A DNA stretch of 28,261 nucleotides, taken from IMG/VR virus record IMGVR_UViG_3300021061_000046, positions 1-28,261 of that record; one strand, 5' to 3'. Both the position numbers and the translations under genes were made by a program. Below the pieces are notes generated by a model. The model made no database searches and was not told the origin of the DNA. It worked only from the letters and a program-made list of their open reading frames with translations. This DNA is from a virus. Below, piece after piece: positions 1 through 28,261 of this stretch (the stretch's first letter is position 1; each line of letters begins with the position of its first letter).

Positions 1-875
1 TTGACAACAATTCTTTTAGTGACTGTTCCTCTGGCTTTTTTCTTTTTGGCTTCTTCAATCCATGTGCCTCTAATACAGGTATCGTTTCCAGACAAATCAT
101 CCCAAGACCCGTGAAGATAGGCTTCTAAAAGAGCTGGCCTGTGTTTAAAAGCGCGTCTTAGGCCGTCTACATAATCTTCTGGGAGTTCTGGGTTATCTGT
201 TGGTAAAGCTTGTATGTATCTAGTGCCTGGTTCTGGATTGAGTAAAAAATAATCCTTTAACCAGCATTGAGCAGGGTTGGCTGTTAATCTAATTTGTCTG
301 GTAACGGGTTGATTGTCTGGGAGTTTGTGACGAAGCGTACCGAGTAACATGGCGTACTGGTCACGGCCAACCTCTTCTGCCTGGTCTACACCTATATGGG
401 CGTATTCAGCGGAGTTCATCGACTGAACCAGTTGCGGGTCATCAAGACCGCCGAAATCAATGACTGATTTAGAAAAGGGTATGTAAATTTTTTTCTTTTG
501 TTCGTTAATCCTGTAAAGATTGGCTGGGATGGCTTTTTTCCATGTCTCAAGAGTCGTGTTGGTGAAATCGACACTTCTTTTACGGCAGAAAAAAAGCTTA
601 TTTCCTCTATGGGTAGCGGCCTTAACAAACATCCAAACACATAGAAACCAAGACTTACCGCCGCCCTTGGCTCCCCCGTAAAGAACTTCTTTTTCTTCGG
701 CTTCAAAAGCTTCCTGTTGCTTTTCTGAGAGAGCTAAAGAGACTACTTTTTTTGGTTTTTCTTTATTGGGCTTTACCTCCTGGCGAGGTTTTTCCTCTTG
801 AGGTACTTGTTCTTGAACCACCCCCCGTACTGAATCCCGATAAGCCTTTGTTCTTTTGTCTAATTTAGGAGTCAT
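1..875 (-). CDS. terL: Terminase large subunit (partial, C-terminus beyond left edge)
   Basis: This is the packaging motor ATPase/nuclease that docks at the portal and pumps DNA into the prohead. The frame is open from the ATG at 873-875 to base 3, giving 291 visible codons. The Walker A motif GGAKGGGKS lies at residues 67-75, and a Walker B-like stretch AHIGVDQAEEV near 159-169 carries the acidic pair. Further on, the LTANPAQCWLKDYF segment is typical of terminase ATPase domains. The nuclease domain should lie beyond base 1. The first 60 residues are charged and of low complexity. The start overlaps the upstream 87-aa gene by 11 bp and follows GAGAAGG. The fold is certain from the motifs; the subfamily is not assignable by eye. 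Confidence 0.95.
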   Translation of the reverse strand, partial: MTPKLDKRTKAYRDSVRGVVQEQVPQEEKPRQEVKPNKEKPKKVVSLALSEKQQEAFEAEEKEVLYGGAKGGGKSWFLCVWMFVKAATHRGNKLFFCRKRSVDFTNTTLETWKKAIPANLYRINEQKKKIYIPFSKSVIDFGGLDDPQLVQSMNSAEYAHIGVDQAEEVGRDQYAMLLGTLRHKLPDNQPVTRQIRLTANPAQCWLKDYFLLNPEPGTRYIQALPTDNPELPEDYVDGLRRAFKHRPALLEAYLHGSWDDLSGNDTCIRGTWIEEAKKKKARGTVTKRIVV

Positions 876-1128
876 AGACCTTCTCTATCTTGTAATCATC
901 AAAGGTCTCTTGAGCTTCTTTTGGCATTTCAGTATTAGAAAGAATCTCGTTTGTTCTTCTCTTTAGTTCTTCAATGACTGATAACTTGGGGGCTGTTACG
1001 GGACTGTTACTAGGACTGTTACTGGGTCTGTTACGAAACCTTCTTACACGGTCAGCGGTTTGTTCTTTATGAGCAGAGTGATACACCTTATTGTGATTTC
1101 GTTTATCCTCTGGATTTTTATATGGCAA
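865..1128 (-). CDS. Small conserved phage protein between terS and terL
   Basis: 87 aa, highly charged, no membrane segment. The N-terminus begins MPYKNPEDKRNHNKVYHS, a pattern (PYKNPE..R..N..Y) I recall from small phage proteins next to terminase genes. The middle has a short repeat, RPSNSPSNSPVT, caused by a tandem DNA repeat around 1005-1030. It overlaps terL by 11 bp and so is probably translationally coupled to it. Function unknown. It might assist terminase or bind DNA, but only its position and charge suggest that. Confidence 0.75.
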   Translation of the reverse strand: MPYKNPEDKRNHNKVYHSAHKEQTADRVRRFRNRPSNSPSNSPVTAPKLSVIEELKRRTNEILSNTEMPKEAQETFDDYKIEKVYDS

Positions 1129-1143
1129 TGTAACAGTCCTTAG

Positions 1144-1263
1144 TTATTTGGGATTTGTGATGTGTGAATGAGTGTAATAATAATTACCAGTACTTCTATT
1201 GGCGGGGCATACGTCAACCCTACCCCCAGCCTTCCCTTTGCTATGTCCTATAATTGAAATCAT
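1144..1263 (-). CDS. Possible 39-aa protein, weakly supported
   Basis: An ATG at 1261-1263 opens a 39-codon frame ending in TAA at 1144-1146, in the gap between terS and the 87-aa gene. The peptide contains GHSKGKAGGRVDVCPAN and NYYYTHSHITN. No Shine-Dalgarno sequence precedes it; the upstream sequence is instead a copy of a TAACACCTTAT repeat. It may be a real small gene or chance. Confidence 0.3.
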   Translation of the reverse strand: MISIIGHSKGKAGGRVDVCPANRSTGNYYYTHSHITNPK

Positions 1264-1273
1264 GTTAAATAAA

Positions 1274-1336
1274 ATAAGGTGTTAGTGTTGTACGCTCATA
1301 TTCATATGATGATTCATCATAAAATATAAGGTGTTA
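1274..1336. repeat. Pair of 11-bp direct repeats flanking a palindrome
   Basis: ATAAGGTGTTA occurs at 1274-1284 and again at 1326-1336, 52 bp apart, close to five helical turns. Between them, at 1306-1320, lies ATGATGATTCATCAT, with 6-bp inverted arms. The second copy abuts the terS stop codon. On the minus strand each copy reads TAACACCTTAT and precedes an ATG. This could be a protein-binding array near the packaging genes or a degenerate duplication. Confidence 0.45.
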
Positions 1337-1337
1337 A

Positions 1338-1709
1338 TTAATCCTTCTTAGTCAGATTCACTATCTGAATTTCTACTGATTCAGCGTTGATGTTGTTTCT
1401 TTCTTCACCTAATAATCCGTGAAGTTTGTAGCCTGTTTCGATAGCTTTCATGCTGACATTTGGCTCTAAATCATCGTTTACCCATTTGTTGAGTCGTGTG
1501 TTCAAATGATTAATATCCAATCCCTGCTGATTCAAAAGCTCAATACATCTTTCCCTTACGTTAGGGTTTGTTAGCAACTTAGAAGCGTTTACTTTGGCTG
1601 AATCATAATTAGTTAATTGATAAGCTTCTTTATAAGCATTGGTAGGATTGTCTTTTCTTATTACTTCTTGGGCGAATTTTTCATGTTTCAGATTCTTTAG
1701 AGGGGGCAT
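1338..1709 (-). CDS. terS: Terminase small subunit
   Basis: 123 aa. This is the DNA-recognition subunit of the packaging terminase. The N-terminal half fits the Terminase_2-type pattern: KHEKFAQEVI, then an N..AYK.AY segment, then NASKLLTNPNVRERCIELL, which together form the helix-turn-helix DNA-binding domain. The C-terminal half (from about residue 65) would be the oligomerisation and TerL-contact region. The gene starts just after the TAA of the 49-aa upstream gene and lies 209 bp before the 87-aa gene. Its position two genes upstream of terL supports the call. A cos or pac site may lie in or near this gene, but I cannot identify it. Confidence 0.85.
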   Translation of the reverse strand: MPPLKNLKHEKFAQEVIRKDNPTNAYKEAYQLTNYDSAKVNASKLLTNPNVRERCIELLNQQGLDINHLNTRLNKWVNDDLEPNVSMKAIETGYKLHGLLGEERNNINAESVEIQIVNLTKKD

Positions 1710-1859
1710 TTAATCTATTGTCCTTTTGAGCCAAGATTCGTACAGTTTGATAAATTCATCTAAGGGGGCGATTTTGATGTCAAATAAAATACGATTGGTA
1801 TAACGCTGTTTATTGCTTAATTTTTTCAAAGTACAGATTATTTCGCCGTGTGCGGACAT
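1710..1859 (-). CDS. 49-aa protein, first gene of the terminase unit
   Basis: The frame opens with ATG at 1857-1859, begins MSAHGEIICTLKKLSNKQRY and ends IKLYESWLKRTID. The stop codon directly precedes the terS start. There is no Shine-Dalgarno sequence; the seven bases before the ATG belong to the U-tract of an intrinsic terminator. Its translation may therefore be linked to readthrough of that terminator. Composition looks coding. Not recognised. Confidence 0.6.
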   Translation of the reverse strand: MSAHGEIICTLKKLSNKQRYTNRILFDIKIAPLDEFIKLYESWLKRTID

Positions 1860-1896
1860 AAAAAAAGAGAGCTAAGATGATTAGTCCTAGCTCTCT
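1860..1896 (-). terminator. Intrinsic terminator immediately before the terminase genes
   Basis: Perfect 9-bp arms AGAGAGCTA (1866-1874) and TAGCTCTCT (1888-1896) enclose a 13-nt loop. Read on the minus strand, the hairpin is followed at once by seven U residues and then by the ATG of the 49-aa gene. It lies 80-115 nt downstream of the promoter at 1982-2010. It would block entry into terS/terL unless RNA polymerase is modified. Confidence 0.8.
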
Positions 1897-1975
1897 GTTT
1901 AATCGAAACGCTTAATTTTCGCCGGAAAATAAAGCCCAATAGACACCACAATTTGTTATAGCTCTATATTCCGGC
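1860..1975 (-). ncRNA. Candidate attenuated leader RNA of the late unit
   Basis: The predicted transcript runs from about 1975 to the U-tract at 1866-1860. Its first bases, GCCGGAA (1975-1969), pair perfectly with TTCCGGC made from 1927-1921, giving a 5' hairpin with a loop of about 41 nt. The terminator hairpin closes the 3' end. No convincing reading frame lies inside. Promoter, 5' stem and terminator fit a discrete RNA of about 115 nt, comparable in layout to the lambda 6S transcript from pR'. Existence of the RNA is inferred. Confidence 0.55.
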
Positions 1976-2027
1976 AAGGATAGAATACCACAATATATAG
2001 TGCTTGTCAAGTTATACACCACAATTT
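1943..2027. repeat. Three phased ACCACAAT repeats around the leftward promoter
   Basis: ACACCACAATTT at 1943-1954, ATACCACAATAT at 1985-1996 and ACACCACAATTT at 2016-2027. Start-to-start distances are 42 and 31 bp, close to four and three helical turns. One copy lies in the transcribed leader, one overlaps the -10/spacer and one sits just upstream of the -35. This looks like an operator array for a regulator binding one DNA face. Confidence 0.6.
1982..2010 (-). promoter_or_regulatory. Near-consensus sigma-70 promoter, leftward
   Basis: On the minus strand TTGACA (2010-2005) is followed by a 17-bp spacer and TATTCT (1987-1982). The predicted start is near 1975, the first base of the 5' hairpin of the leader RNA. 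It would drive the terminase genes and, if the genome is circular, possibly the whole late unit. Confidence 0.75.
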
Positions 2028-2246
2028 TTTCATCTAATAGACTACATTTTGGGGCGAGATACTAGATATTGTGTGTTTAATAGTGCTTATTAAATGGCTG
2101 AATTTCGCTATTAGAAGCTATTAGAGCGAGTTTGATAATTGTATTGAGGGATTGGCCTTATTTATGGCTGATTACATATTATAGTATGTATTTGTAGGGG
2201 TTTCCCTGATTCTTTAGTTATGGGCGAAAATAATACTAAATACTAC

Positions 2247-2276
2247 TTGACGGCATGCCGTAATATATGGTAAGAT
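2247..2276 (+). promoter_or_regulatory. Rightward early promoter with palindromic operator
   Basis: TTGACG (2247-2252) and TAAGAT (2271-2276) are separated by 18 bp. A perfect 12-bp palindrome, ACGGCATGCCGT (2250-2261), overlaps the -35 and fills the upstream spacer, so a bound repressor would occlude RNA polymerase. The first gene starts 22 bp after the -10. The second gene encodes a ribbon-helix-helix protein that could be the ligand; that link is inference. Confidence 0.6.
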
Positions 2277-2297
2277 TCAATCAACAGGAGGAAACGA

Positions 2298-2465
2298 ATG
2301 ACACCGAAGTACATGATTAACGGAAAAAACCTTTTGGCCGAGTTAAAAGACTTAAGAAAAAATTTAAGGGAAGCTAACAAGGAGGTGAGGTCAGAAGCTG
2401 AAATTACATTCATTAAAGGACTGTCAACAGCGATAGAAATCGTTGAATCACACATAAAGGGCTAA
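2298..2465 (+). CDS. 55-aa charged helical protein, first early gene
   Basis: Starts 7 nt after a perfect AGGAGG. The product begins MTPKYMINGKNLLAELKDLR, is rich in Lys/Glu/Leu and probably all-helical with coiled-coil character through residues 10-35. Its stop overlaps the next start (TAATG), implying coupling to the ribbon-helix-helix gene. As first gene of the early unit it may be regulatory or take part in host takeover. I do not recognise the family. Confidence 0.75.
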   Translation: MTPKYMINGKNLLAELKDLRKNLREANKEVRSEAEITFIKGLSTAIEIVESHIKG

Positions 2466-2614
2466 TGATGAAAAACAAATTGACCGTGTACATCGAAGAA
2501 GAAATCATTAACAAGTTTAAGCACTACGCAATAGATAAAGGTAAATCAATGTCAGTGTTAATCGAGGAATGGATGAGAAAGATTACCAATAAACCTACTA
2601 AGGAGAATAAATAA
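2465..2614 (+). CDS. Ribbon-helix-helix DNA-binding protein
   Basis: 49 aa; two in-frame ATGs at 2465 and 2468, the first overlapping the previous stop. The pattern KLTVYIEEEIINKFKHYAID followed by KGKSMSVLIEEWMRKI is a classic ribbon-helix-helix: one beta-strand with alternating residues, then two helices with GKS.S..I at the helix N-cap. Such proteins dimerise and insert a two-strand sheet into the major groove of palindromic operators. It lies just downstream of a promoter carrying a 12-bp palindrome, which suggests autoregulation. The fold call is strong; the target is inferred. Confidence 0.8.
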   Translation: MMKNKLTVYIEEEIINKFKHYAIDKGKSMSVLIEEWMRKITNKPTKENK

Positions 2615-2833
2615 ATGAAAATCAATCTCAACCTAACAAAGTCTGAAGCGGAATCTTTAGCCTCTATTTGCCGAAGTTATCAGCCTTCAGATATTGCCTC
2701 AAAGACTGAACAGGCTAGAGAGTTTAAAGTCTGCAAGATGGTTGTTGAGGCGATTAATAAAGCACAGAAAAGCACAATCGACAAAAGGCTGAATAGAGTT
2801 TTCGGCATAACTACTAATAAGAAAGAAGGTTAA
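2615..2833 (+). CDS. 72-aa hypothetical protein
   Basis: Begins directly after the ribbon-helix-helix stop; AAGGAG lies 9 nt upstream. The sequence is helical and Lys/Ser/Glu-rich, with no Cys-pair zinc site and no membrane segment. The opening MKINLNLTKSEAESLASICR resembles the start of DNA-binding or modifier proteins, but I cannot name a family. It is co-transcribed with its neighbours. Confidence 0.7.
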   Translation: MKINLNLTKSEAESLASICRSYQPSDIASKTEQAREFKVCKMVVEAINKAQKSTIDKRLNRVFGITTNKKEG

Positions 2834-2837
2834 ATAA

Positions 2838-2939
2838 ATGACTTTTAAAATTAAATTAACGTGTAATTGCGAAGGTTACGATTGCAACTGTTACGGGCCG
2901 GCAATCATAACCATTACTAAGAAAGAAGGAGTTAAATAA
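2838..2939 (+). CDS. 33-aa cysteine-rich peptide
   Basis: Reads from ATG at 2838 to TAA at 2937, spaced 4 bp from the upstream stop, with GAAGG as ribosome site. It carries CNCEGYDCNCY, four Cys within eight residues, suggesting one tightly bound metal. The next gene starts 1 bp after its stop. It is one of several tiny Cys-rich products in this early region. Function unknown. Confidence 0.55.
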   Translation: MTFKIKLTCNCEGYDCNCYGPAIITITKKEGVK

Positions 2940-2940
2940 A

Positions 2941-3255
2941 ATGACAGCAAACACTAGAGATTTAGCAAGTTTTGGTTATAGAGAATTAGCTTTAGCGGGC
3001 GAACTGTTAAAAACATTAAAAACAAAAAATGATAAGACAAAATTCTTATCTCACCCACTATCAATTGAATTTAATCCAAATAGCGGTAATGTTTTTCTCG
3101 TAGATGATGATTGCAATGTGGCCATGATGAACGGTGAATATTTAGAGGACTTCTTTTCTTGCCCGATTTGCGGACACGAAGGCTTTTTAGAAGATATGGA
3201 ACACGATAAGGATAATGAAGAATGTCAGGACTATTTAAAGCAGATTAAAGACTAA
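2941..3255 (+). CDS. 104-aa hypothetical protein with a C-terminal CPxC motif
   Basis: Preceded by GAAGGAG with suitable spacing. Residues about 10-30 are helical. The middle contains a beta-rich stretch (IEFNPNSGNVFLVDDDCNVAMM). Near residue 78 is FFSCPICGHEGF, half of a zinc ribbon, followed by an acidic tail with one more Cys. Zinc binding would need Cys or His from elsewhere or dimerisation. Similar architecture occurs in small phage accessory proteins; no function can be assigned. Confidence 0.7.
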   Translation: MTANTRDLASFGYRELALAGELLKTLKTKNDKTKFLSHPLSIEFNPNSGNVFLVDDDCNVAMMNGEYLEDFFSCPICGHEGFLEDMEHDKDNEECQDYLKQIKD

Positions 3256-3259
3256 CACT

Positions 3260-3364
3260 ATGCTGTGTAAACATTGCGGACGGGAAGTTAAAAATCTTTC
3301 AAAGCAAAAATTTTGTGAGCTATGCGAAGAAGCTTACTGGGATGAATGGCACACTTGGCACTAA
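3260..3364 (+). CDS. 34-aa single zinc-ribbon peptide
   Basis: ATG at 3260, TAA at 3362. The peptide is MLCKHCGREVKNL followed by KFCELCEEAYW: two CxxC knuckles 16 residues apart, a complete minimal zinc ribbon. No strong ribosome site is present (CTAACACTATG upstream), so initiation may depend on coupling to the gene ending at 3255. It could act through protein-protein or RNA contact. Not recognised beyond the ribbon. Confidence 0.6.
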   Translation: MLCKHCGREVKNLSKQKFCELCEEAYWDEWHTWH

Positions 3365-3391
3365 CACTATATCTTAAACTCTGGGGGGCAA

Positions 3392-3553
3392 ATGTTTCAT
3401 AAACATGAATATACAAATGGTTTTCCTGTCAGTGGTTACGGATATACAGAATATTATATTAAGTTCTGTAAAGATTGTGGCAAATTGTTTTGGAAGCTTA
3501 CAAAAGACATTGATAACTTATATCCTGATCTAATGGCAAAGGATACACAATGA
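3392..3553 (+). CDS. 53-aa protein with CxxC knuckle
   Basis: Preceded by GGGGGG at 3383-3388. The product is rich in Tyr, Lys and aromatic residues, with one KFCKDCGKLFW knuckle near residue 25 and His3/His5 at the N-terminus that could complete a metal site. The stop overlaps a 9-codon frame (ATG at 3550) that ends just before the next gene. Function unknown. Confidence 0.6.
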   Translation: MFHKHEYTNGFPVSGYGYTEYYIKFCKDCGKLFWKLTKDIDNLYPDLMAKDTQ

Positions 3554-3575
3554 ATGATATTAAACTGGGGGAAAT

Positions 3576-3749
3576 ATGACAATCTATCCTAGGTCGGAAC
3601 ATGGAATTATGACAGTCTATGAACGTGACAGAAAAGGTGATGCTTGCCCTAAGTATTTTGTTTTAAATAAACTCACTGGACGAATGTTAGAAGAATTTAG
3701 ACGGTTTAAAAGTGCCGAGAAATTCGCAAGAGAAAATAAGAAAGGGTAA
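3576..3749 (+). CDS. 57-aa basic protein
   Basis: ATG at 3576 follows GGGGGAA. The peptide starts MTIYPRSEHGIMTVYER and ends KFARENKKG; net positive, probably a small alpha/beta fold. A second Met at residue 12 is an alternative start. It lies 4 bp upstream of the Tad2-like gene, in the same unit. Not recognised. Confidence 0.6.
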   Translation: MTIYPRSEHGIMTVYERDRKGDACPKYFVLNKLTGRMLEEFRRFKSAEKFARENKKG

Positions 3750-3753
3750 TACT

Positions 3754-3933
3754 ATGAAGACAATTAACTGGAAAGAAGCTGTTAAGGAAATGCGGAAAGG
3801 AAAAAAGATTAAGAAAAAGTCTTGGCATAACGGAGACTATTTGTATTTAGCAGACGGTACTTTGTATTGTGATGGCGGTTTTGATTATTTAGATATGCTA
3901 CACACGCAAGGCAAATGGGAGGTTGTGAAATGA
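3754..3933 (+). CDS. Short Tad2/DUF2829-like protein (possible anti-Thoeris)
   Basis: 59 aa starting at ATG 3754; a longer in-frame ATG at 3712 lies inside the previous gene and is unlikely. The N-terminus INWKEAVKEMRKGKKIKKKS followed by W, then a D-YLYLADGTLY strand pair and a terminal GKWEV strand, matches the layout I recall for short DUF2829 proteins (F.EA...LK.GK.V.R..W....Y...). This family includes Tad2, which sequesters cyclic ADP-ribose-type signals of Thoeris defence. The product is shorter than typical Tad2, so binding activity is uncertain. The stop overlaps the next start (ATGA). Confidence 0.6.
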   Translation: MKTINWKEAVKEMRKGKKIKKKSWHNGDYLYLADGTLYCDGGFDYLDMLHTQGKWEVVK

Positions 3934-4097
3934 ACTCAATTAAAAAGGTTACGGAATTTGATTGGTGTTTGTTTTGCGAAAAGAAAACATTTCAGCTTAC
4001 ATTTAAGGACAAAACTCATTCGGAAAGTCTTTGCTATGGTTGCGGGAAAATAAAATCACTTCCAAATAAAAGGAGAAGAGTCAATGTCAACAATTAA
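3930..4097 (+). CDS. 55-aa zinc-ribbon protein
   Basis: Start chosen at ATG 3930: GGGAGG ends 8 nt upstream and the ATGA overlaps the previous stop. Two knuckles, CLFCEKK near residue 14 and CYGCGKI near residue 35, form a zinc ribbon, followed by a basic tail (NKRRRVNV). Its first residues, MNSIKKVT, are repeated at the starts of the next two translation units. It overlaps the following gene by 14 bp. Confidence 0.65.
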   Translation: MNSIKKVTEFDWCLFCEKKTFQLTFKDKTHSESLCYGCGKIKSLPNKRRRVNVNN

Positions 4098-4207
4098 AAA
4101 GGTTACTTGTGATTGTGGAGAAAGTGTTTCGGAAGATTGGATAAGAGAAAAGGGCTGTTGCCCTAATTGTCAGGAGGATTTAAAAATGCCAGCAATTAAA
4201 AAGGTTA
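3937..4207 (+). repeat. Three copies of CAATTAAAAAGGTTA at translation starts
   Basis: The repeat lies at 3937-3951, 4091-4105 and 4193-4207. Each copy sits 5-7 bases after the A of an ATG, so all three encode IKKV at residues 4-7 (MNSIKKV, MSTIKKV, MPAIKKV). Each ATG has its own GGAGG or GGAG. The bodies that follow are unrelated, so the shared piece is a start module: either a duplicated 5' end or a conserved mRNA signal. Confidence 0.6.
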
Positions 4208-4353
4208 AGCATACGGAAGAAGAATTAGAAAATCCAAAAGAAAAATCTATTCAACAAGTAATTAGCCTTATGATTGAAAATAAAATTAGCATTGAAGATA
4301 TTTTATATGGTTTGCGCGACCGCGTTATGTCATCAGACTGTGAAAAGGAATAA
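4084..4353 (+). CDS. 89-aa zinc-finger/helical fusion with internal start
   Basis: The N-terminal 34 residues hold CDC near residue 9 and CCPNC near residue 26, a compact metal site. The C-terminal part, from Met35, is acidic and helical (SIQQVISLMIENKISIEDIL). Met35 at 4186 has its own perfect CAGGAGG 8 nt upstream and the same IKKV leader as the full start. The locus could therefore make two proteins, 89 aa and 55 aa, or be two ancestral genes joined in frame. Function unknown. Confidence 0.65.
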   Translation: MSTIKKVTCDCGESVSEDWIREKGCCPNCQEDLKMPAIKKVKHTEEELENPKEKSIQQVISLMIENKISIEDILYGLRDRVMSSDCEKE

Positions 4354-4454
4354 TGAAATTCTTTAAGCTTGTTGAAGTGTTTTTGTATACCGTGACTTTG
4401 ATTGCTATTATTCTTTTTGTGGTACTCGTACTATACATTATGGCGATAAAATGA
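4353..4454 (+). CDS. 33-aa single-span membrane peptide
   Basis: Overlaps the stop before it (TAATG) and the integrase start after it (ATGA). Residues 8-30 are almost entirely hydrophobic (FLYTVTLIAIILFVVLVLYI), giving one transmembrane helix with short charged ends. It may be a small inner-membrane effector or partly serve to couple translation into the integrase gene. Confidence 0.6.
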   Translation: MKFFKLVEVFLYTVTLIAIILFVVLVLYIMAIK

Positions 4455-5296
4455 TTACTGAATTTATTAACTACTTATCTGTAGAGCGCGGATTGTCTGA
4501 TAATAGTTTAAGTGCCTATGAGTCAGACCTTAAGAAATATATGTCCTATCTGGATAAATTAAATATTTCTTTGGGCGCGGTTACGAGAAAAGACATTACA
4601 GACTTTCTCCTATATGAAAAAGAAAGGAATCAGGAATCTAGCTCTATCGCTCGGGCCTTGGTATCAATCAAGCTATTTCACCGTTTTTTAGTCAAGGAAG
4701 GCTTTATCAAAGAGGACGTGACCAATGTTTTGGAGTCTCCTAAGCTGTGGAAAAGGCTCCCCTCATTTCTCACGGTAAAAGAAGTCAATACCCTGCTTAA
4801 TGTAAACACCAGAAAAAGGCTTGGTGTAAGAGACAAGTTAATTTTAGAACTTTTATATTCCTGCGGAGTCAGAGTCTCGGAACTGGTCAACATTAAAATG
4901 TCTGACATCAATTTAGACGGTCAGATTAAATGTTTCGGCAAAGGCAGTAAAGAAAGAATTGTTTTATTTGGGAAGCCTGCTAGAGAAGTATTAAAAAAAT
5001 ATCTATCAAGCCATAATCCTAAGGAGTATTTATTCAGTAGCGCAAGAGGCAAACTGACCCGCCAAAGTGTTTGGCATATTATTAAAAAATACGGAAAGCT
5101 TGCAGGTATCAGAAAAAAAATAAGTCCTCACACCATGAGGCATACTTTTGCGACCCATTTATTAGAACGTGGCGCAGACCTAAGAATCGTACAGGAACTT
5201 TTAGGCCATGCCGATATTGCCACGACCCAAATTTATACCCATGTATCAAAAGAGCATTTAAAATCCGTACATAAGGAGTTTCACCCAAGGAATTAA
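4451..5296 (+). CDS. XerC/XerD-like tyrosine recombinase (phage integrase)
   Basis: 281 aa, close to XerC/D length. The N-terminal SAM-like core-binding domain spans residues 1-90. The catalytic domain has Arg141 (CGVRVSEL), Lys164 (FGKGSK), His227 and Arg230 (SPHTMRHTFATHLL), His253 (LLGHADIATTQ) and nucleophile Tyr262 (IYTHV), so all six active-site residues are present. It would cut and join DNA through a 3'-phosphotyrosine to integrate and excise the genome or resolve multimers. Translation is coupled to the 33-aa membrane peptide. No excisionase is recognised. An attP should lie near, most likely in 5297-5352, but I cannot define its core. Confidence 0.93.
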   Translation: MITEFINYLSVERGLSDNSLSAYESDLKKYMSYLDKLNISLGAVTRKDITDFLLYEKERNQESSSIARALVSIKLFHRFLVKEGFIKEDVTNVLESPKLWKRLPSFLTVKEVNTLLNVNTRKRLGVRDKLILELLYSCGVRVSELVNIKMSDINLDGQIKCFGKGSKERIVLFGKPAREVLKKYLSSHNPKEYLFSSARGKLTRQSVWHIIKKYGKLAGIRKKISPHTMRHTFATHLLERGADLRIVQELLGHADIATTQIYTHVSKEHLKSVHKEFHPRN

Positions 5297-5352
5297 GGCG
5301 TATATTGTAATCGCTGTAAGTGCTTTAACTATATACCCTTACGGAGAAAATA

Positions 5353-5430
5353 ATGATTGTAATATTTTACATTACACCTAGAATATTCGGGCGAAAGGAG
5401 AATCAACGCGCCCTATGTATTACACCCTAA
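5353..5430 (+). CDS. Possible 25-aa leader peptide overlapping the regulator gene
   Basis: An ATG at 5353 preceded by CGGAG opens a 25-codon frame (MIVIFYITPRIFGRK...) that ends at 5430, 16 bp inside the next gene in another frame. An inverted repeat TGTAAT/ATTACA (5358-5363, 5371-5376) lies inside it. Since the regulator gene has its AGGAG 14 nt from its ATG, the leader may deliver ribosomes by coupling. Confidence 0.35.
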   Translation: MIVIFYITPRIFGRKENQRALCITP

Positions 5431-5822
5431 AAGCAAAAAAAGCATTTTGGGAAGCTTTAATTGCTTTTAAAAACGAATGGAACGGTAAATATACAATGGC
5501 TGACCTAAGCCGAGATATTGGTTATAATCAAGGCTATGTTACAAACGTCATTAACAATGAACACAGGGGCGAAATCTCAATCCGATTTGTTTGTACTGCC
5601 ATGATGAATTTAAAAATCGGATTCCATGAAGCCTTTGAAATTGTGTCGGTAGACACAAGCACAGAAAAATATACACCCTCAAAGACTATCGGACAGTTAG
5701 AACACGCTGACCCGATAGCTGGGAAATCGGTGCAAAGAATACGTCTAAAGGTTCATTCACCGGACGTTTGGAGAAAAAAATTTAATGAACAAGTGAAAAA
5801 AAATTTGACAAATAAATATTAA
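5415..5822 (+). CDS. Helix-turn-helix regulator
   Basis: 135 aa. Residues about 25-65 (YTMADLSRDIGYNQGYVTNV, then a helix with FVCTAMMNLKIGF) look like a Cro/CI-type helix-turn-helix: the .DLS..IGY..GYV..V core places the turn near Gly36. The C-terminal half is basic and lacks an autoproteolysis Ser/Lys site, so it is not a LexA-type cleavable repressor. A role as lysogeny or early regulator is inferred from fold and position beside the integrase. Its AGGAG is 14 nt from the ATG; an ACG 5 nt after AGGAG would add three residues. Confidence 0.7.
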   Translation: MYYTLKAKKAFWEALIAFKNEWNGKYTMADLSRDIGYNQGYVTNVINNEHRGEISIRFVCTAMMNLKIGFHEAFEIVSVDTSTEKYTPSKTIGQLEHADPIAGKSVQRIRLKVHSPDVWRKKFNEQVKKNLTNKY

Positions 5823-5833
5823 TAGTGTATCTT
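5805..5833 (+). promoter_or_regulatory. Consensus-like sigma-70 promoter for an RNA
   Basis: TTGACA (5805-5810), 17-bp spacer, TATCTT (5828-5833); predicted start near 5840. The -35 lies in the last codons of the regulator gene. The downstream sequence folds extensively and ends in a U-tract at 5967-5972, so the promoter appears dedicated to a short RNA, with the transglycosylase as possible readthrough product. Confidence 0.7.
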
Positions 5834-5839
5834 ACGCAC

Positions 5840-5972
5840 AAATGACACTAACCTGCGAGAAAACCAATGATAAAACAAGCCGATAAAAATTCAAAGCCCT
5901 GTCCCTCTTTGTGTCAATCCACAATGAGCGCAAGCTCAATTTCTCGCAGAAATCTGGGGGACGGGCTTTTTT
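5840..5972 (+). ncRNA. Candidate pseudoknotted small RNA with GNRA hairpin
   Basis: Four pairing segments occur in order A-B-A'-B'. A is CTGCGAGAAA (5853-5862) with TTTCTCGCAG (5940-5949), a perfect 10 bp. B is AAAGCCC-T-GTCCC (5893-5905) with GGGACGGGCTTT (5958-5969), 12 bp with one bulged base. That order is an H-type pseudoknot. Between them TGAGC-GCAA-GCTCA (5925-5938) forms a hairpin with a GNRA tetraloop. B' runs into six U residues, as in an intrinsic terminator. With the promoter at 5805-5833 this predicts an RNA of about 130 nt. I do not recognise the class. Confidence 0.6.
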
Positions 5973-6481
5973 CTTTGTCTGAAAGAGTGGTAAGCTTTTC
6001 TTTACGTCCCATAGACCAGATTATAGGGCGTAGCGCAGGAACGGCCTTTTTAGGCCGTTTTTGTGCGATTCTAGCCCTTTTTATAGCCTTACCGTCCGTA
6101 TTTGCCTCCGAACCCCTACAAGTCGATTTAAACGCAATTAAACAAATAGAATCTTCGGGCAATCCTTTTGCCTTTAATCCAAGGTCAAAAGCGACAGGCT
6201 TATATCAAATAACGCCAATTTGCCTTAAAGACTATAACCAATTCAATAAAACCTCTTTTTCCGCACTAGACCTATTCAATCCTGAAGTAAACCAGTTAAT
6301 CGCAACCTGGTATCTCACTAAAAGAATACCGCAATTATTAAAGCACTTCGGTCATAAAGACACCACCCAAAATAGACTGATTGCCTATAACTGCGGAATC
6401 TCTTGTCTTAAACGCAATTCCCTTCCAACAGAAACCAAACAGTACCTAAAAAAATACGAAAGAGAGGCAAACCATGTTTAA
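5867..6481 (+). CDS. Secreted lytic transglycosylase (SLT family); start uncertain
   Basis: The enzyme part starts near residue 88 of the longest frame: IKQIESSGNP with catalytic Glu95, then GLYQIT (111-116) and LIAYNCG (171-177), the three signature blocks of the SLT/GEWL fold that cleaves peptidoglycan between MurNAc and GlcNAc. A Sec signal-type stretch (FCAILALFIALPSVFA, cleavage after residue 80) precedes it. The first 55 residues from ATG 5867 are Ser-rich, look non-coding and overlap the structured RNA. No ATG lies between the U-tract at 5972 and the signal peptide; TTG 5975, GTG 5987 or ACG 6041 are the in-frame alternatives. Role: lysis or local wall opening. It overlaps the next gene by 8 bp. 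Confidence 0.85.
   Translation: MIKQADKNSKPCPSLCQSTMSASSISRRNLGDGLFSLSERVVSFSLRPIDQIIGRSAGTAFLGRFCAILALFIALPSVFASEPLQVDLNAIKQIESSGNPFAFNPRSKATGLYQITPICLKDYNQFNKTSFSALDLFNPEVNQLIATWYLTKRIPQLLKHFGHKDTTQNRLIAYNCGISCLKRNSLPTETKQYLKKYEREANHV
6040..6062 (+). terminator. Hairpin with short U-tail before the signal peptide
   Basis: AACGGCCT (6040-6047) and AGGCCGTT (6052-6059) form an 8-bp stem with a UUUU loop, followed by three further T. It resembles an intrinsic terminator but lies inside the transglycosylase reading frame, where it also encodes TAFLGRF. It could limit expression of the enzyme or be a coincidence of the coding sequence. Confidence 0.4.
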
Positions 6482-6689
6482 AAAGTACAGCAAAGAACAC
6501 ATGAGATGGCTTGATGAAGCACATTCTTTACTGGGAAACAGGGTTTTTTCTAAGGACTTTAAAACGATGGCGCAAATTGAACGTGAAAGAGAGCAAAAGT
6601 TTTCTCAACTTAATTACATGGTAAATCTGCCTTTAAATAAACCTGAAATTTTCGGCGGGTCGAATGATGGATTTGACTCAAGCCTTTAA
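6474..6689 (+). CDS. 71-aa hypothetical protein
   Basis: Overlaps the transglycosylase end by 8 bp, preceded by GAGAGG. The sequence MFKKYSKEHMRWLDEAHSLL is helical and charged; the rest has Arg/Glu/Lys clusters and no Cys. Next to the lytic enzyme it could belong to a lysis or virion function, but nothing in the sequence shows that. Not recognised. Confidence 0.65.
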   Translation: MFKKYSKEHMRWLDEAHSLLGNRVFSKDFKTMAQIEREREQKFSQLNYMVNLPLNKPEIFGGSNDGFDSSL

Positions 6690-6795
6690 TTATCACAAGG
6701 AACATTGTGAGCATTGTTATTCGGGCATAGACAAAGAATTCTGCTACGCATGGCATCACTTACAGGAAATCCTAAAAAATCTGAATGTTAAATGA
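6664..6795 (+). CDS. 43-aa Cys/His-rich peptide
   Basis: ATG at 6664 (second Met at 6667) overlaps the preceding gene by 26 bp in another frame and ends in an ATGA overlap with the next gene. The core YHKEHCEHCYSG, followed by EFCYAWHHL, has three Cys and four His, enough for a zinc site. GGCGGG precedes the start. Short, but the perfect junctions argue for a real gene. Confidence 0.55.
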   Translation: MMDLTQAFNYHKEHCEHCYSGIDKEFCYAWHHLQEILKNLNVK

Positions 6796-6998
6796 GCTAC
6801 TACTACTGTAACTGCGGAAACGAGGCTTCACTTACCGACCTACATGATTACGGAATGTGCCGTGACTGTTACGAGGATGAAAAATCAAGACAGTGTGCCG
6901 AGTGTTATGAAGTCATGGAGTATGAATTAGAGGATGGCATGTGCAAGGTCTGTTATCAAAGTTACTGGAAAGGGGAGAAATTAGATGAGTCAGCCTAA
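6792..6998 (+). CDS. 68-aa double zinc-ribbon protein
   Basis: Begins MSYYYCNCGNEASL and carries Cys pairs CNC (6-8), CRDC (22-25), CAEC (35-38) and CKVC (51-54): four knuckles making two zinc ribbons in a row. Acidic elsewhere. It overlaps neighbours on both sides (ATGA before, 14 bp after). Tandem ribbons usually bind nucleic acid or protein partners; no specific role can be given. Confidence 0.7.
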   Translation: MSYYYCNCGNEASLTDLHDYGMCRDCYEDEKSRQCAECYEVMEYELEDGMCKVCYQSYWKGEKLDESA

Positions 6999-7191
6999 AG
7001 ACGGCGGTTCAGCGTTTCCAAGTTTAGACAAGATTGGACACTTAGCAAAAGGAATGACTCTCCGTGATTATTTTGCGGCGAAGGCTATGCAAGGAATGCT
7101 GATTAACGAGTTCGACAGTCAAAGTGTAATCAGCTTGTCTGAAGCTTCTTATCAAATCGCAGACGCCATGCTAAAGGAGCGTGAAAAATGA
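6985..7191 (+). CDS. Conserved phage protein of the GMTLRDYFAA type
   Basis: 68 aa. The segments GGSAFPSL, GMTLRDYFAAKAMQGML and SYQIADAMLKERE match a widespread phage/prophage family of unknown function with the same order: an N-terminal Pro/Phe stretch, the TLRDYFAA helix and a terminal ADAML helix. The stop overlaps the next start (ATGA). Common in early or recombination regions of temperate phages of Gram-negative bacteria, which fits here. Confidence 0.8.
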   Translation: MSQPKDGGSAFPSLDKIGHLAKGMTLRDYFAAKAMQGMLINEFDSQSVISLSEASYQIADAMLKEREK

Positions 7192-7523
7192 ACCACACGC
7201 CTACGCCTTGGACTATTAAAAGACATGACCTTGGAGATGAAGAATATTGTTTAGTTCCACAGGAAATTATCGGAGCTGACAAATTTAAAGTAGTGTCTTC
7301 CGAGGGTGGATTGGCACCAGATTCAGAATGGACAAAAGAATTACTTGAAGCAAACGCCGATTTCATCGTCACGGCTTGTAACGCGCATGACCGGTTTGTT
7401 GAACTTTTACAGGAATCTAGTTCAAAGATTCATGCTGAGTTTTGCGGTTTGAACCATGACAGCCTCTGCCAAGAGATAGACGAAGCCCTCGCCAAAGCCG
7501 GAATCAAGGAACGTGAGAAATGA
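7188..7523 (+). CDS. Conserved phage protein (HTPTPW family)
   Basis: 111 aa. The opening NHTPTPWTI and the later LLEANADFIVTACNAHDRFV are hallmarks of a common phage family whose function is unknown. The family has a small beta domain at the front and a helix with ANA.FIV.A.NAH. Often found near recombination and replication genes. GAGCG precedes the start, and both ends overlap neighbours by 4 bp. Confidence 0.8.
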   Translation: MNHTPTPWTIKRHDLGDEEYCLVPQEIIGADKFKVVSSEGGLAPDSEWTKELLEANADFIVTACNAHDRFVELLQESSSKIHAEFCGLNHDSLCQEIDEALAKAGIKEREK

Positions 7524-7789
7524 ACCAATTAGAGCTTAAATTCAGAGGAATGTCTTTAAGTGCTGAAAAGAATAAGGAACTCTTAGAACGAGCTAGAGAC
7601 ATAGCAAGAATGATTGGTTTGGGCGGTCGAGAGATAAGTATTAACGACATAAGGGACGCATGGCCTTCAATGCCGTCTGGTAATTGGATTGGCTCTATTT
7701 TTAAAGATGAATTTGAACCATGCGGATTTGAAGAAGCAAGGCACGAAAAGAGCCACGGAAGAATCGTTAGAAAGTGGAAGCTTAAGTAA
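7520..7789 (+). CDS. Small winged-helix-like phage protein
   Basis: 89 aa. Residues about 40-87 (EISINDIRDAWP, then GNWIGSIFKDEFEPCGFEEA, then SHGRIVRKWKLK) match a pattern I recall from phage proteins with a predicted winged-helix fold. In these, NW.GS.FK is the recognition-helix region and HGR.V..W.L the wing. DNA binding near the replication genes is a reasonable inference. A 50-bp gap with a T-run follows. Confidence 0.6.
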   Translation: MNQLELKFRGMSLSAEKNKELLERARDIARMIGLGGREISINDIRDAWPSMPSGNWIGSIFKDEFEPCGFEEARHEKSHGRIVRKWKLK

Positions 7790-7839
7790 ATTTTTTTTGT
7801 TCTTTAACGTAATGTTTTGACTTATTGGGGCGTAAGTGA

Positions 7840-8502
7840 ATGGCGAAAATTAAGGGGATGTTCGCACCTTTAACACAGGAACTAGGAAACGATGAACGCT
7901 TCATTCTCCAATGTACAGACTTTGAAAAACTTATGTATATGTTGGTAATTTACACAACCCACATGACCCGACATCAAGCACCAATCAATCCAGATTACTA
8001 CAAAAGACGATACGGTTTGCGTACACGTAGAGTACACATAGCGAACGCTTTGAAGACACTTACAACACGATTTCCGAAGTTAACCTGTACTGACGGAAAA
8101 TTAAGTCTTTTAAATTCAGCCACTTACAAACTTCAGAGTTTTGAGACCTTACACAGAGAAGAAGAAGTAGAAATAGAAGTAGAACCAAATATAGAACCAA
8201 AGCAAAAAACTTCTGGGTTTGAGAGATTTTGGATTTCTTACCCGAGAAAACGCAGTAAAGGCCAAGCCGAGAAAGCTTGGAAAGCCTTGAAACCGAACGA
8301 GCATCTCCAAGACCGCCTTTTAGTGGCGTTAGAGAAGGCCAAGACTTCGGCAGACTGGCTAAAAGATGGCGGGCGTTTCATTCCCTACCCCGCCACTTGG
8401 TTAAACGCTAGGGGATGGGAGGATGATTATGAGTCAGGACACGGAGAGTCTACAAGCGAGCGCATTAAGCGTATTGCCCAAAGCGCAAAACAAGTTTCTT
8501 AG
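7840..8502 (+). CDS. Replisome-organiser/replication initiation-like protein
   Basis: 220 aa. The N-terminal 100 residues look like a winged-helix DNA-binding domain (GLRTRRVHIANALKTL). An acidic linker (EEEVEIEVEPNIEPK) follows. The C-terminal part carries the recurrent phage replication module FERFWISYPRKRSKGQAEKA, then W, and GGRFIPYPATWLNARGWEDD, as in many phage replication proteins that load helicase or bind the origin. No ATPase motif is present, so it would act as organiser and recruit host DnaB/DnaC. A TTGACT box lies in the 50-bp gap upstream. It overlaps the next gene by 74 bp. Confidence 0.7.
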   Translation: MAKIKGMFAPLTQELGNDERFILQCTDFEKLMYMLVIYTTHMTRHQAPINPDYYKRRYGLRTRRVHIANALKTLTTRFPKLTCTDGKLSLLNSATYKLQSFETLHREEEVEIEVEPNIEPKQKTSGFERFWISYPRKRSKGQAEKAWKALKPNEHLQDRLLVALEKAKTSADWLKDGGRFIPYPATWLNARGWEDDYESGHGESTSERIKRIAQSAKQVS

Positions 8503-8860
8503 TCTCTTGCATGAGGGTTTGAAGGGTGACGAATTGCAAATCGCAATTTTTACTCTCACGGTAAAAGACGATGAAACTTGGAGTGACTTTAAACCAGCGC
8601 GGATACCGATTGCGCCAACAGGATTTTCAGACGCTTGGCAAGCTTACGCAAAAGAAAAAGACGAAGGAGAGCGTTCAAAGTCTTGGAAAGAAATTCAGGT
8701 CATATTTGGCGGTTATCTAAAAGCAAAACAAGAAGCTGAAGCAAAAAACATTTCCGACACTCACTTTTTGAAGCAGATGAAAGAAATGTTTGATAAACAC
8801 AAACTCGAAACTTATTCAAAGCTCGTTCAAGAGAGGATTTACAAGTACAGGGGCTTATGA
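8429..8860 (+). CDS. Replication-associated hypothetical protein
   Basis: 143 aa from ATG 8429, which has GGGAGG 6 nt upstream; the ATG at 8423 abuts that site and is less likely. Residues 65-100 (FSDAWQAYAKEKDEGERSKS, then W) loosely echo the FW..YP.K...G.AEKAW module of the preceding protein. Helical, no catalytic motif. It may be a partner of the upstream organiser, for example a helicase loader, but there is no Walker motif. Ends in an ATGA-type overlap. Confidence 0.6.
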   Translation: MSQDTESLQASALSVLPKAQNKFLSLLHEGLKGDELQIAIFTLTVKDDETWSDFKPARIPIAPTGFSDAWQAYAKEKDEGERSKSWKEIQVIFGGYLKAKQEAEAKNISDTHFLKQMKEMFDKHKLETYSKLVQERIYKYRGL

Positions 8861-9006
8861 TTTCACAAACTCAAATGCTCATCCTTTTGGGGGCGTATAT
8901 CATTGTCTCTATTACTTCCCTGTTTGAGCAGAATTGGCCCAGAGCTTTATACTTTTTTTCAGCGGGACTAATCACAATCAGCGTTTTACTCATGGGGGCA
9001 AAATGA
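8857..9006 (+). CDS. 49-aa two-span membrane protein
   Basis: ATG 8857 overlaps the previous stop; the stop TGA 9004 overlaps the next ATG at 9003. Two hydrophobic segments, MLILLGAYIIVSITSL and ALYFFSAGLITISVLLMG, flank a short polar loop (FEQNWPR). Topology resembles very small class II holins, but the location in the replication region argues for another membrane role. Confidence 0.6.
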   Translation: MISQTQMLILLGAYIIVSITSLFEQNWPRALYFFSAGLITISVLLMGAK

Positions 9007-9146
9007 CACAAACTGCTTTAGAAATGCTTGAAAATTCAATTAAAGATTGTGAATGGTTTATTAATTATCACAAACAAAAATTAGCAGAATACGAAGTTTT
9101 ATTAGACGCTCTTAAACTACGCGAGGCGGTCAACAATGCAAACTGA
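9003..9146 (+). CDS. 47-aa helical peptide
   Basis: The start at 9003 was chosen because GGGGG lies just before it and ATGA overlaps the upstream stop; an in-frame ATG at 8934 lies inside the membrane-protein gene. The product MTQTALEMLENSIKDCEWFI continues as an amphipathic helix to LREAVNNAN. It overlaps the nuclease gene by 11 bp. Possibly a small nuclease partner or inhibitor; unproven. Confidence 0.6.
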   Translation: MTQTALEMLENSIKDCEWFINYHKQKLAEYEVLLDALKLREAVNNAN

Positions 9147-9957
9147 AAATAAAGACGAGGCTGTGCAACATTTAGCAAGTATTAATGCAAATTATTTAAG
9201 AGCTGTTGAACCACAAAAACCAAAAGTAGAAATCAAATACTGGAAATCCGCAAAAGTACCAACCGTTCAATATGGCTCAAAAGACATTTGCCTTACTTTG
9301 TCATCTTTAGTTGACAGCGATAAGGTCGCCGAAGAATACGAAAAGTTAAGAGCCTTTGTAGATGAAAAAGTAGATAGTCAGGCCAATTCTATTGCGAATG
9401 ATTTATCCAATGTCAGGATTAGAGAAAAGAACGGAAAGAAATATCCATCTGTAACGTCTATCCTCTCCCCTGACCCGATAAATATTCCGAATATTGAGAA
9501 GTATGCAACGAGAGGAACAGAAATTCACAGACTAATCAACAAGTACCTTGCAGATGGAGTTTGGGAAACTCCAACGGCTGACTGTTCTCCTCTCAAATAT
9601 GAGGATATTAGATACAAAGAGTTTTTTGATAAGCACGATGTAAAGTTTAGACCCAAAATGGATTTTCTTAACCTAGAAGTCTTTAACGAAAAGCATTTAT
9701 ACAGTGGCGAGATTGATATTTATTGCAAGTATGAGGGAAAATTAACCGTTGGAGATTTTAAAACTGGCTCATGGAAACTAGAACAACTTGTGGCTTATGC
9801 TAAATGTGCTTCTATTTGCAAAATTGAACAAATCGCCATATTCGATTTAAAAAAATGCGTGGTAGAAACATGGACAATGGATGAGCCAGAAGTCGAAGAA
9901 GCTTGGGAGAATTTTCTTAAACTTCGCGGTAGGTTTTATGAGCGTTTCAAACTGTGA
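9136..9957 (+). CDS. PD-(D/E)XK nuclease (Cas4/RecB-like exonuclease)
   Basis: 273 aa. The nuclease fold occupies residues 100-235: RGTEIHRLI (126-134, with motif His131), Glu181, GEIDIYC (191-197, Asp194), DFKTG (207-211, the D-x-K core) and QLVAYA (217-222, motif IV-type Gln/Tyr). These are the RecB-family metal-dependent active-site elements. No FeS Cys cluster is seen, so it is nearer phage exonucleases than Cas4. It would process DNA ends for recombination or replication. The N-terminal 100 residues are helical and may contact the neighbouring SSB-like protein, whose gene overlaps by 20 bp. Confidence 0.85.
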   Translation: MQTENKDEAVQHLASINANYLRAVEPQKPKVEIKYWKSAKVPTVQYGSKDICLTLSSLVDSDKVAEEYEKLRAFVDEKVDSQANSIANDLSNVRIREKNGKKYPSVTSILSPDPINIPNIEKYATRGTEIHRLINKYLADGVWETPTADCSPLKYEDIRYKEFFDKHDVKFRPKMDFLNLEVFNEKHLYSGEIDIYCKYEGKLTVGDFKTGSWKLEQLVAYAKCASICKIEQIAIFDLKKCVVETWTMDEPEVEEAWENFLKLRGRFYERFKL

Positions 9958-10396
9958 AAATTGTAAAAGGTGTGGCGTAGAAATAAATCAACATAACGAA
10001 ACGTGGCTCTGTTTCAGATGTTTCGATAACTTAACTCAACTTAAAGGAGAAAAAGAAATGGGCGGATTAAAAGATTTTCAACGTAAAAACAGCAAATTTA
10101 TAAAATTAGAAGATGGAGAAAGTTTCACTGGAAAATATAACGGCTATAGTTTTTCCATGAACACAATGACTGGAAAAGAAGTGCCTGTATATAAGTTCAT
10201 CATAGACGGACAGGAAAAACTTTTTCAAACACAATCAGGAAAAATGTGCGCTTTCTTTGACGAGGATTCGGGTTCCGCAAAAAAAGGACAAATGGTCAAG
10301 ATTACACGCAAAGGTTTAGCCATGCAAACTTCTTATGAGCCTGAATTAATTATTAACGACAATGATTTAGGGCCAAGTCAAGAAGTTCCATTCTAA
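9938..10396 (+). CDS. SSB-like OB-fold protein with N-terminal zinc ribbon
   Basis: 152 aa from ATG 9938. Residues 6-35 hold four paired cysteines (CENCKRC, CFRC), a zinc ribbon. From Met41 (10058) the sequence FIKLEDGESFTGKYNGYSF, VYKFIIDGQEKLFQT and KGQMVKITRKG follows the phage single-strand DNA-binding OB-fold pattern, and the end (NDNDLGPSQEVPF) resembles the acidic, Pro-Phe-terminated tip of SSB. Met41 has its own AAAGGAG 8 nt upstream, so a 112-aa SSB alone is probably also made. Neighbour of the nuclease, as in recombination modules. Confidence 0.65.
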   Translation: MSVSNCENCKRCGVEINQHNETWLCFRCFDNLTQLKGEKEMGGLKDFQRKNSKFIKLEDGESFTGKYNGYSFSMNTMTGKEVPVYKFIIDGQEKLFQTQSGKMCAFFDEDSGSAKKGQMVKITRKGLAMQTSYEPELIINDNDLGPSQEVPF

Positions 10397-10558
10397 ATGA
10401 ATAGTAAAAAATTAGACCAGTTAGACTCTATGTTTAAAAATGGTTACTTAATTTGGTATGCAGACTCTAAGGGCAAAGTATTTGTTGAATGTTTTAATCC
10501 GAAAGAGAATGAAGGAATTAGTAACTTGTTTGAAGAAGCAACAAAGCATTTAGTCTAA
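10397..10558 (+). CDS. 53-aa hypothetical protein
   Basis: ATG directly follows the SSB-like gene's TAA. The product has the strand pattern GYLIWYADSKGKVFVECFNP and a helix ending LFEEATKHLV; a small alpha/beta fold without known motif. No strong Shine-Dalgarno, so expression probably relies on coupling. Not recognised. Confidence 0.6.
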   Translation: MNSKKLDQLDSMFKNGYLIWYADSKGKVFVECFNPKENEGISNLFEEATKHLV

Positions 10559-10585
10559 CCCAAAGAACAAGAGGTAGAGATTAAT

Positions 10586-10714
10586 ATGACAGAGATACAA
10601 ATTGTGATAAATGAAATGCGGGCAATTCACAGAGAACTATCTGAACAAATTAAAATCTGTCAGGCACGACTTAAATCATTAGAAGATAAATTATTTAACC
10701 CACTCACTCACTAA
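10586..10714 (+). CDS. 42-aa coiled-coil peptide
   Basis: ATG 10586, preceded by GAGG at 10571-10574. The sequence MTEIQIVINEMRAIHRELSE continues with hydrophobic residues every three to four positions to SLEDKLF, a single coiled coil of about 35 residues. It could oligomerise or adapt another protein. Unknown family. Confidence 0.6.
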   Translation: MTEIQIVINEMRAIHRELSEQIKICQARLKSLEDKLFNPLTH

Positions 10715-10723
10715 AGAGTAAGT

Positions 10724-11014
10724 ATGGATAAATACGAGCATTTAGGAATTGATGACTATGAATTAAAGGAATGGATTGGCACTTTAGGGTCTATGCCGAT
10801 TAAAAGGCATTACCACGAAGACCATTCACAGCCTTATGGAATGGAAATGGCGCATGTTTTTGAATTAGAGAACGGAAAGTTTGCTTTGGTCGTTGAAAGT
10901 GGTTGTAGCTGTTATGAGCCGTCTAAAGCAGGAATTGAGCTATTCCCTACCCTTTTAAAAGCCAAAGAGCAATTTGATAAATGGGATAAAGAAAACCGCC
11001 ACAACAATAACTAA
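10724..11014 (+). CDS. 96-aa hypothetical protein
   Basis: Starts 9 bp after the previous stop behind AGAGTAAGT. The core HVFELENGKFALVVESGCSC followed by YEPS has alternating hydrophobic residues (beta), then an acidic helical tail. Several His near residue 30 (RHYHEDHS) and the CSCY pair could bind metal. Not recognised; composition and overlap-free spacing support a real gene. Confidence 0.7.
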   Translation: MDKYEHLGIDDYELKEWIGTLGSMPIKRHYHEDHSQPYGMEMAHVFELENGKFALVVESGCSCYEPSKAGIELFPTLLKAKEQFDKWDKENRHNNN

Positions 11015-11023
11015 GGAGGAGAT

Positions 11024-11239
11024 ATGGGTGATGAAGAAATAGACAGACTTAAAGAAACAAATGAAGTGCTTTTTAATTTACTAAAGTGGTCTTATGAGCA
11101 ATTTACAAATATTCAAGACTGTCACATGGATTGTGATGTTCCTGATTCAGAACATAAAATGTTTAAATTAGCTCAAGAAGGAATAGAAAGATTACATCAT
11201 TTTGTAAAACCCGCCCCAAATAACAAAGAGAGTGTATGA
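11024..11239 (+). CDS. 71-aa hypothetical helical protein
   Basis: Excellent AAGGAGGA site 5 nt before ATG. Helical with DRLKETNEVLFNLLKWSYEQ near the N-terminus; the middle QDCHMDCDVPDSEH carries Cys and His that could bind metal. Its stop overlaps the start of the next membrane peptide. Function unknown. Confidence 0.7.
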   Translation: MGDEEIDRLKETNEVLFNLLKWSYEQFTNIQDCHMDCDVPDSEHKMFKLAQEGIERLHHFVKPAPNNKESV

Positions 11240-11334
11240 GTTACCAAGAAATGCTTAATTTTATTATTTTCGTTTTTGTAATGGCTTTCTTGATAAGTGT
11301 TGCTTGGCACATTGGAAAGAAATTTGTTAGATGA
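11236..11334 (+). CDS. 32-aa single-span membrane peptide
   Basis: ATGA junctions at both ends. MSYQEMLNFIIFVFVMAFLI and SVAWHIGKK form one transmembrane helix followed by a basic end, so the C-terminus is probably cytoplasmic. Similar in design to the peptides at 4353 and 14565. Confidence 0.55.
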   Translation: MSYQEMLNFIIFVFVMAFLISVAWHIGKKFVR

Positions 11335-11591
11335 CCCTTTGGCAAAAGATACACCTACTCGCCCGCTACAATGACTTACTAAGCAGGTCTAAACCTTTTA
11401 ATAAGCAATCTGATTATGAATTTGTAGTCGAATGTGTAGACGGACTTCAAGGACTCGGAAAGCTAAACGACCTAGAAATTGAAGAATATTTAGAAAGCTG
11501 GAAGATAAAGAAGATTAATAAAATTTACGAGAAAACTGAAGTGAAAATAACGGATGCAATTTACAACGCAAAAGATACACAAAATTCATAA
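11331..11591 (+). CDS. 86-aa hypothetical protein
   Basis: Coupled to the membrane peptide by ATGA. Begins MTLWQKIHLLARYNDLLSRS; helical, Lys-rich at the C-terminus. Asp/Glu clusters in the middle (DGLQGLGKLNDLEIEEYLES). No known motif. It is the last gene before a 146-bp gap, so probably the end of a sub-operon. Confidence 0.65.
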   Translation: MTLWQKIHLLARYNDLLSRSKPFNKQSDYEFVVECVDGLQGLGKLNDLEIEEYLESWKIKKINKIYEKTEVKITDAIYNAKDTQNS

Positions 11592-11737
11592 AATGAAAAA
11601 CACGTGTCAAGAATTATTTTCAACTTTTTTTCCAAGTGTTAATTTTCTGAAAATGGATTTTCCGATTGTTTTTGGTGTCAAAACCGCATTTTTGAAAAAG
11701 TGCGTTTTGTATAATACACAAAAACAAGGAGCAGAAA
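11592..11737 (+). promoter_or_regulatory. Gap with inverted repeat and TATAAT box
   Basis: This gap separates two early sub-blocks. CGCATTTTT (11685-11693) and AAAAAGTGCG (11695-11704) form an imperfect hairpin followed by TTTT, and TATAAT (11710-11715) lies 23 bp before the next ATG. No good -35 sits 16-18 bp upstream, so any promoter would be activator-dependent. GGAG precedes the next gene. Confidence 0.35.
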
Positions 11738-11941
11738 ATGAAAACAATAAATATGAAGTTGAAACGAACAGTGACATGCAAAGTGGTTGGTGTGAACGGC
11801 GAAGTGAAAATCAAATTCCCGAAACAGACCTTGGGGCCGATAGCAATTCAATTCCACAAAGCAGACGGAACGAGTGTCATCACAAGACAGTGGGAATTAA
11901 TCTTAGACGGCGATACGCTCAAAGCAGAAAGGCTGGTGTAA
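11738..11941 (+). CDS. 67-aa small beta-rich protein
   Basis: GGAG sits 6 nt before ATG 11738. The product has alternating beta residues (TVTCKVVGVNGEVKIKFPKQ, then WELILDGDTLKAERLV) and a Lys-rich N-terminus; probably an OB- or SH3-like barrel. It lies 1 bp before the metalloprotease gene. A second Met at residue 6 is possible. Not recognised. Confidence 0.65.
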   Translation: MKTINMKLKRTVTCKVVGVNGEVKIKFPKQTLGPIAIQFHKADGTSVITRQWELILDGDTLKAERLV

Positions 11942-11942
11942 C

Positions 11943-12362
11943 ATGGCCTGGCTCAAAGTCTACGAATGGGAACGCGACACTTGGCCTGAGTTTCAAACCG
12001 TTCACGTTGAAAGAGAACGGCAGAAGATTCTCATTAAGAAGCTTTCTAAACATTTCAAGGTTGATGAGCCTTACCTTGCCTACTCTAAACAGCGTGGAGC
12101 AAATGCCATGTCTGGAAACGGAGGCGCGGCGGGTCGGTATGTTCCGAGTAAATACTTCCCAAAAATTAAACTTGGTAAAGTTACGACTCTTGGAACGCTC
12201 TGCCATGAGTTCGCTCACCATCTTAATTACCGAAGGTGTGAAGGCTTTGGACATGACAAGAAGTTCAAACGAGAACTTAAACGAGTTTACACATGGTCAA
12301 GGAGATACTTGCCTTGCCAAGTGACTTTAAATTCTGTCAGTGCGCCAAAGTATGTAAGCTAA
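11943..12362 (+). CDS. SprT-like zinc metalloprotease
   Basis: 139 aa. TLGTLCHEFAHHLNY carries the HExxH motif (His88, Glu89, His92), and GFGHDKKFKREL offers the third ligand His104, the arrangement of SprT/Spartan-type gluzincins. Such small domains are common in phages; relatives cleave proteins crosslinked to DNA, but the phage substrate is unknown. The N-terminal 40 residues are charged and the middle (GAAGRYVPSKYFPKIKLG) is basic. It overlaps the next gene by 70 bp in a different frame. Confidence 0.75.
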   Translation: MAWLKVYEWERDTWPEFQTVHVERERQKILIKKLSKHFKVDEPYLAYSKQRGANAMSGNGGAAGRYVPSKYFPKIKLGKVTTLGTLCHEFAHHLNYRRCEGFGHDKKFKRELKRVYTWSRRYLPCQVTLNSVSAPKYVS

Positions 12363-12757
12363 AAAGACCACTATCATTATCAGAGCTAACTATAAAACTA
12401 GAACATCGTCAGAGAGATTATTACTTTTTACTTTTAGGAAAGATTTGTCAGTTGTGCGGTGAAGTTGCAAATTGCATAGACCACTGTTTTTCGAGAATGA
12501 CTAGAGAATTATTTTGTGATGAAGACAATTTAACAATTCTTTGCAACGGTTGCCATCAACAAAAAACAAAACAGTGGAATTCCGTACACTTAAAAGTATT
12601 CGACCTTGTAAAACAAAAGTGCGGAGAAAAAAAGTTTAATAAAATGTGGAAAATCGCCAAAGCTAGACTTCCCTGGCCTAAGTGGAACCGCCAATATGTA
12701 CAAGAAATGTTAGACAAATATACCAGAAAGATAGAAAAACACTTGGAGAAACAATGA
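12293..12757 (+). CDS. NinG-like HNH/zinc nuclease
   Basis: 154 aa. The sequence ICQLCGEVANCIDHCFSRMT, then DEDNLTILCNGCHQQKT, shows Cys52/Cys55, Asp63-His64, Asn79, Cys84/Cys87 and His88, i.e. a beta-beta-alpha HNH core in a zinc frame. A basic tail (WKIAKARLPWPKWNRQYV) follows. The layout matches lambda NinG/Rap, a structure-specific recombination endonuclease. ATG 12293 overlaps the protease gene by 70 bp; TTG 12314 behind AAGGAG is an alternative start that would remove seven residues. The stop overlaps the next ATG. Confidence 0.7.
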   Translation: MVKEILALPSDFKFCQCAKVCKLKRPLSLSELTIKLEHRQRDYYFLLLGKICQLCGEVANCIDHCFSRMTRELFCDEDNLTILCNGCHQQKTKQWNSVHLKVFDLVKQKCGEKKFNKMWKIAKARLPWPKWNRQYVQEMLDKYTRKIEKHLEKQ

Positions 12758-13404
12758 CCGAATATCACGAGTTAACTGAAAAGATTTGGGGCAGATTTAA
12801 TTTAGACGTAGTAAATCAAATTGTAAAAGAGTACCTATCTGAGAAATCAGAAGAAATAAAAACTGGAATCAACATGATTGCGCCGAATCAAACTGTTGTG
12901 CCTGATGTTGAATCAATCCTCGGTCTACATAAAGGCACAGAAAGTAAGGAAGAAATACAACCGCATGAATGTATGTTTTCTAATGTAACTGGATTATGCG
13001 GAACGTGCAACAGACCGCACCCGTCTAGTCAACCTCAACCAGAACAGGGTAAGTGGTGTGAACATATTAAATGGCAACAATACGGTAAAAGTTCAAGTGG
13101 TTATCCTGGCGGATATTGGGGCTACATTGTCGGTTACCCGCAGAATATTTGTGACAATAAATCTGTTGGCTCTTGGAAACAATGCCCAATCTGCGGTACT
13201 CCACGTCCACAACAACAGAGCTTTCGGGATAGATTGGAAATCGCAATCGGTGATAACAATACTGTAAATGCGTGTAACGAAGTTCTTCAATTATTCAAAG
13301 AAGAAATCGAGAAAATTAAGTGTGCTTACGAAGAATCAGACAAAGATTGCGAATGTTCATATTGCTCAATAAAAAGACAACTTCTAATAAGTTTGAAAGA
13401 CTAA
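12754..13404 (+). CDS. 216-aa Cys-rich hypothetical protein
   Basis: The start at 12754 has TTGGAG 7 nt upstream and overlaps the nuclease stop; the longer frame from 12682 lies within the nuclease gene. Cys pairs recur: a C...C..C cluster near residues 73-85, CEH near 102, CPICGTP near 145 and CECSYCS near 203, with a Pro/Gln/Ser linker and aromatic-Gly stretch (GYPGGYWGYIVGYP). It probably binds two or more zinc ions. Not recognised; a late antiterminator of the zinc-binding Q type is conceivable from position alone. Confidence 0.65.
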   Translation: MTEYHELTEKIWGRFNLDVVNQIVKEYLSEKSEEIKTGINMIAPNQTVVPDVESILGLHKGTESKEEIQPHECMFSNVTGLCGTCNRPHPSSQPQPEQGKWCEHIKWQQYGKSSSGYPGGYWGYIVGYPQNICDNKSVGSWKQCPICGTPRPQQQSFRDRLEIAIGDNNTVNACNEVLQLFKEEIEKIKCAYEESDKDCECSYCSIKRQLLISLKD

Positions 13405-13407
13405 CCC

Positions 13408-13584
13408 ATGAAGAAACCCAAACATAAGACTAAGGCTAGGAAGTGGAAAGGTAAAATGATTCTAAATACCGAAACTGGCGATCTTCTTCGATTACCAGCA
13501 AACGTATTAGCAATTTTTCACATAAAAGGAATATACAAACATAATCACAAAGTAATAGACGTAATCATCCAAGAACTAAAGTAG
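13408..13584 (+). CDS. 58-aa basic protein
   Basis: ATG 13408 lies 3 bp after the preceding stop. MKKPKHKTKARKWKGKMILN is very basic; the rest is a hydrophobic beta/helix stretch (LLRLPANVLAIFHIKGIYK). Nucleic-acid binding is plausible from charge. It directly precedes the structured element at 13588, so it might bind or share that RNA. Not recognised. Confidence 0.6.
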   Translation: MKKPKHKTKARKWKGKMILNTETGDLLRLPANVLAIFHIKGIYKHNHKVIDVIIQELK

Positions 13585-13587
13585 ATA

Positions 13588-13834
13588 TGGGCGTGGTGTC
13601 TTACCTTGATTTGTGTCGGGAAAACTATCGGGACACTAAGCGAAAATTACCGAGCCTCGCCCAAAATAACAAAGCGGATGTGTCAAATTGAACCATTTTG
13701 TTAGAACCAACAAAATGGTCGGATGGCGCGAGAATGAATCAAAGGAAACTAGATTCTGAAAATGGGTTGCATAATGCAGGAGTTTCCACAGCTTATGTCC
13801 ATCATAATTATCTATTCCCTGCCCATCCGCTTTA
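13588..13834 (+). ncRNA. Candidate multibranched structured RNA
   Basis: No gene lies in 13585-13864, but pairing is dense. P1 is TGGGCG (13588-13593) with CGCCCA (13658-13663), enclosing GTGTC/GACAC (13613-13617, 13632-13636). P2 is AAAGCGGATG (13671-13680) with CATCCGCTTT (13824-13833), a perfect 10 bp. Inside P2 are P3, ACCATTTTGTT/AACAAAATGGT (13692-13702, 13709-13719), and a pseudoknot of GAATC/GATTC (13736-13740, 13752-13756) with GGAAACT/AGTTTCC (13744-13750, 13781-13787). P5 is GCAGG/CCTGC (13776-13780, 13818-13822). It could be a cis leader of the next gene or a separate RNA. Class not recognised. Confidence 0.55.
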
Positions 13835-13864
13835 ATTTAACCAAAGGATACATAGGAGGAAGTT

Positions 13865-14116
13865 ATGGGAAAGTATCGTAAGAAGCCAGTAGTGATTGAC
13901 GCGATGGAATGGCGCGGTTGGAACATCGCAGAGCTCAACGAGTTTTTTAAAGAATCACATCTTTTACCAACCGTTTTTGCAGATGGAAAGGCTAAAATTC
14001 CTGCGCTTGGAGGCATGGTGACGGCCGAAAAAGGTGATTGGATTATCAAAGGCGTTCGAGGTGAATTTTATCCCTGCAAACCAGATATTTTTGAACAAAC
14101 TTACGAGGCTGTATGA
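13865..14116 (+). CDS. Conserved phage protein (YRKKPVVI family)
   Basis: 83 aa. GKYRKKPVVIDAMEWRGWNI and DWIIKGVRGEFYPCKPDIFE are the two signature blocks of a very common phage/prophage family of unknown function, a small beta-rich fold whose C-terminus reads FYPCKPDIF..TYE. AGGAGGAA lies 5 nt before the ATG. It is the first gene after the structured RNA and overlaps the next by 4 bp. Confidence 0.85.
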   Translation: MGKYRKKPVVIDAMEWRGWNIAELNEFFKESHLLPTVFADGKAKIPALGGMVTAEKGDWIIKGVRGEFYPCKPDIFEQTYEAV

Positions 14117-14352
14117 AATATTTACTATTTCTCCTCCTTTCCCTACCGCTCTCAGGTGAGGTGTTTGGGGAGGAATTTCCCGAGGAAAGCACACTTTTTA
14201 TTGGTGCAAGTGATGAGGGTGGGTGGGTAGACATTGTGGAACCTGAAGACGTAACATATTCATTTTTAAAAGAAAACTATCCCGCATTTTCAATCGAAGA
14301 AACTGAAACAGAATATTTGATTACACTTCACCCGAAGATGGAGTCTAAATGA
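14113..14352 (+). CDS. 79-aa exported protein
   Basis: The N-terminus MKYLLFLLLSLPLSGEVFGE has a Lys then a Leu-rich core and a likely cleavage after VFG, a Sec signal peptide. The mature part is acidic (EEFPEESTLFIGASDEGGWV) without Cys. An exported early phage protein may alter the envelope, for example superinfection exclusion, or support lysis; nothing decides this. Overlaps both neighbours by 4 bp. Confidence 0.7.
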   Translation: MKYLLFLLLSLPLSGEVFGEEFPEESTLFIGASDEGGWVDIVEPEDVTYSFLKENYPAFSIEETETEYLITLHPKMESK

Positions 14353-14552
14353 GTAAAGGTCAATTAATGGCACTTCTAACTTTGGAGTGTGTCAGACCAA
14401 AATATATTTATACAGATACAGTTTGCGCCGCACCATTACCACTTATTTGGAATATGACTTATGATTTTTATCCAATTATTCAAGGACAAAAAATATTTGA
14501 GTTTAACTTATCAACATTAAATTACAGACCAATATTTCATGACCAAAATTGA
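14349..14552 (+). CDS. 67-aa hypothetical protein
   Basis: ATGA overlap with the exported-protein gene. Rich in aromatic residues (YIYTDTVC, LIWNMTYDFYPII), beta-like, no signal peptide. Unknown family. The next gene starts 13 bp later. Confidence 0.55.
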   Translation: MSKGQLMALLTLECVRPKYIYTDTVCAAPLPLIWNMTYDFYPIIQGQKIFEFNLSTLNYRPIFHDQN

Positions 14553-14564
14553 AAGGAATAAGTG

Positions 14565-14675
14565 ATGGAGCTTTGTCTGAAAATTTTATTAAGTTTATTT
14601 TTAATTTTAGGAGTGGCGTTAGCAATTTTTATTTCCATATTTGTTATGCGCCAAATTTGGGAAATAACCTTATGA
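14565..14675 (+). CDS. 36-aa single-span membrane peptide
   Basis: AAAGGA lies 8 nt before ATG 14565. MELCLKILLSLFLILGVALA continues hydrophobic to FVMRQIW, one transmembrane helix with a basic C-terminal end. The stop overlaps the next ATG. It is out of frame with, and overlaps, a longer frame from 14549 that begins inside this peptide's leader. Confidence 0.6.
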   Translation: MELCLKILLSLFLILGVALAIFISIFVMRQIWEITL

Positions 14676-14947
14676 CCCAACCTGCCCCAAAGTCACTTAG
14701 TGAGGAAATAGAAGACATAATGATATTTTTTAAAATCAATTGGCGTTCTGACGGCCAATCTTATTTAAAAGAATCAACCCAAGCCATCCTTCAAGCAATA
14801 GAGAAAAGGATTCCGAAGGAAAAGAATTATATCGAAGAACCATCTTTTAGCATTAAACCGTTTGATAATTCAGAAAACAGAAGATTATATGCCATGTATA
14901 ACCTCGCCATCCAAGACCTAAAACAATCCTTCGGGATAAAGGAATAG
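14672..14947 (+). CDS. 91-aa hypothetical protein
   Basis: Start at 14672 chosen because ATGA couples it to the membrane peptide and the upstream extension from 14549 is that peptide's shadow. Begins MTQPAPKSLSEEIEDIMIFF; helical, acidic and Lys-rich. The pattern SLSEEIEDI...F..Y.......AILQAIEKR recurs in small phage proteins of unknown function. Ends close to the next ATG. Confidence 0.65.
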   Translation: MTQPAPKSLSEEIEDIMIFFKINWRSDGQSYLKESTQAILQAIEKRIPKEKNYIEEPSFSIKPFDNSENRRLYAMYNLAIQDLKQSFGIKE

Positions 14948-14948
14948 T

Positions 14949-15116
14949 ATGAGTCAGCAAAAAGCTGAAAGAACTTATCAATGTCCTAATTGCGGAGAAT
15001 GGTATTCAAGTCCATGCCACCATAGTTCAACAAGAAAAGCCCCTTTTGGTAGCGTGACTCTTTACTGTGTTTGTGAAAATTGCGCTAGGAATAATAGACA
15101 GAGGGACTCCCAATGA
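14949..15116 (+). CDS. 55-aa zinc-ribbon protein
   Basis: Starts 1 bp after the previous stop, behind GGAATAGT. CPNCGEWYSSPCHH and CVCENCARNN give two Cys pairs plus extra Cys/His, a zinc ribbon. Basic tail. The ATGA overlaps the next gene. Likely protein- or nucleic-acid-binding; function unknown. Confidence 0.6.
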   Translation: MSQQKAERTYQCPNCGEWYSSPCHHSSTRKAPFGSVTLYCVCENCARNNRQRDSQ

Positions 15117-15388
15117 CAGACCTAAAAAAAGAAGCTGAGTTACTCCATGCCTGGCTTGACCAATGGGATGTTGAAAACTATCCAGAAAAGAAAAAAGAGT
15201 GTGTTAAGCGTATCCACCAAGCACTTATAAAGGTGCGTAATGAGGCGATTCTTGAATGTGCTGAGATTGCTGAGGATGTTTATAACTTGCCAACAGGGAA
15301 AATAATTAAAACAACCGAATGTCCAACAAATATTGGGTTTTTTATCTCAGAAGCCATCAAATCCACCACCCAACCAGAAGCGGAGTGA
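15113..15388 (+). CDS. 91-aa hypothetical helical protein
   Basis: Helical with HAWLDQWDVENYPEKKKECV and VRNEAILECAEIAED; the AI.ECAEIAE segment is a motif I recall from short phage proteins. One Cys later (TTECPTN). ATGA-coupled to the zinc-ribbon gene. Unknown function. Confidence 0.65.
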   Translation: MTDLKKEAELLHAWLDQWDVENYPEKKKECVKRIHQALIKVRNEAILECAEIAEDVYNLPTGKIIKTTECPTNIGFFISEAIKSTTQPEAE

Positions 15389-15393
15389 AGAAG

Positions 15394-15726
15394 ATGAAGC
15401 ATGAAATTTTATGGACAAATGATTGTGGCGGTAAAAAGAACTATGATGGCCCGCTTGTTTCAGTATCGAGTCGTTTCTGGCCTCAAGGCGGCGGGTTTTT
15501 AATTTTTAATAATGGCCAGTTTGAAGATAATGAAACACGTCCACACATAAAGCCATCCGCTAACTCAACAATTTATATTGGTGAAAAAGAAGTTGTTTCG
15601 ATGGATTTTGAGGCAGAAACAGAGAAAGAAGTTATGGATTCTGTTGAATCATGGGTTCAAGAGCAATTTGAAAAAATCGTTTCTACTCTGTCTAAAGTAT
15701 TTGAAATTTCAAACCAGGAGAACTAA
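15394..15726 (+). CDS. 110-aa hypothetical protein
   Basis: Start at ATG 15394 behind GCGGAG; an in-frame ATG at 15319 would overlap the previous gene. Strand-rich first half (GPLVSVSSRFWPQGGGFLIF, TIYIGEKEVVSMDF), helical acidic tail ending FEISNQEN. Perhaps a small immunoglobulin-like or jelly-roll domain; not recognised. Confidence 0.65.
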   Translation: MKHEILWTNDCGGKKNYDGPLVSVSSRFWPQGGGFLIFNNGQFEDNETRPHIKPSANSTIYIGEKEVVSMDFEAETEKEVMDSVESWVQEQFEKIVSTLSKVFEISNQEN

Positions 15727-15746
15727 CTCATGGAAGGAGTGGGTAA

Positions 15747-16061
15747 ATGAAGCTTGAATTTTTGAATTTTGTTTTTAATCAAGGTGACAATGTAACCGTA
15801 AGACTTGGCTTGAAATGGTTCAGAAATGTAAAGCCTGATGATTACATAATGGCTGGCCCAAGTGACGAAGACCATGATTTTGAAGTTAGAATTTTGGCTG
15901 TTATGGCCTGCCCCTTAGAGTTAATTCCCGAATCATGGCTTGCGTTAGAGCATGACCCAAAGTGTAGAAATTTAGACGGACTTATTGAGTGCTTGAAAGA
16001 AACTTACAGTGACCCGTCTATCAACAGACAAACAGTTATAACGGCTTTAATGTTTCGTTGA
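15747..16061 (+). CDS. Conserved phage protein with a host-nuclease-inhibitor-like layout
   Basis: 104 aa, preceded by GGAGTGGGTAA. The pattern VTVRLGLKWFRNVKPDDYIM, EVRILAVMACPLELIPESWL and a terminal helix (QTVITALMFR) recurs in phage small proteins: a small beta-barrel start with V.VR.G.KW....D, then a helical end. Function in other phages is not known to me. Follows an early block and precedes the coiled-coil gene. Confidence 0.6.
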   Translation: MKLEFLNFVFNQGDNVTVRLGLKWFRNVKPDDYIMAGPSDEDHDFEVRILAVMACPLELIPESWLALEHDPKCRNLDGLIECLKETYSDPSINRQTVITALMFR

Positions 16062-16076
16062 ACCAAAGGAATAGTC

Positions 16077-16343
16077 ATGGAAGATAAGATAGCGGAGATT
16101 AGGCACTTACTAAAAGTCGCAGATGATGAAAACAAAAGGCTTGAATCAGAACTCACCCGCCAAAATGAATTGATTGAGTCAATGGCAGAGGCGTTAAGTA
16201 ATTTAATATTTACAGCAAGTAAACTTTGGGATGATACAGAAAAACCAATTATGTCAGGCGGCGCAATAACTGTAACTCATCCAATAATTGAACAAGCTCG
16301 GGAAGCACTCAAGAAGTATCAAGAGTATAAAAGGCCGACATAA
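16077..16343 (+). CDS. 88-aa coiled-coil protein, last large early gene
   Basis: GGAATAG precedes the ATG. Residues 1-45 form a coiled coil (EIRHLLKVADDENKRLESEL with hydrophobic heptad positions); the C-terminal half is mixed (THPIIEQAREALKKYQ). Its stop codon lies in the 5' arm of the hairpin at 16335-16394. Not recognised. Confidence 0.65.
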   Translation: MEDKIAEIRHLLKVADDENKRLESELTRQNELIESMAEALSNLIFTASKLWDDTEKPIMSGGAITVTHPIIEQAREALKKYQEYKRPT

Positions 16344-16394
16344 ACAAACTCTGTCTGGGTTGGGCGGGTAGGTAGGCTACCTGCCCTATGTCGG
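16335..16394. terminator. Nested hairpin at the early/late convergence
   Basis: Outer arms CCGACATA (16335-16342) and TATGTCGG (16387-16394), plus inner arms GGGCGGGTAG (16362-16371) and CTACCTGCCC (16377-16386), give 18 bp with one 19-nt bulge on the 5' side. Forward, it is followed by TTTAAATT; on the reverse strand by CCTTTTATAC. It lies where early and late transcription converge, so a bidirectional terminator is likely, with only moderate U-tracts. Confidence 0.55.
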
Positions 16395-16402
16395 TTTAAA
16401 TT

Positions 16403-16501
16403 ATGAAAATATTAGATAGATTAAGTTGGTGGTTCTATAAAACATTTATTCTTCCAAAGGAAGTAAAACTATGTCAATCAAAGGAAGCAGAAACAGAGTA
16501 A
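16403..16501 (+). CDS. Possible 32-aa basic peptide
   Basis: ATG 16403 to TAA 16499; MKILDRLSWWFYKTFILPKE is amphipathic with an aromatic patch. No clear Shine-Dalgarno, and it lies downstream of the hairpin at 16335-16394. It overlaps the next small frame by 31 bp. Confidence 0.35.
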   Translation: MKILDRLSWWFYKTFILPKEVKLCQSKEAETE

Positions 16502-16647
16502 GCGATTTTAAATCTTTTGAGAAGAACTATGATGAGATTTTTCGGAAATCTTCTCGCCGCGAAACCAAGCCCCGCAAGCCTGACACTGAAGAGACTGATA
16601 CCGAGAATACCTTAAAACCCGAAAACCCCTCTTCTGAACATTCCTAG
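16471..16647 (+). CDS. Possible 58-aa protein antisense to the exonuclease 3' end
   Basis: ATG 16471 has AAAGGAAG 7 nt upstream. The product MSIKGSRNRVSDFKSFEKNY continues basic, then acidic. It overlaps the 3' end of the exonuclease gene on the other strand for 140 bp. That exonuclease region encodes a clear zinc ribbon, so this frame is either a small gene using a constrained antisense strand or chance. Confidence 0.3.
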   Translation: MSIKGSRNRVSDFKSFEKNYDEIFRKSSRRETKPRKPDTEETDTENTLKPENPSSEHS

Positions 16648-17233
16648 AATTGCAGTTAGGACACTCTCCGCTTTCACTAAAGTTTGGGTGATTCTTAATC
16701 CACCCCCTAAGTCTAAGATAGACCCTATATAATAAATCCACATCTTTTTTATTATACTTCTTCATTTCTTCCCAGTCTTTTTTCTTCCCCGCCATACAGC
16801 CTTCCCACATAGCAAAGCCTCGGTGTTTAATCTTCTCACCTTCTCCTAGGTCTATACCTAGATTTTCAAGTGAATTAGAATCAAATGCGGCGATTCTCTT
16901 AGCTTCTTTTTTAGTGTCTATTGTTTTATACGGACTTGGCGGATGGAATTTATAGACAATGAAACGGGCATTTATTTTTTTAATATCAAAAGAATCTCCG
17001 TTATGAGCAATAACAATATCTGCTTCATCTAGGAGTTTGTGGAGTTTTTTAAGAAGGTCATATTCGGATTGATTATCACAGGCAATGACTTGAGTTTTAC
17101 CGCCAAGCCATTGATAGGCTACTGAAAGAATGGTGAATGGTCTAATCTTTTTAATAACATCGGTTTCCCACATATTCCAGGTATAGCCGATGATAGGACT
17201 TGTCTCTAAGTCCGCTAACAGTATTTTTGCCGT
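16508..17233 (-). CDS. DEDD 3'-5' exonuclease (RNase H-like) with zinc ribbon, ACG start
   Basis: Numbering from ACG 17233: motif I ILLADLETSP (Asp8, Glu10), motif II HNGDSFD (77-83), motif III YNKKDVDLL (160-168, Asp164), then a C-terminal ribbon CPNC (191-194) and CQAC (217-220). This is the phage/bacterial RNase_H_2-type exonuclease. The family normally starts just before the KILL..D.ET block. No ATG, GTG or TTG exists between the upstream TAA (17249-17251) and motif I; the first ATG (17171-17173) would delete Asp8 and Glu10. An ACG lies 6 nt after AGGAG exactly where Met is expected. It is the last gene of the leftward unit. Confidence 0.8.
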   Translation of the reverse strand, partial: TAKILLADLETSPIIGYTWNMWETDVIKKIRPFTILSVAYQWLGGKTQVIACDNQSEYDLLKKLHKLLDEADIVIAHNGDSFDIKKINARFIVYKFHPPSPYKTIDTKKEAKRIAAFDSNSLENLGIDLGEGEKIKHRGFAMWEGCMAGKKKDWEEMKKYNKKDVDLLYRVYLRLRGWIKNHPNFSESGECPNCNSRNVQKRGFRVLRYSRYQSLQCQACGAWFRGEKISEKSHHSSSQKI

Positions 17234-17248
17234 ATAAGGCTCCTGCTG

Positions 17249-17554
17249 TTAGAAAAATGCCAAGTGAACTCCAAGGGCTACAAAAGCTGAAATCATCAAT
17301 AAAAGGGCTGTATAAGCCCAGAAAGGTTCAGCCTTAGCCCATCTCTTCCACATATTTGATATGGTTGTCTTTTCTTTGGAATAAAGAACGCCCCATATTT
17401 CATAACCTATTACTAATGTTGTTACAGCCGAAAGAAATGTAAACCAAACCATCTGCCCTCTAAACCAAAGAATAGTCATAGATAAAGCGTCACAGATGAT
17501 GAGTACCCAGAGAGAAATCTGTCTGATTTGTTTTCCGAGTTCGTTGTTTAACAT
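17249..17554 (-). CDS. 101-aa three-span membrane protein (lysis region)
   Basis: Three hydrophobic segments: LWVLIICDALSMTILWF (14-30), MVWFTFLSAVTTLVIGYEIW (35-54) and PFWAYTALLLMISAFVALGV (77-96), with a basic loop between the second and third. The size fits class I holins with three helices; a general membrane protein is also possible. It starts in a TAATG overlap with the lipoprotein gene, and the exonuclease frame follows 15 bp after its stop. Confidence 0.65.
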   Translation of the reverse strand: MLNNELGKQIRQISLWVLIICDALSMTILWFRGQMVWFTFLSAVTTLVIGYEIWGVLYSKEKTTISNMWKRWAKAEPFWAYTALLLMISAFVALGVHLAFF

Positions 17555-17733
17555 TATTTACCGAGCCTTACTTTCATGATTTCTTCCATATATTTTTCTG
17601 TAACACAAGTCCACTCACCTTCTTGGCGAATGTCTTTTTCTGTTTGCGGATAAAGATAAACTTTTTTGGCACAACCATTAAAGGCGGTTAATGCGGCTAA
17701 ACATAAGGTTAATATCACTAATCGACTTAGCAT
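17554..17733 (-). CDS. 59-aa lipoprotein, o-spanin-like
   Basis: A perfect AAAGGAGG lies 6 nt before ATG 17733. MLSRLVILTLCLAALTAFNG-C is a lipoprotein signal with Cys21; the lipobox FNGC is atypical at -3 and -2. The mature part is short and polar. Its 5' end is nested out of frame in the 62-aa membrane gene, the arrangement of Rz/Rz1-type spanins that fuse inner and outer membrane during lysis of Gram-negative hosts. The short length and lack of a Pro-rich stretch leave doubt. Confidence 0.65.
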   Translation of the reverse strand: MLSRLVILTLCLAALTAFNGCAKKVYLYPQTEKDIRQEGEWTCVTEKYMEEIMKVRLGK

Positions 17734-17866
17734 TTGGAACCTCCTTTAATAATTCATTTGTTTTTTCTTTTTGTTCATCGGTAAAATTGAAATACCTTGT
17801 TGCGAAAAGCAGTATGAGCTGTAGAACCAATCCAATGATTGCGATAACGCTCATGTTTATAACCAA
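17678..17866 (-). CDS. 62-aa single-span membrane protein, possible i-spanin
   Basis: N-terminal transmembrane helix (MSVIAIIGLVLQLILLFATR, residues 5-24) followed by a polar, Lys/Glu-rich helix (FTDEQKEKTNELLKEVPNAK). This is the topology of inner-membrane spanin subunits, though the periplasmic part is shorter than in Rz. The lipoprotein gene begins inside its 3' third. The start could be Met1 or Met5. Confidence 0.55.
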   Translation of the reverse strand: MVINMSVIAIIGLVLQLILLFATRYFNFTDEQKEKTNELLKEVPNAKSISDINLMFSRINRL

Positions 17867-18069
17867 AAAAAGAATTTAGGGAATTTGTGTTTGAGAAGAT
17901 TTGTGAGTCCGGAAATCACACCAAAAGCTCCGGCAACCAAAGCTCCCTGCTGTTCCGGTGAAAGCTCAAATCCGGCTATGTGCTTTGCTATAAATGCAGA
18001 AGCAACAGAAACCCCACCAGCAATCACACCCCTTAAAACTTTGTCTAGCGTCTTTTTAATATCAAACAT
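17857..18069 (-). CDS. 70-aa holin candidate
   Basis: Begins MFDIKKTLDKVLRGVIAGGV. Two hydrophobic segments, GVIAGGVSVASAFIAKHIAG and ALVAGAFGVISGLTNLL, are joined by FELSPEQQG; the ends are basic (LKHKFPKFFFWL). Two-span size and small-residue-rich helices fit class II holins that permeabilise the inner membrane at lysis. AAGGAGAAG precedes the start. It overlaps the zinc-finger peptide gene upstream and the spanin-like gene downstream. Confidence 0.6.
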   Translation of the reverse strand: MFDIKKTLDKVLRGVIAGGVSVASAFIAKHIAGFELSPEQQGALVAGAFGVISGLTNLLKHKFPKFFFWL

Positions 18070-18184
18070 CTTCTTCTCCTTGGTTAATATCGTTTTCTAA
18101 TAAAAGTCCAGGACAAGCTTTTGTATGCTCATCCAGCTCATCAAATACTATGAATCTACCGCCACAAATGGCGCAGGTAATCAT
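18062..18184 (-). CDS. 40-aa zinc-finger peptide
   Basis: MITCAICGGRFIVFDELDEH followed by TKAC gives a C2HC finger (Cys4, Cys7, His20, Cys24), then an acidic tail. Its stop overlaps the holin candidate's start by 8 bp. It sits in the lysis cluster but a role there is unknown. Confidence 0.6.
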   Translation of the reverse strand: MITCAICGGRFIVFDELDEHTKACPGLLLENDINQGEEDV

Positions 18185-18189
18185 TCGTT

Positions 18190-18348
18190 TCACTCTCTAA
18201 ACAAATCATCAACAGCCTTAATAAATGCTCGTTTTCTTTCAGCTTTTTGAACCCTTGGAATGTTGATTGATTTTTGGTTTAGAAGTTGGGCCGCTTCTTC
18301 AAGAAGTTCCAGTATGTCAAAGTACATTTTTTTGTAGTCTTTTTTCAT
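18190..18348 (-). CDS. 52-aa charged helical protein
   Basis: ATGA overlap with the gene upstream (stop 18345-18347). MKKDYKKMYFDILELLEEAA then KAERKRAFIKAVDDLFRE; helical, Lys/Glu-rich, no membrane segment. Not recognised. The ATGA junction makes it convincing despite its size. Confidence 0.6.
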   Translation of the reverse strand: MKKDYKKMYFDILELLEEAAQLLNQKSINIPRVQKAERKRAFIKAVDDLFRE

Positions 18349-18572
18349 TGCTTAACAAATAAAACGATTAACCAAATTAAAAAAGCACCAGAACCGCCAA
18401 TGATTGGAACTAATGCAACCTTTAGACCCCAAATAAAATTATTAATAAACCTTTCTACACGGTCAAACCTAACAACAAGCCCATTTTCCGGATTTCCGTT
18501 TCCGGTTAATATTTTGTGCATATCATCAATTTTCTTAATAGCTTCTTTAACTTGACTCATGCCGCTCTCCAC
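18345..18572 (-). CDS. Membrane-anchored coiled-coil protein (XhlA-like)
   Basis: 75 aa; Met5 is an alternative start. The soluble N-terminal half contains ILTGNGNPENGLVVRFDRVE, matching the L.GNG.PE.GLVVR.DR.E motif of small phage membrane proteins beside lysis genes. A C-terminal transmembrane helix follows (VALVPIIGGSGAFLIWLIVL). Relatives are annotated as holin-associated or haemolysin XhlA-like. It overlaps the LamG-like gene by 16 bp. Confidence 0.65.
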   Translation of the reverse strand: MESGMSQVKEAIKKIDDMHKILTGNGNPENGLVVRFDRVERFINNFIWGLKVALVPIIGGSGAFLIWLIVLFVKQ

Positions 18573-19378
18573 TTTGCAGATAAATAACTTTCGACTGTGT
18601 TTTGTTCTGCGTCCGTAAGCGCACGATTGTAAAGAATGATTTCAAGGACATATCCATGCCATCTTGCAAATCCTGAAGCAATCCCTAAATCAATGTCTGA
18701 GGCTGACGCTGTAGTTCCTGTTTGGGGGTCGGTGTCATTAGTTCCCTGAAAATACCAGCGTATATTCGCACCGTCATAAGTACATTTTCTGACGTAGAAA
18801 AGGTCGATGGTTCCAAAGCTTCTTGCTCCTGAAACAAATGCCGATGTTGTGACACCGCAAGTATAGTTACCGTTACCTGGGACAGAAATTACCCTGATTG
18901 AAGCAGAGCCTATCTCATATAAGCCTCTGTTGCTTGAGCTAAAAGCCCTATTAGCAACGATATAAAGCGTAAACCCTGACAGTCCATCCACACCAGAAGC
19001 GGAAGAATCAACCATTGAATCAGCAATACCGTCAAAGAAAAGACCTGGCTTATCGTTTATGACACTGTCTGTATAAACAGGTCTGTTACTCGCTGTCGCT
19101 TGAGTGAAATGATTTGCGTTAGAGGACTTGTCTTTAAAGAACCCGATTGTATCGCCTAACTCGGCAGGGTCAGTATCATCTGTGCTTTCAAATAAAGTAG
19201 ACGGGTCATTTAAGTCATACCAGGCAATAAGTCCTGAAAACTCATCCGGTGAGAAGCTTGAGGTTTCACTGGAAGCCTGAATAGACGCGCCTTGTATGTT
19301 GGAGCCTTGAATTTCAGGAAAGCTTTGAGGGCTAAAGAGCAAAGACGCTGTTAAAAGGAACGATAGGAACTTTTTCAT
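18557..19378 (-). CDS. LamG/concanavalin-like adhesin with signal-like N-terminus
   Basis: 273 aa. From residue 45 the sequence FSGLIAWYDLNDPSTLFES, FFKDKSSNANHFTQATASNR, LFFDGIADSM and C-terminal ILYNRALTDAEQNTVESYLS follow the laminin-G/concanavalin-like fold common in phage tail fibres and receptor-binding proteins. The last motif (YNR.LTD.E...VE.YL..KW) is the usual domain ending. Residues 1-20 (MKKFLSFLLTASLLFSPQSF) look like a Sec signal peptide, unexpected for a virion protein. AGGA precedes the start, which overlaps the spike stop (TAATG). Confidence 0.75.
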   Translation of the reverse strand: MKKFLSFLLTASLLFSPQSFPEIQGSNIQGASIQASSETSSFSPDEFSGLIAWYDLNDPSTLFESTDDTDPAELGDTIGFFKDKSSNANHFTQATASNRPVYTDSVINDKPGLFFDGIADSMVDSSASGVDGLSGFTLYIVANRAFSSSNRGLYEIGSASIRVISVPGNGNYTCGVTTSAFVSGARSFGTIDLFYVRKCTYDGANIRWYFQGTNDTDPQTGTTASASDIDLGIASGFARWHGYVLEIILYNRALTDAEQNTVESYLSAKWRAA

Positions 19379-21672
19379 TATTCCTGTCCGAAACAGTTAT
19401 ACATAATCACATCACTTGAAAAGTCAGTTGCGGCAGGGGCCGTAACAATAAGTGTTGTGGTTGTTGTCGTTGCCGCTAACGTAATTGCTGAATCCTCGCC
19501 TGTCACATTACAAGAAGGGGCATTTGTCCAACCTGAATTAAACGTCAAAGTACAAGTATCTGAAGCAGACGTTCCTATTGTAATTTTCCCGCCCATATCG
19601 GTTGCTGTCGTGGAAATTGAAGGAGAAGTGCCGCAAGATGAAAGAGTTGGAGCCGTTCCGGTTGTTTCAACGTGACCGCCCATTTCAATATCATCTTCAG
19701 AAACGTCTACAGTCAGAAGCCCTGCTACTGTGTCACCGTTCACAACCAAATCATCATCAGCATCACCGCCTGAAAGATTATTCACAATCAAACCTTCATC
19801 TACAGTTGATTGAGAAGTGCCGCCAGTAGCTATCGGGTCAGAGAAAGTCAGAAGGTCTGCTGAATGGGTTGCTGTTAAATTTCCATTGTTGAAATTTAAG
19901 ACAGCACCAGAGGCTAGAAATATGTCTGACCACATGAGGGTTCCTGTTCCAAGCGCAGAACCATCACTTGTTTTAGGAACAAGAGTATGAGGAAATTGAA
20001 ATTGTGAGGTTGAGGAATCGAAAATGCTTCCCCCTGTAAAGACAGTGTCAGAATCAGGGGGCTTGTTATATTTCAATGCTCCCGCAATCGTAATCGTATT
20101 TGAAGTAGACGTAATTGAATTGGTTTGTCCTGAATCAGTAATAATATTTACGTCTTTTAAGGTTAGACCGGAACCAGAAACCACAATCGGAACTTGCGCC
20201 ATTCCAGTGTTATCAATTGTTGAATCAGAGATTCTGACCGTACCGCCTTCGTGTAGAACTTTTCCTTTAATTGTTTGGCAATTGATATTCGCAACAACCG
20301 TTCCTTCGGTTTCGATGGCAAGATTATTACCTTTGATTTCTGTACAATTATTCACATAGGTATAAGTCTTATCACCACTCCAAACATAAATTGCGGCTTG
20401 TGTGCTTGTGGTTTCTGCTTTAGTTACATTCAAATAGGTAATGGAATCGCCGCCAAGGGGGTTTCCAGATTGGTGCTCAAGGCATTGACCACCGCCCTTG
20501 CAAAGGGGGGTTGTGAGAGTAACAGTTCCTTCTGCTCCATTATTCCAGAGACAGTCATAACCAGTTGACCAACAATAGTCATAGAATGTAAAGACGTGAT
20601 TGACTGTGCCACCAGTGCCAACAGGGTTAATACAAGGCGTGCTTTCATTATTTGAGGTGGTTTTACATGAAAGACCAGTAACGTGCCAAGATGAATTGGC
20701 GCCCTCTGGTTTAAATACAGAAGCTCCGTTTGTTCCAGTTGAAATAAATCTTCCGAATCCGGTAATCTGTGTCGTAACGTCAGACCCGCCATCACTGAAG
20801 CAAGCCCCTGCGTGCGTACAGGTAAAAGAAGTTCCTGCTGAAAAATGATACGTTACGCCGCTTTTAAGCGTAATCGTAGAGCCAGAGGATATATTTCCAT
20901 TTAGGACGTAAAGCGTATCACCTGATACTGCGGCTGTGTTCGCTGAATTAAATGCGGTCAGTCTTGCGGCATCTGTATCCGCTGTGGCGTTATATGGAGT
21001 GCAATCGTTAGCGTCATTACAGAGAAGGATTAATTCATCACGTTTTAGGCCAATGTCTGTAAAGTCTATTCGATTAACACCTGTTGACGATGTGACTTCT
21101 ATAGTATTTGCGCCGCCGGAACCATCATCAAAATTCAATTTTAAGTTTTCATCATTACCATTACCAAGGCCCTGCCAAGTCCAAGCACCGTCTCTATCTT
21201 CTGTAACCAACACTCCGTTATGGCCGAAATAAATTTCCCCGCCTGCTGTAGCTTGAGAAATTAATTTAATATAACTGAGTATGCCTCCAGAATTAAGTTC
21301 AATATTTCCAGTAGTGTTAGAAACAACCAATCTATCGTCTGTAAAAAAATGGAAGATTTCTGAAGTCTGGTCACCGCCTGAAGCACTGAAAATTAGGCTC
21401 GGAGAATCTCCATTTCCACTTATGGTTAAATCACCTGTCATTGTGTCGCCAGTCACATTGACATAGCGCGTATCATTTGATGATTGAGTTGGAAGGTCAA
21501 CAGTAACAGTGTTACCAGATGAAGTTAATGACCCGTTTGGAAAAGCAAGTTGTTTGAGACAAGCTTTCGGGTCTCCGTCTGATTCTTTGTAACAATATGG
21601 CGGGTCTCCAGCAAAAACTGAAGGAATAAAAAGCAAACAGAAAAGTATGACTAACTTAACTTGCATAAACAT
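19378..21672 (-). CDS. Beta-helix tail spike/fibre with signal-like N-terminus
   Basis: 764 aa, the largest protein here. Residues 1-21 (MFMQVKLVILFCLLFIPSVF) form a signal-like segment, followed by CYKESDGDPKACLK. A fibre-type repeat RYVNVTGDTMTGDLTISGNG lies near residue 75. Residues about 230-560 have the spaced Gly/Asn/Thr/Val pattern of a right-handed parallel beta-helix. The C-terminus has Cys-containing strands and repeats of Thr. Such spikes trimerise and bind or cleave surface glycans; no catalytic residues can be picked by eye. AAGGAG lies 6 nt before the ATG. Confidence 0.75.
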   Translation of the reverse strand: MFMQVKLVILFCLLFIPSVFAGDPPYCYKESDGDPKACLKQLAFPNGSLTSSGNTVTVDLPTQSSNDTRYVNVTGDTMTGDLTISGNGDSPSLIFSASGGDQTSEIFHFFTDDRLVVSNTTGNIELNSGGILSYIKLISQATAGGEIYFGHNGVLVTEDRDGAWTWQGLGNGNDENLKLNFDDGSGGANTIEVTSSTGVNRIDFTDIGLKRDELILLCNDANDCTPYNATADTDAARLTAFNSANTAAVSGDTLYVLNGNISSGSTITLKSGVTYHFSAGTSFTCTHAGACFSDGGSDVTTQITGFGRFISTGTNGASVFKPEGANSSWHVTGLSCKTTSNNESTPCINPVGTGGTVNHVFTFYDYCWSTGYDCLWNNGAEGTVTLTTPLCKGGGQCLEHQSGNPLGGDSITYLNVTKAETTSTQAAIYVWSGDKTYTYVNNCTEIKGNNLAIETEGTVVANINCQTIKGKVLHEGGTVRISDSTIDNTGMAQVPIVVSGSGLTLKDVNIITDSGQTNSITSTSNTITIAGALKYNKPPDSDTVFTGGSIFDSSTSQFQFPHTLVPKTSDGSALGTGTLMWSDIFLASGAVLNFNNGNLTATHSADLLTFSDPIATGGTSQSTVDEGLIVNNLSGGDADDDLVVNGDTVAGLLTVDVSEDDIEMGGHVETTGTAPTLSSCGTSPSISTTATDMGGKITIGTSASDTCTLTFNSGWTNAPSCNVTGEDSAITLAATTTTTTLIVTAPAATDFSSDVIMYNCFGQE

Positions 21673-22459
21673 AAGTCACTCCTTCTCCGTTCACTTGTGA
21701 ATCAAGCCATATATTTGACAAATCATTTGTTTCAATACGGATGCTTTGTAATCCAACAAGCGGTCTTCCGGTTCCATTAGCGACATTAGAACCTCCAACC
21801 CATATATTTGATGTATTTGCTTCTTTGGCGACTATCTCAACCCACTTAATCGCAACTGAAGATGTTGATAATTGAACTCTTGTACCAGCCGTGGTAACTG
21901 TTCTATTTCCACTTCCGATAGTTGAGGAAAGCCCTAAACCAATTCCACGAATCTCATCAATCGTAATTCCAGACTGACCTGCGTAAACAACTCCAAGGTT
22001 GTCTGTAGACTCTTTAAGTTTTTCAATAGCCTTTACGAATTTATTTCCATCAGACATTCTGACTGAAAGAGGTTTGTTTGGGCGGTCTGATAGGAATTTG
22101 AGGTTTTCTAAAGCATCAATAATTCCCTGTACATTAATATGTACGTCAGATGGGTTTACCGTAACCCTTGGTTCAGGGACATAAACTGAAGGAACCTTAA
22201 TTTCTGGGACAATGACATCAGGAACTTTAATTTCGGGGATATTAACGTCATGTGTAATATGTGGTCTAAACTCAATAGAACCAATGACTTCCATCAATTT
22301 AATAATGACTTGAATAAGCTCTTTTAGATGGTCTACATTTACATTAAGCTTTGAAGAGCTTTTTAGTGTTTCACCGAGTTTCTTAGAAAGAATTGATAAT
22401 TCCTTCTTCAAACCCAGCCTCATTTCGTCAAAATTGCCTACTTCTACTTGACTTGACAT
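21656..22459 (-). CDS. Virion structural protein with VP(E/D)IKVP repeats
   Basis: 267 aa. A helical N-terminus (to about 70) leads into a repeat, IPEIKVPDVIVPEIKVPSVY, a Pro-spaced extended beta stretch. The C-terminal domain (GTRVQLSTSSVAIKWVEIVA, NIWVGGSNVANGTGRPL, GVTYVYA) matches a small beta-sandwich module frequent in phage virion proteins. Probably part of the tail or fibre attachment. AAGGA precedes ATG 22459, whose codon overlaps the -35 of the opposite-strand promoter. Its end overlaps the spike gene by 17 bp. Confidence 0.7.
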   Translation of the reverse strand: MSSQVEVGNFDEMRLGLKKELSILSKKLGETLKSSSKLNVNVDHLKELIQVIIKLMEVIGSIEFRPHITHDVNIPEIKVPDVIVPEIKVPSVYVPEPRVTVNPSDVHINVQGIIDALENLKFLSDRPNKPLSVRMSDGNKFVKAIEKLKESTDNLGVVYAGQSGITIDEIRGIGLGLSSTIGSGNRTVTTAGTRVQLSTSSVAIKWVEIVAKEANTSNIWVGGSNVANGTGRPLVGLQSIRIETNDLSNIWLDSQVNGEGVTYVYAS

Positions 22460-22481
22460 TAGTTAAGTCCTTATATATACT
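22453..22481 (+). promoter_or_regulatory. Consensus-like promoter of the reversed cassette
   Basis: TTGACA (22453-22458), 17-bp spacer, TATACT (22476-22481). The next ATG (22488) lies 7 bp after the -10, at the expected transcription start, so the mRNA would have no leader. The -35 shares bases with the start codon of the opposite gene. Confidence 0.75.
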
Positions 22482-22487
22482 CTAGTT

Positions 22488-22838
22488 ATGCGAGTTTTGG
22501 TTATCCTACTACTCAGTACAGAGCTTGCTTACGCCGCCCCAAAGTGCGGAGCTATTGTTGTTAATCAAAATCCAAGAGTCTTTAATTCCGAAGCTTCCTA
22601 CGATTACATCCTTCATGCTATGGTCAGAAATTCTTGTGTTGACCTTCCTATATATAATGTTGAAGGGAACCTGATGTTTATTGATATGGATGGAAAGGTT
22701 ATTGGCACAGAAAAGAAACCGATTGCCGAAAAACTTATGCCAGGAGAATTTAAAGAAATTCTTCTTCACGGCACAAAGTACAAGATGTACCCAGGCCCAG
22801 TTGAAATTGGCGGTCTTGAGACCACTTTTAATAAATAG
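22488..22838 (+). CDS. Secreted 116-aa protein, apparently leaderless mRNA
   Basis: MRVLVILLLSTELAYAAPKC is a signal peptide with cleavage near Ala15-Ala17. The mature part is a beta-sandwich-like sequence (ASYDYILHAMVRNSCVDLPI, MPGEFKEILLHG) with two Cys that could form a disulfide. The layout recalls small FxLYD/immunoglobulin-type periplasmic proteins. Opposite in strand to the surrounding late genes and with its own strong promoter, it looks like a moron expressed in the lysogen. No ribosome site precedes it. Confidence 0.7.
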   Translation: MRVLVILLLSTELAYAAPKCGAIVVNQNPRVFNSEASYDYILHAMVRNSCVDLPIYNVEGNLMFIDMDGKVIGTEKKPIAEKLMPGEFKEILLHGTKYKMYPGPVEIGGLETTFNK

Positions 22839-22847
22839 GAGAATAAA

Positions 22848-22985
22848 GTGAGTAAGAAACGAGAAACAAGCCTTAAGGGTCGTGATGCAAGAACTGGTCA
22901 ATTTATTCCAGTTAAAGACGCTAAAAAACGTCCCAACACCACCACAGTTGAAAGAGTTCCGCTTCCTGGTAAAGGAAGAAAATAA
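22848..22985 (+). CDS. 45-aa basic conserved peptide (GRDA.TGQF type)
   Basis: GTG start at 22848 behind AGGAG. LKGRDARTGQFIPVKDAKKR then TTTVERVPLP matches a small family found in bacteria and prophages (GRDA.TG.F.....A...P.TT..E). Function unknown. It lies 9 bp after the secreted-protein gene, in the same unit. Confidence 0.65.
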   Translation: MSKKRETSLKGRDARTGQFIPVKDAKKRPNTTTVERVPLPGKGRK

Positions 22986-22987
22986 TT

Positions 22988-23239
22988 TCATTTCTTTAAC
23001 ACCGTTGTTTTTATAATAGCTCTTTTGGGGATAGTTAAATCACCACATCCCTGTAACTTTTGATTTCCGTTTCTCTCTCCAGCTATATGTGGAACAAGAG
23101 AAACAACATCTTTGTTTTCAGCGGCGAGCCAACCGACTGATTGGCAATACAAGGCTTCGGCAGAGTTTTCGATAGTCTCGAAATCCTGCCAGCCTCGGCT
23201 TGAGTGTGAATCTACCCATTCAATCATTAAAAGTTTCAT
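22988..23239 (-). CDS. Conserved phage protein in the cassette, minus strand
   Basis: 83 aa. MKLLMIEWVDSHSSRGWQDF, CQSVGWLAAENKDVVSLVPH and GCGDLTIPKRAIIKTTVL match a widespread small phage protein (M...EW.DS...W......CRSVGWL......PH......GCG...IP..AI). Function unknown; beta-rich. It is the only minus-strand gene between the rightward cassette genes, and its promoter is not evident. Confidence 0.75.
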   Translation of the reverse strand: MKLLMIEWVDSHSSRGWQDFETIENSAEALYCQSVGWLAAENKDVVSLVPHIAGERNGNQKLQGCGDLTIPKRAIIKTTVLKK

Positions 23240-23254
23240 ATAAGGAGATTGCTA

Positions 23255-23470
23255 ATGAGAACAATAGTATTACTCATTGCGTTAGTTTTAGTTTGTGGAA
23301 CAGCGTTTGCTGAATACGGTTACAATGAAAATAGTTACGGTACAGGCTATTTCCGAGATAACTCAAATGACGGAAACCCTTATAACAACGTAAACCAAGG
23401 CTATACGAATCACGGATATATTTCTGGAAACGGCGAAACAATCTGTAACACCATTTATGGAGGTTGCTGA
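23255..23470 (+). CDS. Secreted Tyr/Asn/Gly-rich 71-aa protein
   Basis: ATG 23255 has AAGGAG 7 nt upstream. MRTIVLLIALVLVCGTAFAE is a clear Sec signal peptide with AFA cleavage. The mature part is Tyr-Asn-Gly-rich (YGYNENSYGTGYFRDNSNDG) with Cys near the end (CNTIYGGC). Probably periplasmic or surface-exposed. A lysogenic conversion role is inferred from the reversed orientation. ATGA-type overlap with the next gene. Confidence 0.65.
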   Translation: MRTIVLLIALVLVCGTAFAEYGYNENSYGTGYFRDNSNDGNPYNNVNQGYTNHGYISGNGETICNTIYGGC

Positions 23471-23574
23471 TGGAACGCATAACAAAAAAAGCGTATGACT
23501 TTTTGGTTGCGGCACTATTTTTTATTGCGTATGTTGGGATTCCTATTGTCATTGCGATTGGATTGAGGATTTGA
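23470..23574 (+). CDS. 34-aa single-span membrane peptide
   Basis: ATG 23470 overlaps the preceding TGA; TGA 23572 overlaps the next ATG. MERITKKAYDFLVAALFFIA continues hydrophobic to IVIAIGL, one membrane helix with a basic N-terminal flank. Probably translated by coupling from the secreted-protein gene. Confidence 0.55.
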   Translation: MERITKKAYDFLVAALFFIAYVGIPIVIAIGLRI

Positions 23575-23672
23575 TGCTCACATACCTATTTGAATGTTTT
23601 ATTATTGGATTATTGATTAACATTGTTTGGAAATTATTTACTGGCCGTTATATTTGGGATTTCAAATCCTAA
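23574..23672 (+). CDS. 32-aa membrane peptide overlapping the ejection-protein gene
   Basis: Starts in an overlap with the previous stop. MLTYLFECFIIGLLINIVWK spans the membrane; the C-terminus is polar (TGRYIWDFKS). It runs 39 bp into the end of the minus-strand gene at 23634. Tail-to-tail overlap may limit expression. Confidence 0.45.
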   Translation: MLTYLFECFIIGLLINIVWKLFTGRYIWDFKS

Positions 23673-25289
23673 TCTAGCCAATGCTCCAACCCCTACTGTT
23701 GACGCGGCCCCAATAGCAAGTTTCTTATAAATAGACCTTCTTGCCTCTCTTGCTTTTGCTGTATTAATCATAGAAGTTAATAAATCTTCTTCCTGTTTTA
23801 ATTTTGAAATAAGTTGTGCTTTTCTTGTGTTTACCGCATCCATCATTGCTTCAAAATTGGATTGCTCATTTATTTTTACAAGCTTTGATTTGTTTTCAAT
23901 TTCAACAAGCAAATTTGCTTTCTTATCTAATTCCGATAGTAAATTACCACCAAGCTTTTTATTTAGCTGAGTTAAAAATCTTTCCTCGTCTGGTTTTAGT
24001 GCTTTGGGATTAACTTTGCTTTCTACATAACGTCTAAAAATTGATTGCCCCTTTGTTGTGTCGTAATTTCCAGAACGGTCAAATGGTTGAACTGCGTCAT
24101 AAAATTCATGCTTCATCTGAAGCTGATTTTTCCACTTTGCGTTTACAAGCTTCATTTCTTCTGGAAGTATGTCGCCTATGTTTTTTCTTATTCTGGTTTT
24201 TATATGTTCTCCGTAACCATGTTCTTTTCCGTAAGACTTTGAAACAAATCCTTTTAATTCCAAATCAACTTCTGAAAGTGGTTTAAAAATAGGTTCTGGG
24301 TTATTTTCTTTTCTTACAGTTCCAAGCAAATCATCAATAACAGTTGTACTTTCTTGTTTTGGTACTTGATTTCCCATTTCTTCAACGTAAGAAAGAAACT
24401 TAATTTCATCCGGAGAAAGCCTTGCTTTTGTGAACAATCCCTCTTCTTGTGCCGTTCTTTTTAGAACCTCGTAGTAATCATTTATATTTATTTTTTTACC
24501 AGAAAGTGCTTTTTCCCAGTCAGCCCCATACCCAGCACTTATTTCTTTTGCAAATGGAACATAAGCTTCTCTGGCTTTCAAAACTGCTCTATCGGCGGAA
24601 GAATCTATATCTGCTTTTAATATATTTTTAGCTTCTTTTAATCTTGTCAAATCTTCTCTTCTAACAGATGCAAGTCTAACTTTTTCCATTTGCAAACTTT
24701 CATCTGCAAGTTTTATTTTAAAATTAGCGTCTGCTTTTGAGGCATTTAGCATTTCATCAAGCATGGAAGAAGTTTGTATTTGTTTTTGTGGCATATTCAA
24801 AGATTTTACAGACCCAACTTCAGCACCACTTATTACTGGTATTGCCGTTTCTATACCAAGTTGACCAAGCTTTCCTGCGGCAGTTGAGGCTTCTGGAAAA
24901 GCTCCAGTGCCTCTATACGGATTTTCAATGTGAGGCAGAAGTGCTGTTTGTGGAATAACCTTTGAATTAAGCAAATCAATTCCAGCTTCAGCACCAGTAA
25001 ACGTAGAACCTCCGCCCATAACAGAAGCTACTGGATGTTCTAAAAATTCTCTAAGCTTACCCTGTGTTGCTCCGCTTAACAGAGAAGCAATTAAAGCCCC
25101 TCTATCTTCTTCATTGGAACCCATAGCTACTGGGCCAGAGGCCATAACCGAAATTAAACTATTGTCTTTTTTTTGAATTTCTTGTTCAGATGGTTGACCA
25201 AGCTGAGCCGCCGCCTCATCTATGTCAGATTCAGTTGGTTCTTTTTCAAACTCAACTAATTGCCCATTAATCTCGTATCTAAACGCCAT
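23634..25289 (-). CDS. Internal virion/DNA-ejection-like protein
   Basis: 551 aa. The N-terminus (MAFRYEINGQLVEFEKEPTE) has the short beta start common in podovirus internal virion proteins. The middle is a long charged helical region (residues 180-330 and 440-520). Near the C-terminus a hydrophobic Ala/Gly helix (KLAIGAASTVGVGALARLGF) could cross the host membrane. A role in DNA ejection is inferred from size, helical content and position after two similar genes. No tape-measure-like repeats and no enzyme motif. AAAGGA precedes the start. Confidence 0.6.
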   Translation of the reverse strand: MAFRYEINGQLVEFEKEPTESDIDEAAAQLGQPSEQEIQKKDNSLISVMASGPVAMGSNEEDRGALIASLLSGATQGKLREFLEHPVASVMGGGSTFTGAEAGIDLLNSKVIPQTALLPHIENPYRGTGAFPEASTAAGKLGQLGIETAIPVISGAEVGSVKSLNMPQKQIQTSSMLDEMLNASKADANFKIKLADESLQMEKVRLASVRREDLTRLKEAKNILKADIDSSADRAVLKAREAYVPFAKEISAGYGADWEKALSGKKININDYYEVLKRTAQEEGLFTKARLSPDEIKFLSYVEEMGNQVPKQESTTVIDDLLGTVRKENNPEPIFKPLSEVDLELKGFVSKSYGKEHGYGEHIKTRIRKNIGDILPEEMKLVNAKWKNQLQMKHEFYDAVQPFDRSGNYDTTKGQSIFRRYVESKVNPKALKPDEERFLTQLNKKLGGNLLSELDKKANLLVEIENKSKLVKINEQSNFEAMMDAVNTRKAQLISKLKQEEDLLTSMINTAKAREARRSIYKKLAIGAASTVGVGALARLGFEIPNITASK

Positions 25290-26164
25290 TAGCTAATCCT
25301 TTTAAATGTGTTACCTGATTTAGTTGCATTTACAGCTTTAAGAGCTTCTCTTTGTTGAACGCCTTTTCTCAAATCACCAACTCTGTACCCACGTTGTGAA
25401 TAAAGGTCTAAAAGAAGCGTCTTAGCTTCAGCCATTTTTTGTAAAGCCACATTAGCCTTTTTTGCATACAGTTCTGGCGGGTCAGATGCTTCTGGAAGGT
25501 CTGGTGCAATCCAACCAAGTTCTTTTAATGCGGCTTGTGCTCCAGTGGTTTCTTTTCTAAATTTCTGAAAAGCTTTATCTGTTTCAGCTTTAAATGCCGC
25601 AAACTCATTTGTATCTGGGTCTTTGGCAAGTTTCATAAGCATATTTCCAGCCCAGCCAGTAACCGAATCTCCTCTGTGAGACCTAATATCTGTGGGGGTC
25701 ATGTACTTTTTAAAAGAATCCTTATTCTCTGTTAGCTGTGCAAGATTTTGTTCAAGTTCAAGACCAATAGTTTCTAATCCCTTGAAATCTTGAAAATCTT
25801 TTTGTGGTACAGGTGGTTTTAATTCAGGTGTATTTACTAAAGTTGGTATACCTCTTAAACTTCTGAGTTCTGGTTTAACTAAATAGTCATCTGGATTCAT
25901 TGCTGTTTGGTCTAATCCTCCAAGAACTCCACCACCAATTCCACCACCACCCTTAACAGCATCCACAATATTCCCGTAATATTTTGCTTGATGTTGTTTT
26001 AAATTCACATCCGCCATTGTTGAAAGCTGTTCCAGTTGAAGCTTTGCTCTATTTTGTTGAGCTTGCTGAAATAGAAGCGCGGCTTGTGGTATGGCCTGAA
26101 GGTCTGCCGCCTGCTGTGCTTCTTTTTGTTGTTTGTAATTTAAAACGTCTTGAAGAACTCCCAT
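25289..26164 (-). CDS. DNA-injection-like protein, Gln/Ala-rich
   Basis: 291 aa. The N-terminus, MGVLQDVLNYKQQKEAQQAA then LLFQQAQQNRAKLQLEQL, is a Gln-rich helix, then a Gly stretch (GGGGIGGGVLGG) and an amphipathic second half ending LKAVNATKSGNTFKRIS. The composition resembles P22 injection proteins, which exit the head before the DNA; this is inference. AGGAG precedes the start, and the end overlaps the 551-aa gene. Confidence 0.55.
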   Translation of the reverse strand: MGVLQDVLNYKQQKEAQQAADLQAIPQAALLFQQAQQNRAKLQLEQLSTMADVNLKQHQAKYYGNIVDAVKGGGGIGGGVLGGLDQTAMNPDDYLVKPELRSLRGIPTLVNTPELKPPVPQKDFQDFKGLETIGLELEQNLAQLTENKDSFKKYMTPTDIRSHRGDSVTGWAGNMLMKLAKDPDTNEFAAFKAETDKAFQKFRKETTGAQAALKELGWIAPDLPEASDPPELYAKKANVALQKMAEAKTLLLDLYSQRGYRVGDLRKGVQQREALKAVNATKSGNTFKRIS

Positions 26165-26172
26165 GTCATCTC

Positions 26173-27003
26173 CTAGTATGGATAGTAATTGCTGATTGGC
26201 CCAAGAAGTCTGCTACCGCTACTCTGAGGCTGATAGATTGGGTTATAAATTGATTCACCGCTTGAGCTGGAAATTAATGAATTGGTTGCTCCAAATCTCG
26301 AACCAGCTAAACCTGCTCCTGCGTTTAAGAATTGACCGCCAGTACCAGACGGGCCGAATCCTCCAGCGAGTCCACCACCAACAACTCCAAGAGCTGATAC
26401 GTATGGATTTCCACCGCCCAATGCAAATGCCCCAAGACCACCACCAATTGCTCCAGTTAACCCACCCATCAATCCTCCACGTTGTTGAGGCTGTGAAAGT
26501 AAAGCCGCCGCAACTTGATTCTCATAGTTCTGAAGAGCAAATTGATTCATTTGGTTTTGGTTATTCAGTCCAGTATTTCCGATTGCTTGTGCTGTGTTAA
26601 GTCCAGAACCGTAAAGACTAATTCTGTTAGATAAGGCTCTGTTAATATCTGCAATTCCGGCTTCTGCTCCTGCGGCAGTTAAAGCGGCGAGATAATCAGA
26701 ATTGTAATTTCCTAACGCTGAAGCTGTGGTTGAACCTGTTAACTGGTTATTCGCTTCAAGCGTGTTTGTAATGTTCTGCATACCCAAACGATACGAAGGC
26801 TCTAAAGATGCCTGAAGTCTTTGTAAAGTCAGGTTTGTAATCTCAGGATTTGTTTCAATCGTTTCCTGAAGAAGTGGCGGAAGACCCTCCAAACTTAATA
26901 ATTTAGGAACTTGTCCTTTTAGTGTTTCCTGTGACCAACCAACATTTGGGTCAGCTTGGAAACTAGGTGCGGCTGGAATTGATGGTGCTTTTGACTTGCT
27001 CAC
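26173..27003 (-). CDS. Glycine-rich internal virion protein
   Basis: 276 aa. N-terminal Pro-rich (SKSKAPSIPAAPSFQADPNV), then helical with LEPSYRLGMQNITNTLEANN and many Asn/Gln. A Gly-rich hydrophobic core (GGLTGAIGGGLGAFALGGGN) near residues 180-235 could insert in membranes. The end is aromatic (LLGPISNYYPY). First of three consecutive ejection-like genes, as in podovirus internal-core clusters. Overlaps the 148-aa gene by 41 bp. Confidence 0.6.
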   Translation of the reverse strand: MSKSKAPSIPAAPSFQADPNVGWSQETLKGQVPKLLSLEGLPPLLQETIETNPEITNLTLQRLQASLEPSYRLGMQNITNTLEANNQLTGSTTASALGNYNSDYLAALTAAGAEAGIADINRALSNRISLYGSGLNTAQAIGNTGLNNQNQMNQFALQNYENQVAAALLSQPQQRGGLMGGLTGAIGGGLGAFALGGGNPYVSALGVVGGGLAGGFGPSGTGGQFLNAGAGLAGSRFGATNSLISSSSGESIYNPIYQPQSSGSRLLGPISNYYPY

Positions 27004-27409
27004 GTTTTCTCCTCAAATTGTATCTAGCCAGGTCAAAGTTATTCCCCCGCCTGTGAAAGATAAGTTCTTCAACATTTTCTAATTTCATGTAATCTCTTAG
27101 CATCTTGAGTAATACCAACATATTGTCCGATTCACTGACTGCCATAGAAACGTATAGAATCTTGCCGCCTTCTTGCGCTGGCATTTCATCGCCGTATTCT
27201 TCTTTCCATTCAGGAATCCTATAAGCAATAACGAAAGCTGAAGCATCATGGTTTGTGTATAAATATCCTCTTGCGTGTGCGAATAATAGAATCTTAGGCC
27301 ACTGGTAAAGCGGTGTTTCGGGATTAATATTTTTTTCCCGAATCATTCTCATACACTTCGTTAGAAGTGTTAGCTGGTTCACTTTATTTTGCGCTCCAAC
27401 CGCTTCCAT
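26963..27409 (-). CDS. 148-aa protein, possible acetyltransferase-like fold
   Basis: Begins MEAVGAQNKVNQLTLLTKCM. The middle has alternating strands (GGKILYVSMAVSESDNMLVL followed by LKMLRDYM) then ELIFHRRGNNFDLARYNLRR, an order (beta4-beta5 plus helix) compatible with a GNAT-like fold; the pyrophosphate loop is not clear. Similar small proteins occur in podovirus structural blocks. It overlaps both neighbours (26 and 41 bp). Confidence 0.45.
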   Translation of the reverse strand: MEAVGAQNKVNQLTLLTKCMRMIREKNINPETPLYQWPKILLFAHARGYLYTNHDASAFVIAYRIPEWKEEYGDEMPAQEGGKILYVSMAVSESDNMLVLLKMLRDYMKLENVEELIFHRRGNNFDLARYNLRRKREQVKSTINSSRT

Positions 27410-27644
27410 CTGTTCCTGATTCCTTTACATATAAAGTTGTATTCGCACCGCCGTCTAAGCGAAGATAAAGACTTCCTACCTTCGCCTGAACCACGTTAAG
27501 CGGTGAGCCGTAACCTTTAAAAATTCTCACTTGTTCACCATCACCAGCGGCAACTTCAAAAAGAATCTGAAGCATCCGGTTAAGTTCTTCTACCCCGTTT
27601 GCTGATTTGAAGTGTTCTGTGGTAAGTTGAACCCAACCGTCCAT
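27384..27644 (-). CDS. 86-aa virion-associated protein
   Basis: MDGWVQLTTEHFKSANGVEE leads to a helix and then a beta hairpin set (VVQAKVGSLYLRLDGGANTT, LYVKESGTDGSGWSAK). The C-terminal pattern G..Y.R.DGG...LYVKE.G....GW.A recurs in phage head or tail proteins. It overlaps the 148-aa gene and abuts the coiled-coil gene. Confidence 0.65.
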   Translation of the reverse strand: MDGWVQLTTEHFKSANGVEELNRMLQILFEVAAGDGEQVRIFKGYGSPLNVVQAKVGSLYLRLDGGANTTLYVKESGTDGSGWSAK

Positions 27645-27814
27645 TATGCGTCTTTCTTTAATTCAAGTAGTTTTCTGTTGATTTCGTTGCGTCTTAATTT
27701 CTGAATTTCTATTTTGGCTTGGAGTGTGTCTATTTTCTTATTCACATCCACTTTTAATTGTTCAAGCCTTTCAATCTCAGCGAGTAAGGCAAGCTTTGAA
27801 TCGTCAGTAACCAT
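27644..27814 (-). CDS. 56-aa coiled-coil protein
   Basis: MVTDDSKLALLAEIERLEQL continues with heptads through VNKKIDTLQAKIEIQKLRRN, a near-complete coiled coil. It overlaps the stop codon of the fibre-type protein upstream and the ATG of the gene after it (single-base TAATG-type overlaps). Possibly a small virion connector or chaperone. Confidence 0.65.
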   Translation of the reverse strand: MVTDDSKLALLAEIERLEQLKVDVNKKIDTLQAKIEIQKLRRNEINRKLLELKKDA

Positions 27815-28261
27815 TAGACTTTTATCTCCGTAATGGTAATGCTTGAAGCCATAACACCGCCAAGTAACCTAGCTCCAGAATCCCCATTAAGATTTGTTTG
27901 TGAACCGCTAAGACCACCAGCACGAACTGTGAAAGTCATTTCAGATGTTGTTGGTGCTGTCATGTAATGGGTAAACTTCATTGAAATCATACCTCCAGCA
28001 GTTACATAGCTTTTTTGAGCAGCAACCGCTGTACTTGGGTCGGGGTCACCAGAATAACTCTTGAACAATCCTGCAATTATCGTAGTGCCTGAACTTCCTA
28101 TACATAAAACAACATCAATTTTTAGTTTGTTACTTGCGCTTGTTGGGGTTATGGTACGAGATAAATATTGGTCGCCTTCTGTTACAAGGGGTGGTGAATC
28201 ATCATTTACCATGTTAGTCGTTCCGCTTGCAAATGCTCCAGTTTGTGTGTTAACGGTTTGA
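27814..28261 (-). CDS. Fibre-type virion protein (partial, N-terminus beyond right edge)
   Basis: The frame stays open from ATG 28212 upstream to the window end, reading QTVNTQTGAFASGTTN, so the gene starts outside. The blocks VTEGDQYLSRTITPTSASNK and GARLLGGVMASSITITEIKV are a strong signature of a beta-sandwich domain found in phage head or tail fibres and decoration proteins. It ends at 27814, overlapping the coiled-coil gene. It is the first virion gene read after the unseen portal and coat region. Confidence 0.75.
   Translation of the reverse strand, partial: QTVNTQTGAFASGTTNMVNDDSPPLVTEGDQYLSRTITPTSASNKLKIDVVLCIGSSGTTIIAGLFKSYSGDPDPSTAVAAQKSYVTAGGMISMKFTHYMTAPTTSEMTFTVRAGGLSGSQTNLNGDSGARLLGGVMASSITITEIKV

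Follow-up and report, generated by a model that had tools for sequence, protein, structure and literature searches.

The locus considered here raises the question of whether a short stretch in front of a transglycosylase gene, equipped with its own promoter, encodes a functional structured RNA and, if so, whether that RNA acts on its own or through the genes that follow it. The locus lies in an IMG/VR virus record of 28,261 bases, analysed at full length and referred to as the window. Terminase genes on the - strand are followed on the + strand by a recombinase gene, a 135-aa ORF, the RNA element and a 204-aa ORF, 3' of which lie small early genes and genes for a replication protein and an exonuclease. 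The three genes that frame the element are:

4451-5296, + strand: XerD-grade tyrosine recombinase (TIGR02225, 358 bits against a cut-off of 329.6)
5415-5822, + strand: 135-aa ORF upstream of the element, named a regulator in the initial annotation; family match not found
5867-6481, + strand: 204-aa ORF with an SLT transglycosylase domain at its end (PF01464, E 4.7e-13)

The predicted fold of the 135-aa ORF is too poor for use (mean pLDDT 44.5). The window integrase exceeds the XerD equivalog cut-off, which is uncommon among phage integrases. The gene downstream of the element is an SLT transglycosylase gene; the domain takes up the last 140 residues of the ORF, and homology to other SLT proteins begins no earlier than residue 61 (position 6047), which leaves the 60 codons before it, where the ORF overlaps the RNA, only putatively coding. 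The overlap that had been reported between the RNA and the 5' end of the transglycosylase gene thus holds for the ORF as read from ATG 5867 and not for its SLT-homologous part.

An interleaved pair of helices behind a promoter

The element opens with a sigma-70-type promoter whose -35 hexamer sits inside the last codons of the upstream ORF; the + strand of the window has just four promoter sites matching at least 10 of 12 consensus positions. Its parts are as follows:

5805-5833, + strand: promoter TTGACA (5805-5810), 17-nt spacer, TATCTT (5828-5833); 10/12 consensus matches
5823-5851, unstranded: operator-like inverted repeat TAGTGT (5823-5828) / ACACTAA (5845-5851), flanking the -10 and the start site
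5840-5972, + strand: predicted short RNA of ~133 nt, beginning ~7 nt past the -10 and running through T6, on the basis of promoter and U-tract
5853-5862, + strand: helix A 5' strand, CTGCGAGAAA, containing GAG, a weak Shine-Dalgarno-like triplet for ATG 5867
5863-5892, + strand: loop L1, A-rich, 30 nt, with the ATG at 5867, 4 nt past A
5893-5907, + strand: helix B 5' strand, AAAGCCC(T)GTCCCTC, with a bulged T
5909-5924, + strand: hairpin P3, TTGTG-TCAATC-CACAA
5925-5938, + strand: hairpin P4, TGAGC-GCAA-GCTCA, with a GCAA loop
5940-5949, + strand: helix A 3' strand (A'), TTTCTCGCAG, pairing with 5853-5862 as 10 perfect bp
5956-5969, + strand: helix B 3' strand (B'), GGGGGACGGGCTTT, pairing with 5893-5907
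5967-5972, + strand: T6, an intrinsic-terminator-like end directly 3' of the G+C part of B'

The initial annotation had described the promoter, a perfect 10-bp helix, the A-B-A'-B' order and a terminal U6, and each of these was borne out. Its perfect 12-bp helix was not: helix B consists of two blocks of 7 pairs, 14 bp in all, which include a single G-U pair and are separated by a bulged T. Watson-Crick pairing in B is uninterrupted for 7 bp at most, and the word perfect does not apply to it. The GCAA hairpin placed between the helices is present as P4, and P3 had been overlooked; both sit between B and A'. The resulting spacings are 48 nt from the -35 to A, then A 10, L1 30, B 15 (14 pairs), L2 32, A' 10, L3 6 and B' 14. 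As predicted from these parts, the conserved core is an H-type-like pseudoknot in which A (10 bp), an A-rich loop, B (14 bp), two small hairpins, A' and B' succeed one another. The inverted repeat at the promoter is a possible, putative repressor site.

The summed helix (stacking) energy of A and B, -45.1 kcal/mol, is the best in the window by ~8. It was matched by none of 10,000 local shuffles and by 6 of 300 dinucleotide-shuffled whole windows, so that the claim that such helices are very unlikely by chance stands locally and has to be tempered window-wide (p ~0.02). The nested MFE of the element has a z of -3.3, and with a scoring blind to the bulged B the interleaved pair fell within chance for the window. 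Taken alone, the window statistics are suggestive, not overwhelming; with a window-wide p of only ~0.02, conviction has to come from conservation in a second virus.

A second copy with the same geometry and different letters

Rfam 15 gave no match anywhere in the window at the gathering threshold and, on 5780-6100 with E up to 10, chance-level matches only, all far below gathering scores, in agreement with the earlier remark that the RNA matches no known family. Close relatives sought by the regulator, by the SLT protein and by the exact A/A' pattern were not found. A terminase search led to a small clade, and its nearest member, L014, whose terminase is the closest at 73% identity, carries a knot directly 5' of an HTH gene and an SLT gene, again promoter-proximal. 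The L014 contig belongs to a MAG with the title Parcubacteria, and its host is uncertain; Rfam with E up to 10 returned nothing on its copy.

From its TTGACA the L014 layout continues with 48 nt, then CCTTGGACGG, an A-rich stretch of 31 nt and GACCGGGTCGCTGA; a 31-nt segment holding two hairpins follows, then CCGTCCAAGG, 1 nt and TCAGCGGCTCGGTC. Set side by side (window/L014), the spacings are 48/48 from the -35 to A, 10/10 for A, 30/31 for L1, 14/14 for B and 32/31 for L2; L3 is unlike, at 6 nt in the window and 1 nt in L014. An ATG lies 4 nt past helix A in the window and 5 nt past it in L014, 26 nt before B in both. All 24 A/B pairs are standard in both viruses, and in 20 of them both sides have changed (8/10 in A, 12/14 in B). 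Because a MAFFT alignment of the two copies misplaces helix A, pairs were counted by structural position. The L014 hairpins read TATGTG-TAAC-CACATA (P3) and TTCGG-GCAAT-CCGAA (P4), and the P3-P4 segment is the part where sequence similarity persists: 0 of 4000 shuffles were as good, the other segments being at chance. Across 1.6 Mb, with both strands counted, the composite two-hairpin motif turned up nowhere but in the window and L014, and 380 genomes from the phylum to which L014's bin belongs contained no instance.

L014 was first spotted by complementarity, so pairing alone proves little and it is the matching geometry and promoter offset that carry weight. Among 160 shuffles of L014 the strict geometry appeared at -38 kcal/mol or lower once, and none reached -51.2. 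With two good sequences, statistics of the R-scape type are impossible; within that compass, the covariation check that the initial annotation had proposed for related phages was positive. By helix order, lengths, spacings, promoter offset, kept pairs and shared hairpin sequence, L014 holds a homologous element. That both copies arose by unrelated coincidences would fit the 2% of whole-window shuffles that reach the energy and the frequency of interleaved helices of -40 kcal/mol in G+C-rich coding DNA; near-identical geometry, an identical promoter offset and similar hairpins in the virus nearest by terminase make this very improbable. The sequence features, their geometry, the second virus and the pairing kept through change are direct observations, and on them the element is probably a real, conserved and functional RNA pseudoknot. 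The same knot, at the same promoter distance and with nearly all letters different in a related virus, suggests an undescribed RNA switch heading the early gene cluster.

Past B' the L014 copy lacks a U-tract, and it continues toward the downstream genes. A 56-codon ORF (2181-2351, - strand) runs there from 5 nt past helix A through the knot and ends at the HTH start (TGAAATG); this ORF, whose codon usage is poor, could encode a coupled leader peptide.

Distribution beyond the two copies

In 722 kb searched, a knot with a 10/12 promoter at 44-53 nt was found only in the window, in L014 and, weaker, in L064, in all three within the stretch from integrase or regulator to the SLT gene. The element is absent from the sequence searched in L004, L025-L030 (terminase 61-66% identical) and most SLT relatives (L061-L063, L072); with these SLT- or TerL-related viruses lacking it, its distribution is patchy.

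The L064 candidate lies between the integrase and the early genes, and 6 of 4000 local shuffles were as good. The same stretch has a strong, purely nested fold that is better than the knot, for which reason the L064 knot is uncertain and is kept as an analogue only. This leader (3989-4320), with early genes on one side and a tyrosine integrase on the other, has a TTGACA promoter. A stretch of 17 nt in it is the complement of the 5' arm of a strong terminator with a GAAA loop (4239-4282), and a second terminator lies at 4284-4322. Judged by this arrangement, it looks like a classical antiterminator/terminator switch and would support transcription control at this stretch in such viruses; the L064 RNA itself may belong to a different family.

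Further matches were rejected or set aside. The one shared by L055 and L056 lies inside a coding gene common to the two viruses, and a T-tailed match in L025/L026 is weak (-33.5) and overlaps the TerS gene on the opposite strand. A match at L041 3152-3298 (-73.8 kcal/mol) lies within a 315-aa ORF and has no promoter; its interleaved helices include a perfect 22-bp inverted repeat, perhaps a small insertion.

A possible structured leader of the early operon

The structured region of the window reaches past 5972, where the initial annotation had ended it, up to 6066. Two more structures lie between that point and the start of SLT homology at 6047:

6003-6032, + strand: further stem TACGTCCCATA.../GGGCGTA, from the predicted fold
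6033-6066, + strand: 15-bp terminator-like hairpin GCGCAGGAACGGCCT/AGGCCGTTTTTGTGC with a T-rich end

Folding z is -5.4 for 5975-6066 and -4.8 for the whole of 5840-6066. The 5' strand of the further stem offers B' an alternative partner (5953-5963 against 6005-6015, 11 nt, 82%) and is thus a possible switch partner. Intrinsic terminators normally have short loops; the B'/T6 end, where B encloses 48 nt, was not called by a terminator scanner. The hairpin at 6033-6066 is a more classical terminator than B', but its Us lie partly within the stem. Given this second hairpin, and an L014 copy that lacks the U-tract, the description of the RNA as self-contained is doubtful.

We consider it an even call that the element is a promoter-proximal structured leader RNA, absent from Rfam, which heads the early/transglycosylase operon and whose folding controls downstream expression. 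That it is transcribed, that it terminates transcription and that its target lies in cis is what we infer, and the same applies to any ligand. When growing lengths are folded stepwise, A-A' is the MFE at 5949-5961 and B-B' from 5964. During transcription A-A' would accordingly close first, and as B' emerges B-B' would form and lock the knot just as the polymerase arrives at T6. In this virus the locked knot might end transcription, yielding the short RNA of ~133 nt, or stall the polymerase; a polymerase passing T6 would then meet the second terminator-like hairpin ahead of the transglycosylase coding domain. Whether or not the knot forms would set how the downstream genes are expressed, and knot formation may be modulated by something that recognises both conserved hairpins. 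The tandem terminator-like hairpins of the window and the L064 terminator with its long competing upstream complement point to such a leader. Since the U-tract is missing in L014, termination at B' is not conserved and would at best be a feature of the window virus. What the two viruses share in function could be ribosome access at the ATG 4-5 nt past A, or else the hairpins being shown to a partner.

The main alternative is a stand-alone RNA acting in trans, as a base-pairing sRNA or a protein decoy, with the ~133-nt transcript to T6 as its product and the two hairpins shown to a partner. The window does have its own promoter and U-tract, and hairpin sequences are conserved while the helices vary freely; in L014, however, the RNA lacks the U-tract and runs into the 56-codon ORF and the HTH gene, and because A and B are not conserved in sequence they contain no shared base-pairing seed. 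We regard this as unlikely, if a serious contender. The antitoxin RNA of a type III-like system put forward at the outset is unlikely and found no support: 5780-6030 contains no tandem repeat array (the one row returned is a 1.9-copy match at 6043-6061), PADLOC gave no defence-system match in the neighbouring genes, and a ToxN/AbiQ search (PF13958) had no match, although its control likewise gave no signal.

Control of translation initiation, by analogy with the E. coli alpha and rpsO operator pseudoknots, would have A hold the ribosome-binding site and A-A' pairing or the knot block or entrap the ribosome. The ATG placed alike in both viruses speaks for it, as does a frame open through the knot, for 56 codons to the HTH start in L014 and for 204 codons to the SLT gene in the window, where the frame from ATG 5867 crosses the whole structured region (65 open codons by chance, ~0.023). 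Yet the Shine-Dalgarno of ATG 5867 is weak (GAG), against AAGGAG-like motifs in most genes of the virus, the RNA-overlapping part of this ORF and its L014 counterpart have codon usage like off-frame sequence, and the two peptides are unrelated, with SLT homology beginning 60 codons later; we think it rather improbable. The inverted repeats might instead serve as DNA, as an operator or a recombination site near the XerD-type recombinase, and the operator-like repeat at the promoter fits that idea, as does the nearby recombinase gene. Helices that interleave, with hairpin loops and with single-stranded spacers of conserved length, are features of RNA, though, no dif-like site (the dif/attP idea) rose above chance, and the L014 contig has no XerD match, which leaves a DNA element scarcely credible.

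Relation to known RNA switches

Riboswitch knots of the preQ1-II type run from helix 1 through an A-rich loop to helix 2, an inserted hairpin, helix 1' and helix 2', and the window element follows this order of helices and loops. It differs in its long helices of 10 and 14 bp (those of preQ1-II are short), in having two inserted hairpins and in lacking both the conserved binding-core sequence and an Rfam match even at E 10.

In its working the element resembles most closely, by analogy, IsrK of Gifsy-1 and the translational operator pseudoknots. In the available part of the IsrK report, one promoter of the Salmonella prophage Gifsy-1 yields a short terminated RNA and a read-through mRNA into phage genes, and whether a small ORF and the gene after it are expressed depends on alternative RNA helices, a dual function established by experiment (PMC4825925). 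The window layout is compatible with a short RNA plus read-through, that of L014 being without the U-tract; here the dual function is inferred only, whereas the partner genes of IsrK are antQ and anrP, and that part of the report gives no pseudoknot of the present architecture (PMC4825925). The E. coli alpha-operon (uS4) and rpsO (uS15) operators have an mRNA pseudoknot by the start codon that takes in the ribosome-binding site (PMC10931766). The likeness lies in a knot near a putative promoter-proximal start codon in both viruses; unlike those operators, the present element precedes genes that are not ribosomal-protein genes, has long helices A and B free in sequence and has no known protein ligand (PMC10931766). 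In the timP mRNA, mutually exclusive leader folds, one of them a pseudoknot needed for translation, set translation, but timP encodes a type I toxin and has an antisense RNA as its counterpart, a pair not found here (PMC11228461).

It is tempting to go further, and tentatively possible, that these copies represent a new RNA family of phage pseudoknot regulators with a fixed promoter-knot distance, long helices held by complementarity only and conserved recognition hairpins, in which RNA folding controls entry into the early/lysis operon. If so, the free change of A and B would permit virus-specific, immunity-like self-recognition, and a motif absent from Rfam would join the small set of switches known to act at the RNA level in early operons of phages, with an example from a little-studied group of environmental viruses. 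A knot retained while nearly all paired bases change is rarely caught from so few sequences. Further copies may be sought as an interleaved pair of helices, 10 bp and 14 bp long, that lies 48 nt behind a TTGACA and comes with two hairpins, one of the form TGTGT..AA..CCACA and the other a GCAA hairpin.

Two minor observations concern the sequence just downstream. At 6026-6047, GGGCGTAGCGCAGG is like a tRNA 5' end (acceptor and start of the D-arm); tRNA calling there returned none, and the resemblance may reflect an attachment-site remnant or be coincidence. The SLT protein (6062-6478) has its closest annotated phage relatives among lysozymes and hypothetical proteins of the Cellulophaga phages phi38:1 and Calle (33%).
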